This document shows positions 1 through 64,000 of a stretch of 64,000 bases of DNA, in pieces (within the stretch, counting starts at the first letter, position 1; each line of letters opens with the position of its first letter). Under the pieces are notes generated by a model. That model was not told the DNA's origin. It saw nothing but the letters and a program-made list of their open reading frames with translations, and did no database searches. The DNA comes from Myxococcales bacterium (lineage in GTDB: Bacteria > Myxococcota_A > Polyangia > Haliangiales > Haliangiaceae). The stretch is from NCBI GenBank assembly GCA_016720595.1, contig JADKKI010000073.1:23079-87078 (forward strand), written 5' to 3'. The translations under genes and the position numbers were made by a program.

Positions 1-1358
1 ACGCCGATCGCGATCGCGACGCCGAGGCCCGCGCAGCCGAGGAGGCCGAGCGCGAGCAACGCACGCCGCGGGCGTCGGGGCCGCCGCGCGAACGGCGTGG
101 TGGTGGCGAGGCTCGGGGCCGGGAGGGGCGCGCTGACGTCGGGCGCGACGAACGGCGTGGTGGCGAGGCTCGGGGCCCGCAACGAGAGGGTCGCGCTGAC
201 GTCGGGCGCAACGAACTGTGTGGTCGCGCCGAGCACCTCCGGCGCCGCTGGCTCGTCGAGCAGATCCGCGGGATCGCCGAACGTCGGGGCGAGGGGCACC
301 TCGTCGAGATCGAGCGTGCGCTCGATCACCGCGACGAGTGAGGGCTCGTTCGCCGGCTCGCGGACGAACGGCTCCGTCGCCTTGGGCTCGAGCTCGATCC
401 AGGGCGCGCTGCGGATGCCGAGCTCCGCCTCCATCGTGCGCGCGATCCACCGCGCGCCGATGCCCACCCCCGCGGCGGCGGCGTACGCCTCGAGCCGATC
501 GGCGAGCTCGCCGGTGGTCGTCATCCGCGCCTCGGCCGCGGGTGCGACGGCCGAGAGCATGATCGCGGCGAGCTCGGGCGCGAGGTTGTTCACGAGGGTG
601 CGCGGGTCGGGGATCTGCCCCGACAGCACCTTGTGGAGCGACGCGACGTCGTTGTCGGCCCAGAACAGCCGGCGTGCGGTGACCAGCTCGAACAGGATCA
701 CGCCGAGCGAGAACACATCCGCGCGGCGATCGAACGCGTGACCACGGCACTGCTCCGGGGCCATGTACGTCACCGTGCCGCGCATCGATCCCGACAGCGT
801 CGACACGCGGGTGTCCTTCGCGATGCCGAAGTCCGAGACCTTGACGGTGCCATCCGCTCCGAGCAGGACGTTGTTCGGCGAGACATCCCGGTGGACGAGC
901 CCGAGGTCGGTGCCATCGAGGCCGGTGAGCTGATGCGCCTCGTGAAGCCCACGCGCCACGTCGATCACGATCGAGAGCGCGGCGCCGAGCGGCAGCTGGC
1001 GCACCGCGCCGGTCTCGGCGTCGGCGTGGGACTGCGTCTGCATCAGCGTGCGCAGCGACGCACCGTGGACGTACTCGATCGAGAGGTAGTCGTACCCATC
1101 GTGCTGCCCCGCATCGAGCACGGCGACGAGGTTCGGGTGACGCAGCCGCCCACCGAGCTCGGCTTCGCGGCGCAGCGACGTGGCAACCGAGGCATCGTTG
1201 CGCAGGTGCTCGAGCGGCCGCTTGATCACCACGTGACGCTGGAAGCCGTAGGCACGCTCGATGCGCGCGAGATCGATCCGCGCCGAGCCACCGGCGCCGA
1301 TCGCCTTGAGGATCCGGTACGGGCCGACGAGCACGGCCTCGGCCGTCACGGCGCTCAT
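1..1358 (-). CDS. Membrane-anchored Ser/Thr protein kinase, 3' end beyond window
   Basis: Hanks-type kinase expected to phosphorylate Ser/Thr of unknown partners at the inner membrane face. About 452 codons are visible. The kinase domain is roughly residues 10-285: a degenerate glycine loop (IGAGGSARIDLA, last Gly replaced), ATP lysine in HVVIKR, catalytic loop HRDVSPNN (the HRDVSP form common in myxobacterial kinases), SDFGIAK and MAPEQ. A Pro/Ala linker containing a tandem repeat follows, then an Arg-rich stretch and a hydrophobic segment (LLALGLLGCAGLGVA) that runs into the window edge. This is probably the transmembrane helix, so any outer sensor domain lies outside the window. The ATG overlaps the TGA of the upstream kinase as ATGA, implying translational coupling. 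Confidence 0.9.
   Translation of the reverse strand, partial: MSAVTAEAVLVGPYRILKAIGAGGSARIDLARIERAYGFQRHVVIKRPLEHLRNDASVATSLRREAELGGRLRHPNLVAVLDAGQHDGYDYLSIEYVHGASLRTLMQTQSHADAETGAVRQLPLGAALSIVIDVARGLHEAHQLTGLDGTDLGLVHRDVSPNNVLLGADGTVKVSDFGIAKDTRVSTLSGSMRGTVTYMAPEQCRGHAFDRRADVFSLGVILFELVTARRLFWADNDVASLHKVLSGQIPDPRTLVNNLAPELAAIMLSAVAPAAEARMTTTGELADRLEAYAAAAGVGIGARWIARTMEAELGIRSAPWIELEPKATEPFVREPANEPSLVAVIERTLDLDEVPLAPTFGDPADLLDEPAAPEVLGATTQFVAPDVSATLSLRAPSLATTPFVAPDVSAPLPAPSLATTTPFARRPRRPRRALLALGLLGCAGLGVAIAIG
91..213. repeat. Two tandem ~60-bp repeats in the kinase linker
   Basis: Units 91-150 and 151-213 both begin aacggcgtgg and share most of their sequence, with small in-frame differences. 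On the minus strand they encode a duplicated FVAPDVSA...PSLATT linker between the kinase domain and the membrane helix. Likely a slippage or unequal-crossover duplication of a flexible linker. Confidence 0.7.
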
Positions 1359-2362
1359 GTGCGCGGCGCCCGTCCGCGTGAGGTGGGCGAAGTGGGCGTG
1401 CGCGGCGTGGGTGTGCCCTGCTCGGGGAGCCACGCACCGCTCGGCACGCCTGCCGCCCGCGTCCGCGCCTGCTCGACGAGGGCGCCGATCACCGAGCGCG
1501 ACTGCGACCAGCGCTGGGTCGCCGCGAGCGCGTCGAGGGCGTCGACCAGGGCGCGCGCCGTGGGATAGCGCTGCTCGCGATCACGTGCGAGGGCGCGGCG
1601 CACGATCGCCGCGAGCGCGGGCGGATAGCCCGGGCGTCGCTCGGCGGGATCGGGCACGTCGCCGCTCAGGATGTGCGCCATCGCCATCGGGCCGGGCTGC
1701 GCAGAGAACAGCCGCGTGCGGGTGGTGACCTCGAACAGCAGCGTGCCGAGGCTGAACACGTCGGCGCGGCGATCGAGGGACTCGCCGAGGATCTGCTCGG
1801 GCGCCATGTACGGCGCCTTGCCTTTGATCGTGCCGGAGACGGTGTGATAGCTGCGCGACTTCGCCTTCGCCACGCCGAAGTCCGCGATCTTGACGTCGCC
1901 GGCGCGGCCGAGCAGTACGTTGCTCGGGCTGACGTCGCGATGCACGAGGTGGAGCGGCGCGCCGCTGCCATCGGTGGCGTCGTGGGCGGCATCGAGGCCG
2001 GTCGCCAGCTCGGCGATGATCGTCACGCCGACCGCATAGGGCAGGGCGCCGCGGTGGTTGCGGAGCAGCGTGCGCAGATCGCACCCCTCGACGTACTCGG
2101 TGACCAGGAACGCTCCACCGTCGAACAGATCGAAGTCGATGATCTGCACGATGTTGCGGTGGTGGAGGCCGGCCGCGATCCGCGCCTCGTCCACGAACAT
2201 CATCGCCACGCGCTCGTTCTCCACCAGCTCGTTGCGGATGACCTTGATCACCACGGGGCGCTCGAACCCGTGGGCGCCCTCGATCCGGCCGAGGTGGACC
2301 TCGCCCATCCCGCCACGTGCGAGCAGCCGGTCCACGCGATACCGCCCGAGCTGTGCCAACAC
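1355..2362 (-). CDS. Ser/Thr protein kinase (soluble)
   Basis: Hanks-type kinase of about 335 residues. It shows [12 protein letters not shown] (glycine loop), [10 protein letters not shown] (ATP lysine), [13 protein letters not shown] (catalytic loop), [10 protein letters not shown], a threonine/serine-rich activation loop and YMAPEQ. After the kinase domain (about residues 5-265) comes a short Pro/Thr/Arg tail with no membrane helix, so it is probably cytosolic. I chose the GTG at 2362 because it directly precedes [13 protein letters not shown], the usual N-terminus of such kinases; an in-frame TTG at 2458 would add 32 unusual Arg-rich residues. Its stop overlaps the start of the next kinase (ATGA), so the two kinases form a coupled pair and may act in series or on each other. 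It is divergent from the protease gene at 2508. Confidence 0.88.
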
Positions 2363-2507
2363 CTGTTTGCGATCATGCCACGGAACGGTGGCTCCCCGAG
2401 TTGCCGTCTGGCCGGCGGCTCGAGTTGCGCGGCGCGGTGGCGCGCGGAGGAACCTCAAACGAGATCAACGATGTCGTGACGGCATGGTTCGTGGACCCCA
2501 CCTGGGC

Positions 2508-4001
2508 ATGCGCAGTCGCTTCCTCGTTCTCTCGCTGATGAGCCTCCCTCTGTTCGCCGCATGCGCCGGATCTGAGGACTCCGGCCCCACTCCCTACGAT
2601 GACGAGTTTCCGGTCTCCGACGACAACGTCAACGCCGGAGCGCCCGACAACCACTCGCTACCGGATGACAACAAGGCCGATGCGCAGTACCCCGAGAAGT
2701 TCGAGGTCGCGGATCAATCGCCCGTGAAGAGTCAGGGCAGCCGCGGCGTGTGCTCGATCTTCGCATCGACCGCGTTGATCGAGAACCTCTACATCAAGGC
2801 CGGCATGCCGGTCGCCGAGGCCGATTTCTCCGAGCAGTACCTGCAGTGGGCCGCGAAGAACCTCCAGCACTCGTTCGCCAACACCGAGGGTTCGAGCTCC
2901 GATGCGAACCTGAAGACGGTGGTCGCGTTCGGCACGATCAAGGAGAGCGATTGGGCCTACGAGACCTTCCCGTGGTCGGCGACCAACGATGCGGCCTGCA
3001 CGGGCGGTGAGGACCTGCCGACCAAGTGCTACACGAACGGCGAGCCGCCGGCATCGGTCGCGAACGCCCTCAAGTTCAAGCTGCCTTCGACCCGGTGGAT
3101 CAACACCAACTCGATCAAGGCGCACCTCTCGACCAAGAAGACCGGCGTCAATGTCGGCCTGACGTTCTTCTACCAGGCATGGAACCACCGTCGCTCGACG
3201 ATCCCGGTGAATGCAGACCTGTGGCGCAAGGGCATCGTCACGTACCCGAACGCGAAGGACAAGACCGAGTCGGCGACGCACCGCGCCGGTCACGCGATCC
3301 AGATCGTCGGCTGGGACGACACGCTCGAGGTCCCGATGCGCGATGGCGACGGCAACCCGGTGCTCGACGCCGCCGGTCAGCCCAGGAAGGAGAAGGGGTT
3401 CTGGATCTTCAAGAACTCGTGGGGCACGGCGAGCTTCGGCGTCGATCACCCGACGGGGCCCGGCTACGGGTACCTCTCGATGCAGTACGTCGACGAGTAT
3501 GGTTCGGCCGTGGTCGCCGAGTTGCCGTCGCTCAACACGGCCGCCGAGGTCTGTGACGATGCGGCCAGCGCCGACGAGGACGGAGACGGCAAGGCGAACT
3601 GCGTCGACACCGACTGCGCGATGGCGCCGGCCTGCTCGGGCGCGGGCACCGCGCACAACTACAGCGCGACGCCGGCGACCGCGATCCCCGACAACAACGC
3701 CACGGGCGCGAGCTCGACGATCACCGTCACCGATGCGGGCACGTTGACCGAGGTCAAGCTGACGGTCGACATCACGCACACCTACCGCGGCGATCTCAAG
3801 GTCACGCTCTCGCACGCGGGCACCGACACGCTGGTGTTCAACGCGACTGGCGGCTCCGCCGATGATCTGAAGATGACGTTCCCGGTGCCGGCGCAGGCCG
3901 GCAAGGCGCTCGCGGGTGCGTGGACGCTGACGGTCGTGGACGGCGCGGCGCAGGATCTGGGCACCCTCAACAGCTGGGCGCTGGAGACGGTCTCCCGCTG
4001 A
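2508..4001 (+). CDS. Secreted papain-like (C1-fold) cysteine protease with C-terminal P domain, probable lipoprotein
   Basis: A 497-residue exported protein. The N-terminus MRSRFLVLSLMSLPLFAAC is a signal peptide ending in a lipobox-like FAAC, followed by an acidic linker. The papain-fold domain (about 60-330) has the nucleophile in KSQGSRGVCSIFAST (Gln and Cys), His in RAGHAIQIVGWDD and Asn in FKNSWG. The usual CWAF after the nucleophile reads CSIF. A Cys-rich Asp segment (DEDGDGKANCVDTDC) leads into a P/Homo-B domain (about 385-495; DITHTYRGDLKVTLSH, GAWTLTVVD), a module normally found behind subtilases. An in-frame ATG at 2484 is also possible. Likely an outer-surface protease; its substrate is unknown. 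Confidence 0.85.
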   Translation: MRSRFLVLSLMSLPLFAACAGSEDSGPTPYDDEFPVSDDNVNAGAPDNHSLPDDNKADAQYPEKFEVADQSPVKSQGSRGVCSIFASTALIENLYIKAGMPVAEADFSEQYLQWAAKNLQHSFANTEGSSSDANLKTVVAFGTIKESDWAYETFPWSATNDAACTGGEDLPTKCYTNGEPPASVANALKFKLPSTRWINTNSIKAHLSTKKTGVNVGLTFFYQAWNHRRSTIPVNADLWRKGIVTYPNAKDKTESATHRAGHAIQIVGWDDTLEVPMRDGDGNPVLDAAGQPRKEKGFWIFKNSWGTASFGVDHPTGPGYGYLSMQYVDEYGSAVVAELPSLNTAAEVCDDAASADEDGDGKANCVDTDCAMAPACSGAGTAHNYSATPATAIPDNNATGASSTITVTDAGTLTEVKLTVDITHTYRGDLKVTLSHAGTDTLVFNATGGSADDLKMTFPVPAQAGKALAGAWTLTVVDGAAQDLGTLNSWALETVSR

Positions 4002-4022
4002 TCTTCGACGGGATCGTGCTGC

Positions 4023-4041
4023 CCCACGCTCGTGGGCTTTT
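4023..4041 (+). terminator. Weak intrinsic terminator candidate
   Basis: A 5-bp stem CCCAC/GTGGG with a 4-nt loop is followed by CTTTT, 22 nt after the protease stop. Short stem; it may act together with the stronger hairpin at 4079. Confidence 0.4.
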
Positions 4042-4078
4042 GATTCCGGGGCCCCTGCTCATGCAGACACCCTGGTGA

Positions 4079-4109
4079 GCGGCGCCCGACCCGGGCGCCG
4101 CGCTTGTTT
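4079..4109 (+). terminator. Probable intrinsic terminator after the papain-like gene
   Basis: A perfect 10-bp GC stem (4079-4088 paired with 4092-4101) with a 3-nt loop is followed by GCTTGTTTC. A weaker hairpin with TTTT (4023-4041) precedes it, so the 4002-4265 gap seems to hold two tandem termination signals. The rest of the gap shows no coding sequence. Confidence 0.6.
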
Positions 4110-4265
4110 CCGGACTGCGAGTTCTGCAGAGCGCTCCGCAGATCCTGCAGTCCTCGATCGCAGGAGATCTCGCAGCCCGAGCGTGATCCCCGCGCGGAAC
4201 TGCGCGTCATCACACGCACTGCGTAGACGCCTTCGCGTGGCGCGCGGCTTGCGTCACGAAGCTGC

Positions 4266-5273
4266 GTGGCACTCGCACCAGGCACCATCTTCGCCGGCCG
4301 TTACCGGATCCGGGCGTTGCTCGGGCAGGGCGGGATGGGCAGCGTCTACCGGGCCGAGCATCTGGGCCTCGGCAAGGACGTGGCGCTCAAGGTTCTCGGG
4401 CGCCTGTCGCACGAGCTCGAGGATCGGTTCGAGCGCGAAGCGCGCGCGATCGCACGGCTCGACCATCCCGGCTGCGTGCGCGTGTTCGACTACGGCGAGG
4501 ACGATCGCGGGGTGCAGTTCATCGCGATGGAGCTCGTCGATGGCCCGACCTTGCACGCGGCGATGGGCGGCGACGTGCTGTCCGTGCCCCGGGCGCTCCA
4601 CGTGGCCAAGGCGGTGCTCTCCGCGCTCGCCCATGCGCACGGCCAGGGCGTGATCCACCGCGACGTGAAGCCCGAGAACATCATGTTCTCCACGCGCAGC
4701 GCGTTTCGCGTGGTGCTGATCGATTTCGGCCTCGCGAGCCTGCGCGACGCCCCGGCGCTCACTGGCTCGGGCATGGCGATGGGCTCGCCGTCGTACATCG
4801 CGCCGGAGCGGCTGCTCGGGCAGGCCCACGATGCACGCTCGGATCTCTATGCGGTGGGCGTGGTGCTCTACGAGATGATCTCGGGGATCCGGCCGTTCCT
4901 GGGCGCGACCCCACAGGAGATCATGGCCAACGTGCTCGCGCGGCCGCCGCGCCCGCTGCGGGCGCTGGTGCCCGATGTCTCGTCGGCGCTCGATGCGGTG
5001 ATCCGGCGGGCGCTGGCCAAGGATCCGGCGCGCCGGTTCGCGGACGCCGAGGAGATGCTGTCGGCGCTCACCGATGTCGAGGCGTTCGAGGCGGCGATCG
5101 CCGCGGAGCCCGCACCACCAGGAGCTCCGGCCGGCGCGCTGGACGGCGACGCTGACGCCGAGCCGAGCGCGTCGATGACGATGGCGCAGCTCTCGATCTT
5201 CCAGCCGTCGCTGTGGCAGCGGCTGTGGAGCCGGATCCGCTACGGGCGCTGGCGGTGGCGCCCCAGCCACTGA
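4266..5273 (+). CDS. Ser/Thr protein kinase
   Basis: A 335-residue Hanks-type kinase. [20 protein letters not shown] gives a complete glycine loop, DVALKVL the ATP lysine, [13 protein letters not shown] the catalytic loop, LIDFGLAS the DFG motif, and SYIAPERLL the APE motif with a P+1 region. The kinase domain ends near residue 265. The remaining acidic linker ends in an unusual Trp/Arg-rich tail ([18 protein letters not shown]) that could lie on a membrane or bind nucleic acid; there is no hydrophobic helix. The start is a GTG with no clear Shine-Dalgarno sequence. The gene stands alone between the terminators behind the protease and the collagen-like genes. Confidence 0.88.
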
Positions 5274-5368
5274 GCCCGGCCCTGCCGTGACCTGAGGTGA
5301 TCCGATCTGATCCGAGCTGACGTGCGACTGTTACGTCGTGCGCGCGTCCGGACGGATATACCCCTCCC

Positions 5369-6592
5369 ATGTTCGCTCGCGCCCTCGCTTCCACGTTGAT
5401 CTCCGTCCTCGTCGCCTGCTCGAACCACGCCGCGGGTGACGATCCGGGCGGCGAGGGTCCGCCGGGACCGGAAGGTCCGCAGGGGCCCGCAGGTGCGCAG
5501 GGGCCGGTCGGTCCGCAGGGGCCGCCGGGTGAGGTCACCGTCCTCGATGGTGGGACGATCCAGGGGCCGCCTGGCCCGCAGGGCCCGACGGGCCCGACGG
5601 GTGCGGCTGGTCCGCAGGGCCCGGCCGGCGCCGACGGTGCTCAGGGTCCGCAAGGTCCGCAGGGACCGGCGGGGAGCATGGGGCCGGCAGGTGCGGCCGG
5701 GGCGGCGGGGGCGATGGGCATGACGGGGCCCGCGGGGCCGACGGGCGCACAGGGCGTCCCCGGATCGCAGGGCCCGGGCGGTGCGGTGACCGGCGAGGCC
5801 GCGGCGCAGTTCGCGGGCTTCACGAGCACGACGTACACGGGCGTCGCAGGCGGACGCGAGGTGATGCACGCGCGGTGCGCGGCCGCGTTCACCGGATCGC
5901 ACCTGTGTCACGTCGCCGAGTATCAGCTCGCGAACGCGGCGACCGTGCCGCCGGCGAGCGGTGCGTGGATCGATATGAGCGGCGGCGTCGAGGGCTACAA
6001 CGCGAACGTCACGGTCTCGAACGAGGTCGCGAGCACCGATCTCGGGCGCTACGCGGGCCAGCTCTACACGGGCAACTGCGACAACTGGACGACGGCGACG
6101 AGCAGTGGCAGCACCACGTTCGGCGAGACCATCAACCCGGCGACGCCGACCGCGGTGGTGTGCACGTCGTCCCACGCGCTCGCGTGTTGCTCGACGCCCT
6201 ACGTCGAGGGCTTCCGCGGCTTCACCACGGCGAGCGTCACCGGCGTTCGCCCGGGCGGTCGCGCCGAGATGCACCAGCTGTGCGGCGCGCAGTTCGCGGG
6301 CAGTCACATGTGCCACGTCGCCGAGTACCAGCGCGCGACGCCGACCGTGTCTCCGCCTGCCGCCGGCGCGTGGCTCGACATGAGTGGCTACCTCCGCTCC
6401 GGCAGCAGTGTCTCGAACGAGGTCGCGTCGCAGCACATGGGCCGCTACGCGGGGCAGCTCTACACCGGCAACTGCGACAACTGGACGGCCGCCACGAGCA
6501 GCGGCAGCACGACGTTCGGCGAGACGATCACGCAGGCAGGACCGACCGCGTCCGTCTGCACCAGCGCGCGCCCGATCGCCTGCTGCGAGTAG
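5369..6592 (+). CDS. Collagen-like lipoprotein with two C-terminal Cys-rich domains (paralog 1)
   Basis: A 407-residue exported protein. The signal peptide ends in VLVAC (lipobox). Residues about 27-135 are Gly-X-Y collagen repeats, rich in GPQGP and GPPGP, interrupted once by the stretch [12 protein letters not shown]. Behind them lie two tandem domains of about 120 residues sharing the pattern GSHx[28 protein letters not shown] and a terminal C...CC. I do not recognise the Cys-rich domain; six or more conserved Cys and an aromatic core suggest a disulfide-bonded globular head at the end of a trimeric collagen stalk. It is followed after 36 bp by a close paralog. Collagen stalk and head architecture suggests a surface adhesin or spacer, which is inference. 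Confidence 0.88.
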
Positions 6593-6628
6593 CCGCCGAG
6601 GAACCGCCGAGGAATCGCAGAGGAATCG

Positions 6629-7813
6629 ATGACGACCATGTACACGCTCGCTCGTTCGCTGTTCGTGCTCGGCTCGCTCGGGCTCGCGCTCGGCGCGTGC
6701 TCGAGCCATGCAGGCGGTGATGATCAAGCCGGCGTCGAAGGTCCGCCGGGCCCCGAGGGCCCTCGAGGTCCGCAGGGGCCGGCAGGTCCTCAGGGACCAC
6801 CGGGCGAGGTCACCGTGCTCGATGGCGGAACGATCCAGGGACCCCCAGGTCCGCAAGGCCCGGCCGGTCCGCAAGGCGCCGATGGTGCACAAGGTCCGCA
6901 GGGCATCCCGGGCACCGCAGGATCGATCGGTCCCACGGGCATGACCGGCCCGATGGGGATGACCGGATCGACGGGGCCCGCGGGGCCTGGAGGTCCGCAA
7001 GGCGTCGCCGGTGCGATGGGGCCAGGCGGGATGGTCACCGGCGAGGCGGCCGCGCAGTTCGCGGGCTTCACGAGCACCGCGATCACCGGCGATGGAGGTG
7101 GGCGCGAGGCGATGCATGCGCGGTGTGCCGCGGCCTTCGCCGGTGCGCACCTCTGCCACGTCTCCGAGTACATCCTCGCGAACTCCGCCACCGTGCCGCC
7201 CGCCGGCGGCGTGTGGATCGATTCGAGCGCCGGCATCGAGGCCTCGGCGTCGAGCTCGGCGCTGATCAACGGCACCGGCCACGTGCGCCTCGGCCGCTAC
7301 TCCGGTGCCTCGCAGGTCAACTGCGCCGGCTGGAACGCGGGCGCCGGCACGCTCGGCTACATCCTCACGATCGCCGGCGAGTCACAGGTTCAGTGCTCGT
7401 CGTCGCACACGCTCGCGTGCTGCACCACGCCGTACGCCGAGGGCTTCCGTGGCTTCACCACGGCCACCGTGACCGGCGCACGCCCCGGGGGCCGCGCCGA
7501 GATGCACCAGCTGTGCGGCGCGCAGTTCCCCGGCAGCCACCTCTGCCACTTCGCCGAGTACCAGCGCGCCACCCCGACCACGACCCCGCCCGCCGCGGGC
7601 GTGTGGATCGATTCGAGCGCGTACCTCCGCACGCAGGGCGACGCGTTCCCCGAGAACAACGCCGCCACCGGCGAGATGGGCCGCTATGCCGGCGGTTCGC
7701 AGCTCAACTGCTCGGCGTGGACCCAATCGGCATCGCTCGGGTACAGCCTCACGGGCAGCGGCATGGCGCAGGGCCAGTGCTCGGTGGCACACGCCCTCGC
7801 GTGCTGTGAGTAA
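6629..7813 (+). CDS. Collagen-like lipoprotein with two C-terminal Cys-rich domains (paralog 2)
   Basis: 394 residues; a tandem duplicate of the preceding gene. Signal peptide with lipobox LALGAC, then Gly-X-Y repeats (about residues 35-140) carrying the identical interruption [12 protein letters not shown], then two Cys-rich head domains ([10 protein letters not shown] and [11 protein letters not shown], terminal CC or CCE). The heads differ from paralog 1 mainly in the middle: NCDNWT becomes NCAGW or NCSAW, and the GSTTFGETI stretch is replaced. The stalk is nearly unchanged while the putative ligand face varies. Two possible starts, ATG 6629 and ATG 6638. Probably co-transcribed with paralog 1. 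Confidence 0.87.
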
Positions 7814-7959
7814 GGGGACGGTTTCAACTTGAGCAACTTGCGATCGGCAACTCCGCGAGATTCCATGCTCGCCATGCGCACCCCGTGCGCCTCGCGCGTG
7901 CCCCGCACCCCGCACGCCTCGCCGGCCTCGCCGGCCTCGCGGGGCCTCGCTCGCGGTTG

Positions 7960-8979
7960 TCAGCGCGTTGCGACCGTGCGGATCTTGGTGAGCAGGCCGG
8001 CCTTCGCCGTCGCAGGCATGAACGCGGCGCGGGCGGCGTTCTCGGCGACCAGCGTCAGCTCGGCTGCGCTCAGATCGAGGGCCTCTGCAATCGCGCGGTA
8101 GTTCTCGCCGATGTAGCCGCCGAAGTACGCCGGATCGTCGGAGTTGATCGTGACCGCCACGCCCTGGCGGAGCAGCCGCGCGAAGTTGTGCTGGCGCAGA
8201 TCCTTGACCACGCACAGCTTGAGGTTCGACAGCGGGCACACCGTGAGCGGGATCCGATCGCGGACGAGGCGCGCGACCAGCGCCGGATCCTCGTCGCAGC
8301 GCACGCCGTGATCGATGCGCTCGACCGCGAGCACGTCCAGCGCATCGACGATGTACGCGGCCGGCCCCTCCTCGCCGGCATGCGCGACCAGGCGCAGGCC
8401 GAGGCTCCGCGCCTTGGCGAACACGCGCGCGAACTTCGCCGGCGGATTCCCGCGCTCCCCCGAATCGAGGCCGACCCCGATGAAGTCGCTGCGAAACGGC
8501 ATGGCCGCCTCGAGCGTCGCGAAGGCGTCCTCCTCGGAGAGGTGGCGGAGGAAGCACAGGATCAGCTCGGAGGTGATGCCGTAGCGGCGGTGCGCATCGT
8601 CCATCGCGTCGCGGAGGCCGGAGAACACGACCTCCATCGGGATGCCGCGCGCCGTGTGGGTCTGCGGATCGAAGAACAGCTCGGCGTGGACGACGTTGTC
8701 CGCGTGCGCGCGCGTGAAGTACGCCATCGCGAGCGCATAGAAGTCCTGGCGGTCGCGCAGCACCGCGCAGCCCGCGTAGTAGAGATCGAGGAACGATTGC
8801 AGATCGTGGAAGTTGTAGGCCGCGCGGACGGCCTCCACCGAGGCGTACGGGAGCGCGATCCCGTGCTTGCCGGCGAGGCTGAACATCATCTCCGGCTCCA
8901 GGGAGCCCTCGATGTGCAGGTGCAGCTCCACCTTGGGGAGCCGCTGGATGAGCTGGGCACGCGCCGGGTCGATGGGCAT
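7960..8979 (-). CDS. add: Adenine deaminase (adenosine deaminase superfamily, type 3)
   Basis: 339 residues, the usual family length. Zinc-dependent deamination of adenine (or adenosine) to hypoxanthine (or inosine) in purine salvage, cytosolic. Metal-binding His20/His22 lie in KVELHLHIEGSLEPE; further motifs are HAGEEGP (third His and catalytic Glu region), IDHGVR and NSDDPAYFGGY (metal Asp). The signatures FLDLYYAG, FFDPQTHTARG, LRHLSEEDAFATLE and PLTVCPLSNLKL fit the adenine deaminase subgroup better than classical adenosine deaminase, and that choice is from family knowledge. Divergent from tex across 86 bp. The 7814-7959 gap holds only a short GCCTCGCCG-type repeat and no gene. Confidence 0.88.
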   Translation of the reverse strand: MPIDPARAQLIQRLPKVELHLHIEGSLEPEMMFSLAGKHGIALPYASVEAVRAAYNFHDLQSFLDLYYAGCAVLRDRQDFYALAMAYFTRAHADNVVHAELFFDPQTHTARGIPMEVVFSGLRDAMDDAHRRYGITSELILCFLRHLSEEDAFATLEAAMPFRSDFIGVGLDSGERGNPPAKFARVFAKARSLGLRLVAHAGEEGPAAYIVDALDVLAVERIDHGVRCDEDPALVARLVRDRIPLTVCPLSNLKLCVVKDLRQHNFARLLRQGVAVTINSDDPAYFGGYIGENYRAIAEALDLSAAELTLVAENAARAAFMPATAKAGLLTKIRTVATR

Positions 8980-9049
8980 CCGACGCTGATACCAGAAACC
9001 GCCCGCGGATCCGACCCTGATCCAGCTTGCCGCTCGGAGGCGCCACGGC

Positions 9050-9055
9050 TACGGT
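9050..9055 (+). promoter_or_regulatory. -10-like TACGGT 10 nt before the tex start
   Basis: TACGGT ends 10 nt upstream of ATG 9066, leaving room for a leader of only a few nucleotides. One of a recurrent set of TAnnnT boxes in this window. Confidence 0.4.
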
Positions 9056-9065
9056 CGCCGGCTCC

Positions 9066-12000
9066 ATGACCGTCGAGACCGCTCCCGTCACCAGTGTGCC
9101 CGTGGACTTCGATCCGGTGCCGCCGCTCGCCGAACAGCTCGGCCTCGCGCGGGGCTCGATCGCCGCGGTGATCGCGCTCCTGGACGAGGGCAACACGGTC
9201 CCGTTCATCGCGCGCTATCGCAAGGAGCGCACCGGCGGTCTCGACGAGGTCCAGATCCGCGCGATCGACGAGCAGCGGACGTACCTGGTCGAGCTCGAGT
9301 CCCGCCGCGCCGCGATCCTCGCGTCCGTCGGCGAGCAGGGCAAGCTCACCCCCGAGCTCGAGGCCAAGCTCCGCGCCGCCACCGGCAAGAGCGAGCTCGA
9401 GGATCTCTACGCGCCCTATCGTCCGCGCCGCAAGACCCGCGCCTCGGTCGCCCGCGAGAAGGGCCTGGCCCCGCTCGCCGACAAGATCACCGCACAGGGC
9501 CCCGAGGGCGTGCCGCTCACCGAGGCCGCCGCGTTCGTCAACGCGGAGGCCGGCGTGGCCACCGCCGAAGAGGCGCTCGCGGGCGCCCGCGACATCGTCG
9601 CCGAGCAGATCGCCGATACCGCCGAGGTCCGCACCTGGGTCCGCAAGGAGTACGCAGAGTACGGCGAGCTGGTCTCCACCGTGGTGCCCGGCAAGAGCGA
9701 CGAGCCCACGAAGTTCGAGCAGTACTACCAGTTCGGCGAGGCCGTGAAGACGATCCCGTCGCACCGGTTCCTCGCGATCCGTCGCGGTGAGGCCGAGGGC
9801 GTGCTGCGCGCGCAGGTCGTGATCGATCCGAACCGCGTCGGCGTGGGGATCGAGCGGCTGGTCAAGCTCGACGTCCAGTCCCCGTGGGCGGAGCAGCTGC
9901 ACCTCTCGATCGCGGACGCGCTCAAGCGGCTGCTGTCGCCCAGCGTGGAGAACGATGTCCGCGCCGAGCTCAAGCTGCGCTCCGATCACGCCGCCGTCGA
10001 CATCTTCGCCGGCAACCTGCGCAACCTGATGCTGGCCTCGCCGCTCGGCAGCGCCGCCGTGATCGGCGTGGACCCGGGCCTCCGCACCGGCTGCAAGTGC
10101 GCCGCGATCGACGCCACCGGCAAGTTCCTCGGCACCGTCACCGTGTTCATCACGCAGGGCGACGCGCAGCTCACCAAGGCGAAGGAAGACTTCCTCGCGT
10201 TCGTGCAGAAGTTCGCTCCGCGCGCGATCGCCGTCGGCAACGGCACCGGCGGCCGCGAGGCCGAGGCGTTCGTCAAGAAGTGCCTCGGCGATGCCGGCCT
10301 CCGCGAAGGTCCGCAGGCGCCGTTCGTGGTGCAGGTCAACGAGGCTGGTGCCAGCGTGTACTCCGCCTCGGATCTCGCGCGCGAGGAGTTCCCCGAGCTC
10401 GACCTCACGATCCGCGGCGCGATCTCGATCGCGCGTCGGCTCCAGGATCCGCTCGCCGAGCTCGTCAAGATCGAGCCGAAATCGATCGGCGTCGGCCAGT
10501 ACCAGCACGACGTGCACCAGCCCCTGCTCGGCAAGAAGCTCGGCGCCGTCGTCGAGGACTGTGTCAACAAGGTCGGCGTCGAGCTCAACACCGCGAGCGC
10601 GCAGCTGCTCGGGTACGTCGCGGGCATCGGCCCGTCGCTGGCCAAGAAGATCGTGCTCCACCGCGATGCGCACGGCGCGTTCTCCGCGCGCGGCCAGCTG
10701 ATGGACATCTCCGGCCTCGGGCCCAAGGCGTTCGAGCAGGCCGCCGGCTTCCTCAAGATCCCGGGCGCCACGCACCCGCTCGATGCCTCCTCGGTCCACC
10801 CGGAGAGCTACACCATCGTCGAGAAGATGGCGGCGGACCTCGGGGTCGAGCTGCCGGCGCTGATCGGGAACCAGGAGCTGGTCGACAAGATCGATCTCTC
10901 GAAGTACGTCGAGGGCGAGGTCGGCCTGCCGACCCTGCACGACATCACCGCGGAGCTCGCGAAGCCGGGCCGTGATCCGCGCGCGGAGTTCGCGCCGCCG
11001 GCGTTCCGCGATGACGTGACCTCGATGGAGGATCTGAAGCCGGGGATGGTGCTCGAGGGCATCGTCACCAACGTCACGGCGTTCGGGGCGTTCGTCGACA
11101 TCGGCGTGCACAACGACGGCCTGGTCCACGTCTCGCAACTCGCCGAGCAGTTCGTGAAGGATCCGAGCGAGGTCGTGAAGGTCGGGCAGAAGCTGACCGT
11201 GCGCGTCCTCGAGGTCGACAGCACCCGCAAGCGCATCGCGCTGTCGGCGAAGCGCGGCGGTCAGCCGGCGCCGAAGCAGCAGCGCCAGGGCGGCGAAGGT
11301 CCGCACCAGCAGGGGCAGGGCCCGGGTCCGGGCCAGGGTCGTCGTGGCGGTCGCGGTCGCGGCGGTGGTGGCGGTGGCGGGCCGCGTCCCGAGGGACAGC
11401 CGCAACAGCAGCAGGGCCAGGGGCGGCGCGGTCCCCGCAACGATCAGCGTCCACGCGGCGAGCAGCCGTCGGGCGAGCAGGTGCACGCGCAGTCGCAGCA
11501 CCACGGCGATCAGCCCGCGGGCGAGCACGTGCAGCCACCGCATGCCGATCACGCGGCGGGCGAGCACGGTCAGCAACAGCCGCCGCACCAGTCGCCGCAC
11601 CAGCCGCCGCACCAGCCGAACGACCAGCACGGCGGCGAGCGCCGTCAGTGGCAGCCGCGCGGTCCGCAGCAGGGCGGCGCGCCGCAACATCAGGGTGCAC
11701 CGCAGGGCGATCGCGGTCCGCAGCAGCAGGGTGGTCCGCGCCAGGATCGTGGCCCGCGTCCCGATCGCGGTCCGCGTCCGGATCGCGGTCCGCAGCAGCA
11801 GGGTGGTCCGCGCGGTCCGCAGCAGCAAGGTGGCCCGCGGAGCGATCGCGGTCCGCGCCAGGGTGGTCCGCGTCAGGGCGACAACCGCAACTGGCAGCCG
11901 GGTCCGCCGCAGGGTCAGCAGGGCGACAACCGCAACTGGCAGCCGGGTCCGCCGCAGGGTCAGCAGGGCGACAATCGCAACTGGCAGGGTGGTCCGCCAC

Positions 12001-12251
12001 AGGGTCAGCAGGGCGACAACCGCAACTGGCAGGGCGGCCCGCCGCAGGGTCAGCAGGGCGACAACCGCAACTGGCAAGGACCGCGGAACGATCGCGGTCC
12101 GCGTCGCGATGATCGGCGCGACGATCGCGGTCCGCCGCGGTCGAGCGAGCCGCGCCGTGAGGGTCCGGCCCCCGAGAACTGGGGCGTCGGCGGGTTCAAG
12201 AACAACCCGTTCGCGAAGCTCGTCCCGGGCGCCGACAAGCCGAAGCGCTGA
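9066..12251 (+). CDS. tex: Tex-family RNA-binding transcription accessory protein with long disordered tail
   Basis: 1061 residues against about 770-780 for ordinary Tex. The core is complete: N-terminal helical domain (FIARYRKERTGGLDE), YqgF/RNase-H-like domain at about 331 (VIGVDPGLRTGCKCAAID), helix-hairpin-helix repeats at about 508-565 (YVAGIGPSLAKKI, ISGLGPKAFEQAAGF) and an S1 RNA-binding domain at about 656-731 (GIVTNVTAFGAFVDIGVH). From about 735 the protein becomes a 300-residue low-complexity tail of Gln, Gly, Arg, Pro and His with RGG-like and NRNWQ repeats. Such tails commonly bind RNA or drive condensation, so an added RNA-binding arm is a reasonable inference. ATG 9066 fits the family N-terminus. 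Confidence 0.93.
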   Translation: MTVETAPVTSVPVDFDPVPPLAEQLGLARGSIAAVIALLDEGNTVPFIARYRKERTGGLDEVQIRAIDEQRTYLVELESRRAAILASVGEQGKLTPELEAKLRAATGKSELEDLYAPYRPRRKTRASVAREKGLAPLADKITAQGPEGVPLTEAAAFVNAEAGVATAEEALAGARDIVAEQIADTAEVRTWVRKEYAEYGELVSTVVPGKSDEPTKFEQYYQFGEAVKTIPSHRFLAIRRGEAEGVLRAQVVIDPNRVGVGIERLVKLDVQSPWAEQLHLSIADALKRLLSPSVENDVRAELKLRSDHAAVDIFAGNLRNLMLASPLGSAAVIGVDPGLRTGCKCAAIDATGKFLGTVTVFITQGDAQLTKAKEDFLAFVQKFAPRAIAVGNGTGGREAEAFVKKCLGDAGLREGPQAPFVVQVNEAGASVYSASDLAREEFPELDLTIRGAISIARRLQDPLAELVKIEPKSIGVGQYQHDVHQPLLGKKLGAVVEDCVNKVGVELNTASAQLLGYVAGIGPSLAKKIVLHRDAHGAFSARGQLMDISGLGPKAFEQAAGFLKIPGATHPLDASSVHPESYTIVEKMAADLGVELPALIGNQELVDKIDLSKYVEGEVGLPTLHDITAELAKPGRDPRAEFAPPAFRDDVTSMEDLKPGMVLEGIVTNVTAFGAFVDIGVHNDGLVHVSQLAEQFVKDPSEVVKVGQKLTVRVLEVDSTRKRIALSAKRGGQPAPKQQRQGGEGPHQQGQGPGPGQGRRGGRGRGGGGGGGPRPEGQPQQQQGQGRRGPRNDQRPRGEQPSGEQVHAQSQHHGDQPAGEHVQPPHADHAAGEHGQQQPPHQSPHQPPHQPNDQHGGERRQWQPRGPQQGGAPQHQGAPQGDRGPQQQGGPRQDRGPRPDRGPRPDRGPQQQGGPRGPQQQGGPRSDRGPRQGGPRQGDNRNWQPGPPQGQQGDNRNWQPGPPQGQQGDNRNWQGGPPQGQQGDNRNWQGGPPQGQQGDNRNWQGPRNDRGPRRDDRRDDRGPPRSSEPRREGPAPENWGVGGFKNNPFAKLVPGADKPKR
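11877..12076 (+). repeat. 45-bp tandem repeat in the tex tail (four full units plus partial)
   Basis: Units begin at 11877, 11922, 11967 and 12012, with a partial fifth at 12057. Each encodes the 15-residue GDNRNWQ(P/G)GPPQGQQ. In-frame and nearly identical, so copy number can change without breaking the gene. Confidence 0.9.
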
Positions 12252-12287
12252 CCGCCTCGAAGTAGAGCGGGGAGGCGCGGCGTGCTA

Positions 12288-14576
12288 ATGCCTGGAGACG
12301 TGCGCCGCCTGTTCTTCGCTGTCCTCGTGATCGCCGCGGCGTGCAGCAACAAGAAGAAGGCCGCGCACGAGGACGCCGGCGCAACCCCGCGCGATGCGCA
12401 GGTCGTCGTGACCGCCGCGGATGCCGCGGACGCCGCGCCTCCGGGCCCACCCGCACCGCCCGCGCGCGTCGAGCACGCGGTGTTCAGCCTGGTCGATAAC
12501 CGCCACGCCGCGCATCGCCTCGTCGATGGCGAGCTGTTGATCGATGCCGCGGACGCCGGGTTCGCGCGCTACACGCGGTTCGGCGTGCCCGCGCCGCGCT
12601 GGCACCTGGGCAAGGAGATCGATGGCCAGCGCGCGGCGACCGCAGATCGCGCGGCGACGCTCGAGGTGCCGCTCACCGTCGAGCAGGCGCGCGCCACCGT
12701 GCAGGTCACGGTGCGCGTCCATGGCGAGGACAAGCAGCAGCTCGCGCTCAAGGTCAACGGTCGTGCCGCGAGCAAGGATCCGCGCGTCGATCTCGCGGAC
12801 GGCTGGCAGACCGTCGCGTTCGCCGTGGATCCCGAGCGGCTCGGCGTGGGCGAGAACCTCCTCGTGTTCGAGACCTCCGGCAAGGGCAAGGACAAGGTCG
12901 CGTTCGCGTGGCTCCGGTTCGGGGTGGCGCGCGAGATCACGGAGCTCGATCCGCGGACCTCGATCTCGTTCGATCCCAAGGGCAGCCTCGAGCTCGCGAA
13001 GGATGCCGGCGTCACGTACTTCGTGACCGTGCCCGACGGCGCGAACCTGGTCGCCGATGTCACGCCACCGTGCAAGGTCGACGTGCGCGCGCGGCCGAGC
13101 GCCGATAGCTTCATCGGCGGCGTCCTCGGTGGCGAGGGCGCGCGGATCGATCTCTCGCCGATGGCAGGGCAGGTGGTCGCCCTCTCGCTGATCGCGCGCG
13201 ACTGCCCGCGGGCGAAGCTCACCGCGCCGCGGATCACGCTGCACGGCCCCGCGCCGGAGCCGCTCGCGAAGGCCGCGCCGCCTCGCTACATCATCCTGTG
13301 GATCATGGACGCGCTCCGCGCCGACAAGATCCCGATCTTCACGCCGGGGGCGCGCGCGCAGACCCCGAACTTCGACGAGCTCGCGAAGTCGAGCACGGTG
13401 TTCCGCCAGTACTACGTGCAGGGCAACGAGTCGCAGACCAGCCACTCGAGCATGTGGAGCGGCGTGTATCCGGCGGTGCACAACGTCCGCCTCGCGGGCG
13501 TGGGCGGGACCTGGAAGCTGTCCTCCGAGCTGCCGCTGATCGCCACGCAGCTCGATCTCGCGGGCCTCTACACCAGCGCTGTGACCGGGAACGGGTTCGT
13601 CAACGCCGACGGCGGCTACGCGCGCGGGTTCAAGGAGTACCGCAACATGATGCGGGAGACCGGCGTCGAGAACGGGATCATCTACGGGCAGAAGATCGTC
13701 GACGCCGCGCTCGGCCAGCTCGACAAGCGGCGCTCGGATCCGACGTACCTGTTCCTCGGCACGATCGACACCCACGGCCCGTGGATCGCGCGCAAGCCGT
13801 GGATCGACATCTATTCCCCAGGGCCGTACTCCGGGCCGTTCCAGGAGTTCGGCACCGCCAAGGATCTCGGGTTCAAGCCGGGCTCCATGGGCTGCTCGAT
13901 CATCCCGCCCAAGGAGGACGTCGAGCGGCTGCGCGCGATCTACGACTCCGCGGTCAGCTATCACGACAAGCAGGTCGGCCGGCTGGTCGATCAGCTGAAG
14001 TCGTGGGGCATCTGGGATCAGACGATGCTGGTGATCACCGCCGATCACGGCGAGGAGCTGTTCGAGGACCGGCGGTGCGGGCACGGCGGCTCGCTGCGGG
14101 ACTCGCTGACCCGCGTGCCGCTCCTGATCCACGATCCTTCGCGGTTCCCGGGCGGGACGATCGTCGATGAAGGCGCGGAGGGCGTGGATCTGCTGCCGAC
14201 GATGCTGTCCGCGCTCGATGCGCCCGCTGTGCCGAGCGTGCAGGGCCAGCCGCTCGAGCCGCTGGCGCAGGGCGTTGGCAAGGGCTGGCCCACGCCGTCC
14301 TACGCGTCGATGTACGAGTACGCGCACGCGATGCGGATCGGCCGCTGGAAGGCGCGCGTCGGCAAGGGCGGCAATCCGATCATCGGCGACATGGTCGAGG
14401 ATCCCGGCGAGACCAAGGATCTGTCGACGGCCAAGCCCGTCGAGCGCCGCATGCTCACCGACGCGCTCGGCCTGTTCCTCGCGTTGCGCACGCAGTGGAA
14501 CAAGCAGGCGTGGGGCCCGGTCACCAACGTCACGCCGGCGGGTGCTGCTGCGCTCGACGAGGTCACCACGCCGTGA
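12288..14576 (+). CDS. Sulfatase-fold lipoprotein (alkaline phosphatase superfamily hydrolase or transferase)
   Basis: 762 residues. The signal peptide ends in VIAAAC, then an Asp/Ala-rich linker and a beta-rich N-terminal half (about 60-320) of unknown role. The C-terminal half is a sulfatase-type domain: metal Asp in ILWIMDALRADK (about 335), DTHGPW, and ITADHGEELFED with GHGG (about 585). The position of the sulfatase C/S-X-P-S-R formylglycine motif reads ESQTSHSSMWSG, so the nucleophile should be Ser or Thr. That resembles phosphodiesterase or phosphoethanolamine/phosphoglycerol transferases rather than true sulfatases. Its TGA overlaps the GTG start of the PHP gene (GTGA), linking the two in an operon. 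Confidence 0.85.
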   Translation: MPGDVRRLFFAVLVIAAACSNKKKAAHEDAGATPRDAQVVVTAADAADAAPPGPPAPPARVEHAVFSLVDNRHAAHRLVDGELLIDAADAGFARYTRFGVPAPRWHLGKEIDGQRAATADRAATLEVPLTVEQARATVQVTVRVHGEDKQQLALKVNGRAASKDPRVDLADGWQTVAFAVDPERLGVGENLLVFETSGKGKDKVAFAWLRFGVAREITELDPRTSISFDPKGSLELAKDAGVTYFVTVPDGANLVADVTPPCKVDVRARPSADSFIGGVLGGEGARIDLSPMAGQVVALSLIARDCPRAKLTAPRITLHGPAPEPLAKAAPPRYIILWIMDALRADKIPIFTPGARAQTPNFDELAKSSTVFRQYYVQGNESQTSHSSMWSGVYPAVHNVRLAGVGGTWKLSSELPLIATQLDLAGLYTSAVTGNGFVNADGGYARGFKEYRNMMRETGVENGIIYGQKIVDAALGQLDKRRSDPTYLFLGTIDTHGPWIARKPWIDIYSPGPYSGPFQEFGTAKDLGFKPGSMGCSIIPPKEDVERLRAIYDSAVSYHDKQVGRLVDQLKSWGIWDQTMLVITADHGEELFEDRRCGHGGSLRDSLTRVPLLIHDPSRFPGGTIVDEGAEGVDLLPTMLSALDAPAVPSVQGQPLEPLAQGVGKGWPTPSYASMYEYAHAMRIGRWKARVGKGGNPIIGDMVEDPGETKDLSTAKPVERRMLTDALGLFLALRTQWNKQAWGPVTNVTPAGAAALDEVTTP

Positions 14577-15775
14577 ACCGGCACGGGCTGGCGGTGGTCG
14601 TCATGAGCGCCGTGGTCGCGTGCGGCGCGCCCGATGTGTCGCCACGCACCGCACCGCGGACCGCCGTCGATGCGGCGATCGCGCCCGCCGATGCCGCGGT
14701 GCCGGAGGTTCCGGACGCGGCGCCGCCCGCGATCGATGCCGCTGCCCCGATCGCCGATGCCACCGAGGTCGCAGATGCCGCCCCGGCGACGCCGCCCGCG
14801 CCCGAGGTCTGGCTCAAGGGCTCGACGCACGTTCACGCGCGGCCCTCGGGCGATAGCTCCACGCCGATCGGCGACGTGGTCCGCTGGTACGAGGACCGCC
14901 ACTACGACTTCATCGTGCTGACGGACCACAACCAGACCAGCGAGCTCACCAAGGACGCACCGAGCACCGCCGGGCAGATGGCGATCACGGCGCCCGGGCC
15001 TGGGCTCCTCGTGCTCGCCGGGATCGAGCTCACGCACAATCCCTCGAACTGCATCCCGGCCGGCGACAAGAGCGGCAAGTGCAGGATCCACGTCAACCTC
15101 CTCGGCGTCACGGGGCGCATCGCGGGCAAGCTGACCTGGGCGAATCGCAAGACCAGCGATCGGCTGCAGAAGTACGACGCCGCGCTCGCGCAGCAGAAGG
15201 TCCTCGGCGGCGTCGCGCAGCTGAACCATCCGAACTGGTTCTGGGGGATGAACGGGGAGCTGCTCGCCGAGCTCGCGCGTCGCGGGTTCCACCTCGTGGA
15301 GATCGCGAACTCGGCGTTCAAGAAGTGGAACGATGGCGACAAGGAACACCCGGATCTCGAGACCCTGTGGGACGCCGCGCTCGCACAGGGCGTGACCCTG
15401 TGGGGCCTCGCCTCCGACGACGCCCACGACTACAGCGAGGGGAGGCGGGGCAAGTACCCCGCCGGAGGTGGCTGGGTGGTGGTCAAGGCGGCGCGAGATC
15501 CGGCGGCGATCCTCGCCGCGCTCGAGGCCGGCCACTTCTATGCGTCGAACGGCGTGGTGCTCGCGCACGCCGAGGTCGATGGCGGACAGCTGGTGGTCGA
15601 GGTCGCACCGGGAGAGCGAGGCAGCTACACGATCGACTTCATCGAGAACGGCAAGCGGGTGCAGCGCGTGAAGGGCCGGTCGGCGCGTCGCACGGTGCCT
15701 GCCTCGGGCTATGTCCGCGCGCGGGTGACGCGGGGCGATGGAACCCACGCGTGGGTCCAGCCGGCACGCCGATAG
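14573..15775 (+). CDS. PHP-fold metallohydrolase lipoprotein (CehA/McbA-like)
   Basis: 400 residues. MNRHGLAVVVMSAVVAC is a lipoprotein signal, followed by about 55 residues of Asp/Ala/Pro linker. The PHP domain has STHVHARPSGDSS (metal His pair), YDFIVLTDHNQTS (Asp-His), GIELTH, QLNHPNW and GLASDDAHDY, together a complete polymerase-and-histidinol-phosphatase-type metal site. A small beta domain at the end (YTIDFIENGKRV) matches the C-terminal extension of CehA/McbA-type enzymes. The GTG start overlaps the stop of the sulfatase-fold gene by 4 nt, so both are made together and probably act on the same periplasmic or surface phosphoester or ester. Substrate unknown. Confidence 0.85.
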   Translation: MNRHGLAVVVMSAVVACGAPDVSPRTAPRTAVDAAIAPADAAVPEVPDAAPPAIDAAAPIADATEVADAAPATPPAPEVWLKGSTHVHARPSGDSSTPIGDVVRWYEDRHYDFIVLTDHNQTSELTKDAPSTAGQMAITAPGPGLLVLAGIELTHNPSNCIPAGDKSGKCRIHVNLLGVTGRIAGKLTWANRKTSDRLQKYDAALAQQKVLGGVAQLNHPNWFWGMNGELLAELARRGFHLVEIANSAFKKWNDGDKEHPDLETLWDAALAQGVTLWGLASDDAHDYSEGRRGKYPAGGGWVVVKAARDPAAILAALEAGHFYASNGVVLAHAEVDGGQLVVEVAPGERGSYTIDFIENGKRVQRVKGRSARRTVPASGYVRARVTRGDGTHAWVQPARR

Positions 15776-15795
15776 CGCGCGCGGTCAGAACGCGA

Positions 15796-16416
15796 TCAGA
15801 GCGCGACGTAGCCGTGCTTCACGGCGAACCGGGTCAGCTCGGAGTTGTTGCGCAGGTTCAGCTTCTTCAGCACGTGGCCGCGATGCGTATCGACGGTCTT
15901 GATGCTGATCTCGAGGTGCTCGGCGATCTCGCGGTTGGTCAGGCCGCGCGCCAGCATCTCCATCACCTGCTGCTCGCGGGCGGTGAGCGCGCTCGACGGA
16001 TGACCGTCCCCGCTCTTCAACAGCTCCTCGACGCCGGCGGGGATCACCTGCTCGCCGCGGCTGACCGCGCGGATCGCCGCGAGCAGTTCTTCGGCCTCGA
16101 CGGCCTTGCTGACGTAGCCGTGCGCTCCCGCCGCGATCGCCCGGGCGGCATAGCTCGGCTCGGTGTGCCAGGTCAGCACGACGACGAGGGGGGCTGTGTC
16201 CATCGGACGCATCTCCGCGAGCACATCGAACCCCGACCGATCGGGGAGGCTGATGTCGAGGAGCAGCACATCCGGCCGCTCGCGCTTGATCATCTCCAAT
16301 GTTTCTGCGGCACTACCAGCTTCCCCGACGACCTCGATGTCCTCGGCCTTGCCCAGCGCTTCGCGTAGCGCCCAGCGCACGATCGTGTGGTCTTCTGCGA
16401 TTCCTAGTCTAATCAT
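15796..16416 (-). CDS. NarL/FixJ-type response regulator
   Basis: 206 residues. The N-terminal receiver domain has acidic pair ED (residues 8-9), phospho-acceptor Asp in DVLLLDISLPDR (about 55), Thr in VVVLTWHTE and Lys in GYVSKAVEAEE. The C-terminal LuxR-type helix-turn-helix has LTAREQQVMEMLARGLTNREIAEHL and KTVDTHRGHVLKKL. A DNA-binding transcription factor activated by phosphorylation. No histidine kinase is adjacent; the divergent neighbour is a Ser/Thr kinase, so crosstalk is conceivable but unproven. ATG 16416 has a perfect AGGAGG 5 nt upstream, one of the few strong ribosome sites here. Confidence 0.93.
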   Translation of the reverse strand: MIRLGIAEDHTIVRWALREALGKAEDIEVVGEAGSAAETLEMIKRERPDVLLLDISLPDRSGFDVLAEMRPMDTAPLVVVLTWHTEPSYAARAIAAGAHGYVSKAVEAEELLAAIRAVSRGEQVIPAGVEELLKSGDGHPSSALTAREQQVMEMLARGLTNREIAEHLEISIKTVDTHRGHVLKKLNLRNNSELTRFAVKHGYVAL

Positions 16417-16421
16417 CGGGT

Positions 16422-16427
16422 CCTCCT
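16422..16427 (-). promoter_or_regulatory. Strong Shine-Dalgarno AGGAGG fixing the regulator start
   Basis: Minus-strand AGGAGG five nt before ATG 16416. A TAGATT box lies at 16445-16450, giving an ordinary leader of about 20 nt, in contrast to the leaderless-looking genes nearby. Confidence 0.7.
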
Positions 16428-16502
16428 GCGGGGCTCTGTCCAAGAATCTAGCAATGCCTGGGCCGTTACACAGGGTGCTTCCGTGGGGTAGCTCTGCCGG
16501 TC

Positions 16503-16508
16503 TAGGAT
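16503..16508 (+). promoter_or_regulatory. -10-like TAGGAT 9 nt before the kinase start
   Basis: TAGGAT ends 9 nt upstream of ATG 16518; no Shine-Dalgarno sequence between. Member of the recurrent TAnnnT set. Confidence 0.45.
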
Positions 16509-16517
16509 GCGACCGCG

Positions 16518-18599
16518 ATGGAGCCCGACGCCGTTCCCCGCGCCCTGGGCGAGTTTCGCATCGAGGCGATCCTCGGCGAAGGCGGTAGCGGCATCGTTTA
16601 CGACGCCACATGGGGTCCCCGCCGGGTCGCGCTGAAGGTCCTCCACCCGAACCTGGCGCACACGGAGCGCGTGCGCGCGCAGTTCCTTGTCGAGGCGCAA
16701 CGGCTGCAGGCGATCACGCATCCTGCGGTCGTCAAGGTGCTCGCCGTGGGAGAGCTCCCCGATGGCCGCCCGTATCTCGCGATGGAGCGGCTCGATGGCG
16801 AGACGCTCGCCCAGGTGCTGGCGCGTGGCCCTCTCACGCTCCCCCACGCCCTCGAGCTGTTCGGCGAGCTGTGCGCCGCGGTCGGGACCCTGCACGAGCA
16901 GGGCATGATCCACCGCGACCTCAAGCCCGAGAACGTGTTCATCGTCGCCAGCAAGCACGCGGTGCTGCTCGATTTCGGGATCGCCAAGGAGCTCGCCGCA
17001 CCGGCCTCGACGACGACCATGGACGGCGGAGTCCGCGGCACCCCGGCGTACATGGCGCCCGAGCGGTTCTTCGGCCAGCCGGCTTCGATCGCCACCGATC
17101 TCTACGAGCTCGCCGTCACGCTGTACGCGATGCTCGCGGGGCGATTGCCGTGGGACGACCTCGCGGATCCCGAGGCGCGGCTGTCCCCGCGTCCGCTCGT
17201 CGAGCTCGCCTCCGTCCCCGAGGAGCTCGACGTCGAGATCCGGCGTGCGCTGTCCACGCGCGCGCAGAACCGGCCGGTCACCGCCGGCGCGCTCGAGGCC
17301 GCGGTGCGGGCCGCGGCGGGCAGCGCCGCCCCGACCCAGCCGTCGGAGACCGCGCGGATGCGCCCCGCGTCGGGCGAAGGCCCGTCGCCGAAACCGACGG
17401 TCACGGCCGAGACCAAGCCCTGGTTCGCCGAGCGCCAGAACACCACGGACCGCGGCAAGACCCCGCTCGCGTGGGCGCCCACGGCGCAGCAGCAGCCGGT
17501 GCCTCCTCCCGCGGCGAAGCGCTGGCCGTGGATCGCCGGCGCGGTCGCGATCGCGATGCTCACCGGTGGCGTGGTGCTGTGGCGGATGCGCGGCGATGAC
17601 GCAACCGTCGGCGCGCCGATCTCCTCCTCGGTGACCACGCCGTCCGCACCGCACTCCACCGCGGCGGCCGCCACCCACTCGTTGCCTCCCGCCGAAGATC
17701 CGTGGGGCGCCGGCAAACCACCACCGCCGCCGCCGTCCGCGCTGCCGACCTCCGGGCCGGCGGTGTCCGTCGCGATCGCCCAGGCCGAGGTCGCGAAGGC
17801 GATCCCGCACCTGCCCTCGGACACGTCGTTTCTCGCCGCGGGCCTCGTCGGGCACCTGCAGCGCGACGAGCGGTTCGCGACGATGTTCGACAAGCTCGGC
17901 AAGCACCCGCAGGCCCAGATGATGATGGGGCTCCTGCCGCCGTGCCTGAAGACCTTGATGGCGGGCTCGGAGTGGTTCGTGTTCGGCTCGACGGGCTTCC
18001 TCGCCGACAAGCAAGGCACGTTGATCGTCCGCGGTCGCTGGCAGCGCAAGGACGTCGAGGCGTGCTTCGCGGGCCAGAGCCACGAGCTCGCGATGACCGA
18101 TGGCGTGAAGCTGTTGCAGCTCCCCGAGATCGGCTGGCTCGACTTCCTCGACGCCAACACCGTCTACATCAGCGTGCGGCAGGATCTCGCGGCGGCGCAG
18201 GTCCACGACAACGTGAAGAAGGGGCAGGGGCTGACCCCGCGGGCGCGCGCGCTGCTGGCGACGTTGCCCGCGCAGCGCGCGCTGACGTTCGTCGTCGACG
18301 GCACCGGCGGCGTGGAGTGGCCCAGCGACATGCTGCCGAAAGGCAGCGACGCCGCGGCGTTCGTGCAGGTCTCGGACTGGGGCATCGAGTTCGACGTCGC
18401 GCTGGACGTCAAGACCGAGGCCGCCGCCAAGGCGCTCGAGGCCAAGGCCAAGCCGCAGCTCGAGCCCCTGATCCCGTCGGGCTCCGATTCCGTGGGCAAG
18501 CTGACGGTCGTGCGCAAGCAGGCCACGGTGAAGATCGGCGGGAAGCTGTCGACGTTGATGTTGGGGATCGTCTCGTCGTCGATCGCCTCGCTCCCGTAG
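16518..18599 (+). CDS. Transmembrane Ser/Thr protein kinase with unrecognised C-terminal outer domain
   Basis: 693 residues. Kinase domain (about 10-270): ILGEGGSGIVYDA glycine loop, VALKVL, MIHRDLKPENVFI, LLDFGIAKE, RGTPAYMAPERFF. A disordered Pro/Thr linker leads to one membrane helix at about 336-357 (WIAGAVAIAMLTGGVVLW), then a Pro-rich spacer and a folded domain of about 280 residues (LPSDTSFLAAGLVGHL, WFVFGSTGFLADKQGTLIV, ALTFVVDGTGGVEWPSDM). I do not recognise this outer domain; it looks like a periplasmic sensor or ligand-binding module. Followed after 13 bp by udk. Confidence 0.88.
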   Translation: MEPDAVPRALGEFRIEAILGEGGSGIVYDATWGPRRVALKVLHPNLAHTERVRAQFLVEAQRLQAITHPAVVKVLAVGELPDGRPYLAMERLDGETLAQVLARGPLTLPHALELFGELCAAVGTLHEQGMIHRDLKPENVFIVASKHAVLLDFGIAKELAAPASTTTMDGGVRGTPAYMAPERFFGQPASIATDLYELAVTLYAMLAGRLPWDDLADPEARLSPRPLVELASVPEELDVEIRRALSTRAQNRPVTAGALEAAVRAAAGSAAPTQPSETARMRPASGEGPSPKPTVTAETKPWFAERQNTTDRGKTPLAWAPTAQQQPVPPPAAKRWPWIAGAVAIAMLTGGVVLWRMRGDDATVGAPISSSVTTPSAPHSTAAAATHSLPPAEDPWGAGKPPPPPPSALPTSGPAVSVAIAQAEVAKAIPHLPSDTSFLAAGLVGHLQRDERFATMFDKLGKHPQAQMMMGLLPPCLKTLMAGSEWFVFGSTGFLADKQGTLIVRGRWQRKDVEACFAGQSHELAMTDGVKLLQLPEIGWLDFLDANTVYISVRQDLAAAQVHDNVKKGQGLTPRARALLATLPAQRALTFVVDGTGGVEWPSDMLPKGSDAAAFVQVSDWGIEFDVALDVKTEAAAKALEAKAKPQLEPLIPSGSDSVGKLTVVRKQATVKIGGKLSTLMLGIVSSSIASLP

Positions 18600-18612
18600 T
18601 ACAACGCGCTCG

Positions 18613-19245
18613 ATGTCCTCCCCCACGCGTCCACTCGTCGTCGGGATCGCTGGGGGCACTGGCTCCGGCAAGACCACGGTCGCCCACAAGCTCGCGGCCT
18701 CGATGCCCGGCCGAGCGGTCACGATCGAGCACGACGCCTACTACCGCGACCAAGCGCACCTCTCGTTCGAGGAGCGCGTGAAGATCAACTACGACCACCC
18801 CTCGTCGCTCGAGAGTGATCTGCTGGCGAGCCACCTGCGCACGCTCCGCGAGGGCCAGGCCGTGGACATCCCGATCTACGACTTCGCCACGCACACGCGC
18901 CGCACCGAGACCCGCCACATCGAGGCGGCGCGCGTGGTGATCGTCGAGGGCATCCTGGTGTTCACCGAGCCCGCGCTGCGCGAGCAGATGGACATCAAGA
19001 TCTTCGTCGATACCGATTCGGACATCCGGCTGATCCGGCGGATCCGGCGCGACCTCGAGCAGCGCGGCCGCACGTTCCAGTCCGTGCGCGACCAGTACTA
19101 TCAGACGGTGCGGCCGATGCACATCGAGCACGTCGAGCCGTCCAAGCGCTGGGCCGACCTGATCGTCCCCGAAGGCGGCGACAACAAGGTCGCGCTCGAC
19201 GTGCTCCTCGGGCAGCTCGGGCGCGTCGCGTTCGGCCGGGACTGA
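18613..19245 (+). CDS. udk: Uridine kinase
   Basis: 210 residues, the normal length. ATP- or GTP-dependent phosphorylation of uridine and cytidine to UMP and CMP in pyrimidine salvage, cytosolic. P-loop GIAGGTGSGKTTVAHK (about 10-25), nucleoside-site motif EHDAYYRD, NYDHPSSLESDLL, YDFATHTRR, EGILVFTEPALR, and the lid-like RRIRRDLEQRGR. It starts 13 bp after the kinase, suggesting co-transcription. The portion from codon 26 through 40 bp past the stop is duplicated near 23.6-24.2 kb, on the other side of a foreign-looking island. This left copy is the intact one. Confidence 0.93.
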   Translation: MSSPTRPLVVGIAGGTGSGKTTVAHKLAASMPGRAVTIEHDAYYRDQAHLSFEERVKINYDHPSSLESDLLASHLRTLREGQAVDIPIYDFATHTRRTETRHIEAARVVIVEGILVFTEPALREQMDIKIFVDTDSDIRLIRRIRRDLEQRGRTFQSVRDQYYQTVRPMHIEHVEPSKRWADLIVPEGGDNKVALDVLLGQLGRVAFGRD

Positions 19246-19285
19246 GGCGGTGTGTTCTCGCTCGGGCGGCGCTCGGGCCGCGCGC
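18688..19285. repeat. Left copy of the udk direct repeat (598 bp)
   Basis: From codon 26 of udk to 40 bp past its stop. Matches 23638-24231 in the same orientation at about 97% identity by my reading (roughly 18 substitutions and two 2-bp deletions in the right copy). Homology begins at aagctcgc and ends at ggccgcgcgc; sequences outside are unrelated. Confidence 0.9.
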
Positions 19286-19408
19286 AGCATTTCGCGGCAC
19301 TCCAGACGTGACCTGACTAGCGCAGCACAATCCATGGCGTTGCGTCGCCGCCGCATCGCGTGCGACTAGCGCGAACGACGCGATTGGTGGCGCCGTCGCT
19401 GGCGACAA

Positions 19409-21124
19409 CTACCAGAACTTGAGGAACCAGGCTTCAGGTCGAAATGGATCCGGGCTGAAGTTTCGGGTGCCAAGGACTCCAGTGGATATCTGCGAAAGTG
19501 GCGAGTTGTAGATGTCGCCGGTTCCAACCCAGGTGTTCGTGCCAGGAGGCAGCTTGTAAGAATAGATAGCGTTGTTTGCGCTCGTCTGTGCCAGGCGAAA
19601 TGTAGAGTCGGTTCCCACCCACACGATGCTCGGAGTATCCATCAGCACGATTCCCTGTGTGTAAGTAGTCGACACTGCAAACTGTCCGGATGCCCCCACG
19701 CCTCCCCATGTCCAGGTCAGGACAGAGTTAGCGTCAATTCCGGAATACGCAATTATGCACCCACCTGGGAGCCCGACACACGCAATCGATGGCGCGTAGT
19801 AGGATGAAGCCGCGAGCAATGTCGTGAATGGCAGTGTGGAACTGCCGGTCGCCGGAACCGTGATGATCATCACTCGATTGTCATTTCGAAGGTATCCAAT
19901 GAGGAATGAGTCGGACCAACCATCGTAGGTCACGGTTAACCCATACTGTCTAGTATATTCGGCTGTTAGGCAGGTTTCGGTACTGAATGTGAATCCGTGG
20001 TTTGTTGATCGTCGATAGCAGATGGTCCCGTTTTCGTTCGTGTAGTAGCTGCCTCCAATCGACCTCTCATAGACAACCATGGTCTCTGGCACGACACTGG
20101 AATCGGGCTTAGATGCGATAGCTGGTGGACGGCCGAGCAGGTCTCCGCTCGCCCAGCCTTGCTGTCCTTGGAATCCACCAATGTACTGCGCTGTTCCATA
20201 GGTGCTGCCTGCGCCGCCATTGCTTGGGCTAGTCCCTCCTTGAACCCACGAGAGGACGCGAATCGAAGACACCTGTGACAATGACCCCATTCGAAAAAGT
20301 GGGGTAGCTGAGGTTGTGTTTGTCGCCCGAGAAGGGGTGCGCCAAGAGGTTCCTGTAGCCATTCTAGTCTTGAGGATCTGTCCACTGCTGGACCGAACAC
20401 CATAGCGTCTCTGTGCGATTTCCATGTCCCAGTTGCTCAGTCTGCGAGCTCCACCCTTCATTACCGACTGCTGTCCAATATCCTCGCAGTCGGTTCCGGC
20501 CGGCAGTGTCGGATGATCCATATTATAGATGACGTGCCCAAATTCGTGAACGAGTGCTCCGACGAGATCAATGCATCCTGGGCAAAATGGACTTGATTCG
20601 ACCACCTGCCAAACTGCTTGAGTGCAGGAACTTGGATTTGAAGGAGGATGATAGAACTTGTTGACAACGAGGAACCCCCGACGCCAGGAACTGGGAAACT
20701 GCGCGAAGAATTCTGGATAGGTGAAGGCCGGACCAGCCGCACAGGTTGGTGGATTTGTCAGCGGACTCGTCCTGTCGCCACTGATAACGACGGCACCATC
20801 AATGGCGAGAAGCGATGTCACGCCTCGATAGCGCAGCTTGATGTTCGTTCCGCCAGATTCATTCCAGATGTATAGAGCACGAGTCACCGCCGTGCCGAAA
20901 TCAGCCTGCGAAAGGTTGGTAGCCAGAAGTGGATCCGCCGAGTTCACGTTGGTGATCCAGACGTCGACTCTGGCCTTGGCCGGAAACCAGGTGCCATTGT
21001 TGAACAACTTACATGTATTGAGAAGGAGCGCGGATGCCGGCTGCACAGTCAGCACACAGAGAATGAAAGCGACAGCCGCCATGATCCGAGCGGAGCGAGC
21101 ACGCAATCTCCTCATGGTGGTCAT
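19409..21124 (-). CDS. Secreted metzincin-like zinc metalloprotease
   Basis: 571 residues. Sec signal peptide (MAAVAFILCVLTVQPASA). The N-terminal catalytic domain (to about 240) has an extended zinc motif VHEFGHVIYNMDHP: HExxH is intact, the metzincin Gly at the eighth position is Tyr, and Asp then His occupy positions where the third ligand is expected. NTCKLFNNGTWFPAKARV resembles the start of matrixin-like domains, and several Cys pairs suggest disulfides. The C-terminal 300 residues form repeated beta-strand blocks (VVYERS, YNSPLSQISTG) of a propeller-like kind. Its ATG overlaps the TGA of the lipoprotein gene upstream (ATGA). AT-richer than the chromosome, indicating horizontal origin. 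Confidence 0.72.
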   Translation of the reverse strand: MTTMRRLRARSARIMAAVAFILCVLTVQPASALLLNTCKLFNNGTWFPAKARVDVWITNVNSADPLLATNLSQADFGTAVTRALYIWNESGGTNIKLRYRGVTSLLAIDGAVVISGDRTSPLTNPPTCAAGPAFTYPEFFAQFPSSWRRGFLVVNKFYHPPSNPSSCTQAVWQVVESSPFCPGCIDLVGALVHEFGHVIYNMDHPTLPAGTDCEDIGQQSVMKGGARRLSNWDMEIAQRRYGVRSSSGQILKTRMATGTSWRTPSRATNTTSATPLFRMGSLSQVSSIRVLSWVQGGTSPSNGGAGSTYGTAQYIGGFQGQQGWASGDLLGRPPAIASKPDSSVVPETMVVYERSIGGSYYTNENGTICYRRSTNHGFTFSTETCLTAEYTRQYGLTVTYDGWSDSFLIGYLRNDNRVMIITVPATGSSTLPFTTLLAASSYYAPSIACVGLPGGCIIAYSGIDANSVLTWTWGGVGASGQFAVSTTYTQGIVLMDTPSIVWVGTDSTFRLAQTSANNAIYSYKLPPGTNTWVGTGDIYNSPLSQISTGVLGTRNFSPDPFRPEAWFLKFW

Positions 21125-21756
21125 GGCGCCCCCTCGACAGGCGAGAGAGTCAGTAGCTGTTGAATCTCAGCGATGGAGGTATCGACCGACTGTAGGCGAA
21201 ACCCACCATGGTCATCGACGGGGGCAGCGATGAGAAGTTGGTCGGCGTTGGGTCCGACAAAGAACGCAACATAGGTGCCACCTACTTCGAGCCGTGGCGA
21301 GTCTGCAGCAATGACAACTGCTCCACTAAGTTCGCCGCCCGAAAGCTCGATAGTCTCTGATGCACGCCCACGATAGTTTTGAACGATATAAAGTGTCGCA
21401 GTTGTTCCGATGAACGGTGCCCGATCTATTACATGGCCGATGAGCCGTGTACATCTCACGTGGGCGATTGCGATTGTGTGCAACGTCCACGCATCTAGGA
21501 TGTCGGACCGAGGCGGAGGAACAGGGTCAGCTCCGAGATCCACGGCCGCCTGCGCAACACTGCGGCCAACAAATGGCTCCACAAGAGCCGCATCCGCGGG
21601 AGGATCGACCTGTGCGGCCGGAGCATCCGTTGCCGCATCGGATGGCAGTGGCGCAGCGTGCACGCTGAACTCGGTTGTCGTCGAATCACCCTCGCATGCC
21701 GTCAATGCGAACGACACAACCACAAGCAACACTCCGCTCACCTTCGCATTCCCCAT
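21121..21756 (-). CDS. Lipoprotein of unknown function, coupled to the metalloprotease
   Basis: 211 residues. MGNAKVSGVLLVVVSFALTAC is a lipoprotein signal with lipobox LTAC, then an Ala/Asp/Pro linker to about residue 60. The folded part (LHTIAIAHVRCTRLIGHVI, TATLYIVQNYRG, LEVGGTYVAFFVGP) reads as a small beta domain of about 130 residues. The second half resembles proteins that measure or cap a transported product, but I do not recognise the family. It overlaps the protease start by 4 nt, so it may be that protease's membrane partner or propeptide-like chaperone. No Shine-Dalgarno or -10 box near the start. Confidence 0.7.
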   Translation of the reverse strand: MGNAKVSGVLLVVVSFALTACEGDSTTTEFSVHAAPLPSDAATDAPAAQVDPPADAALVEPFVGRSVAQAAVDLGADPVPPPRSDILDAWTLHTIAIAHVRCTRLIGHVIDRAPFIGTTATLYIVQNYRGRASETIELSGGELSGAVVIAADSPRLEVGGTYVAFFVGPNADQLLIAAPVDDHGGFRLQSVDTSIAEIQQLLTLSPVEGAP

Positions 21757-21862
21757 GGCTGCGACCCCGACGTCAATCTCGCTGCAAAATACGTCGAGGT
21801 CCAGCTAAATCGCCGCATCCCGTAGCGGCGGACTTGCACGGATGAGCTGAGAAATCGGACGG

Positions 21863-21883
21863 GGTGCCGCAATATGCGGCACC
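21863..21883. promoter_or_regulatory. 21-bp inverted repeat, hairpin or operator
   Basis: GGTGCCGCA and its exact complement TGCGGCACC separated by ATA. It could be a regulator operator or a terminator remnant without a T tract; the sequence alone does not decide. Confidence 0.4.
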
Positions 21884-22077
21884 AGCTTCGATGCGAGGAG
21901 GCTAGTCGCTTGGTCGCCCACAAACACAATGGCACGCCACTGTGGCCCGGGGCTGGCGTGATCAGGTTGAAAGGTGGATGAGTTACAGCTGTTCGCGACG
22001 TTCGTGACCTGTACCGACCTCCACTATGACGTGTCAGAAAAGGCAGCTATTGAGCACGAAGCGAAGCCACGACTGGA

Positions 22078-22083
22078 TATAAT
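22078..22083 (+). promoter_or_regulatory. Consensus -10 TATAAT upstream of the membrane protein
   Basis: TATAAT ends 8 nt before ATG 22092. No -35 at the ideal distance is obvious. It marks 22092, not the later GTG at 22184, as the original start. Confidence 0.55.
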
Positions 22084-22091
22084 TGTCCGGC

Positions 22092-23545
22092 ATGCATCGC
22101 GTGTGGCGTCTAGATCTCGCGGTGATGCTCGCAATCGTCATCGCCGGCTGCGTGATCACGATCGCCTGCGGGAGCGCATTGGCGTGAACCAGGGCGAGGG
22201 CTGGGATGGACAGGCCTACGCTGCGTGGGCTCGAGATTTTCCGGAGGCGGTTGTCGAGACCGGGGTGACGGAATTCCAGAGCGAACGCGTCCTGCCGTCG
22301 GCACTGGTGTACTACGCGCTGAGCGCGGTGGGCTGCCCCCATACCTCCGGCAACGTGATCGCTGGGTTTCAAGTCCTGGATGCTCTCGCGCTGACCGTCG
22401 AGGCCGTGTTGTTGATGGGTATCTCGCTCGTGCTCGGTTGGTCGCGCACGTTGACGTGGGTCGCGTTCGTTGCGACTTTTCTGTCCTTCGCGAATGCGCG
22501 CGAGGCTCTCTACTATCCGACAATGACGGATCCGACCGCATCTGCGCTCGCGATGGGGACGGTCTGGGCATACGTCGCTCGGCGACCCGTCGCACAATGG
22601 GGCATCGCGTTGGCGAGCGCTTTCACGTGGCCAGCCCTCGTCCCTTTCGGGCTGGCGGCACTGATCTTGCCGCGCACCGTGAAGCCTCTCCCTTCGACGA
22701 CTGGACGTTGGCACCGTTTCCTTGCGCTAGGCGTGGCTCTCAGCGTGGCCGTATTCGTGGTGGCGTGGTTCATCTCGGTGCTCGCGAACCCCATCCAGAT
22801 CGCTCGGTGGCTCGATCGAGCGCACCACGACCTTTACCCCATCACGATCGCCAGTATTGTCATCCCGACGGCGCTCGCCGCGTACGTCGTAGCGCGACAG
22901 GAGACCACCTGGAGCTTGCGCGCCTATCTGCGGGACGCCGGTTGGCGCCGAACGACCGTGGCACTCTTGGCCGCAGCCTCGATTGTAGGAGCGCGCGAAC
23001 TCTGGCACGCGCGCGTCGGCATTCAGGGCGTTGGGACCGGTTGGCGCGAACTCCGCCTATACTATGTAGCCAGCGCGGTGCTCGGCCCGCTTTGGAGCCT
23101 GGTTCATCAGGTAACATACTTCGGTCCCATCGTTATCGTCGCGATCGGCGGCTGGACACGCATTGCGGGTACGGCTGCGCGATGGGGCCCTGGTGCTGTA
23201 CTCGGTCTCACGATGATGGTGTTTTCGTCTGTGAGTTCCGATGCACGCCATTTGCTACATATGGTGCCGCTACTCACTGTCCTTGCCGTTGCCTCAACTG
23301 CGTCGTGGTGGACACCTGGTCGCGCAGTTGTGCTTGCGGGCGTCTCACTCGCATGGTCGAAGCTGTGGCTCAGGATCGGATATACGACGATTCATAACTC
23401 GCTATCCTGGCCGGATCAGCGCTTCTTCATGCAACACGGACCGTGGGCAACCGACTCGACGTTTCTCGCACATCTCGCTGCAGGAATCGCAACCGCGCTC
23501 CTCTTGTGGCTGCTGCTCCGCCGGCCCGCGCCTCGGACTGAGTAG
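22092..23545 (+). CDS. Multi-pass membrane protein, GT-C-like, with N-terminal frameshift
   Basis: About ten hydrophobic segments in 453 residues from GTG 22184, including VLLMGISLVLGWS and VLAGVSLAWSKLW. Just after the expected first helix stands GEGWDGQAYAAWARDF, the acidic loop typical of GT-C glycosyltransferases, so a lipid-linked sugar transferase is possible. From ATG 22092 another frame encodes a helix (MHRVWRLDLAVMLAIVIAGC) that ends at a TGA overlapping GTG 22184. The two pieces together make a normal first helix plus loop, so a one-base indel near 22180 has probably split the gene. Alternatively the GTGA overlap gives coupled translation of a tiny leader. No partner gene is seen. 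Confidence 0.65.
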
Positions 23546-23637
23546 CGACGGTGGAGTGGTGCTGAGCAGCGTCGAGGCGTTCCGGAACGCGGCATATGGG
23601 CGCGCGTAGCTCGTATGGTGGGCAGAGCGGTTCGCTG

Positions 23638-24191
23638 AAGCTCGCTGCCTCGATGCCCGGCCGAGCGGTCACGATCGAGCACGACGCCTACTACCGCGAC
23701 CAAGCGCACCTCTCGTTCGAGGAGCGCGTGAAGATCAACTACGACCACCCCTCGTCGCTCGAGAGTGATCTGCTGGCGAGCCACCTGCGCACGCTGCGCG
23801 AGGGCCAGGCCGTGGACCTCCCGATCTACGACTTCGCCACGCAAACGCGCCGCACCGAGACGCGCCACATCGAGGCGGCGCGTGGTGATCGTCGAGGGCA
23901 TCCTGGTGTTCACTGACCGCGCTGCGCGAGCAGATGGACATCAAGACCTTCGTCGATCCCGATTCGGACATCCGACTGATCCGGCGGATCCGGCGCGACC
24001 TCGAGCAGCGCGGCCGCAGCTTCCAGTCGGTGCGCGACCAGTACTACGCGACGGTGCGGCCGATGCACATCGAGTACGTCGAGCCGTCCAAGCGCTGGGC
24101 CGACCTGATCGTCCCCGAGGGTGGCGACAACAAGGTCGCGCTCGACGTGCTCCTCGGGCAGCTCGGGCGCGTCGCGTTCGGCCGGGACTGA
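23638..24191 (+). pseudogene. udk: 5'-truncated, frameshifted udk copy
   Basis: Corresponds to codons 26-210 of the intact udk at 18613. It lacks the start and the ATP-binding P-loop. A 2-bp deletion (gcgcgcgtggtg reads gcgcgtggtg near 23880) and a second 2-bp deletion near 23913 break the frame; the last 85 codons are open again from 23934. Several substitutions change residues (QT to AT, EHV to EYV), so it came from a diverged allele or has decayed. It cannot make a working kinase. Confidence 0.9.
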
Positions 24192-24231
24192 GGCGGTGTG
24201 TTCTCGCTCGGGCGGCGCTCGGGCCGCGCGC
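23638..24231. repeat. Right copy of the udk direct repeat (594 bp)
   Basis: Matches 18688-19285 including 40 bp of sequence after the stop codon. The 92 bp from 23546 to 23637 between the membrane protein and this copy hold no recognisable feature. Confidence 0.9.
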
Positions 24232-24293
24232 TGTCACGGCCTGTGACCGGCAGGCGCTGTCCTCGCACGGCGCCGCGCGCGAGCCTGGAGCAC

Positions 24294-24908
24294 ATGACGC
24301 GCGTGTGGATGGTGACCGTGCTCGGGATCGTGATGGCGAGTGGGTGCTATGGCGGCCAGGAGTTCGAGTGGGAGGCGCGGGCGGTGATCGCCGTCGAACC
24401 GCAGGCGGTACCCGCGAGCGCGATCGCCGCGCAGCCGCGCTGGCTCTCGGTCCGGACCCTCGATGCGGATGTGGTGTACCCGCTCCGGATCGAGGGCGAT
24501 CAGGTGATCCTCGACAGCGCCTATGATGGCGCCGCGTTCCCTGTGAGCTACGACCCGTTCGACGCCGCCACCGCCACACGCCCGCGGCCCGGGTCGCTCG
24601 CGATCGAGCTCGCGGCGCCGTTCCCTCGACCGCCGAACGACCAGGCGCCGGGCGAGCTGTCGTTCACCGCGGACTTCGAGATCTCGGTGCTCGGGGATGG
24701 CGCCCCGGTGCGGATCCCCGTGCGCCTCGTCCCCCGCCTCGATCCGTGCGCGTACCAGTGGATCGATCCCGCGACGCCGGTGGTCCCGATCCCCGCGAAC
24801 GCGACAACCCAGGGCGCACCACTCGTGCAGGAGCCGACGAAGATCGTGGTGCCGCCGTTCGCGATCCGCGTGTTCGTTCAGGCCGCGTGCAGCGAGAGCA
24901 TCGGCTGA
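24294..24908 (+). CDS. Lipoprotein of unknown function
   Basis: 204 residues. MTRVWMVTVLGIVMASGC is a lipoprotein signal (lipobox ASGC). The mature part is beta-rich with Pro-rich turns (WLSVRTLDADVVYPLRIEG, LSFTADFEISVLGDG, IPVRLVPRLDPC, CSESIG) and two Cys near the end that may pair. I do not recognise the family. The ATG has a GGAG five nt upstream. The gene sits just outside the right udk repeat and uses GC-rich chromosomal codons, so it belongs to the host side of the junction. Convergent with the quinone reductase gene, 8 bp apart. Confidence 0.75.
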   Translation: MTRVWMVTVLGIVMASGCYGGQEFEWEARAVIAVEPQAVPASAIAAQPRWLSVRTLDADVVYPLRIEGDQVILDSAYDGAAFPVSYDPFDAATATRPRPGSLAIELAAPFPRPPNDQAPGELSFTADFEISVLGDGAPVRIPVRLVPRLDPCAYQWIDPATPVVPIPANATTQGAPLVQEPTKIVVPPFAIRVFVQAACSESIG

Positions 24909-24916
24909 GCTCGCTC

Positions 24917-25906
24917 TCAGACCACGAGGATGCCCGCACCGGTCGTGGTGCGTGACTCGAGATCGCGATGCGCCTGCGCCGCCTCCGCGAGCGGGTAGCG
25001 GCGCTCCACGGCGATCGTCATCCCCGCGGCCACCTGCGCGAACAGCTCGCTCGCCATCTGCTGCACCACCTCGATCGAGGTGAGGTGCGTGTGGAGGGTG
25101 GGCCGCGTGACGTACAGCGAGCCCTTCGCGGCGAGCTGGCCGAGCGAGATCGGTGGCACGGGGCCCGAGGCGTTGCCGAAGCTGACCATCAAGCCGAACG
25201 GTGCGAGGCAATCGAGCGAGCGCTCCCAGGTGTCCTTGCCCACCGAATCGAAGACCGCCTTCACCCGCGCGCCGGAGGTCAGCTCGCGGACGCGCGCCAC
25301 CACATCCTCGGTCCGGTAGTTGATCGCGTGCGCGGCACCATGGGCGAGGGCGAGCGCGCACTTCTCGTCGGTGCCCGCGGTGGCGATCAGCCGGAGCCCG
25401 AGCGAGCGCGCCCACTGGCAGGCGATCAGCCCCACGCCGCCGGCCGCCGCATGCCACACGAGCGCATCGCCCGCTGCGAGCTCCGCGCGCGTGCGCCGCA
25501 GCAGGTACTGCACGGTCAGGCCCTTGAGGAGCATCGCGGCGCCGGTCGCGAAGTCGATCGAGGCAGGCAGCTTGACCACGGGGAGCGCGGGGACCACGCG
25601 CGCGTCGGCGTAGCTGCCCGTGGTCTTCGACGTGTACGCGACGCGATCGCCGACCGCGAGGTGCGTGACCCCAGGGCCGATCGCCTCGATCACGCCCGCG
25701 GCCTCGGTGCCGAGCACCGCGGGGAGTGGCACCGGATAGAGGCCCGAGCGGTGATACGTGTCGAGGAAGTTGAGGCCGATCGCGTGGTGCCGGACCCGGA
25801 CCTCGCCGGGGCCGGGCTCACCGATCGGGAGCTCCACGAGCTGCATGACCTCCGGTCCGCCGGTCCGTGCGATCTGGATGGCCCTCGTGACGGTGGTGAC
25901 TGTCAT
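24917..25906 (-). CDS. qor: NADPH:quinone reductase (zeta-crystallin/Qor family)
   Basis: 329 residues, the family length. A zinc-free medium-chain dehydrogenase that reduces quinones with NADPH, cytosolic. The catalytic fold includes NFLDTYHRSGLYP and LPAVLGTEAAGVIEAIG; the nucleotide-binding motif is HAAAGGVGLIACQWA; LGLRLIATAGTDEKC and VFDSVGKDTWE follow in the usual order. The Qor hallmark YTSKTTGSYADARVV is present and zinc-binding Cys clusters are absent. ATG 25906 is preceded by GAGATCACC and, 15 nt upstream, TACGGT (25922-25927). Divergent from the epimerase gene over 45 bp. Confidence 0.9.
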   Translation of the reverse strand: MTVTTVTRAIQIARTGGPEVMQLVELPIGEPGPGEVRVRHHAIGLNFLDTYHRSGLYPVPLPAVLGTEAAGVIEAIGPGVTHLAVGDRVAYTSKTTGSYADARVVPALPVVKLPASIDFATGAAMLLKGLTVQYLLRRTRAELAAGDALVWHAAAGGVGLIACQWARSLGLRLIATAGTDEKCALALAHGAAHAINYRTEDVVARVRELTSGARVKAVFDSVGKDTWERSLDCLAPFGLMVSFGNASGPVPPISLGQLAAKGSLYVTRPTLHTHLTSIEVVQQMASELFAQVAAGMTIAVERRYPLAEAAQAHRDLESRTTTGAGILVV

Positions 25907-25939
25907 GGTGATCTCACGCGGACCGTAGCACCGCGCGTG

Positions 25940-25945
25940 TACAGT
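25940..25945 (+). promoter_or_regulatory. -10-like TACAGT 6 nt before the epimerase start
   Basis: TACAGT followed by only GCCGAC before ATG 25952, which would place the transcript start at or next to the start codon. Confidence 0.5.
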
Positions 25946-25951
25946 GCCGAC

Positions 25952-26902
25952 ATGGCCAGTTCGTCTTCCTCGCTCGCGGTCGTCACCGGTGGTGCCGGCT
26001 TCATCGGCTCGCACACCGTCGATGCGCTGCTCGCCGCGGGCTATCGCGTCTGCGTGCTCGATGACTTCCGCACTGGCAAGCGCGCGAACCTCGCGCAGCA
26101 CGCCGGCAGCGATCGGCTCGACATCGTCATGTGCGACGTCTCGCACGGCATCTTCGCCGCGCTCGCGCCGATCACCGCGAAGCACGGCCCGGTGGAGCGC
26201 ATCGTCCATCTGGCCGCGCAGGTCTCGGTGGTCGCCTCGGTCGCGAACCCGCTCGTCGACATGCAGGTCAACTACGGCGGCACGCTGCACGTGCTCGAGT
26301 ACGCGCGCGCACACGCCGTGAAGAAGGTGGCGTTCGCCTCCTCAGCCGCCGTCTACGGTGATGTCACCGAGATGCCCGTCCGCGAGGACCTGCCGACCCG
26401 GCCGGTCTCGCCCTACGGGATCCACAAGCTCGCCTCCGAGCTCGCGCTCGACTACTACGGGAGCGTGCACGGTGTGGCCACCACGGCGCTGCGGTTCTTC
26501 AACGTCTATGGGCCGCGTCAAGATCCGACGAGCCCGTACTCCGGCGTGATCTCGATCTTCGCGGATCGCGCACGCGCGGGACGCACGCTCACGATCTTCG
26601 GCGATGGCCAGCAGACCCGCGACTTCGTCTACGTCGGCGATGTCGTGCGCGCGCTGGTCGCCGCGGTGGGCGATGGCAACGATCGCCTGGTCGCGAACGT
26701 CGGCACCGGCAGCGAGATCACCGTGCTCGAGCTGGCGCGGACGGTGGTGGAGCTGTGCGGCAAGGGCTCGACGATCGAGCACGCGCCCACGCGCGGCGGA
26801 GAGATCCTGAAGTCACGCGCGCGCGTCGATCTGCTTCGCGATCGGCTCGGCGTGGTGGCGCAGACCAAGCTCGTGGATGGCCTGCGCGCGACGCTCGCCT
26901 GA
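25952..26902 (+). CDS. NAD-dependent sugar-nucleotide epimerase/dehydratase (GalE-like)
   Basis: 316 residues of the extended short-chain dehydrogenase family, acting on UDP- or dTDP-sugars. VVTGGAGFIGSHTVD is the NAD-binding loop, ASSAAVYGD holds the catalytic Ser, SPYGIHKLASE the Tyr-x-x-x-Lys pair, and FFNVYGPRQDP, DGQQTRDFVYVGDVV and NVGTGSEITVLEL follow as in UDP-glucose 4-epimerases. The exact sugar cannot be read from sequence. ATG 25952 is favoured by the TACAGT box six nt upstream. Convergent with the rhodanese-like gene, 3 bp apart. Confidence 0.9.
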   Translation: MASSSSSLAVVTGGAGFIGSHTVDALLAAGYRVCVLDDFRTGKRANLAQHAGSDRLDIVMCDVSHGIFAALAPITAKHGPVERIVHLAAQVSVVASVANPLVDMQVNYGGTLHVLEYARAHAVKKVAFASSAAVYGDVTEMPVREDLPTRPVSPYGIHKLASELALDYYGSVHGVATTALRFFNVYGPRQDPTSPYSGVISIFADRARAGRTLTIFGDGQQTRDFVYVGDVVRALVAAVGDGNDRLVANVGTGSEITVLELARTVVELCGKGSTIEHAPTRGGEILKSRARVDLLRDRLGVVAQTKLVDGLRATLA

Positions 26903-26905
26903 TCG

Positions 26906-27331
26906 TTAGATCGACTGGACCTTCTTGCCGGCCTTGACCCAGCCCGCGATGCCATCGGGGAGGACCTTCACATTGGTGTACCCGGCCGTGATCGCCTTCG
27001 CGGCGGCCTCGTGGGACGCGCCGCACGAGGTGTTCGCGCAATAGAACACCAGCGGCTTGGCCTTGTCGGCGGGCAGCTCGCTGGCCTGGAACGTGTCCGA
27101 ATCGGTGAGCAGGACGGCGCCCGGGATCACGCCCATCTTCTTGCGCGTGCGATCACCGTTCGCATCGACCGGCTGGCACTCGCTCTTGGCCAGCGACGCA
27201 TCGAGCTCGTCGACCGTGACGGTGGGGAGCTTGGCCTCCACCGCGGCGCCTTCGTCCTTGGTGGACTTGGAGCAGGCGGCGAACGAGCCCAGAACCGAGA
27301 GCGCGAGTACGGAGGCGAGGAGGGTACGCAT
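26906..27331 (-). CDS. Rhodanese-like lipoprotein
   Basis: 141 residues. MRTLLASVLALSVLGSFAAC is a lipoprotein signal. The mature domain is a single rhodanese fold: TVTVDELDASLA start, GVIPGAVLLTDSDTF, PLVFYCANTSCGASHEAA with the expected active-site Cys after YCANTS, and VKVLPDGIAGWVKAGK at the end. Likely handles thiol or sulfane sulfur in the periplasm. An in-frame ATG at 27337 would add two residues; 27331 fits better because TACGGT (27339-27344) ends 7 nt before it and only 1 nt before 27337. Confidence 0.85.
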   Translation of the reverse strand: MRTLLASVLALSVLGSFAACSKSTKDEGAAVEAKLPTVTVDELDASLAKSECQPVDANGDRTRKKMGVIPGAVLLTDSDTFQASELPADKAKPLVFYCANTSCGASHEAAAKAITAGYTNVKVLPDGIAGWVKAGKKVQSI

Positions 27332-27338
27332 GGGCATG

Positions 27339-27344
27339 ACCGTA
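27339..27344 (-). promoter_or_regulatory. -10-like TACGGT before the rhodanese lipoprotein
   Basis: Minus-strand TACGGT, 7 nt from ATG 27331. It supports the shorter start. Confidence 0.4.
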
Positions 27345-27382
27345 CCCGCGCGCGGGCGCGCGGGCAATGCGACACTTTGGCG

Positions 27383-28285
27383 GTGTCCCAGGCCGTCGTC
27401 GCGGCGTACCTCGCGTGCGCGCTGATCTGGGGGACCACCTGGTACGCGATCCGCGTGTGCATCGGCCCGGGCGGGTTCGGTACGCTCGATGCGCTCGCGC
27501 TCCGGTTCGTGATCGCGATCGTGGTCCTGATCCCGATCGCCCTGCGGTCGCGCCCGTGGCCGCGCGGGGCGCAGTGGGGCTGGCTGGTCCTGGCGGGCGT
27601 GCTCGACGCCGCAGGCTATGTGCTGGTCTATCTCGGCGAGGAGCACGTGCCCGGCGCGGTGGCCGCCGTGCTCTACGGCACGCAGCCACTGATCCTCGCG
27701 GTGTTCCTCACGGTCACCGGGATGGAGACGATCACGCGCCGCCACGTGATCGGGGCGCTGGTCTCGCTCGCCGGCGTCGCGGTGCTGTTCCTCGATCGGC
27801 TCGACGTCTCCGCGCAGCAGGCGGTGGGCGTGGGGATGGTGCTCGGCTCGGTGGTCATCGCGACGACCTACTCGATGATCATGAAGCGCCACACCGCGAA
27901 CGTGCACGCCGCGGTCACCACCACCGTGTTCCTCGTCGTCACCGCCGCGGTGCTCGGCGTCGTGGCACTGGTCGCCGGTGGCGGCGATCGGGTGCTGGTG
28001 TGGCCACCTCCGCTGGTGCCGACGGCGGCGCTCCTCTACCTCGCACTGATCGGCTCGGTGGTGGCGTTCCTGACCTACTTCTGGCTGCTCCAGCGCACGA
28101 GCCTGCTCGTCACGAGCACGCTCGTGTTCGTGTATCCGCTGGTCGCGATCGCCACCGATGCGCTGTTCGAGGCGGAGACGCTCACCGCGCGTGCCTACGT
28201 GGGAGCGGCGATCACGCTCGGCGGGCTCGGCGTGAGCCTGCGACGATCGCGCCCAGTAAGTGTTTCTCGCGGTCGAATCCCCTGA
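27383..28285 (+). CDS. EamA/DMT-superfamily transporter
   Basis: 300 residues with about ten hydrophobic segments in two five-helix EamA repeats: AYLACALIWGTTWYAIRV opens repeat 1 and VGMVLGSVVIATTYSMI opens repeat 2. Conserved features are GTTWYAIR, AAVLYGTQPLILAV and FLTYFWLLQR. Inner-membrane exporter of metabolites or amino acids; the substrate cannot be told. GTG 27383 is the first start in frame with this fold. Upstream lies the divergent rhodanese gene, 51 bp away. Confidence 0.88.
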   Translation: MSQAVVAAYLACALIWGTTWYAIRVCIGPGGFGTLDALALRFVIAIVVLIPIALRSRPWPRGAQWGWLVLAGVLDAAGYVLVYLGEEHVPGAVAAVLYGTQPLILAVFLTVTGMETITRRHVIGALVSLAGVAVLFLDRLDVSAQQAVGVGMVLGSVVIATTYSMIMKRHTANVHAAVTTTVFLVVTAAVLGVVALVAGGGDRVLVWPPPLVPTAALLYLALIGSVVAFLTYFWLLQRTSLLVTSTLVFVYPLVAIATDALFEAETLTARAYVGAAITLGGLGVSLRRSRPVSVSRGRIP

Positions 28286-28351
28286 CCTTCGCAACAGACC
28301 TTCGCAACGGGTTCAATTGCGCTCCCTCTCCGGGTGGGCGATCCTAGGGTG

Positions 28352-29254
28352 ATGTCCCGCCTGGTCCTGCTGCTCGCCCTCGGCGGCTGCGACCTCGCGT
28401 TTGGCCTGGTCCGCGACACGCCGCCGCCGGTGTGCGGGCCGTTCGGTCCGCCGAGCGAGGTGACGATCGAGCTGGGACCCACGGCCAAGGCGCACGACCT
28501 CAGCGTGGATGCGAGTGGCATGCGCGGCATGGTGCAGGCCACGCTCAAGAGCGGGGCGCTGACCTGGACAGGGCCGCACGCCGTCGTCCAGAGCGCCCCC
28601 AACATGTGGGTGACGGATCCCGCGCGGGACAAGCCGGTCCTCAACGGGCTCGACGGTGGCCACATCGTCTATGACGGCACGGTGTTCGGCTGGATCGACC
28701 GGATCAACACGGTCCGCACCCCCGAGCTACATCAGTACGCGTTCACCACCGCGTGGTCGCCGATCTCCGGCTCGGTGACCATGGATCTCTCGGTCTCGAC
28801 CCACGTCGGGAACGCGATCGAGCTGCCGGTGGCCGCGGGCGCGGTGCAGAAGTTCCTCGTCGAGATCTCGATCGAGGAGCTGCCGCCGAACAACCTCGCG
28901 ATCTACGAGCTGCCGCCCGGCGCGGGGACGGACTGGCAGCGCACGGGCCAGGCCGCTCCGCTGCTGGAAGCGACCTCACCCGTGATCGATCCACAGATGG
29001 GGCTCCTGACCTCCGATCACGAGATCCTGGTCTATGCGGCGAAGCTCGGCACCGAGACCGTCACGCGGCTGTTCGCCACGCGGCGGGCGCGCAACCTGTT
29101 CCAGCCCGGGGTCGAGCTGATCATCGAGGGGTTCGCCGCCGACAGTGACTTCACCGAGCCGTGGATCAACGCCGATTGCACACAGCTGTACTTCCGGCAG
29201 GGCGACACGACGTGGATGACGACGGCGGTAGACGACGCAGCTTCACGTAGGTAG
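28352..29254 (+). CDS. Lipoprotein of unknown function
   Basis: 300 residues. [13 protein letters not shown] is a short lipoprotein signal (lipobox ALGGC). The mature protein is a string of beta strands ([65 protein letters not shown]) resembling a six-bladed propeller of the TolB/PD40 kind, though I see no clear repeat motif. Function unknown. Its stop codon is the first half of a -10-like TAGCGT for the mutase gene. Confidence 0.72.
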
Positions 29255-29257
29255 CGT
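29252..29257 (+). promoter_or_regulatory. -10-like TAGCGT overlapping a stop codon
   Basis: TAGCGT includes the TAG stop of the upstream lipoprotein and ends 8 nt before ATG 29266. Confidence 0.4.
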
Positions 29258-29265
29258 TCCGGGCG

Positions 29266-31224
29266 ATGGCCGAACGTCGCGACGCACCCTGGATCTTCCG
29301 CACCTACGCGGGGCATTCGAGCGCGCAGGCCTCCAACGAGCTGTTCCGGGCGAACCTCGCGGCGGGGCAGACCGGCCTCTCGATCGCCTTCGATCTGCCG
29401 ACCCAGTGTGGCTACGACCCGGACCACCCGCTGGCGCGCCCGGAGGTGGGCAAGGTCGGCGTACCGATCGCGTCTCTCGACGACATGCACGCGCTGTTCG
29501 CGGACATCCCGCTCGAGCAGATGAATACGTCGATGACGATCAACGGCACCGCGATCTGGCTGCTCGCGCTGTACGTGGCGCTCGCGCGCGAGCGGGGCGT
29601 GCCCGAGGCCGGTCTCCGCGGCACCGTCCAGAACGACATCATCAAGGAGTACCTGGCGCGCGGCACGTACATCTTCCCGCCCGAGCCCTCGCTCGATCTG
29701 ATCGCCGAGACCTACGAGTACTGCGTGGCGCACATGCCGCAGTGGAACCCTTCGAACATCTGCAGCTATCACCTGCAGGAGGCGGGTGCCACGCCGGTGC
29801 AGGAGCTCGCGTTCGCCCTCGCGGATGCGATCGGCATCCTCGATCGCGTGCGGGCGCGCGGCCGGGTCGATGCGGCGGCGTTCGCGCAGTGCGTGGGCCG
29901 GGTGTCGTTCTTCGTCAACGCCGGCATGCGGTTCGTCGAAGAGCTGTGCAAGATGCGCGCGTTCGGCGAGCTGTGGGACGAGCTGTGTCGCGAGCGCTAT
30001 GGGGTCACGGATCCGAAGCTGCGCCAGTTTCGCTATGGCGTGCAGGTCAACTCGCTGGGCCTCACCGAGCAGCAGCCCGAGAACAACGCGTGGCGGATCC
30101 TGATCGAGGCGCTCGGCGTGACGCTGTCGAAGGATGCGCGGTGCCGCGCGCTCCAGCTGCCCACGTGGAACGAGGCGCTGTCGCTGCCGCGGCCATGGGA
30201 TCAGCAGTGGTCGCTGAGGCTCCAGCAGATCCTCGCGTACGAGACGGATCTCCTCGAGTACGGCGATCTGTTCGCCGGGAGCCCGGTGGTCGCCGCCAAG
30301 GTGGAGGCGCTGTCCGCGGCGGCGAAAGCCGAGCTCGCGCAGATCGCGGCGGCCGGCGGTATCCAGGGCGCGATCGAGAACGGCTACTGCAAGCAGGAGC
30401 TGGTGCGCTCGATGGCGGCGCGGATGGGGCGGATCGAGCGCGGCGAGCAGGTGGTGGTGGGCGTCAACAAGTGGACCGAGGCGCTGCCCTCTCCGCTGGT
30501 GGGCGGCGAGGACGGCGGCGTGTTCCGCGGGGATCCGGGAGCCGGCGATCTCGCACGTGCACAACTCGAGCGCACGCGCACCACGCGCGATGCCGCGCGG
30601 GTCAAGGCCACGCTCGCAACGCTCGAGGCCGAGGCCCGGGCAGGGCGGCCGATCATGGAGGCCTCGATCGCGTGCGCGCTCGCGCGGGTGACCACGGGCG
30701 AGTGGGCGGGCACGCTGCGCGGCGTGTGGGGCGAATACCGCGCCGCGACCGGGATCACCGGCGCGACGATCGGCGCAGCGGCCGAGGGCTGGGATGCGTT
30801 GCGAGCGCGGGTCGCGGCGCTGCCCCGGCGCCCCAAGCTGCTAGTCGGGAAGCCCGGCCTCGATGGCCACTCCAACGGCGCCGAGGTGATCGCCGTGGCG
30901 GCGCGCGATGCGGGCTTCGAGGTGCTGTACGCCGGGATCCGGCTCGAGCCTGCCGCGATCGCCGCGATGGCGGTGCAGGAGGATGTCGACGTGATCGGGC
31001 TCTCCGTGCTGTCCGGATCGCACCTCGAGCTGACCCGTACGGTGCTGGCCGAGCTCGCACAGCGAGGGGCCGGAAACCTCCCCGTGGTGGTCGGTGGCAC
31101 CGTCCCCAGGGCCGATCACGCCGAGCTCGAGCGGCTCGGCGTCCGCAAGGTGTTCACGCCGGCGGACTACAAGCTGGTCGAGATCGTGGGCGCGCTGGTC
31201 GACCTCTGTGCGGTCGGGGGGTAG
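29266..31224 (+). CDS. ecm: Ethylmalonyl-CoA mutase-type, coenzyme B12-dependent mutase
   Basis: 652 residues with mutase barrel and cobalamin domain in one chain. It interconverts (2R)-ethylmalonyl-CoA and methylsuccinyl-CoA in the ethylmalonyl-CoA pathway of acetyl-CoA assimilation. Barrel motifs: [83 protein letters not shown] and [16 protein letters not shown]-terminal cobalamin domain (from about 520): [13 protein letters not shown] (the DxHxxG cobalt-ligand His), [13 protein letters not shown] and [12 protein letters not shown]. Fusion and length separate it from two-subunit methylmalonyl-CoA mutase. Other pathway genes are not in the window. Confidence 0.88.
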
Positions 31225-31318
31225 CCCTGGGCCCAGGAACGGGCCTCACGAGGGGCAGGGGGCGGAAGAACCCAGGTCCCGGAGCGCAACTCCGCTGAAA
31301 TCAAGGTGAACGTGCTCC

Positions 31319-31347
31319 TTGTCGACGGGGACCCAACCGCATAGATT
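31319..31347 (+). promoter_or_regulatory. Sigma-70-like promoter for the DUF349 gene
   Basis: TTGTCG, 17-nt spacer, TAGATT; the -10 ends 12 nt before ATG 31360. The best-spaced -35/-10 pair I found in the window. Confidence 0.5.
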
Positions 31348-31359
31348 CGGCGCCCTCCC

Positions 31360-34300
31360 ATGGGGATAGCCGACTTCTTTCGCCCCAAGTACCGCCACAG
31401 CGATGTTCGCGTGCGCTCCGAAGCCGTTCGGGCGTTGACCGCGGATGACGCTGCCATCCTGGAACAGGTCGCTCGAACGGACCGCGACATCGGCGTACGC
31501 CGCATCGCGATCGAGAAGATCAAGACCCCCGACCTGCTCGCCGAGCTCGGCTCTGCCGAGACGGAGCGCAGCCTGCGAGAGCTCATCACCTCGCGCGCCG
31601 CGGAGCTGTGGGTGTCCCACGCGTGCAGCAAGGATCCCGACGAGGCGAACAACGCGCTCGCGGGGATCATCAAGCTCGGCGATCAGCACGCGCTGGTCGA
31701 CGTGGTGGTGAAGGCGGCGAGCCCCGCGATCCGCAAGCGGGCGTTCGGCGAGCTGCGGGATCCGCGCGCGCTGGCGGAGCTCGCGAAGAGTGATGCCGCG
31801 CAGGACCTGCGCACGGCCGCGGTGGCTCGGATCGACGATGGCGACGTGCTGCGCGCCCTCGCGATCGACACCACGCAGAAGGAGGTCGGTCTCGCGGCTG
31901 TCGAGAAGCTCGACGACGTCGACCGGCTCGAGAACGTCGCCGCGAAGGCCAAGAACAAGGCCGTGCGCCAGAAGGCGCGCAAGATCGTCGGCGAGATCGC
32001 GGAGGCCGAGCGGGCCAAGGCCAAGTCGCCGGTGCCCGATGACGTCAAGCGCCGTCGCGCCGAGAAGGCGCAGCTCGTCCGCGAGGTCGAGGCGGTGGCC
32101 GACACGTTCGATTTCGCGAAGCACGAGGAGATGATCGCCAAGGCCGAGGTCGCGTGGGCGCGGCTCGGAGCCGACGAGGGCGACGATCGCTTCACCAAGG
32201 CCGTCGAGCGGTTCTGGAAGCGCAAGGAGATCCAGGACAGCCAGGCGCGCGGCTCCGACGAGCTGCGGGCGACCGCCGCCGAGGCGCAGCGCGAGCGCGA
32301 GCGCGCCGCCGCGGAGCGCGAGCGCGAGCGGGCCGCGAAGGCCGCCGAGGCCACGCCGTCCGAGCCCGAGACCGAGGAGGCCAAGGCCGCGCGCGAGGCG
32401 CGTGATGCCGAGGCCGCCGCGCGTCGCGCCGAGCGCGATGCCAAGAAGGCCGAGGAGGACGCCCGTCGCGCCGCCCAGGTCGCGGAGCGCGAGGCGAAGG
32501 CCCGCGAAGACGCCGAGCGCGGCGCGCAGATCGCCGCCAGCCTCGAGGCGATGTGCACCGAGATGGAGGCGCTCGCCGCCACCGAGATGAAGGATGGGCG
32601 TCCGGTCGATCGCTTGCTCGCATCCGCGGGCAAGGGCTTCGACAACATCGGCAAGGTGCCCGCGGCGCAGCGCGATGCGCTCGCCGATCGCTATCGCGCC
32701 GCGCGCAACAAGCTCGTGATCAAGGTCAGCGAGATGCGCGAGGCCGAGGACTGGCACCGCTGGACCAACGTGCCCAAGGCCGAGGCGATGATCGAGACGG
32801 CCAAGCACATGGCCGAGGCACCCGCCGAGCCGGATCTCGGCAACCGCCTCCGCCAGCTCCAGGCCCTGTGGAAAGAGGTCGGCCCCCTGCCGCAGAAGCG
32901 CGGCAAGGAGCTGTGGGACACGTTCAAGGCGACCTGCGACCTGATCTACGACAAGGTCAAGGGCGTCCGCGCCGTCGAGGACGTCAAGTTCGCCGAGGTC
33001 TCCGCGGCCAAGGAGGCGTTGATCGCCGAGGCCGAGAGCCTCGCCGATTCGACCGACTTCGCCGGGACCGCAGAGAAGCTCAAGGCGCTCCAGGCGCGGT
33101 GGAAGGAATCGGGACACCTGCCGCGCAAGCAGGGCGACGATCTGTGGAAGAAGTTCCGCGCCGCCTGCGACAAGTTCTTCGAGCGCCGCAAGCCGATGCT
33201 CGAGGCGCGCGCCAACGAGGAGTCCGCCAACCTCGCCAAGAAGCACGCGCTGATCGCGCAGGCGACCAAGGTCGCCAACGCCGCGGGCGAAGGCACCTGG
33301 GGCAAGGCGATCGGTGAGATCAAGGATCTCCAGGCCGCGTGGAAGGAGATCGGGTACGTCCCGCGTCGCGACGCGGATGCCGTGTGGAAGGCGTTCCGCG
33401 CCGCGTGTGACTCGCTGTTCACCAAGCGCGATCAGGCTCGTGACTCCGAGGCCAACGCGCACCGCGCCGAGGTCGAGGCGATCAAGGCCGAGATCGATGC
33501 CGTGGTGGCCGGTGGCGACGATGTGGTCACCCGCGCGATCGCCGTGCGTGCGAAGGCGCGCGAGGCGGGCGTGCTCGGGGCCGAGTCCGTGGCGATGGTG
33601 AAGCACCTGATCGCCACGCAGCCCGACGCGATCAAGGGCACCGAGCTCGATCCCGCGCAGCTGCGGGGCAAGCGCGAGAAGCTGATCGGCAAGGCCGAGG
33701 AGCTGCTGCCCAAGCAGGCCGCAGCCCCCGACGCCGCGGGCGACGTGGCCGCGCAGCTGAAGGCCGCGATGCGCAAGAACGCGTTCGGCGATCTGCGGTT
33801 CTCCGGGCGCGACCCGGTGGAGGTCGTGGACGAGCTGCGCGCGAGCTGGACGGAGATCGGGCCGATCCTCGAGGACGAGGATCGCGCGCAGGTCGAGCGG
33901 TTCGAGCAGACGATCGCGAAGGTCCTCGATGCCGCGGGCGCCAAGGCTCGCGAGCCTCGCGAGAGCAAGCCCGAGGGTGGTGAGCGCGAGCGCCGGCGTC
34001 GTGGCGAGCGGCACTCGGCCCAGGCGCCGATGTCCACCGAGCCCGCCGCGATTGGCGAGATCGTGGCGACCGCGGCCGCGATCCCGCATCACTCGACGAT
34101 CACCCACGTGCCGGACGCCGCCGCCACCGCGGTCGCGGCGATCACGCCGGAGGAGAGCACGCAGAACGGCTCGATCCCGGTGTCCGCGCACGATGCGATC
34201 ACGCAGCCCGCGCGGCTCCCGCCCGAGGTGCCGATCGGCATGCCCGAGGAGCTCCAGCCGGTGAGCAGCACGCCGCTGCCGCCGCCCCCCGATCGCACCA

Positions 34301-34458
34301 AGGCGCTGTCGACCGCGCCGCCGATGGACGCCGTCGATGACGGCTGGGACATGGGCGACGAGGATCCGACCGCGACCAAGGAGACGTCCACGCCCTCGTC
34401 GAACGAGATGGCGGGTGACGGCTCGGTCGAGGGCGACGGCCTCGATCAGGTCGACTAG
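31360..34458 (+). CDS. DUF349 repeat protein with HEAT-like N-terminus
   Basis: 1032 residues. The first 230 residues are short helical HEAT-like repeats. From about 240 to 400 follows a charged Ala/Glu/Arg coiled coil. Then at least three clear DUF349 repeats of about 75 residues, each ending in a Trp-containing LQA(L/R/A)WKExG...W..F..(A/T)CD signature (KEVGPLPQKRGKELWDTF, KESGHLPRKQGDDLWKKF, KEIGYVPRRDADAVWKAF), and a weaker fourth (SWTEIGPILEDEDRAQVERF). The last 180 residues are disordered and acidic. DUF349 proteins are all-helical scaffolds linked in some bacteria to RNA or ribosome-associated complexes; here the role is unknown. Longer than most relatives. Confidence 0.88.
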   Translation: MGIADFFRPKYRHSDVRVRSEAVRALTADDAAILEQVARTDRDIGVRRIAIEKIKTPDLLAELGSAETERSLRELITSRAAELWVSHACSKDPDEANNALAGIIKLGDQHALVDVVVKAASPAIRKRAFGELRDPRALAELAKSDAAQDLRTAAVARIDDGDVLRALAIDTTQKEVGLAAVEKLDDVDRLENVAAKAKNKAVRQKARKIVGEIAEAERAKAKSPVPDDVKRRRAEKAQLVREVEAVADTFDFAKHEEMIAKAEVAWARLGADEGDDRFTKAVERFWKRKEIQDSQARGSDELRATAAEAQRERERAAAERERERAAKAAEATPSEPETEEAKAAREARDAEAAARRAERDAKKAEEDARRAAQVAEREAKAREDAERGAQIAASLEAMCTEMEALAATEMKDGRPVDRLLASAGKGFDNIGKVPAAQRDALADRYRAARNKLVIKVSEMREAEDWHRWTNVPKAEAMIETAKHMAEAPAEPDLGNRLRQLQALWKEVGPLPQKRGKELWDTFKATCDLIYDKVKGVRAVEDVKFAEVSAAKEALIAEAESLADSTDFAGTAEKLKALQARWKESGHLPRKQGDDLWKKFRAACDKFFERRKPMLEARANEESANLAKKHALIAQATKVANAAGEGTWGKAIGEIKDLQAAWKEIGYVPRRDADAVWKAFRAACDSLFTKRDQARDSEANAHRAEVEAIKAEIDAVVAGGDDVVTRAIAVRAKAREAGVLGAESVAMVKHLIATQPDAIKGTELDPAQLRGKREKLIGKAEELLPKQAAAPDAAGDVAAQLKAAMRKNAFGDLRFSGRDPVEVVDELRASWTEIGPILEDEDRAQVERFEQTIAKVLDAAGAKAREPRESKPEGGERERRRRGERHSAQAPMSTEPAAIGEIVATAAAIPHHSTITHVPDAAATAVAAITPEESTQNGSIPVSAHDAITQPARLPPEVPIGMPEELQPVSSTPLPPPPDRTKALSTAPPMDAVDDGWDMGDEDPTATKETSTPSSNEMAGDGSVEGDGLDQVD

Positions 34459-34465
34459 TCAGGCG

Positions 34466-35314
34466 TCAGGTCGGGTGCCGCGGCGAGACCACCGCGCGCA
34501 TCGTGACCGCCCCGACGACGATCAGGCCCCCGACGAGTGCCCATCCTCCGGGCCGCTCGCCGATCGCGAGCATCACCCAGATCGGCGACATCACGGGCTC
34601 GATCACCGGGATCAGCATCGCCTCGAGCGCGGTGGTGTGGCGGATCGCCCACGCATAGCAGAGGTACGCGACCGCCTGTTGCCCGACCCCCAGCGCGAGC
34701 AGCACCAGCCAGCCGTTCGCGTCGGGCGCGGCGTGGGTGAACACGAAGGGGGCGCCGATCATCGCGCCGAGCAGGTTTCCCAGGATCAGGGAGCGCAGTG
34801 GATCCGTCGGGCCGAGCGCGACCTTGCGGAGCGACATCGCGGAGAACGCGAACCCGACCCCCGCGGCCAGGGCGAGCAGGTTCCCGGTGACGTGATCGAA
34901 CGTGAGCTGCTCGAAGAAGAACAGCGTGATCCCGCCGAGCACGAGCACGATCGTGACCCAGTCGAGTCGCGTCGCGCGTTCCCCGAGAAACCACGTCCCC
35001 AGGAGGGCGATCCACACCGGGGCGGAGTACTGGATCAGGATCGCGTTCGCGGCCGTGGTCAGCTTGTTCGAGAGGATGAACAGCACGGTCGTCGCAGACA
35101 GCGCGATCGCGGCGCCCCACTCGGCGCGCGTGATGCCACGCATCGAGGGGCGGCGGACCAGCCACAAGGTGGCACCGGCGATCGCGCTCCGTGTCGACCA
35201 GATCGCGAGGGGGTGCCAATCCACCAGCTTGATCAGCACGCCGCCCGTGCTCCAGCACAGGCCGCAAACGATCAGGAGCACGAACGCCCGCCGGTGCTCC
35301 GCGGGTGTCGACAC
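34466..35314 (-). CDS. EamA/DMT-superfamily transporter
   Basis: 282 residues, two EamA repeats: FVLLIVCGLCWSTGGVLIKL opens the first and NLLALAAGVGFAFSAMSL the second; also AILIQYSAPVWIALLG, FFFEQLTFDHVTG and VIEPVMSPIWVMLAIGERP. Inner-membrane metabolite exporter, substrate unknown. GTG 35314 abuts the TAG stop of the upstream repeat lipoprotein (TAGGTG), so it is the last gene of the kinase-TPR-lipoprotein operon. A transporter at the end of such an operon is unexpected and may point to an exported substrate sensed by the lipoprotein. Convergent with the DUF349 gene (7 bp between stops). Confidence 0.85.
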   Translation of the reverse strand: MSTPAEHRRAFVLLIVCGLCWSTGGVLIKLVDWHPLAIWSTRSAIAGATLWLVRRPSMRGITRAEWGAAIALSATTVLFILSNKLTTAANAILIQYSAPVWIALLGTWFLGERATRLDWVTIVLVLGGITLFFFEQLTFDHVTGNLLALAAGVGFAFSAMSLRKVALGPTDPLRSLILGNLLGAMIGAPFVFTHAAPDANGWLVLLALGVGQQAVAYLCYAWAIRHTTALEAMLIPVIEPVMSPIWVMLAIGERPGGWALVGGLIVVGAVTMRAVVSPRHPT

Positions 35315-38300
35315 CTACTTGCTGAGGGTGATCAGGTAGCCCTCATCCTCGCTCGCGAACGTCGCGCCATCGAAGGTGCAGGCGTTCAACGAGTGGTCGT
35401 TGAGGTAGTACCCGCCCACCGTCGGCTGACCCGTCGACGACACGGCGATGCTCGACGCCCGCTCGGGGAGCGTGCTGCCGAAGCTGCGGAGCCAGCGCGC
35501 CTGGCCGGTGCTGGTCAAGCGGAGGAAGAACACGTCGATCTCGCCGAGGTTCGTGATCGTGTCGTCGCCGAGCGTGATGGTCGGCGTCGAGTAGTGGCCG
35601 ATCAGGGTGAGATCGCCCGACGCGTCGGTGGCGATCGCCACGGGGGCCTCCAGCCAGAGGGGGTTGGGGTCCGCGCTGCCGAACCGGAACGACGAGGTGT
35701 GGGCGCCGTTCGCCGCAGCATAGGTCGCCACGAACATGTCGTTCGCGCCCGAGGTCAGGAGCAGCGATGAACCGTTGCCGCTGACGTCCTCGCCCACCGG
35801 ATCCCCGAACTGATCGAACCAGCCCGTGACGACGATGTCGCCCGCCGAGGTCAGCGCCGCGTCCGCGGCGGTCGTGGCGTTGCCGTGGCCGCCCGGAGAG
35901 CTTCCACCGTAGTCCTCGGACCACACGTGAGCACCCGTGGTGGCCGCGTAGCGCGCGAGGAACAAGGTCTCGCGCGTGCCCGCGGACAGGTTGCCGCCGC
36001 CGAGATCGATCGTCGCTCCGCCGAAGTGACCGAACACGATCGCGTCGCCATTGGCGGTCATCAGGATCTTCTTCGCCGAGGTGAACGCCGTCGGCGTGGC
36101 GAACAGGACCCGCGACCAGCGGTACGCAGAGGCCGCATCGAGGTTGACGAGGAAGTCCGACGCGGCCCCGCCGAACATGAGCGGAGTGGGGGCGCCGGGG
36201 AACGTGAAGTTGCCGCCGGTGGTCGAGCCCAGGATGTGGAGCCCGTTACCCGCCGAGCTCGCGAGCCCGCGCACCTCCTCGTTGCCCGCGCCGCCGAACG
36301 TGATCAGCTGGACCGGGGTGCCGGTCGTGGCATCGAGCCAGCACAGAAAGCCGTCCTGGCCGCCCGCCGAGGTGGCCATCAAGCTGCCTGCGGTGAGGGT
36401 CGTCGCGAACTGTCCGCCGACGATCACATCGCCGTTCGGTGCGATCGCGAGCGCCTGGCCCACGTTCGTGCCGGAGGTTCCACCGAACACCTGGGCCCAG
36501 CGCAGCGTGCCATCCGCGTTGTAGCTCGCGACCATCACATCCCGGACCGAGGTGGGGCCCGAGGTGCGGACGGTGCCGTCGAAGTCCATCGTCTCGCCGC
36601 CGGAGAGCCCGCCCGTCATCACCACGTGGCCGGTCGGATCGACCGCGACGGCGTTGACGGCCTCGCGGCCGTAGGTCGGCGTCCCGCCGTACTGCTTCGA
36701 CCAGATCCGTCCGCCACCGACGAACGTGGTGGCCACGGTCCGATTCGCGGTCATCACCGCGCCGCACGTGGTCACCGCGCCGCAGGTGTCGAAGCTGACC
36801 GAGCGGACGCCCGGGTTGGACGTTGCGGTGAGGGTCACGGTGAGCCCGATGTCGATCGCCGCGGTGCAGGTCCCGGGGCAGGTGATGCCGCCGATGCTAC
36901 TGGTGACCGTACCGTTGCCGACCACCGAAACCGCGAGCGTGCGCGTCTCGATGAACGTGGCGGTGACGCTGGTGGCGCCGGTCATCGGGACCGTACAGGT
37001 CGGGCCGCTGCCACAGCCGCCACCCGTCCAGTGATCGAACCGCCAGCTCGGCGCGGCGGTCGCGGTCAGGAGCACCGGGACGTTGTGATCCTCGACGAGC
37101 GTGCAGCCGGCGCTGCAGCTGGCCGCGGGCGGGAGGCTCGCGGTCACGGTCCCCATGCCGACGAAGCTGAGCGTCAGGTCATGGAGCTCGATGAAGGTCG
37201 CGGTCACGCTGGAGCTCGCCGAGAGGGTCACCATGCACGGGCCGGTGCCGGTGCAGCCGCTCCCCGAGAACCCGCCGAACCGCCAGCCTGGCGCCGGCGT
37301 GGCGGTCAGCGACACCAGCGTGTTGAGGTCGAAGGTGCCGGTGCAGGGCCCCGTGGTGCACGGGAGATCTCCGCCGACCGTGCCCGACCCGACGATGCTG
37401 ACCGTGAGATCACGGCGCGCGTTGAAGATCGGGATCGCGACCTTGTCGCTGTCGAGCGTGATGTTGCAGGTCGGTGCGGTGCTGCCACCACACGCGCCGC
37501 CGACCATCCACTGGGTGAACGCGTTGGCGCCCGTGGTCGTGGCGCTGAGCACGATCGAGGTGTTCTCGTCGAATCGCTTCGTGCAGGTCGCGCCACAGTT
37601 GATGCCCGACGGATTCGAGGTCACGGTCCCGGTCCCCGAGCCCATCGGCGTGACCGTCAGGAGGGGCGTCTTCTTGAGGTCGACGCTGACCGTGGCGACA
37701 TGATCGACGGTGAGGCCACAGGTCGCGTTGGTCCCGGCGCTCGCGCAATCGCCGCCCCAGCCGACGAACCGCGAGCTGACGTCCGGTGCCATCGTGAGCG
37801 TGACGTTCGCGTTGTTGTCGAACAGCGCCGTGCATCCGGCGGTGCAGTCGAGGCCGGTCGGCGCCGAGGTCACGCGGCCGGTGCCCGAGCCGGTGAACGA
37901 GAGGTTGAGTGGACGCGCGGTGGTGAACTGCGCTCCGAGCGTGACGTCGCCGCCGATCGTCAGCGTGCACGGGCCGGTGCCGCTACACGCGCCGACCCAG
38001 CCGCTGAACCGCGAGCTCGCGTCGGCGGTCGCGCTGAACGTCACCACCGTTCCCTCGTCGATGCTGGCCTCGCAGAGAGGCTGACAGCCGATGCCGCCGA
38101 TGTTACTCGTCACCTGACCACCACCCGTGCCGGATAGCGTCACGGCGACGTGGTGCGGCACGGTGCAGGTGGCCGTCTCGCCGTCGGCGTGGCAGAAGTT
38201 GTCCGCGCCGCACGTCGCCTCGTCGGGGCACGGCGTGGCGGCGGAGCAGGACACCGTGCACGGTGCGAGCTCGGGGGAGTAGCACCCGGCGAGGCTGCCG

Positions 38301-38362
38301 AGGCCGAGGCCGGGGATGGCGATGAGAACGACGAGGGCGAACGCCCGGTTGGATGGCTTCAT
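35315..38362 (-). CDS. Large lipoprotein: six Cys-paired InlB-like repeats and a beta-propeller-like region
   Basis: 1015 residues. Lipoprotein signal ending GLGSLAGC, then a Cys-rich knot (CTVSCSAATPCPDEATCG). Residues about 70-555 hold six repeats of about 75-80 residues of the kind called bacterial InlB B-repeat-like: strands around GSGTGTVTS, a Cys pair in the first half, FxGWxG or FxxW in the middle, and a second Cys pair before the last strand. The C-terminal 450 residues are propeller-like beta repeats with GG and DxxG turns (WSKQYGGTP, WAQVFGGTSG, WSEDYGGSSPG). Probably an outer-surface adhesin or sensor. ATG 38362 directly follows the TAG of the TPR gene (TAGATG). Confidence 0.85.
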   Translation of the reverse strand: MKPSNRAFALVVLIAIPGLGLGSLAGCYSPELAPCTVSCSAATPCPDEATCGADNFCHADGETATCTVPHHVAVTLSGTGGGQVTSNIGGIGCQPLCEASIDEGTVVTFSATADASSRFSGWVGACSGTGPCTLTIGGDVTLGAQFTTARPLNLSFTGSGTGRVTSAPTGLDCTAGCTALFDNNANVTLTMAPDVSSRFVGWGGDCASAGTNATCGLTVDHVATVSVDLKKTPLLTVTPMGSGTGTVTSNPSGINCGATCTKRFDENTSIVLSATTTGANAFTQWMVGGACGGSTAPTCNITLDSDKVAIPIFNARRDLTVSIVGSGTVGGDLPCTTGPCTGTFDLNTLVSLTATPAPGWRFGGFSGSGCTGTGPCMVTLSASSSVTATFIELHDLTLSFVGMGTVTASLPPAASCSAGCTLVEDHNVPVLLTATAAPSWRFDHWTGGGCGSGPTCTVPMTGATSVTATFIETRTLAVSVVGNGTVTSSIGGITCPGTCTAAIDIGLTVTLTATSNPGVRSVSFDTCGAVTTCGAVMTANRTVATTFVGGGRIWSKQYGGTPTYGREAVNAVAVDPTGHVVMTGGLSGGETMDFDGTVRTSGPTSVRDVMVASYNADGTLRWAQVFGGTSGTNVGQALAIAPNGDVIVGGQFATTLTAGSLMATSAGGQDGFLCWLDATTGTPVQLITFGGAGNEEVRGLASSAGNGLHILGSTTGGNFTFPGAPTPLMFGGAASDFLVNLDAASAYRWSRVLFATPTAFTSAKKILMTANGDAIVFGHFGGATIDLGGGNLSAGTRETLFLARYAATTGAHVWSEDYGGSSPGGHGNATTAADAALTSAGDIVVTGWFDQFGDPVGEDVSGNGSSLLLTSGANDMFVATYAAANGAHTSSFRFGSADPNPLWLEAPVAIATDASGDLTLIGHYSTPTITLGDDTITNLGEIDVFFLRLTSTGQARWLRSFGSTLPERASSIAVSSTGQPTVGGYYLNDHSLNACTFDGATFASEDEGYLITLSK

Positions 38363-39162
38363 CTAGAAGGAGAAGGCGGCGGTGGCGACCGCGCCGCCGT
38401 GGGTGGGGGTGAGCGCGACGGTCTCGCTGCGCCGGGTGATCGTGGAGTAGATCAGGAGCCCGGCACCGACGGCTGCGGCGGCGCCGCCCGCGATGTAGAA
38501 GATCGTGGCGTTGCGCTGAGCACTGGTGCCGCGGTCGTCGATGGCGGCGACCGCGCCTGCATCGCACCCGGTCTTGCACGCCGCCTCGAGATCGCTCGCC
38601 GCGTTGGTGGCGCGGACCGAGAACGCGATCCCGATACCGGCGAGCACCACACCGCCACCGAGGGTCGCGAGGCCCGCGATCCGGAGGTTGTTGCGAGGCG
38701 CAGGCGGGGGCGGGAGCACCACCACCTCACCGGTCGTCGTGATCGGCGCGTCGGTGGGCTTGGCCGGGTCCGCGGGCTTGTCACCGGGGGAGGAGTCACG
38801 GGCTCGATGGGCTTGGCAGCGGCGGCCTTGGCGCATGGCTCCAGCTCGACGATCCAGTTCTCGATCTTGGCGCGATCCGGATCCTTCGGCGCGTCACGCA
38901 GGTAGGTCTTGTAGAACGTGTACGCGTTGGCGCAGTCGTTCGAGAGCCGGTACGACTGCGCGATGTTGTAGAGGAAGAGGGGCTCGCTCATCAGGCGATA
39001 CGCCTCCTTGAACGCGGCGATCGCCTCGGGGTACTCGCGCAGGTTGTAGTGCTTCGTACCCTCGTTGTAGAGGACCTCGGCCTGCTTGCGGGGATCCGGC
39101 GCAGGCTGCGCGCTGGCCGGGGTGGCGATCGCGAGCAGGCTGGCGATGACGAGCACTCTCAT
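38363..39162 (-). CDS. TPR protein with two C-terminal membrane helices, frameshifted
   Basis: The first part has a signal peptide (MRVLVIASLLAIATPASA) and TPR-type helices (EVLYNEGTKHYNLREYPEAI, LYNIAQSYRLSNDC). The second part lies in another frame: a Pro/Thr linker and two hydrophobic segments (IAGLATLGGGVVLAGIGIAF and FYIAGGAAAAVGAGLLIY). They join at a five-base G run (38786-38790; C on the coding strand). One extra base would fuse them into a 266-residue protein of a familiar type: exported TPR domain plus membrane hairpin. The break is a homopolymer sequencing error or a real, perhaps switchable, frameshift. The start overlaps the kinase stop by 4 nt. Confidence 0.75.
38786..38790. other. 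Frameshift site at G5 run in the TPR gene
   Basis: Reading frames on either side match one protein if a single base is added here. Runs of G or C are common sequencing-error and slippage sites. Confidence 0.6.
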
Positions 39163-40795
39163 GGCGGTCCCTTCCGGTGAAACGGATCTGCGAGGCCGTC
39201 GTTGTCGCTGGGTCCGGATCCGGATCCGGATCCGGATCCGGATCCGGATCCGGATCCGGATCCTGCGCCGCTGCCCGTCGCCTTCACGGCGGTCCCCACG
39301 CGGCGCAGCTTGACCACCAGGGCGCGCGTCTCGCCGGCGACGACGTCCAGCTCGGCATCGAACTTCGCGCGGCCGGGTGCGGTGGCGGCGACGGTGTGAT
39401 GCCCGGGTGCGAGCTCGATCACCGTTCGCGGCTGGGCGAGGATCGGCGCCAGACCGTCGATCGAGATCGTCGCGGTCTTCGCGCCGTCGAGGGTCAGCTC
39501 GACCGAGGCGGGGCTCGGCGCAGGCGCGGGAGGTGGCGGCGTTGGTGCCGGTGGCGCCGTGGGAGATGGCGGCGTGGGGGCGAGAGGGGGGTGGGGTGGG
39601 GCGCGGCCGCCGCCGTAGCGGGGGTGGTCACCGTCGTCGTGGGCGGCGGCGTCGTCGCGGGCTCGCTCCCGTTCGTGCTCTTCGCCTTGCTGACGATCAC
39701 GAACGCGACGACGGCGATCACCGCCACGCCGCAGCCGAGGGCGATCCACGGTCCGCGCGAGCGCGGCGATGGGAGGATCAGCGACGGCGCGACCACAGGT
39801 GCGGGGGTGAGTGAGGGCGTCGAGACCACGGGAACGCCGCTCGGCGGCGTCGCGAACCGGACCGGTCCGTCGCTCGCGGCGCGTCGCAGCGGGACGACCA
39901 CCTCGCGGACCTCGGCGAGCGAGGGGCGCTCCGAGGCCTGCTTCGCGAGCATGCGGGCGACCAGCGCCGCGAGCTCGTCGGGGGCCTCGGGGGCGACCGA
40001 CGTCAGCGTGGGCGGCTCCTCCGAGAGGTGCTTCGCGATCAGGTCCATCGCGTTGTCGGCGATGAACGGGAACCGGCCGGCGATCAGCTCGAACATCATC
40101 ACGCCGAGCGAGTAGATGTCGGCGGCGCCGTCGATGGCATAGCCGCGGGCCTGCTCCGGCGCGATGTACATCGGCGTGCCGACGATGGCGCCGGTCTGGG
40201 TGTGCGAGAGGGGGCCCTCGTCGGTGCGCGTGAGCTTGGCGATCCCGAAATCGAGGAGCTTCACCACCGGCGGCCCGCCGCGCACTTCGGCGAGGAACAC
40301 GTTGTCGGGCTTGAGATCGCGGTGGATGATCCCAGCCTCGTGCGCGGCCTCGAGGGCACGCGAGATATCGTCGACCACCGCGCAGATCTCGTCGAGCGGC
40401 AGGCGCCCGCGGTCCGCGCGCTGGCCGAGGCTCTCGCCCTTCAGCCACTCCATCGCGAGGAACGCACGGCCATCGGGTGCGGTGCCGAAGCCGAACACGT
40501 CGACGATGTTCGGGTGACCGATCTGGTTGGCGGCGCGCGCCTCCTGGATGAACCGTGCGATCGCCTCGGGGTTCGCGCACAGCTCCTTGCGCAGCAGCTT
40601 GATCGCGGCGCGCTTGCCGATCACGGTATGGACGCCCGCGTAGACGCTGCCCATCCCACCCTCGCCGAGCTTGCGGTCGATCCGGTACTCCCCGATCGAG
40701 TCTCCAGGCTGGAAGTCGATGGTGCGCTCGGCCGACGGACCGAGTGCGCTCATCGGTCCGGACGAACCGGTCCCGGACCCGGAGGCCTCACCCAT
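39159..40795 (-). CDS. Transmembrane Ser/Thr kinase with PEGA-like outer domain, frameshifted
   Basis: Kinase domain (about 30-300): KLGEGGMGSVYAG, KRAAIKLLRKE, IIHRDLKPDNVFLAE, LLDFGIAKL, GTPMYIAPEQ. A membrane helix (WIALGCGVAVIAVVAFVIVS) follows a Pro/Ser linker. The outer part continues in another frame: Pro-rich stalk, a PEGA-like beta domain (VELTLDGAKTATISIDGL, GHHTVAATAPG) and a Gly-Ser tail. The frames meet in a C-rich tract around 39586-39601, where one added base would restore a single chain. As read, translation from the ATG would run past the helix into nonsense. It leads an operon with overlapping or abutting junctions (TPR gene, repeat lipoprotein, EamA transporter). A TAGACT box ends 7 nt before ATG 40795. 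Confidence 0.8.
39213..39263. repeat. Hexanucleotide repeat (TCCGGA), 8.5 copies
   Basis: TCCGGA repeated without a break, encoding alternating Gly-Ser at the C-terminus of the kinase outer domain. Copy changes keep the frame, so it is a candidate length-variable linker. Confidence 0.9.
39586..39591. other. Frameshift site at G6 run in the kinase gene
   Basis: The frame change between the membrane helix and the PEGA-like domain falls in this G-rich tract. The second such break in one operon. Confidence 0.55.
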
Positions 40796-40802
40796 CCCGA
40801 CC

Positions 40803-40808
40803 AGTCTA
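40803..40808 (-). promoter_or_regulatory. -10-like TAGACT before the kinase operon
   Basis: Minus-strand TAGACT ending 7 nt before ATG 40795, with no Shine-Dalgarno sequence. Confidence 0.45.
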
Positions 40809-40883
40809 TCGCAAGTCTCGGATCGGCATGGGGCGAAGCGGCCGATTGGACGGCCGTGGGTATCTCGGTCGGCCCATGTGATC

Positions 40884-40889
40884 TAGAGT
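40884..40889 (+). promoter_or_regulatory. -10-like TAGAGT before glgB
   Basis: Ends 9 nt before GTG 40899 and only 3 nt before the alternative TTG at 40893, so it favours the GTG. Confidence 0.45.
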
Positions 40890-40898
40890 CGTTTGGCC

Positions 40899-42770
40899 GT
40901 GCCTTCCCTCCTGACCTCCGACGATCTGTTCCTGTTCAACCAGGGGACGCACCACCGCCTCTACCAGAAGCTCGGCGCTCACGTGGTGGAGGGTGGGACC
41001 ACGTTCGGGGTGTGGGCGCCGAACGCCCAGCAGGTCAGCGTGATCGGCGACTGGAACGGGTGGCGCGCCGGCGCCGACCCGCTCTCGCCGCGCGAGTCGT
41101 CGGGGATCTGGGAAGGCACCCTTCCAGGCATCGGCCACGGCGCGCGCTACAAGTACGCCATCACGGGTCCCGACGGCGTCACCCGCGAGAAGGCCGATCC
41201 GTTCGCGGCCCGCGCCGAGCACCCGCCGGCCACGGCCTCCGTGGTGTGGCAGGCGCAGCACGTGTGGGGCGACGGGGCGTGGATGAAGGGGCGCGGCAAC
41301 ACCCTCGGGCATCGCGCACCGGTCAGCATCTACGAGCTCCACCTCGGATCGTGGCGTCGCGATCACGGAGAGGTCCTCGGCTATCGCGAGCTCGGCGAGC
41401 AGATCGGCGTGCACGTGGGCAACCTCGGCTTCACGCACATCGAGCTGATGCCGATCCTCGAGCACCCGTTCTACGGATCGTGGGGATACCAGGTCACCGG
41501 CTTCTTCGCGCCGACCACGCGCTACGGTGCACCGGATGATCTGATGGCGATGATCGACGGTCTCCACCAGCGCGGGATCGGCGTGATCATCGATTGGGTC
41601 CCGGCGCACTTCCCGACGGATGCGCACGGGCTCGGCGTGTTCGATGGCACGCACCTGTTCGAGCACGCGGATCCGCGCCGCGGGTTCCACCCCGATTGGA
41701 CGAGCTTCATCTTCAACTACGGCCGGCACGAGGTGAAGTCGTTCCTGATCTCCTCGGCGGTATCGTGGCTCGACCGCTATCACATCGATGGGTTGCGCGT
41801 GGATGGCGTGGCCTCGATGCTGTACCGGGACTATTCGCGCAAGCCCGGCGAGTGGGTGCCCAACGAGGACGGCTCGAACCACGACCGCGACGCGATCGCC
41901 TTCCTCCAGGACATGAACCGCGCGGTCTACGCCGCCTATCCCGACGTGCAGACGATCGCCGAGGAGTCCACGGCGTGGGGCGGCGTGTCGCGTCCCCCCG
42001 AGCACGGCGGCCTCGGCTTTGGCTACAAGTGGGACCTCGGTTGGATGCACGACACCCTCTCGTTCCTCGAGAAGGATCCGGTGCACCGCCAGCACCACCA
42101 CGATCAGCTGACGTTCCGCGCGATCTACGCGCACACCGAGAACTACGTGCTGCCGCTGTCGCACGACGAGGTGGTGCACGGAAAGCACTCGCTGATCGGC
42201 AAGCTGCCGGGCGATCCGTGGCAGCGCTGCGCGACCCTGCGCTTGCTCTATGGCTACCAGTGGACGCTGCCGGGCAAGAAGCTGCTGTTCATGGGCGGCG
42301 AGCTCGGCGTGTGGGGCGAGTGGAATCACGACGTCGAGCTCGACTGGGCGATCGGCAACCATCCCGCGCATGCCGGCATCGCTCGCTGGCTCGGGGATCT
42401 CAATCGCGTGTACCGCACGGTGCCCGCGCTCCACGTCGGCGATTGCGAGCAGGCGGGGTTCAAGTGGATCGTCGGAGATGATCGCGAATCCACCGTGCTC
42501 GCGTACTCGCGCCACGGCCAGCCCGCGGATCCCGTGGCGGTCGTGATCGTGAACTTCACGCCCGTCCCTCGCGAGGGCTACCGGGTCGGTGTTCCGCGCG
42601 GCGGGTACTGGCGCGAGGTCCTGAACTCGGATGCCGAGATCTACGGCGGTAGCGGGATGGGCAACCGCGGCGGCATGAACGCAGACGCCACGCGCTCGCA
42701 CGGCCACGATCAGTCGCTCGTGATCACCGTGCCGCCGCTCGGCGTGGTGGTGTTCGTCGCGGAAGGCTAA
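40899..42770 (+). CDS. glgB: 1,4-alpha-glucan branching enzyme
   Basis: 623 residues, GH13 family; cuts alpha-1,4 links in glycogen and rejoins them as alpha-1,6 branches, cytosolic. N-terminal CBM48 (FGVWAPNAQQVSVIGDWNGW); catalytic barrel with FGSWGYQ-like FYGSWGYQVTGFFAPT; nucleophile Asp in HIDGLRVDGVASMLY (about 300); acid Glu in QTIAEESTAW (about 353); transition-state Asp in PLSHDEVVHGK; C-terminal beta domain. The C-terminus (VPPLGVVVFV) is typical. Start GTG 40899; a TTG at 40893 is possible. The neighbouring GH57 gene suggests a glycogen or alpha-glucan module. Confidence 0.94.
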   Translation: MPSLLTSDDLFLFNQGTHHRLYQKLGAHVVEGGTTFGVWAPNAQQVSVIGDWNGWRAGADPLSPRESSGIWEGTLPGIGHGARYKYAITGPDGVTREKADPFAARAEHPPATASVVWQAQHVWGDGAWMKGRGNTLGHRAPVSIYELHLGSWRRDHGEVLGYRELGEQIGVHVGNLGFTHIELMPILEHPFYGSWGYQVTGFFAPTTRYGAPDDLMAMIDGLHQRGIGVIIDWVPAHFPTDAHGLGVFDGTHLFEHADPRRGFHPDWTSFIFNYGRHEVKSFLISSAVSWLDRYHIDGLRVDGVASMLYRDYSRKPGEWVPNEDGSNHDRDAIAFLQDMNRAVYAAYPDVQTIAEESTAWGGVSRPPEHGGLGFGYKWDLGWMHDTLSFLEKDPVHRQHHHDQLTFRAIYAHTENYVLPLSHDEVVHGKHSLIGKLPGDPWQRCATLRLLYGYQWTLPGKKLLFMGGELGVWGEWNHDVELDWAIGNHPAHAGIARWLGDLNRVYRTVPALHVGDCEQAGFKWIVGDDRESTVLAYSRHGQPADPVAVVIVNFTPVPREGYRVGVPRGGYWREVLNSDAEIYGGSGMGNRGGMNADATRSHGHDQSLVITVPPLGVVVFVAEG

Positions 42771-42773
42771 CCG

Positions 42774-43688
42774 CTACGGCGGGGCCGGATCGCACTCGCA
42801 CGCGTACTGCTTCATCCCCGCGCAGTCGGTGTCGTACCAGGTGATGCTCATGCGCACGCAGTTCTGTGTGGTCACGTCGGTGGGCTCGAGGATGTCCCAC
42901 TTGCGATACGTGCTCGCCGAACCGTTGACCCAGACGTAGGTGCCCTCTGCCGCGAGATCCGACATCCCGATCCAGGAGTCGCTGGTGAACTTGTTGTCGA
43001 CCGCCACGCTCTCGTCGTTATCGGACAGCACCGCGAGGTGTGCGCCGATCGCCACGCAGTCCGCCTCGGCGTCGGCCCAGGTCTTGGTCGCGGTGCGGAT
43101 GAAGTAGGCGCGGCCATCGAGCTTGGTCGCACCTGCCATCCCCCGACACGCGGGCTTGGGCGGTGGCGTGTAGCCGACCTCGCACTCGCAGATCGAAGGG
43201 ATCGCGGCCCCGCAGTTCGAGTCGTTCCAGGTGCCGTCCCCGTTGGTGTAGACGCAGTCCTCGACCCCGTTGTCATTCGGCTCGGCCCCCGTGAAGCCGA
43301 GGTACGAGACCGGGGTCCCCGTGGCCCAGCGAAAGGTGTCTTCGATGTCCAGATCGTCGAGCCCGATCCAGGCCAGCCCGCCGGCGAACGCGCCCACGAA
43401 CTGACCCTCCGCCTGCGTCTCGATGGTCGCCAGGTGTGCGCCGTCGGCGGCACAGGCATCCAGCCCATCGTCGTGATCCAGGTTGGCGGTCTTGCGATAG
43501 CGATGCGTGCCGTTCGTGCCGGTGTAGGCCGGGTTGGTCATGCACGCAGGGAGGACGGTCGCGGTGTCAGGTGGCGCGTCGAGCGCGGGCGCATCGGCTG
43601 GCGCATCGTCCGCGCCGACGCCGCCCGCGGCCCCGACGTGAAAGCCGCAGGCACCGAGCAGCAGTGGCAAGAGCGCCAGCCCGCGCAT
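42774..43688 (-). CDS. Lipoprotein with two C-type lectin domains
   Basis: 304 residues. MRGLALLPLLLGAC is the lipoprotein signal; an Asp/Ala/Pro linker follows. Domain 1 (about 55-180): RYRKTANLDHDDGLDACAAD, LAWIGLDDLDIEDTFRW, then EPNDNGVEDCVY and WNDSNC, the EPN and WND calcium- and sugar-binding motifs of C-type lectins. Domain 2 (about 185-300): RAYFIRTATKTWADAEADC, SWIGMSDLAAEGTYVW, EPTDVTTQNCV and WYDTDCAG, a variant site. A plausible surface sugar-binding protein, set between two alpha-glucan enzymes but in the opposite orientation. TACACT ends 5 nt before ATG 43688. Confidence 0.88.
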   Translation of the reverse strand: MRGLALLPLLLGACGFHVGAAGGVGADDAPADAPALDAPPDTATVLPACMTNPAYTGTNGTHRYRKTANLDHDDGLDACAADGAHLATIETQAEGQFVGAFAGGLAWIGLDDLDIEDTFRWATGTPVSYLGFTGAEPNDNGVEDCVYTNGDGTWNDSNCGAAIPSICECEVGYTPPPKPACRGMAGATKLDGRAYFIRTATKTWADAEADCVAIGAHLAVLSDNDESVAVDNKFTSDSWIGMSDLAAEGTYVWVNGSASTYRKWDILEPTDVTTQNCVRMSITWYDTDCAGMKQYACECDPAPP

Positions 43689-43693
43689 GCCCC

Positions 43694-43718
43694 AGTGTAG
43701 AGCGTTTCGCAGTACACT
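43694..43718. promoter_or_regulatory. Paired divergent -10 boxes (TACACT on each strand)
   Basis: 43694-43699 reads TACACT on the minus strand (5 nt before ATG 43688), and 43713-43718 reads TACACT on the plus strand (12 nt before GTG 43731). The whole intergenic gap is 42 bp, so each -35 region must overlap the other promoter or gene. Confidence 0.5.
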
Positions 43719-43730
43719 TGGCGCTGACTC

Positions 43731-46160
43731 GTGACTGACAAGTGGGTCTGCATCCACGGCCACTTCTACCAGCCGCCGCGTGAGAACCCGTGGCTCGAGG
43801 CGATCGAGCCACAGCCAAGTGCTCACCCGTACCGGGACTGGAACGAGCGGATCACGGCCGAGTGCTATCGGCCCAACGCGGCGGCGCGCGTCGTCGACAG
43901 CACCAACCACATCATCGAGATCGTCGACAACTATCAGCGGATGAGCTTCAACGTGGGGCCGACGCTGATGTCGTGGATGGAGGATCACGCTCCGGACGTC
44001 CACGCGTCTCTGGTCGAGGCTGATCGGGCGAGCGCCCGGCGGTTCGGTGGGCATGGCTCCGCGATGGCGCAGGCCTACAACCACATGATCTTGCCGCTCG
44101 CGTCGGCCCGAGATCTCGCGACGCAGACGCGGTGGGGGATCGCCGACTTCGTCCATCGCTACGGCCGCAAGCCAGAAGGGATGTGGCTCGCGGAGTGCGC
44201 CGTGGACACGGCCTCCCTCGAGGCGCTGGCCGCGGAGGGGATCACGTTCACGGTGCTCGCGCCCTATCAGGCCCGCGCATGGCGGCCACCCGGTGGTGAG
44301 TGGCGGACCGACCCGGTGGACCCGGGCCGCGCGTATCGCTGCGCACTGCCTTCGGGGCGCTCGATCGATCTGTTCTTCTACGACGGCCAGACCGCCCAGG
44401 CCGTCGCGTTCGAGCGCCTGCTCGCCAACGGTCACCAGATCATCTCGCGGATGACGGCGCGGGGCCCGATCGAGGGCGGTGCTCCGGCGCTGTGTCACAT
44501 CGCCACCGATGGCGAGACCTATGGTCACCATCACCGCTATGGAGACATGGCGCTCGCGTGGGCCCTGTCTCAGGTCGAGGCGGGCTGGAACGGCACGCGC
44601 CTCACGAACTACGCCGAGTTCCGTGCCGAGGTGCCGGCGACCTGGGAGGTGCTGCTCGCCGAGAACACGTCGTGGAGCTGCGCGCACGGCACCGCGCGCT
44701 GGCGCGAGAACTGCGGCTGCAACTCCGGTGGCAAGCCGGGATGGAATCAGGCCTGGCGGCGACCGCTGCGTGACGCGCTCGACTGGCTGCGCGATCAGAG
44801 CGCGGCCGCGCTCGAGAACGTGGGCCGGCTGCTGTTCCGCGATCCGTGGGGAGCCCGCGATGCGTACATCGACGTGGTGTTGCGGAGGAGCCCCGAGGCG
44901 CGCGACCAGTTCCTCACCACCCACGCCGCCCACGAGCTCGATGCGGCCGAGCGCGTACGTGCGCTGTCCCTGATGGAGATGACCCGCCACGCGATGCTCA
45001 TGTACACGAGCTGCGGCTGGTTCTTCGACGACCTCTCGGGGATCGAGACCGTGCAGTGCATGCAGTACGCGGCGCGGGTGGCCGAGCTGATCGAGGAGAT
45101 CGGCGGCGGTGCGGTCGAGGCGGAGCTCGTCGATCGGCTCGCGCTGGCGCGCTCGAACCTCGCGAGCGAGGGTGATGGGCGCAAGGTCTGGGCGCAGCGG
45201 GTGCGTCCCGCCCGGGTCGATCCCGAGAAGGTGTGTGCGCACGTGGCCGTCCACACGCTGGTGGAGCACGACGCGGAGAAGAGTGTCGACGTCTACGGCT
45301 ACCACGTCGACTTCATCGATCGGATCGAGCGGCGGTCGGGGCGCGCGCGCATGGTCGCCGGCACGGTGCGCGTGCGTTCGCGGCTGACCGAGGCCGCCAC
45401 CTCGCTGTGCTTCGCGGGGCTCCACCTCGGCGAGCAGCACGTCACCGGCGGCGTGCGCGCGCCGATGGAGGAGCGCGCGTGGGCGCGGGTGATCGACGAG
45501 CTCACCGGTGCGTTCAAGACAGCGGACGTGTTCGCCGCGCAGCGCGTGATCGACCACCACTTCCCGGGCGCGCAGCTCTCGCTCTCGGCGCTGTTGCCGG
45601 GCAGCCGCGAGCGGGTGATCGCCGCCGTGCTCGGGGATGCGATCGCCGAGGCCGAGGCGGAGCTCGCCGATGCCTATGACGAGCACCTCCCGCTGATCCG
45701 CTGGCTGGTCGCGCACGAGTTGCCGGTCCCCGATGTGCTGCGCACCACCGCGGAGTCCGCGTTACGTCGACGCGTGCTCGCGAACATGCGCGCGGCCGAT
45801 CCGAGCTTCCAGCAGCTGCGCGATCACATGGTGGAGGCGGCCGAGGTCCGGGTCAGCCTCGACACTCCGGAGATCGCCCTCGCCGCGAGCGAGGCGCTGG
45901 TGGTGCTGCTCGATCGCGTGGTGGGGGAGGGAGAGGAGGTCGATCTCGCGGTCCTCGAGATCGTGACCGCGGCGGCGGAGGTGGCGTCGCGGATGCGGAG
46001 CGCGGTCGATCTGTGGAACGCTCAGAACGCAACCTGGCGGCTGCTCGCGCGGCTCCCCGAGCTCCATCAGCGAAGTGCTGCGGGTGATGTCGATGCGGCG
46101 CGCGCGGCAGCGGGTCTCGAGAGGCTCGCGGGCACGCTCCGTCTGGCGGCGAAGCGCTGA
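43731..46160 (+). CDS. GH57 glycoside hydrolase with DUF3536 domain
   Basis: 809 residues. The N-terminal GH57 barrel has CIHGHFYQPPRENPWLE at the start, MSFNVGPTLMSWME, a GMWLAECAVD motif with the likely nucleophile Glu (about 155), and a ATDGETYGHHHRYGDM motif that probably carries the acid Asp. The C-terminal 500 residues form the all-helical DUF3536 domain (SCGWFFDDLSGIETVQCMQY). GH57 enzymes act on alpha-glucans (amylase, glucanotransferase, branching), and the adjacent glgB fits glycogen turnover; the exact reaction is not determined. GTG 43731 is the start. The zinc-ribbon gene follows after 15 bp. Confidence 0.88.
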   Translation: MTDKWVCIHGHFYQPPRENPWLEAIEPQPSAHPYRDWNERITAECYRPNAAARVVDSTNHIIEIVDNYQRMSFNVGPTLMSWMEDHAPDVHASLVEADRASARRFGGHGSAMAQAYNHMILPLASARDLATQTRWGIADFVHRYGRKPEGMWLAECAVDTASLEALAAEGITFTVLAPYQARAWRPPGGEWRTDPVDPGRAYRCALPSGRSIDLFFYDGQTAQAVAFERLLANGHQIISRMTARGPIEGGAPALCHIATDGETYGHHHRYGDMALAWALSQVEAGWNGTRLTNYAEFRAEVPATWEVLLAENTSWSCAHGTARWRENCGCNSGGKPGWNQAWRRPLRDALDWLRDQSAAALENVGRLLFRDPWGARDAYIDVVLRRSPEARDQFLTTHAAHELDAAERVRALSLMEMTRHAMLMYTSCGWFFDDLSGIETVQCMQYAARVAELIEEIGGGAVEAELVDRLALARSNLASEGDGRKVWAQRVRPARVDPEKVCAHVAVHTLVEHDAEKSVDVYGYHVDFIDRIERRSGRARMVAGTVRVRSRLTEAATSLCFAGLHLGEQHVTGGVRAPMEERAWARVIDELTGAFKTADVFAAQRVIDHHFPGAQLSLSALLPGSRERVIAAVLGDAIAEAEAELADAYDEHLPLIRWLVAHELPVPDVLRTTAESALRRRVLANMRAADPSFQQLRDHMVEAAEVRVSLDTPEIALAASEALVVLLDRVVGEGEEVDLAVLEIVTAAAEVASRMRSAVDLWNAQNATWRLLARLPELHQRSAAGDVDAARAAAGLERLAGTLRLAAKR

Positions 46161-46175
46161 GCCCATGGAGAGGCC

Positions 46176-46988
46176 GTGACGTCTCCGTACCGCGAAGCAC
46201 CTCAGCTGCTCCTCTGCCCGCGTTGCGGCGAGGTCCTCGATCGTGTGTTCGCTGGCGTCGCCGCGTGCCCGCGCTGTCAGGGCGCATGGATCGGGCAGGC
46301 GACGCTCGATACCGCGTTCGGGAACCCGCGCTGGCCGCAGGGCCAGAACATGTGGTGGCACAACGCGCTCGAGTGCCCCGAGTGCGCGTGCGAGGGCATC
46401 GTACGCAAGATGGATGCGCGTTCGTCGAACGAGGTGATGGTCGACTGCTGCCCCTCGCATGGGCTGTGGCTCGATCACGGCGAGCTCGGACGCTTGATGG
46501 GCCTCGACCGCGGGGCCGACGAGCTGCTCGAGCTGCAGAAGCGTGTCACGGCGATCTCGCCCGATCCCGACGATCTCGCCCAGCGCCGGCTCGCGTGGCG
46601 GGGCGAGCTCGATGTGCGCCGGCGCGCCGCTGCGGAGTTCCGCACGTGGGTCGAAGGTGAACAGCGGCGGAAGGCGTCCGAGGCCGCGGAGCAGTCCAAG
46701 CAACGCGCGGCCCAGACCGAGGCCGAACGCAAGGCACGCAAGTCCCAGGCGATCGAGGCGCAGCGGTCGGCGGAGGCGAGGGTGCGCGAGCTGGCCGAGC
46801 GGCGAACCTTCGTCGAGGAGCTGGTCAACGAGCGCGTGGGGCTGATCCACGAGCTCCGCCGGCTCGATGCGGAGCTCACTACCCGGCGCGACGAGCTCTA
46901 CCGGCTCCAGGGAGAGCTCGAGACGGCGAGGCAGCGGATCCGCGAGATCGACGCACAGCTCGATGCCGGCGAGCCGCCCTCGCAGTAG
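46176..46988 (+). CDS. Zinc-ribbon protein with C-terminal coiled coil
   Basis: 270 residues. Two TFIIB-type zinc ribbons: LLCPRCGEVLDRVFAGVAACPRC (CxxC...CxxC, about residues 12-35) and CPEC with CCPSHGLWLDHGELGRL (about 66-100). From about 110 to the end it is a long Arg/Glu/Ala coiled coil (EGEQRRKASEAAEQSK, ELYRLQGELETARQRI). The family resembles small zinc-ribbon proteins of unknown role, here extended by a helix that should dimerise. GTG start with GGAGAG upstream. Downstream the thioesterase follows after 10 bp, with its -10-like box overlapping this stop codon. Confidence 0.8.
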   Translation: MTSPYREAPQLLLCPRCGEVLDRVFAGVAACPRCQGAWIGQATLDTAFGNPRWPQGQNMWWHNALECPECACEGIVRKMDARSSNEVMVDCCPSHGLWLDHGELGRLMGLDRGADELLELQKRVTAISPDPDDLAQRRLAWRGELDVRRRAAAEFRTWVEGEQRRKASEAAEQSKQRAAQTEAERKARKSQAIEAQRSAEARVRELAERRTFVEELVNERVGLIHELRRLDAELTTRRDELYRLQGELETARQRIREIDAQLDAGEPPSQ

Positions 46989-46991
46989 AGT
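46986..46991 (+). promoter_or_regulatory. -10-like TAGAGT overlapping the zinc-ribbon stop codon
   Basis: The TAG stop begins TAGAGT, which ends 7 nt before ATG 46999. Confidence 0.4.
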
Positions 46992-46998
46992 GGCCGCG

Positions 46999-47937
46999 AT
47001 GGACTCTCAGGGCATCGGCTCGTCGGCGTACGCCGATCTCGCGGCGGACACGGCGGTCGTCGCGGATCCCTCGGTGCCCGGGCGGTTCCACGTGACGTTG
47101 CCAGATCACTGGGACTACCTCCTGCCGTCGGGCGGCGCCGTGATGACGTGCGCCCTCCGCGCCGCGGAGACCTTCCTCGGTGAGCCGCTGCTCCGGTTCG
47201 CCTCTGCCTCCACGATCTTCTGCACACCGCTCCGGGCGACGGCGCTGGTCGCGGACGTCACCGAGCTTCGCCGCGGGAAGAGCACGGCGCAGGTCCGGGT
47301 GGCGCTGCGGCACCGCGACACGGCGCCGGATCCCGAGGATCCCAGTGACAACTCGCGCGGCCTCGAGCTGACCGCGACGTTCATTCGCGATCGCAAGGGG
47401 CCCGACGTGCGCGGCGTGCCGTTCCCCGAGCGCGTGCGTCCGCTCGCCGACGCGTTGCCCGTCGAGGACGGTGCGGCCAACAATCCGCACACGCGGTTCC
47501 GGATCTATCGGCAGCTCGAGTGCCGGCTCGCCGAGGGCGATGCGTTCTGGTCCGAGGCCTTCCAGGATGGACCCGCACGCTATGCCCGCTGGATGCGCTA
47601 CCGGCACCCACAGCGGGATGCCCTGGGTCGGCTCGATCGCCTGGCGCTCCCACCGCTGATCGATACGATGCCCACCGCGCTCCACCGCGCGATTGGCCCG
47701 GGCCCCTACCGGTTCTATGCGCCGAGCCTGGACCTGACCACGTACGTGGTCGACGACACCACACGCGACTGGCTCCTGGTCGCGGTGACGGTCCGCCGGG
47801 CGCATCGCGGCTGGGCGATCGCGGATGCAGAGGTGTGGGATGACGAGGGCCGGTTCATCGCGTATGGCGCGCAGGCGATGTACCTCCACAGCCTCTCCGG
47901 CGAGCCGCCCGTGATCGACGCATCGCGCCGAGCGTGA
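46999..47937 (+). CDS. TesB-like acyl-CoA thioesterase (double hotdog)
   Basis: 312 residues, with a double-hotdog arrangement. The N-terminal half carries HVTLPDHWDYLLPSGGAVM and CTPLRATALVADVTELRRGK; the C-terminal half carries PTALHRAIGPGPYRFYAPSL and LTTYVVDDTTRDWLLVAVTV, ending with VWDDEGRFIAYGAQAMYL, a strongly conserved tail of thioesterase II-type enzymes. Hydrolyses acyl-CoA esters; chain preference unknown. Cytosolic. ATG 46999 is the first start in frame with the fold. Confidence 0.85.
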   Translation: MDSQGIGSSAYADLAADTAVVADPSVPGRFHVTLPDHWDYLLPSGGAVMTCALRAAETFLGEPLLRFASASTIFCTPLRATALVADVTELRRGKSTAQVRVALRHRDTAPDPEDPSDNSRGLELTATFIRDRKGPDVRGVPFPERVRPLADALPVEDGAANNPHTRFRIYRQLECRLAEGDAFWSEAFQDGPARYARWMRYRHPQRDALGRLDRLALPPLIDTMPTALHRAIGPGPYRFYAPSLDLTTYVVDDTTRDWLLVAVTVRRAHRGWAIADAEVWDDEGRFIAYGAQAMYLHSLSGEPPVIDASRRA

Positions 47938-47981
47938 CCTGGGTCGCGGAACTCGCTTCCTCGAACAGCGAGCGGGTGCGC

Positions 47982-47987
47982 TACACT
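47982..47987 (+). promoter_or_regulatory. -10-like TACACT before the Gly-rich lipoprotein
   Basis: Ends 6 nt before ATG 47994; only TACCAG lies between, so the transcript would be leaderless. Confidence 0.5.
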
Positions 47988-47993
47988 TACCAG

Positions 47994-49667
47994 ATGCGCC
48001 TCGGGATCCTGGTCGCGCTCTCGGTCTCCGCGTGTGCGAGTGGCAACACCGCCGCCCCCGACACGGGCGCGCCGGTCGATGCCTACGTGATGCCGGACTC
48101 GGCATGCGGCGCGCTGCCGTGCGACGCGATCTACGTGGCGCGCACCGGCAGTGACACCGCCGCGGGAGACAAGGCCGCGCCGCTGAAGACGATCGCCGCG
48201 GCGATCACCAAGGCGTCCGCATCGACGCCGGCCGTCGCGGTGTTCGTGAAGGGCGGGGTGTATCCCGAGGCGATCGCGATGAAGGCGGGCGTCAGCGTGT
48301 ACGGCGGGTTCGATGACGCGTGGACACAGACCGCGGCCATGCCGACCGTGATCGACGGACCCTCGTCGCCGGCGGTGACGTTCGACGGGATCATGATCGA
48401 CACGGTGCTGTCGACGGTCACGGTCAAGAGTGCCGACGCGACGGCCCCGGGCTCCAGCTCGTACGCGATCGTGATCACCGGATCGAAGCAGATCGAGCTG
48501 CGCGGCGTGTCCGTGCTCCCTGGAGCTGGCGCGAACGGGACCGATGGCACCGATGGTGGGAACGGCGGGAACGGCAGCGCCGGCACGATCGGGAATGCCG
48601 GCGTCGAACGCTCGAGCGCGTTCCTCTGCAACAACCGCGGACTGCCAGCGGGTGGCGGTGGCGGGGCCTCGTCGTGCGGGCGCACCGGCGGTACGGGTGG
48701 GCAGCCTGGCACGGGCAGCAGCGGCGGCTCGGTGGGCGGCACAGGCGCGGGTGGAACGGCCGGTGGGCCGGGCGCGCCAAGCGAGAGTCAGGACGGCACC
48801 GTCGGTGGCACCGGTGGCTCGGGCGGCGGAGGCACCTCAGGCGCCGGCGGGATCGAGATCGGGACGTTCGCGGGCGTCAGCTACATGCCCGCGAACGGCG
48901 GCGGCGCCACGAGCGGAAGCCCTGGGAACGGCGGTGGTGGTGGGGGTGGCGGCGGCGGTGGCACCACCTCGTGCGACTCGACCGGCAGCTCGGGTGGTGG
49001 TGGCGGCGGTGGTGGATGCGGTGGCACCGCGGGCACGGCGGGCACCGGAGGTGGCGGTTCGTTCGGGGTGATCGCGATCGATTCCGCGGTGGTCGTCCGA
49101 GCGTCGACGGTGACCGGGAACCGCGGTGGCACCGGCGGCCGTGGTGGCAAGGGTGGCAGCGGCGGCACCGGTGGTCCGGGTGGTCCGGGTGGCCCGTACG
49201 GCGGATCGAACGAGCAGGATGATGGTGGCAACGGCGCCGCCGGTGGCCCGGGTGGACGGGGTGGCGCCGGTGGTCACGGTGGTGGCGGCGGTGGCGGTCC
49301 GTCGGCCGCGCTGGTCTGCATCGGGACCGCGTCGATCGCGATCCCGCAGTCGACGGTGGAAGGTGGCCTCGTCGGCGATGGTGGGCCGTCGATGGGGACG
49401 GCCGGGATGCCGGGGCGTCTCGACCCGCGCGATCGGCTGCTCGTTCTTCTGAGCGGTCTCGGAGCGGGTGCAGCTCAGTCCTTCTTGATCCAGCCGCGGC
49501 GCTTGAAGATCCACAGCTGGATCGCCACCCCGACGACGAACACGCCGATCAGCGCCCAGAACGCCCACTCCTTGGACTGCAGGGGCACGCCGCCGACGTT
49601 GACGCCGAGCAGCGAGCACACGAAGCCCAGGGGGAGGAACACGGCGGTGATGATCGAGAGCACGTAG
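47994..49667 (+). CDS. Gly-rich (PGRS-like) lipoprotein with DUF1565-like N-terminal region
   Basis: 557 residues as read. MRLGILVALSVSAC is a lipoprotein signal. Residues about 40-180 look like a DUF1565/right-handed beta-helix start (DAIYVARTGSDTAAGDKAAP, AVFVKGGVYPEAI, VYGGFDDAW). Residues about 185-470 are extreme Gly repeats (GGTGG, GGNGG, GGAGG). The frame stays open to 49667, about 190 nt into the convergent zntB gene, which is improbable for a real tail. Another frame reaches TGA at 49450-49452, just before the zntB stop, so a one-base error near 49410 may hide the true end. The start is favoured by TACACT six nt upstream. Confidence 0.72.
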   Translation: MRLGILVALSVSACASGNTAAPDTGAPVDAYVMPDSACGALPCDAIYVARTGSDTAAGDKAAPLKTIAAAITKASASTPAVAVFVKGGVYPEAIAMKAGVSVYGGFDDAWTQTAAMPTVIDGPSSPAVTFDGIMIDTVLSTVTVKSADATAPGSSSYAIVITGSKQIELRGVSVLPGAGANGTDGTDGGNGGNGSAGTIGNAGVERSSAFLCNNRGLPAGGGGGASSCGRTGGTGGQPGTGSSGGSVGGTGAGGTAGGPGAPSESQDGTVGGTGGSGGGGTSGAGGIEIGTFAGVSYMPANGGGATSGSPGNGGGGGGGGGGGTTSCDSTGSSGGGGGGGGCGGTAGTAGTGGGGSFGVIAIDSAVVVRASTVTGNRGGTGGRGGKGGSGGTGGPGGPGGPYGGSNEQDDGGNGAAGGPGGRGGAGGHGGGGGGGPSAALVCIGTASIAIPQSTVEGGLVGDGGPSMGTAGMPGRLDPRDRLLVLLSGLGAGAAQSFLIQPRRLKIHSWIATPTTNTPISAQNAHSLDCRGTPPTLTPSSEHTKPRGRNTAVMIEST

Positions 49668-50464
49668 AGGCGCTGGTTCGTGGTCTCGGACTGCCGCGAG
49701 GTGAGCTCCTCCTGCGTGACCGCGGCGCGATCGCGTGCGGCATCGAGCTCCTCGATCGTGCGGGTCATCCGATCGGCGGTCTCGGCGACGCGCTGGTGAT
49801 GGTTGTCGTCGAGCCAGGGCAGGGCGATCTGGGCCAGCTTGCCGAGCGCCTCGCGCTGCGGAGCGAGGAACCGGCGCAGCGCGATCGCACGCCGCCGGAG
49901 ATCGGCGAGCTTGCCGCGCAGATCGGCGCGCGTCTCGGTCAGCACCTGATCCTCGCATGCCGCGATCTCGTCGCCGAGGTTATCGACCCGCGCGACCACG
50001 TTCTCGACGATCCGCTCGACCAGCTCCACGGCGAGGCCGCCGGCACTGCTCGGCCCCTTGCCGGCATCGACCTCGGCCGCGAGCTGCTTGAGCGTGCGGG
50101 AGACTCGGTGACGCATCGTGATGATCCGTCGCGGCTCGATCCAGGCGCGCACCGAGATCATGTCCTCGGGGGCGGAGCCCTGGTTCATGTTGATGCCGCG
50201 GACGATCAGCAGGAGCTCCTCGGCGTGGGCGGTGGCACGTGGGCGAGGGTCGGCGTCGAGCAGGGCGTCGCGAACCAGGGGATCGAGCTTCGCATCGTGC
50301 TCGAGCCACCGCGCGGCATCGGGCGCCGAGTAGTCGAGGTTGACCCACAGCACGCCATCGTTCGGGCTCCAGGCTGCGACGCCGGCCCAGTCGAGGCGGG
50401 TCGCGCCGCCCTTGCCATCGAGCAAGAAGGCTTGCAGGAGGCCGCTCTCGGACGTGGTGGACAT
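49475..50464 (-). CDS. zntB: ZntB-like CorA-family metal transporter
   Basis: 329 residues. A large cytosolic N-terminal domain with helical coiled coil (IVENVVARVDNLGDEIAACE) and two C-terminal membrane helices: VLSIITAVFLPLGFVCSLLG then ALIGVFVVGVAIQLWIF. The loop between them reads GVNVGGVP in place of the CorA GMN; ZntB-type zinc transporters carry GVN there. Inner-membrane uptake or efflux of zinc or another divalent ion, probably as a pentamer. Positively charged tail KRRGWIKKD. Divergent from the VanX-like gene with only 27 bp between start codons. Confidence 0.88.
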   Translation of the reverse strand: MSTTSESGLLQAFLLDGKGGATRLDWAGVAAWSPNDGVLWVNLDYSAPDAARWLEHDAKLDPLVRDALLDADPRPRATAHAEELLLIVRGINMNQGSAPEDMISVRAWIEPRRIITMRHRVSRTLKQLAAEVDAGKGPSSAGGLAVELVERIVENVVARVDNLGDEIAACEDQVLTETRADLRGKLADLRRRAIALRRFLAPQREALGKLAQIALPWLDDNHHQRVAETADRMTRTIEELDAARDRAAVTQEELTSRQSETTNQRLYVLSIITAVFLPLGFVCSLLGVNVGGVPLQSKEWAFWALIGVFVVGVAIQLWIFKRRGWIKKD

Positions 50465-50472
50465 GCCCCGTT

Positions 50473-50485
50473 ACCGTACTACGCT
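50473..50485. promoter_or_regulatory. Two -10 boxes in a 27-bp divergent gap
   Basis: Minus-strand TACGGT (50473-50478) ends 8 nt before ATG 50464; plus-strand TACGCT (50480-50485) ends 6 nt before GTG 50492. One base separates the boxes, so simultaneous firing in both directions should be impossible. Confidence 0.5.
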
Positions 50486-50491
50486 CGAGGC

Positions 50492-51094
50492 GTGGTTCGA
50501 CGTTGTGTCCTGGGGTTCGTCGCGGTGGCGTCGTCAGGCCTCGCACACGCCGAGGACAAGCCGAGTGACCTCGTCGAGATCCAGTCGGTGATCCCGGATG
50601 CGGTGCTCGATGTCCGCTACGCGACCGAGCACAACTTCACCGGGGGCGTGCTGTATCCCAAGGCCGCCTGCAAGCTACGCCGTGCGGTGGCCGAGCGGCT
50701 CGCGGTGGCCGCCAAGCTGCTTCGCGCACAGGATCGCCGGCTGCTGCTGTGGGACTGCTACCGCCCGACCTCGATCCAGAAGCTCCTGTGGAAGCACACG
50801 CCGGACCCTCGCTACGTGGCGGATCCAAAGGTCGGCTCGAACCACAGCCGGGGCGCCGCCGTCGATCTCGCGGTGGTCGATCAGGACGGCGCGCCGGTGG
50901 TGCTCCCCACCGAGTTCGACGACCTCTCGGAGGCCGCCCACATCAGCCGGGCGACCAAGGGCGCGCGGGGCGTCGAGGCGCGCAGGCTGGCAGCGGCGAT
51001 GAAGCGGGCCGGATTCACGTCGATCGCGACCGAGTGGTGGCATTTCGACGCATCTGACCGCGCGAAATATCCGCTCTCGGACGAGCCGCTGTAG
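50492..51094 (+). CDS. Exported D-alanyl-D-alanine dipeptidase (VanX/DdpX family)
   Basis: 200 residues. Signal peptide MVRRCVLGFVAVASSGLAHA. Peptidase family M15D: zinc site in SNHSRGAAVDLAVVD (SxHxxGxAxD) and catalytic Glu with His in IATEWWHFD; DCYRPTSIQKLLW and GGVLYPKAACKLRRAV are typical family blocks. Cleaves the D-Ala-D-Ala dipeptide released from peptidoglycan; with a signal peptide it should act in the periplasm, as DdpX-type recycling or wall remodelling. No vanH or vanA homologs are nearby, so resistance is not implied. Its TAG stop forms the next gene's TAGCAT box. Confidence 0.9.
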   Translation: MVRRCVLGFVAVASSGLAHAEDKPSDLVEIQSVIPDAVLDVRYATEHNFTGGVLYPKAACKLRRAVAERLAVAAKLLRAQDRRLLLWDCYRPTSIQKLLWKHTPDPRYVADPKVGSNHSRGAAVDLAVVDQDGAPVVLPTEFDDLSEAAHISRATKGARGVEARRLAAAMKRAGFTSIATEWWHFDASDRAKYPLSDEPL

Positions 51095-51097
51095 CAT
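51092..51097 (+). promoter_or_regulatory. -10-like TAGCAT overlapping the VanX-like stop codon
   Basis: Ends 9 nt before GTG 51107. Confidence 0.4.
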
Positions 51098-51106
51098 CCA
51101 AGCACC

Positions 51107-52510
51107 GTGGATCCCGCCTCGATCCCGTACTACCCGGTCAACGAGTTCGGCCCCCTCATGAAGGGGCTCGTGATCGGTGGCGTGGGGATCCTGCACGTGT
51201 TCCTCGCGCAGTTCGCGATCGGCGGGGGGCTGCTCCTCTACTACTTCGAGAGGATCGCCCAGCGCGGCGTGAAGGATGCGCGCACGTTCGTCGACGGGTA
51301 CTTCAAGATCCTCGTCCTCGTGAGCTTCGTGATCGGCGCGCTCACCGGCGTGGCGATGTGGTTCACGACGATCCAGGTCGGCGCGCGCACGATCGGCCTC
51401 ATGGTCGACGAGTTCCACTGGCTGTGGGCCACCGAGTGGGTGTGGTTCGCGGTCGAGATCGTCTCGGGCTATGCGTTCTATCGGTTCGGGCCGCGGCTCG
51501 ACGATCGCACACGACGGCGGCTGCTCCTGATCTATGCGGGGGCGGCGTGGATGAGCCTGTTCTGGATCAACGGGATCCTGTCGTGGCAGCTCACGCCCGG
51601 GAAGTGGCTCGAGGGTGCCGGCATGTGGGCCGGGTTCTTCAACGCGAGCTTCTGGCCCTCGCTCCTGTTCCGCACCGCGGTGGCCGCCACGCTCGGCGCT
51701 CTCGTCGCGTGCGTGGTGATCAACACGATGGACCTCGATCGCGAGCGCAAGGCAGCGCTGATCCGGCGCGCGTCGCGGTTCGCGGCACCGATGGCGGTGA
51801 TGCCCGTCCTCGCGTTCTGGTTCGTCGCGATCATCCCCGCGGATAGCCGCCAGTGGCTGATGGGCGGCTCGATGCCGATGACCATGTTCGTCGGGGTGGC
51901 CGCAGGGGCCTCGACGCTGATCGGCGGCTACGTGGTGGTGGGGCTGATCATGAAGAAGCTCTACATCAACGGCGCCACCGCGACGCTGCTGCTCGTGCTC
52001 GCCTTCGGCGCCACCGCCGCCGGGGAGTTCGTGCGCGAGGGCGCGCGCAAGCCGTACACCGTGCGTGGGGTGCTGTACTCCACGTCGATGACCCCCGACG
52101 AGGTCGCGCGACTGCGCACCACGGGAGCGGTCACCGGAGATCCGTATCCGCTGCGCGACGAGGCTCGGTTTCCCACCGCACAGCTGCGTCACGGCGCCAA
52201 GGTCCATCGCGCGCTGTGCGACGCGTGCCATACGCTGCACGGCGCGAACGCTCTGGTCGAGCTGACGCGGACGTGGACCGATGATCAGCTCCGCCTCAAC
52301 GTGGCCAAGCTCCAGCGGACCAAGGCGTTCATGCCGCCGTTCGCGGGGACCGCCGCCGACGTGGAGGCGCTGATCCAGCTGCTGCGCTGGGAGGCCGCCG
52401 GGACACCCGCGACCTGGCCGGTCTCCGATGCGCCGGGCACCCTCGCGCAGATCAAGACCTGGCTCGACGAGGTGGGCACGGCCGCCACGCCGCCCGAAGG
52501 AGGCCGCTGA
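51107..52510 (+). CDS. Cytochrome bd-type oxidase subunit I-like protein fused to cytochrome c
   Basis: 467 residues. About nine membrane helices resembling CydA without the long Q-loop: GILHVFLAQFAIGGGLLLYY has the heme-ligand His, FHWLWATEWVWFAVEIV and WINGILSWQLTPGKWLEG follow. After a last helix (TLLLVLAFGATAAGEFVREG) a periplasmic cytochrome c domain starts near 355 with CDACH and ends MPPFAGTAADVEAL, where the Met is a candidate sixth heme ligand. Accepting electrons from a c-type carrier or passing them between hemes is inferred. Such OR-C-type bd families with a C-terminal heme c have been described in general; this is a compact member. GTG start. Confidence 0.85.
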   Translation: MDPASIPYYPVNEFGPLMKGLVIGGVGILHVFLAQFAIGGGLLLYYFERIAQRGVKDARTFVDGYFKILVLVSFVIGALTGVAMWFTTIQVGARTIGLMVDEFHWLWATEWVWFAVEIVSGYAFYRFGPRLDDRTRRRLLLIYAGAAWMSLFWINGILSWQLTPGKWLEGAGMWAGFFNASFWPSLLFRTAVAATLGALVACVVINTMDLDRERKAALIRRASRFAAPMAVMPVLAFWFVAIIPADSRQWLMGGSMPMTMFVGVAAGASTLIGGYVVVGLIMKKLYINGATATLLLVLAFGATAAGEFVREGARKPYTVRGVLYSTSMTPDEVARLRTTGAVTGDPYPLRDEARFPTAQLRHGAKVHRALCDACHTLHGANALVELTRTWTDDQLRLNVAKLQRTKAFMPPFAGTAADVEALIQLLRWEAAGTPATWPVSDAPGTLAQIKTWLDEVGTAATPPEGGR

Positions 52511-53484
52511 TGTGGCCGTTCACCGGCGAAGCGCCGACGTTGTGGCTGGCGCTCTACCTCGGGACCTTCGCGCTGCACGCCGTGTTCGTCAGCTACGTGC
52601 TCGCCGGCACCGGCTACGCACTGGTCCAGTCGCTCCGCAAGGCCGATGATCCGATCGCCGCCGCCGTGCGCGATCGGCTGCCGTTCATGCTCGGCTGCGG
52701 GATCACCGCCGGCGTCGCGCCGCTGCTGTTCCTCCAGCTCCTCTACCAGCGGCGGTTCTACACGGCGAACCTCCTGATGGGGCCGCGGTGGGGTGCGGTG
52801 GTGCCCGCGCTGATCGTCGGGTTCTACGCGCTGTACCTCGCGAAGGCGAAGACGAGCCAGCGGCTGCGCCGGCTCGCCCTGGCGGTCGGCACCGCATGCT
52901 TCGTGTTCGTCGCGTGGTCGTGGACCGAGCTCGATCAGCTGATGCAGGCCGAGCCGGCGTGGCGCGCGATGTACGCCGCCGGTCAGCGGATCTACGGCGC
53001 CGCGGCGATCTATCCGCGCCTGCTGCTGTGGCTGGGAGCGATGCTGACGCTGTTCGCGATCGTCGCATCGTGGTGGGCCACCGGCGGTGAGCGCCGCCGG
53101 CTGGCGATCCTGGGCCTCGTGGGTCGAGCGATCTCGGTGATCGCCGCGCTCGTCCTCGCGCGCTCGGGGGGGGCGCTCGACGGGAGCGCACACGGCTGGC
53201 TCTACCTGTTGATCGCGGCGCTGGCGATCGAGGCCGGCGGCTGGCTGTGGACGATGCGCACGCCGGACGGCGCGGGCCTCACCCTCGTCACGGGCGCGGG
53301 CGCGGCGGCGCTGGTCTGCGCCACGATCGTCCGCGAGGCGCCGCGGCTGGCGCTGCTCGAACCTCCACGCGCCGAAGCTGCAGCCGCCGCGGGCTTCCCG
53401 GTGTTCGCCCTGACGCTGGTCACCGGCATCGCGACGATCACGTGGATCTGGCGCGCGATTCGCTCAACGCGTCCCGCGGAGTGA
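52510..53484 (+). CDS. Multi-pass membrane partner of the bd-like oxidase (subunit II position)
   Basis: 324 residues with about eight hydrophobic helices (LYLGTFALHAVFVSYVLAG, FMLGCGITAGVAPLLFLQ, LYLLIAALAIEAGGWLW, FALTLVTGIATITWIWRAI). The ATG shares one base with the upstream stop (TGATG), so the two are made together as a complex. It sits where cydB would be, but I see no CydB motif, so the name stays descriptive. Conserved His in ALHAVFVSY could ligate heme. The stop lies 21 bp inside the convergent pilU-like gene. Confidence 0.78.
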   Translation: MWPFTGEAPTLWLALYLGTFALHAVFVSYVLAGTGYALVQSLRKADDPIAAAVRDRLPFMLGCGITAGVAPLLFLQLLYQRRFYTANLLMGPRWGAVVPALIVGFYALYLAKAKTSQRLRRLALAVGTACFVFVAWSWTELDQLMQAEPAWRAMYAAGQRIYGAAAIYPRLLLWLGAMLTLFAIVASWWATGGERRRLAILGLVGRAISVIAALVLARSGGALDGSAHGWLYLLIAALAIEAGGWLWTMRTPDGAGLTLVTGAGAAALVCATIVREAPRLALLEPPRAEAAAAAGFPVFALTLVTGIATITWIWRAIRSTRPAE

Positions 53485-54708
53485 CGGCACGCCTGGGCGA
53501 GGTTGCGGTTGGGGTTGCGGTTGTGGCTGGCCGGCTCGCGGTGGCGCCGGGGCGCCGGCGACTGGCGTTGGCGCTGGGGCTGGCACGAGGCGGAGCAGCG
53601 GCCGGCCCTGGCGCACCGAGGTCTCCGCGCGCTCGAGCCTCTCGAGCCGGAGGCGGAGGTTGTTCGGGCTGTCCGCGGCGCGCAGCGCGACCGCCGGGGA
53701 GATGCGCCGCTGCTCGACGAGCGCGCACAGCGCGGAGTCGAACGTCTGGCAGCCCTCGTGCGTGCCTTGCTCCATCGCCTCCTTGAGGCTCTCGGTCTCA
53801 CCCCGCTTGATCAGATCGCGGATCCGCGGCGTATCGAGAAGGATCTCGAGTGCTGCCTCGCGTCCGCCCGTGGGCGAGGCCACCAGCCGCTGCGAGATGA
53901 TCGCGCGGAGGTTGAGCGAGAGCTGCAGCCGGATCTCGTGCTGCCGGGTCGGTGGAAAGAAGTTGAGGATCCGCTCGATCGCCTGATCGGCGTTGTTCGA
54001 GTGCAGGGTCGACACGCACAGGTGCCCGGTCTCCGCGAACGCGATCGCGGACTCCATGGTCTCGGCATCGCGGATCTCGCCGATCAGGATCACGTCGGGC
54101 GCCTGGCGCAGCGCGTTCTTGAGGGCGTCCTTGTACGAGAGCGTATCGATGCCAACCTCGCGCTGCGTGACGATGCACGTGTGATGCGGGTGGATGAACT
54201 CGATCGGATCCTCGATCGTGATGATGTGCCCGGACTCCTGCCGGTTCCGATGATCGATCATCGCGGCGAGCGTGGTGGACTTGCCGCTGCCGGTGCCACC
54301 GACCACGAGCACGAGCCCGCGCTTGCTGCGCATCACGCCGGCGAGTACAGGCGGCAACAGGAGCTCGTCGAGCGTGCGGATCTTCGTGTGCACGAGCCGG
54401 ATCACCATCGCCGGTGCGCCGCGCTGCCGGAGCATGTTGACGCGGAACCGTCCGCCGCTGCTGTTCGCGAGCGCGAGGTTGAGCTCGAGCTTGTCGGCGA
54501 GCTCCGCTTGCTGCGCGGGCGTCATCAACGACGCGCCCATGCGATCGATCTGGGACGCCGTCAGCGCGGTCTTCGCCGGATACCCCACGCCGTCGATCCT
54601 GAACATGGGTGGGCTGCCGACGGTGAGATACAGATCGCTGGCCTCGACCTTGAGCATGTGATCGAGGAGGCTGCGGATCCCGGGCTCCCAGGTGGTCTCG
54701 TCGCTCAT
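53464..54708 (-). CDS. PilT/PilU-type type IV pilus retraction ATPase
   Basis: 414 residues. N-terminal PilT-like domain then a RecA-type ATPase with Walker A VVGGTGSGKSTTLAAMI, ASP box TIEDPIEFIHPHHTCIV, DVILIGEIRDAETM (Walker B) and the His box STLHSNNADQAIERIL. The C-terminal 60 residues are a Pro/Gln-rich tail (QPQPQPQPQPRP). Probably an accessory retraction ATPase (PilU-like). Its ATG overlaps the stop of the pilT-like gene (ATGA). The paralogous pair implies coupled motors for type IV pilus or twitching motility. Confidence 0.9.
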   Translation of the reverse strand: MSDETTWEPGIRSLLDHMLKVEASDLYLTVGSPPMFRIDGVGYPAKTALTASQIDRMGASLMTPAQQAELADKLELNLALANSSGGRFRVNMLRQRGAPAMVIRLVHTKIRTLDELLLPPVLAGVMRSKRGLVLVVGGTGSGKSTTLAAMIDHRNRQESGHIITIEDPIEFIHPHHTCIVTQREVGIDTLSYKDALKNALRQAPDVILIGEIRDAETMESAIAFAETGHLCVSTLHSNNADQAIERILNFFPPTRQHEIRLQLSLNLRAIISQRLVASPTGGREAALEILLDTPRIRDLIKRGETESLKEAMEQGTHEGCQTFDSALCALVEQRRISPAVALRAADSPNNLRLRLERLERAETSVRQGRPLLRLVPAPAPTPVAGAPAPPRAGQPQPQPQPQPRPGVPSLRGTR

Positions 54709-55790
54709 CGCGCCACCGCATGCGCGGGCAAGCGTTCGAGCAGCGGGGCCAGATCGGGCACGCGCTTCTTCGCTTCTTCGACGCTCACCACGCCACGGGT
54801 CACGAGGTCCATCACGGCCGCCTCCATCGTCTGCATCCCGGCCTTGCTGCCGACCTGCATCGCCGACGGAATCTGGTGCGTCTTGCCCTCGCGGATCAGG
54901 TTTCGCACCGCCGGGGTGCCGACCAGGATCTCGAGCGCCGCGGCGCGTCCTCCGCCGACCTTCTGCAACAGCATCTGGGTGCACACGCCGAGCAACGACT
55001 CCGAGACCATCGTGCGCACCTGTGCCTGCTGCACCGGGGGGAAGACGTCGACCAACCGATCGACGGTCTTGGCCGCACTCGAGGTGTGCACGGTCGCGAA
55101 CACCAGGTGTCCGGTCTCCGCGGCGGTCAAGGCGAGCGAGATGGTCTCGAGGTCGCGGAGCTCGCCGACGAGGATGACGTCGGGATCCTCGCGGAGCGCG
55201 CTGCGGAGCGCGGCGCCGAACGAGTGCGTCTGCGCACCGACCTCGCGCTGGTTGATGAGCGATCGCTTCGGCCGGTGCACGAACTCGATCGGATCCTCGA
55301 GGGTCAGGATGTGGCCCGCCATCGTCTCGTTGAGGTAGTCGATCATCGCGGCGAGCGTGGTGGACTTGCCGCTGCCCGTCGGGCCGGTGACCAGCACCAG
55401 GCCCTTCTCCTCGTCGCACAGATCGCGCAGCACCGGCGGGAGGCCGAGCTCGTCGAACCGTGGGATCTTGTGCGGGATGGTCCGGAATACGGCGCCTTCG
55501 CCGCGGTTCTGTGCGAACACGTTGACGCGGAAGCGGCGGGTGTCGTCGAGGGTGAACGCGAAGTCGGCCTCGAGCTTGTCCTGGAACGTGCGCCGCTGGG
55601 CATCGTTCATCACATCGAAGATCAGCCGGTGCGTCTCCTCGGCCGAGAGTGCGGGCATGTCGACGCGGAACATCTCGCCGTGCACCCGGAGCATCGGGGG
55701 CTCGCCGGCCGAGAGGTGGAGGTCGGAGGCCTGCTGGCTGACGGCGAAGTCGAGCAGCGCGGGGATCGAGACGTGAGAGGAGGGGCTCAT
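54705..55790 (-). CDS. pilT: PilT-type type IV pilus retraction ATPase
   Basis: 361 residues, the usual PilT size. LLDFAVSQQASDLHLSAGEP start, Walker A VTGPTGSGKSTTLAAMI, ASP box TLEDPIEFVHRPKRSLINQ, DVILVGELRDLETI, His box ATVHTSSAAKTVDRLVDVFP, and ALEILVGTPAVRNLIREGK. Drives pilus retraction in twitching, as a hexamer at the inner membrane base. Overlaps the downstream pilU-like and the upstream unknown gene by 4 nt each (ATGA twice), making a tightly coupled trio. Confidence 0.92.
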   Translation of the reverse strand: MSPSSHVSIPALLDFAVSQQASDLHLSAGEPPMLRVHGEMFRVDMPALSAEETHRLIFDVMNDAQRRTFQDKLEADFAFTLDDTRRFRVNVFAQNRGEGAVFRTIPHKIPRFDELGLPPVLRDLCDEEKGLVLVTGPTGSGKSTTLAAMIDYLNETMAGHILTLEDPIEFVHRPKRSLINQREVGAQTHSFGAALRSALREDPDVILVGELRDLETISLALTAAETGHLVFATVHTSSAAKTVDRLVDVFPPVQQAQVRTMVSESLLGVCTQMLLQKVGGGRAAALEILVGTPAVRNLIREGKTHQIPSAMQVGSKAGMQTMEAAVMDLVTRGVVSVEEAKKRVPDLAPLLERLPAHAVAR

Positions 55791-56251
55791 CGCTCCTCGA
55801 CCAGCGCGACGTGCGCCTTGACCACGTGAAACGTCAGGTCCGGGGTGTGGAGCTCGAAGGTCTCGGTCGCGGTGTTCAGGAAGTCCGCGGTCCGGGCCGA
55901 CCCTCGGGTCGCGGTCCAGCGCAGCTCACCTTCGAGCCGAACGCCGCTCCGCAGCACCACGGTCGCGGCCTGGACCTCGAGAGGCAGGTCTCCGTCCTGT
56001 GGGAGGGTGGTCACGGCGGGAACGCCGAGGCAGGCGATCGCGGTGCGCGCCACCAGGTGCAGCTTGCTGCCACGGATCATCGGGAGGAACCGCTGGCCGG
56101 TGGGGCCGATCACCTGAGCGATGTCGTCGGTGGGCGGCACGAACAGCACCGCCTCGGAGCGCTCGCCGTCCTGGAGCACGAGCGACGCGGTCACGTGATC
56201 GACCGGCATGCGCAGGATCACCTGAGAGCGCCGCATGCTGGAGGTGGGCAT
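55787..56251 (-). CDS. Small protein of unknown function in the pilTU operon
   Basis: 154 residues, not recognised. No signal peptide or membrane helix. Mixed strands: ILRMPVDHVTASLVLQDGER, LFVPPTDDIAQVIGPTG, MIRGSKLHLVARTAIACLG, then a beta-rich half (GDLPLEVQAATVVLRSGV, ETFELHTPDLTFHVVKAHV). It could be a PilZ-like regulatory fold for the pilus motors, but the RxxxR/DxSxxG c-di-GMP motifs are absent. ATG 56251 is my choice; ATG 56236 is an alternative. Its stop overlaps the pilT start by 4 nt. Divergent from the OxyR-like gene. Confidence 0.68.
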   Translation of the reverse strand: MPTSSMRRSQVILRMPVDHVTASLVLQDGERSEAVLFVPPTDDIAQVIGPTGQRFLPMIRGSKLHLVARTAIACLGVPAVTTLPQDGDLPLEVQAATVVLRSGVRLEGELRWTATRGSARTADFLNTATETFELHTPDLTFHVVKAHVALVEER

Positions 56252-56353
56252 CACCTGACGAATCGGCCGCTCCTGGTGCGGATCGATGTAGGCGGGACGC
56301 CTCTCTCGTGGCCTGCGGGTGATAGGTGCAGGTTGACCGTGCGGTAACACGTG

Positions 56354-56368
56354 ATAGACGATGCCTAT
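56354..56368. promoter_or_regulatory. OxyR-type half-site palindrome ATAG-N7-CTAT
   Basis: ATAG at 56354 and CTAT at 56365 with seven bases between match the outer tetramers of the OxyR consensus; a further ATAG lies at 56322. It spans the annotated ATG 56361 and ends just before GTG 56370, suggesting autoregulation and the later start. Confidence 0.4.
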
Positions 56369-57290
56369 CGTGAGCCGGGTCTCGATCCGCCAGCTGGAGT
56401 GCCTCGTGGCGGTGGCCGAGCACGGCAGCTTTCGCAAGGCCGCACGGTCGCTCGAGATCTCGCAACCGGCGCTGTCAGCGCAGGTGCAGGCCGCGGAGCG
56501 CCTACTCGGCGTACAGGTGTTCGAACGCGATCGCCGCGCGGTGCTGATCACGCCCGCTGGTGAGGAGATCGTGACCCGTGGGCGCGAGGCGCTCGAGGCG
56601 GTGGACGCCGTGGCCGATGCGGCGAGACGTCGCGGAGAGCCCCTGGTGGGGCCGCTCCGGCTCGGCGTGATCCCCACGATCGCGCCCTACTGGCTCCCGG
56701 CGCTGCTCCCCTCGGTCCGCGCGAAGTTCCCCCGGCTCGAGCTGAGCCTCCGCGAGGATCAGACGCATCGCCTGCTCGCGCAGCTGGTGTCTGGCCAGCT
56801 CGATGTCGCGCTGCTCGCACTCCCCGTAGCTGGCGACTTCACGACCGCGGAGATCGCCCACGAAGGGTTCGTGGTCGCCGCACCACGCGGGGCCGCGATC
56901 ATGCGGAAGCGCGGCAAGCTCGCGGCCGGCGATCTCGATGCGGAGATCGTCCTTCTCCTCGAGGACGGCCACTGCCTCCGCGATCAGGCGCTCGAGGTGT
57001 GTCACCGGGGTGGCGCGACCGAGGCGATGGAGCTCCGCGCGACCAGCTTGCCCACACTCGTACAGATGGTCGCCGGCGGGCTCGGCGTGACCTTGTTGCC
57101 CGAGGCGGCGGCAGCCTCCCTGGTCCAGGCGAAGGGGCCGATCGAGGTCGCCTCGTTCGCCGAGCCGGTGCCCGGGCGCACGATCGGCCTCGCATGGCGA
57201 ACCTCGTCCGCACGGCTGCGCGAGTTCCGGCAGCTGGCCGAGACGATGCGCGGTGCCGCCGGGAAGTATCTCGAGAAGCTCCGGCGCTGA
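56361..57290 (+). CDS. oxyR: OxyR-like LysR-family peroxide regulator
   Basis: 309 residues. N-terminal winged helix (SIRQLECLVAVAEHGSFRKA, LEISQPALSAQVQAAERLLG) and a periplasmic-binding-like effector domain. The hallmark LLEDGHCLRDQALEVC carries both redox Cys of OxyR in the right spacing. PLRLGVIPTIAPYWLPALLP is also OxyR-like. Senses hydrogen peroxide by disulfide formation and activates antioxidant genes. The true start may be GTG 56370 (MSRVSIRQLEC), since an OxyR-type palindrome spans the ATG at 56361. No catalase or ahpC gene lies next to it. Confidence 0.87.
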   Translation: MPIVSRVSIRQLECLVAVAEHGSFRKAARSLEISQPALSAQVQAAERLLGVQVFERDRRAVLITPAGEEIVTRGREALEAVDAVADAARRRGEPLVGPLRLGVIPTIAPYWLPALLPSVRAKFPRLELSLREDQTHRLLAQLVSGQLDVALLALPVAGDFTTAEIAHEGFVVAAPRGAAIMRKRGKLAAGDLDAEIVLLLEDGHCLRDQALEVCHRGGATEAMELRATSLPTLVQMVAGGLGVTLLPEAAAASLVQAKGPIEVASFAEPVPGRTIGLAWRTSSARLREFRQLAETMRGAAGKYLEKLRR

Positions 57291-57308
57291 TCTCGAGGAC
57301 GGAAGCCG

Positions 57309-57325
57309 CTCGTCGGGCCGACGAG
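57309..57325. terminator. Hairpin between convergent genes
   Basis: CTCGTCG, GGC loop, CGACGAG. No clear T tract, so only a weak bidirectional terminator candidate for oxyR and the exporter. The 57291-57432 gap holds nothing else I can identify. Confidence 0.3.
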
Positions 57326-57432
57326 GTTCCTGGCTTCCTGGCTTTGATCTCCGCTGCTTGCGGGGTGGCCCTCGTACGGGAGACCTCGGCGCCGCGAGAC
57401 CCGGGCGCCCAGCTTCTAGCTGCCCGCCGGGG

Positions 57433-58458
57433 CTACTTGGCGACGTGGACGCTCATCCGCAGCCCCAGCGGGAGCACGGTGCCCGGCACGCCGTCGAACT
57501 GCGCGATCACCTCGAGGACCCGCGTGTCGACGCGCGCCCGCGGGTCATCATCGCGCACGGTCTTGCGGCCGAGCTCGTTGGTGAGGCGCGTGATGCGGAC
57601 CGGGAACTTGCGGTCCCCGAACGCATCCGCCGTCGCGTACGCGGTCTGGCCCACCGAGATCGCCGCGACGTCGGCCTCGTCGATCTCCGCGCGGATCTCG
57701 AGCTGGCGGAGGTCGGCCATCGTGACCACGGGCATCGGCGTCATCGTGGTGACGAGCGCGCCGACCTCGGCGGTGCGACGGAGGATCACGCCGTCGCTCG
57801 GGGCGCGCAGCAGCGTCTGGTCGAGCGCGACCTTGGCAGCATCGAGCTCGGCCTGGGCGAGCTGGATCGCCGCGGCGGCCTCCTCCACCTGCTCGAGCCG
57901 CGTGCCCTTCGCGAGCGATTGGTAGCGCGCCTTCGCGGCGGCGGCCTGCGCGGTGGCGACGCGCGCCGCGGCAAGGTCGGCATCGACCACCGAGGTCGCG
58001 ACCGCTCCGGTCTTGCCCAGCGCCTCGCTGCGCGCCTGCTCGGCTCCGCGGTGGTCGGCGGCGGCGCTCGCGGCATCGGCCTCGGCGCGCGCGGCGGCGA
58101 GGTCCTCTCCGCGGGGGCCACGCCGGGCGAACGCGAAGCGCGCGCGTGCCTGCGCGAGCTGAGCCTCGGCGGCGGCCACGCGTGCGGCGGGCAGGCGATC
58201 GTCGAGGCGCGCGATCACCTGACCGGCCTTGACGGCGTTGCCCTCGTCGACCTCGATCGCGACGATCCGGCCCTGCGCCTCGAAGGCAAGCTTGACCGGA
58301 TCGCGCACGGGCTCGACGCGGCCCGGGGCGACGAGGGTCAAGGGACGCGCGTTGAGCACCGGCTGGGCCTGTGCCGGCGTGGTCTGGTGACCAAACCAGT
58401 ACGCGGTACCGGCGACGAGCGGAGCGGCGACGAGGAGGGACTTGAGTAGCTTGTTCAT
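57433..58458 (-). CDS. Membrane-fusion protein of ABC exporter (HlyD/DevB-like)
   Basis: 341 residues. One N-terminal membrane helix (LLKSLLVAAPLVAGTAYWFG), lipoyl-like half (GRIVAIEVDEGNAVKAGQVI), an Ala-rich alpha hairpin (about 95-205), the second lipoyl half (TLLRAPSDGVILRRTAEVGA) and a beta-barrel (AYATADAFGDRKFPVRI). Periplasmic adaptor for the ATPase and permease encoded upstream in the same strand (15- and 16-bp gaps). The DevBCA arrangement of cyanobacteria, which exports heterocyst glycolipids through TolC, is the closest architectural parallel. The substrate here is unknown. No TolC gene in the window. Confidence 0.88.
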   Translation of the reverse strand: MNKLLKSLLVAAPLVAGTAYWFGHQTTPAQAQPVLNARPLTLVAPGRVEPVRDPVKLAFEAQGRIVAIEVDEGNAVKAGQVIARLDDRLPAARVAAAEAQLAQARARFAFARRGPRGEDLAAARAEADAASAAADHRGAEQARSEALGKTGAVATSVVDADLAAARVATAQAAAAKARYQSLAKGTRLEQVEEAAAAIQLAQAELDAAKVALDQTLLRAPSDGVILRRTAEVGALVTTMTPMPVVTMADLRQLEIRAEIDEADVAAISVGQTAYATADAFGDRKFPVRITRLTNELGRKTVRDDDPRARVDTRVLEVIAQFDGVPGTVLPLGLRMSVHVAK

Positions 58459-58473
58459 GAGATGGCTCCGGGA

Positions 58474-59250
58474 TCAGGCGTGGGCGTGGGTGGACGCGGG
58501 GCGATCGGCGGGACGATCGATGGCTTGGATCAGGCCGTCCTCGACGCGCACGACGCGATCGGCGAAGCGCTCGAGGCGAGGATCGTGTGTGACGACGACG
58601 ACGGCGCGCCCGGCGGTGGTGGCCAGCTCGCGGAGCAGCTCCATCACCGACAGCGCGGTCTTGGTGTCGAGGGCGGCGGTCGGCTCGTCACCGACGAGGA
58701 TCGGCGGGTTGCCGCCGAGGGCGCGGGCGATCGCGACGCGCTGCTTCTGACCGCCCGACAGATCGGCGGGCAGGTGGTGCATGCGCGGTCCGAGGCCGAC
58801 GATCTCGAGCAGCCGCTTCGCCTCGTCCTTGGGGCGCTTCGCCTTGGGATCCTTCATCTGGATCGCCATCGCGACGTTCTCGAGCGCCGTCAGCGCGGGG
58901 AACAGGTTGAAGCCCTGGAACACGAAGCCGAAGTTGCGGGCGCGCAGGCCGGGGAGGGCACGCTCGCCGAGCCCCGTGACGTTCTTGCCCTCGACCCACA
59001 CCTCACCGGTGGTGGGCGTGAGGAGCAGGCCGAGGATCGAGATCAGCGTGGTCTTGCCCGAGCCCGAGGGACCTTCGATCAACGTCACCTCGCCGGCGCG
59101 GATGTCGAGCGTGGCCTCCGCGAGCGCGGTCACGGCGTTCTCGCCGGCGCCGTAGATCTTGCCGATCCCGACGAGGCGGGCGAGCGAGGTCTGGCCCGGC
59201 AGGGGAGCGACGCGGGGCAACGATTCGGAGAGTGCGAGAGCGGCGGTCAT
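58474..59250 (-). CDS. ABC transporter ATP-binding subunit (DevA/LolD-like)
   Basis: 258 residues. Walker A IEGPSGSGKTTLISILG, Q-loop FVFQGFNLFPAL, signature LSGGQKQRVAIARALGG, Walker B ILVGDEPTAALD, H-loop VVVTHDPRLERFADRVV. It belongs to the MacB/LolD/DevA subgroup that powers FtsX-type permeases, which fits the next gene upstream. A 29-residue N-terminal extension precedes the ABC core. ATG 59250 is preceded by AAAGGAACC. Confidence 0.9.
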   Translation of the reverse strand: MTAALALSESLPRVAPLPGQTSLARLVGIGKIYGAGENAVTALAEATLDIRAGEVTLIEGPSGSGKTTLISILGLLLTPTTGEVWVEGKNVTGLGERALPGLRARNFGFVFQGFNLFPALTALENVAMAIQMKDPKAKRPKDEAKRLLEIVGLGPRMHHLPADLSGGQKQRVAIARALGGNPPILVGDEPTAALDTKTALSVMELLRELATTAGRAVVVVTHDPRLERFADRVVRVEDGLIQAIDRPADRPASTHAHA

Positions 59251-59266
59251 GATGGTTCCTTTGAGC

Positions 59267-60400
59267 TCAGGCCTTGAACACGGAGGCGGGATCGAGGCGC
59301 AGCACCTTGACGATCGAGAGCAGCGCGGCGAACGCACACATCACGGCGGTGATCACGAGCGTCGCGACGTACAGCTGTGGGGACAGCGCGACGGTCAGGT
59401 TGGCGCCCTTCATCGCGGCGCGCATGCCCATCGCGAGCGGCGCACCGACGACGAAGCCGAGCGCAGCGGAGATCATCGCCTGCGAGAGGATGACCTTCAC
59501 GACGGCGCTGTTCTTCGCGCCCATCGCCTTCAGCGTGCCGTACTCGCGGATGTACTGGAGCGTGCCGCTGTAGAGGATCTGCCCGACGACGACGAACCCG
59601 ACGATCACGCCGAGCACCGCCGTGGTGAAGAACCCTGCGCCCACGCCGGTCCGCGTCGACCAGTAGTCACGCGTGCGCATCGACATCTGCTCCGTGGTGT
59701 ACGCGGCGAGGTGGGGCAGGGCGTTGATCCGCGCCTGGACGTCCGCGATCTGTTCGCTCGCCGAGACCTTGACGAGGACGTAGGTCACCGGCTCGCCGCC
59801 GAGCTGCGGCAGGAAGCTGCGCGCGGTGCGCAGGTCCGTGAACACGATCGGCGAGGTGGTGAACGAGCGGATGCCGGAGGTCATCGCGACGACCTCGGCG
59901 CGCACACCGGAGACCTCGGTGATGTGACCGGGGTGCTCGATGTGGAGCTTGCCGACCTCGCTCTTGTCGATCACGATCGCGCCGGGCTGGGACAGCCGCT
60001 GCGCATCGCCTTCGACCACGTTCCACGGCGCGAGGAGCGGACGGGTGCCGGCGACCGTCTCCACCCCCACGACCTGTGCACCGAGATCACCGCCATCGGG
60101 CAGCTTGAACTGCGCGAAGTTGATGAGCACGCGCTCGGCGCGCTCGACGCCGGGCACCGACGCGACCTTGTAGTAGGTGCGCTCGTCGAATGGCGTCGCG
60201 AACTCGAAGGAATCGTTGCTCCGCTTGCCGACCCAGATGTCGGCCTTGCTCGCGTCGATCACCGACGAGGCGGTGTCCATGAAGCCGTAGTAGAGGCCGA
60301 CCTGAACGAGGACCAGCATCACCGAGACCGAGACGCCAGCGATCGCGACGACGAACCGGAGCCTGTCGTGTAGCAGGAGCTTCCTGGCCAACGTCCACAT
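59267..60400 (-). CDS. FtsX/MacB-type ABC permease (DevC-like)
   Basis: 377 residues. First helix FVVAIAGVSVSVMLVLVQVGL, a periplasmic domain (about 45-245: DIWVGKRSNDSFEFATPFDE, GIRSFTTSPIVFTDL), then three C-terminal helices (FFTTAVLGVIVGFVVVGQIL, SQAMISAALGFVVGAPLAM, ATLVITAVMCAFAALLSIVK). REYGTLKAMGAKNSAV is the coupling-helix region of FtsX-type permeases. First gene of the three-gene exporter operon. The 60401-60634 gap to the divergent glucan synthase contains a 17-bp inverted repeat. Confidence 0.9.
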   Translation of the reverse strand: MWTLARKLLLHDRLRFVVAIAGVSVSVMLVLVQVGLYYGFMDTASSVIDASKADIWVGKRSNDSFEFATPFDERTYYKVASVPGVERAERVLINFAQFKLPDGGDLGAQVVGVETVAGTRPLLAPWNVVEGDAQRLSQPGAIVIDKSEVGKLHIEHPGHITEVSGVRAEVVAMTSGIRSFTTSPIVFTDLRTARSFLPQLGGEPVTYVLVKVSASEQIADVQARINALPHLAAYTTEQMSMRTRDYWSTRTGVGAGFFTTAVLGVIVGFVVVGQILYSGTLQYIREYGTLKAMGAKNSAVVKVILSQAMISAALGFVVGAPLAMGMRAAMKGANLTVALSPQLYVATLVITAVMCAFAALLSIVKVLRLDPASVFKA

Positions 60401-60471
60401 GCCTTACAGCTGGAGCATGTGGTGTGCCGGCGTCTAGTCGCGTGATTTCAAGTGCTTGCGCGCCTCGGGGC

Positions 60472-60488
60472 GGTAACGCCTCGTTACC
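60472..60488. promoter_or_regulatory. 17-bp inverted repeat between exporter and glucan synthase
   Basis: GGTAACG, CCT, CGTTACC: perfect 7-bp arms in a 234-bp divergent gap. Placed to control one or both genes; looks like a TetR- or MarR-type operator, but no such regulator lies beside it. Confidence 0.4.
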
Positions 60489-60634
60489 TTCGATCGTTTC
60501 GTGGCCGTGGTCCGCGCATCCTCTGCGCGGTCGCGCGATCGGAGAGCTCGTCGAGCTTCGTCGATCGCATGGTGTGGCCGTCCTGTGACCCGTGGGGGCA
60601 GGGCCCAACGCTGTCCTCACGCACCGGAGCTTGC

Positions 60635-63600
60635 GTGGCTGGACGCTGGCGTCCACCGTACCGGGTGCCCGTGGAGTCCGAGCCGGTCCTTGCGGGACGG
60701 GCGCGTGTCGCGCGGCGCGGTGAAGATCAGCCGCTGCGCGCCGAGCTGTTCAGCGTGGGCCAGCTGCAGCGGCACGCGCGTACGCTCGCCGGCTGGCATG
60801 TCGTCTCGTCGGAGCGCGGGCGCGGCGACTGGCTGCTCGAGCGCCTGGCCGTCAACGAGGCGACGCTCGGCGCGGCGAACGCGCTGCTCGCCGATGCGGT
60901 CCGACGCGGCCGACAGCTCACCCCGGCCGCCGAGTGGTTCCTCGACAACTTCCACCTGATCGAGGAGCAGATCCGGACCGCGCGGAAGCACCTCCCGCCG
61001 TCCTACCACCGCGAGCTACCGTGGCTGCCGAACGCGGCCACGCCGGGAGCACCGCGGGTCTATCACCTCGCGCTCGAGCTGATCTCGCACGCGGATGGCC
61101 GTGTCGATGACGAGGGCTTGCACGCCTTCATCGCTGCCTACCAGGAGGTCCAGCCGCTGCGGCTCGGCGAGCTGTGGGCGATCCCGATCATGTTGCGACT
61201 CGCGCTGATCGAGAACCTCCGGCGGGTCGTGTTGCAGGTCACCGCGGGTCGGAGGGAGCGCGAGCAGGCCGCGTCCTGGGTCGCGAAGATGATCGAGGTC
61301 GCGGCCACCCACCCGGAGCGCGTGGTGCTGATCCTCGCCGAGCTGATCGAGCAGGATCTCCCGATCACGGACTCGTTCGCGGCGGAGTTCGCGAGCCGCT
61401 TGCAGGGGAGCGGCGCCGCGTCGGTGTTCCCGCTGGCGTGGCTGGAGCAGCGGCTGTCCGAGCGCTCCGAGACCGTGGAGCACGTGTTCGAGCTCGCGAG
61501 TCACAGCCAGGCCGCCGATCAGCTCTCGATCGGCAACAGCATCGGGAGCCTGCGGTTCCTCGCGGCCACCGACTGGCGGCTGTTCGTGGAGGCGATGAGC
61601 GTCGTCGAGACCACGCTGCGCACCGATCCCGCCGGCGCGTATGCTGCGATGGACTTCGGGACGCGCGATCAGTATCGCCACGTCGTCGAGCAGATCGCCC
61701 GGCGCTCCAGGGCCACCGAGGACGAGGTAGCGCACGTGGCGGTGGGGCTGGCAGAGCGCGCCACCGCGGCCCGAGCCGGTCACGTCGGTTACTTTCTCGT
61801 CGACGAGGGGCGCCGCGCACTCGAGATCGCGGTCGGGATGCGTCGCCCGCTCGGGGCGCTTGCTCGTGGGGCCTGCCGGCGTCACCGGCTGGTGATCTAT
61901 CTGGGTGCCATTCTCGCGACCTCGGTGCTCGCGGTGCTGCTCGGCGTCAGGATCGCGAACCTCGATGCCGCACCGGGGCTGCGCGCAGCGTGGTGCGGCG
62001 TGCTGGCGATCGCCGCCAGCCAGCTCGCGCTCGGGATCGTCCAATGGGGCACCACGATGGTGGTCCACCCCCGCATGCTCCCGCGGCTCGAGTTCTCGCA
62101 CGGGATCCCCGTGGCACATCGCACGATGGTCGCCGTCCCGACCCTGATCGCGAGCGTCGCCGAGGTTGACGATCTGGTCGAAGCACTCGAGGTGCGCTTC
62201 CTCGCGAATCGAGACGCCAACCTGTCGTTCGCGTTGATCACGGACTTTCGCGACGCGCCGACCGAGACCACCCTCGCCGATGCCGCGGTGCTCGCGCACG
62301 CGGTTGCGGCGATCGAGGCGCTGAACCTCAAGTACGCCACGCACGATGGCGAGGGCTTCCTGCTGTTTCACCGCCAGCGGACCTGGAACCCGGCGGAGGG
62401 CGTATGGATGGGATGGGAGCGCAAGCGCGGCAAGCTCGAGGACCTGAACCGCGCGCTACGCGGTGATCTCTCCAGGTTCGCGACCGTGGTGGGGCCGATC
62501 GATCGGGTGACGGGCGTGGCGTACGTGATCGTGCTCGACAGCGATACGCAGCTCCCGCGTGAGGCCGCCCGCCTGCTCGCCGCGACGCTCGCACATCCCC
62601 TCAATCGCCCGTTCTACGACGAGGCCCTCGGCCGCGTCACCTCCGGATACACGATCCTGCAGCCGCGCGTCGGTGTCAGCATGGCGAGCATCGCGCGATC
62701 GCGATTCGCTCGATGGTTCGGCGGCGATCCGGGGATCGATCCGTACACACGCGCGGTCTCGGACGTCTACCAGGACGTGTTCGAGGAGGGCTCGTTCATC
62801 GGGAAGGGGATCTACGACGTCGACGCCTTCCAGCGTGCCTTGCACGCGCGTCTCCCGGAAAACCGGATCCTCAGCCACGATCTCCTCGAAGGTGCCTATG
62901 CGCGCTGCGGGCTCGTGAGCGACGTCCTGATCATCGAGGACTTCCCGGCTCACCACGCCACCGACCTCAGCCGGCGATCGCGATGGATCCGCGGCGACTG
63001 GCAGCTGGTCAGCTGGCTCCTGCGCCGCGTGCCGGGGCCCACTCGTCGGATCGGCAATCCGATCTCGCGCCTGTCCCAGTGGAAGGTCCTCGACAACCTG
63101 CGGCGGAGCGTGGTCCCGATCTCGCTCGTCGCCTTGCTGATGACCGGGTGGCTGTGCGGCGCGGCGCTGTTCGCCACCCTCGCGGTCGGCACCGTCCTCG
63201 TGGTCCCGGCACTCCTGACCGTGGCCTCCACGCTCGCGCGCCGGTCCGCGGAGCGGCCGCTCGGAGATCACATGCGGGATGGCATGCGCGCGTTCGTCCG
63301 CCAGCTCGGGCGCGAGGTCTTCGTCTTCGCGTGCCTGCCCGTCGATGCGGTGATGTCGCTCGACGCCGCCGTCCGGACCCTCGTCCGCCTCGTGATCACC
63401 CGGAAGCGGCTGCTGCAGTGGCGCACGATGAGCGATGCGCACCGCGGAGCCGGGAGCGGCCTGCGGGGGGCGTACCGCTCGATGTGGGGGTGTCCCGTTG
63501 CCGCACTCGCCGCGGCCGCGGCCGTCCTCGTCGTCGCGCCCGAGGCCCTGCTGTTCGCCGCGCCGGTGCTCGCCGCGTGGTTGTTCGCACCGGCGCTGTC

Positions 63601-64000
63601 CGCCTGGCTGAGCGCTCCGCTGGTGCCGTCGCGCCCGCACCTCGCCGCGGCCGATCTCGCGTTCCTCGGCATGGTCGCGCGCCGCACGTGGCGCTACTTC
63701 GAGACGCACGTCACCGCCGCCGACAACTGGCTGCCCCCTGACAACTTCCAGGAAGAGGCCGCCCGCGGCGTCGCCCATCGAACGTCACCGACGAACATCG
63801 GACTCTCGCTCCTCGCGAACCTCACGGCCTACGACTTCGGCTATCTCGGGGCCGAGGCGGTGATCACACGCACGACGGCCACGCTCGGGACGCTGGATCG
63901 CATGCCGCGCTACCGCGGCCACTTCTACAACTGGTACGACACGCTGACGCTCGAGCCGCTGCGACCGATGTACGTGTCCACCGTCGACAGCGGCAACCTG
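60635..64000 (+). CDS. ndvB: Cyclic beta-1,2-glucan synthase, 3' end beyond window
   Basis: About 1122 residues visible of a family that is often over 2700. N-terminal GT84 part: PLRAELFSVGQLQRHA, TPAAEWFLDNFHLIEEQI, SYHRELPWLPN, two membrane helices near 420-470, then a glycosyltransferase core with AYVIVLDSDTQLPREAA (DxD, about 631) and SRRSRWIRGDWQL (about 781). Further helices lead to SPTNIGLSLLANLTAYDFGY and FYNWYDTLTLEPLRPMYVST, the start of the GH94 phosphorylase part, where the window stops. Makes cyclic beta-1,2-glucans involved in osmoadaptation and surface properties. GTG 60635 is preceded by GGAG; GTG 60671 is an alternative. Confidence 0.9.
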   Translation, partial: MAGRWRPPYRVPVESEPVLAGRARVARRGEDQPLRAELFSVGQLQRHARTLAGWHVVSSERGRGDWLLERLAVNEATLGAANALLADAVRRGRQLTPAAEWFLDNFHLIEEQIRTARKHLPPSYHRELPWLPNAATPGAPRVYHLALELISHADGRVDDEGLHAFIAAYQEVQPLRLGELWAIPIMLRLALIENLRRVVLQVTAGRREREQAASWVAKMIEVAATHPERVVLILAELIEQDLPITDSFAAEFASRLQGSGAASVFPLAWLEQRLSERSETVEHVFELASHSQAADQLSIGNSIGSLRFLAATDWRLFVEAMSVVETTLRTDPAGAYAAMDFGTRDQYRHVVEQIARRSRATEDEVAHVAVGLAERATAARAGHVGYFLVDEGRRALEIAVGMRRPLGALARGACRRHRLVIYLGAILATSVLAVLLGVRIANLDAAPGLRAAWCGVLAIAASQLALGIVQWGTTMVVHPRMLPRLEFSHGIPVAHRTMVAVPTLIASVAEVDDLVEALEVRFLANRDANLSFALITDFRDAPTETTLADAAVLAHAVAAIEALNLKYATHDGEGFLLFHRQRTWNPAEGVWMGWERKRGKLEDLNRALRGDLSRFATVVGPIDRVTGVAYVIVLDSDTQLPREAARLLAATLAHPLNRPFYDEALGRVTSGYTILQPRVGVSMASIARSRFARWFGGDPGIDPYTRAVSDVYQDVFEEGSFIGKGIYDVDAFQRALHARLPENRILSHDLLEGAYARCGLVSDVLIIEDFPAHHATDLSRRSRWIRGDWQLVSWLLRRVPGPTRRIGNPISRLSQWKVLDNLRRSVVPISLVALLMTGWLCGAALFATLAVGTVLVVPALLTVASTLARRSAERPLGDHMRDGMRAFVRQLGREVFVFACLPVDAVMSLDAAVRTLVRLVITRKRLLQWRTMSDAHRGAGSGLRGAYRSMWGCPVAALAAAAAVLVVAPEALLFAAPVLAAWLFAPALSAWLSAPLVPSRPHLAAADLAFLGMVARRTWRYFETHVTAADNWLPPDNFQEEAARGVAHRTSPTNIGLSLLANLTAYDFGYLGAEAVITRTTATLGTLDRMPRYRGHFYNWYDTLTLEPLRPMYVSTVDSGNL

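Follow-up and report, generated by a model that had tools for sequence, protein, structure and literature searches.

How did a block of accessory genes come to lie between two copies of a uridine kinase gene in the genome of a Myxococcales bacterium? The window, i.e., the whole stretch of DNA analysed here, comprises 64,000 nucleotides and contains an intact udk gene (18613..19245, plus strand), which encodes a uridine kinase of 210 amino acids (Pfam PRK, 3.7e-42). A repeat scan of positions 17000-26000 of the window, combined with alignment, revealed a direct repeat at this gene. The left copy runs from codon 26 of udk to 40 bp past the stop codon (18688..19285, plus strand), and the right copy (23638..24231, plus strand) corresponds to udk minus codons 1-25 and carries two 2-nt deletions. 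The copies, 598 bp on the left and 594 bp on the right, have the same orientation and are about 97% identical, with 18 substitutions in addition to the two deletions; the 40 bp after the udk stop codon belong to the repeat and are identical in both. Identical stretches of 149 and 109 bp occur in the repeat, and the differences are moderately clustered (p ~0.018 for two long clean stretches, whose lengths were chosen after looking); the 5' part differs by four amino-acid changes, five silent changes and the two deletions. The product of the intact udk is one residue apart from P0003, its nearest relative among 120 listed database proteins. Codons 1-25, which are missing from the right copy, contain the P-loop, a motif recognised by eye. 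Since it lacks these codons and is frameshifted, the right copy should not make a kinase and is, as judged from its sequence, dead. A preliminary description of this DNA had reported a udk fragment duplicated as direct repeats of about 97% identity, each followed by the same 40 bp, with an intact gene on the left and a 5'-truncated, frameshifted copy on the right; all of this was borne out, and the edges of the repeat could be confirmed to the base.

Between the two copies lies an inserted segment of 4,352 bp (19286..23637), whose proteins are unmatched in all 26 related udk loci as fetched. Its GC content is 58.9%, compared to 70.3% for the window once the island and the right copy are set aside (about 70% for the window), and the lowest value among 1,019 overlapping stretches of 4,352 bp outside the island is 0.680. 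The earlier statement that about 4.35 kb of AT-richer DNA separates the copies is thus accurate. The term "foreign-looking", which had been applied to this segment, fits its composition; however, for two of the three cargo genes, relatives exist elsewhere in genomes belonging to the family or order of genome G001, which harbours the best-scoring udk relative (locus L001). The functions of the cargo genes are putative and were read from motifs and weak profile matches. The largest gene (19409..21124, minus strand) encodes an HExxH zinc peptidase-like protein of 571 amino acids, which appears by eye to be secreted. Pfam and NCBIfam gave no family for this protein, and its profile matched metzincin active sites with low significance (best E 0.0009); an alignment of seven sequences, its own included, shows no variation at H193, E194 and H197. 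Relatives were found in three of 35 genomes of the order, and one other relative besides the protein itself was present among 7,995 scored database candidates. Directly preceding the peptidase gene, transcribed in the same direction and overlapping its start, is a small hypothetical gene taken from the list of open reading frames (21121..21756, minus strand), the product of which is lipoprotein-like by eye and had no relative in the 35 genomes of the order, in a search run without a positive control. The third gene (22092..23545, plus strand) faces the opposite way and encodes a membrane protein, multi-pass by eye. Its N-terminal helix and the remainder are encoded in different frames that meet near position 22170, whereas a single frame encodes both parts in L111, L112, L114 and L115; the gene is therefore probably broken, or the sequence contains an error at this site. 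Relatives of the membrane protein occur in four of 30 genomes of G001's family, and 55 database proteins, its own included, reached E <=0.001 among 7,999 scored candidates, none of them of known function. A match of this protein's profile to anti-CRISPR chains (best E 0.009, profile positions 3-55) was rejected as chance. The GC contents of the three genes are 54.6, 58.6 and 63.1%, and from these differing values the inserted segment may be composite.

The flanks of the two copies indicate where the inserted DNA has been added. A serine/threonine protein kinase gene (16518..18599, plus strand; Pfam Pkinase, 4.7e-36) is the native left neighbour of udk; it adjoins udk in several relatives, and the order of the left neighbours up to this gene is conserved in several related loci. 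The nearest udk loci come from metagenome-assembled genomes (MAGs) labelled Kofleriaceae, Myxococcales or Deltaproteobacteria. On the other side, the alignment of L001 with the right copy runs 16 bp past the shared 40 bp, to position 24247 of the window, which places the native 3' flank of udk at 24192..24247 (plus strand). The gene at 24198-24908 has a 33% relative in L001 at the corresponding place after udk, and the next gene (24917..25897, minus strand), a quinone oxidoreductase-like gene named by eye, is found after udk in several relatives and is the native right neighbour. For L007, which is as close to the window's udk in protein as L001, the DNA alignment stops at the stop codon, and for L004, about as close in protein, it extends at most a few bases further. 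The DNA to the right of the dead copy is thus most likely the native 3' flank of udk, for which the base-level evidence comes from L001 and the gene order agrees. If the right-hand DNA is udk's own 3' flank, the 3' neighbour of the left copy is the newcomer, and with native flanks on the outer sides of both copies, about 5 kb would have been added between them.

Related genomes were used to survey the site without the insert. In 30 genomes of G001's family, udk matches were found in 27 and none in three; an orthologous udk (E 4.9e-82 or better) is present in 26 of these genomes, and the 27th match (G010) was weak and was left out. With one locus counted per genome (n=26) and a threshold of E 1e-8 for the island proteins, udk is matched once in each of the loci as fetched, and none of them contains a match to the island proteins. 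Downstream DNA of at least 4 kb is available in 19 of the loci; the other seven have less and constitute weaker evidence. The oxidoreductase gene, the epimerase gene of the window's right flank, or both lie within 2.5 kb after udk in 13 of the 26 loci, and in two of the surveyed loci (L006 and L014) DNA comparison, too, puts the window's right flank after udk. The remaining loci end early or carry other genes after udk, and in L138 the epimerase gene is located on the opposite side of udk. Two udk copies without the island in relatives, or an island that aligns to contiguous host DNA, had been named beforehand as the outcomes that would contradict an insertion; the single udk match and the lack of any island-protein match in 26 of 26 loci show neither. 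A look for further islands beside udk had also been suggested; udk as a recurrent target gained no support, as a protein search detected no second udk piece in the 26 loci. At least 256 of 377 genomes of the phylum have a udk DNA match, a count that is based on two scored candidates per genome and is uninformative on partial duplicates. A literature search found no paper on udk as an island or attachment site.

No mobility function was recognised in the parts of the island that were scanned. Profile scans of its three genes and seven other open reading frames, with some small frames outside the scan, detected no integrase, transposase or recombinase, in line with the earlier remark that no integrase is visible. 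None of the longest 25 of 29 inverted-repeat pairs (at least 20 nt) joins the ends of the island. The island DNA had no match to plasmids and phages, the peptidase-like and membrane proteins had no relative in viral contigs and plasmids, and a comparison of the island proteins with PHROGs gave weak matches alone (best E 0.01, function unknown). The preliminary description had also considered that a transposition function might be missing; nothing was found to speak for this idea, neither a mobility gene nor a match to a plasmid, phage or viral contig.

The new point of this analysis is the mosaic nature of the dead copy. Within a tract of the right copy at 24006..24122 (plus strand; limits set after looking), identity comparison places the sequence nearer to udk from several other lineages than to its counterpart on the left: it is 92.3% identical to the left copy versus 97.4% to L017 and 95.7% to L001. 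Counted with one locus per genome (34 loci, from which eight repeats of a genome were left out) and among relatives that are not mutually independent, 23 of 26 relatives resemble the right copy more than the left in this tract, with the reverse in L005, L008 and L012. For the 5' part, 23 of the 26 are nearer to the left copy, two being reversed and one a tie. At the protein level, P0030, one of the 120 listed proteins, matches the right copy exactly over the final 76 residues, whereas the final 85 residues do not differ at all among the left copy and the five proteins nearest to it (P0003-P0007). In its 5' part, the right copy has S64, Q82 and A105, which are common to the left copy and P0003 and absent from P0004-P0007; this part is therefore of the window's own lineage. 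It is also altered at H94, I130 and T134, positions that are invariant in the 120 listed proteins. Beyond position 24122, the right copy once more shows no difference from the left, even in the non-coding tail, and because of this return to own-lineage sequence the tract reads as a replaced patch and not as the product of one crossover. The simplest explanation would be that a short patch was replaced by DNA of another lineage, either during or after the insertion; the match to other lineages' udk implies that homologous DNA from such lineages has recombined at this locus. For the nearest relatives, this reading draws on protein records without genome context, and a mixed assembly could mimic such a tract. 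A reading of codons 163-164 as derived in the left copy only was dropped, since the five nearest proteins share the residues of that copy. A udk protein of another lineage, P0018, has Q164 like the window's left copy, and its 5' part is by eye nearer to L001, which has A164; this pattern hints at an exchange of short udk segments between lineages. Short foreign tracts adjoining own sequence are also characteristic of mosaics formed by natural transformation, for which transfers from less than 100 bp are reported (PMC13344027). DNA uptake by this organism is putative; a literature search on Kofleriaceae and natural transformation found no paper.

The best available explanation for the anatomy of the locus is the single crossover that the preliminary description had proposed, and we consider its chance of being correct to be about even. 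The incoming DNA, either a fragment of a close relative's genome or a small circle, would have contained the last 555 bp of the udk coding sequence and the following 40 bp joined to the three accessory genes. This fragment, once circularised, would have undergone one recombination with the resident udk (Campbell insertion), thereby producing a complete udk next to the native 5' flank, then the accessory genes, and next to the native 3' flank a 5'-truncated udk that would subsequently have decayed. As in a Campbell insertion, the homologous segment is directly repeated at both ends of the insert, the left copy has the native 5' flank and the right copy the native 3' flank (at base level in L001), and the site is free of the insert in relatives. 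A comparable outcome is known from Escherichia coli, into which a cut, non-replicating plasmid was introduced by conjugation: of 60 selected clones, 56 yielded a PCR product of the kind that a partial duplication of the homologous gene should give, and the duplications in 14 sequenced clones spanned 109-950 bp (PMC3240628). The authors attribute these products to a circle that lacked some of the homology and integrated by a single crossover, and they regard linearisation, partial degradation and recircularisation as a likelier origin of this circle than an earlier deletion (PMC3240628). The udk locus resembles these clones in having the insert inside a partial gene duplication with one complete and one truncated copy, and its duplication falls within their size range; it differs in being natural, in the divergence of about 3% between the copies, in the lack of a plasmid match and in its mosaic dead copy, and the circle is one that we infer. 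No genome with both the udk fragment and the island genes was found as a source, and a literature search on Campbell-type insertion, partial duplication, transformation and direct repeats found no paper. The one comparison able to separate this route from break repair, discussed below, is a search for a single point at which one allele switches to the other; with 17 hand-scored events polarised against 13 relatives, it was not significant in a permutation test (p = 0.14). At a cut placed after inspection of the data, Fisher splits yielded 0.04, and 0.008 when the members of an adjacent triplet were scored as three separate events.

The claim of a Campbell integration is strengthened by the native 3' flank to the right of the truncated copy and by the empty sites; however, a long duplication at a break gives the same anatomy. 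Break repair is the main rival to the single crossover, and sequence cannot separate the two; we regard it as a serious but rather unlikely alternative. Two breaks in udk, staggered by about 600 bp, would have been filled in and the 4.35 kb captured by end joining or template switching, so that the repeat would be a very long target duplication for which homology is not needed. Provided that both copies started out identical, their differences in the 5' part fit later decay, and L011, another related locus, has an unrelated insertion beside udk with a perfect 51-bp duplication of host DNA. A duplication of 600 bp, however, seems long for this route, and break repair by itself leaves the udk tract from another lineage unexplained. 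Alternatively, linear DNA of a relative could have been integrated by homology-facilitated illegitimate recombination, one of its ends being homologous and the other joined illegitimately within udk; such an entry would fit recombination with relatives' DNA. Such events likewise combine homology on one side with the capture of foreign DNA beside the homologous gene, and one natural donor junction would suffice; known products, however, generally show a deletion (PMC3240628), whereas the host udk is duplicated here, and we consider this route improbable.

A similarly low probability is assigned to an assembly artefact, in which the locus would be a chimera or a free circle with a udk fragment would have been threaded into the chromosome by the assembler. 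The window's own proteins come from one contig of 87,078 bases, which may be a metagenome contig, and the repeat holds identical stretches of 149 and 109 bp; yet the copies were kept apart despite 18 differing bases and two deletions, and both native flanks are in the right order. A free circle, if this view were true, would still be a real finding. Integrative elements exist that enter the 3' part of a gene and restore it. A site-specific element of this type, bringing a spare udk 3' end, could have entered at about 18688 and restored the gene, the right copy being the displaced host end. Indeed, the left copy is complete with a displaced fragment on the far side, udk stays intact, and the 8-bp match AAGCTCGC opens the repeat at both edges; but AAGCTCGC is present four times in the window, the three genes and seven other frames scanned contain no integrase or recombinase, the duplicated stretch covers nearly the whole gene, and none of the 26 related loci has a second udk piece in the protein search, which makes such an element quite improbable. 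Least credible is the idea of an integrase-less Kofleriaceae circle that uses the udk 3' segment as a homology hook and moves in and out by host recombination while udk is kept working, the mosaic dead copy being a scar of repeated exchange.

The observation made in the preliminary description is correct, and its interpretation is the best available one, although not proven. The presence of three accessory genes after udk looks like accidental DNA capture by ordinary recombination and not like a new mobile element. The locus would be a clean natural example of gene capture by homologous recombination alone, with no mobility gene, and its mosaic dead copy suggests that DNA of other lineages recombines at udk. 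This is a known outcome in a natural setting, and no new kind of element is revealed.

Further repeats and insertions were noted in the loci compared. Among the gaps that were characterised, the only other insertion noted directly after udk is that of L011, a locus from another MAG: the segment at 1522-2810 is unrelated to the island and carries REP-like repeats recognised by eye as well as a transposase gene of IS200 type, whose Y1_Tnp match (E 7.9e-4) falls short of the curated cut-off. A perfect 51-bp direct repeat of the 3' end of the neighbouring oxidoreductase gene flanks this insertion, at 1528-1578 and 2760-2810. Elements of the IS200/IS605 family are said to make no larger target duplications (PMC2817692), and the 51-bp duplication is therefore odd. 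L006, a repeat-rich locus, contains at 6170-6218 a stretch of 49 bp that is 84% identical to the 3' part of udk (10565-10612) and is located about 4 kb upstream of that gene. The window itself has a tandem repeat with a 45-bp period at 11829-12098 and diverged internal direct repeats of 134-300 nt at 5590-7630.
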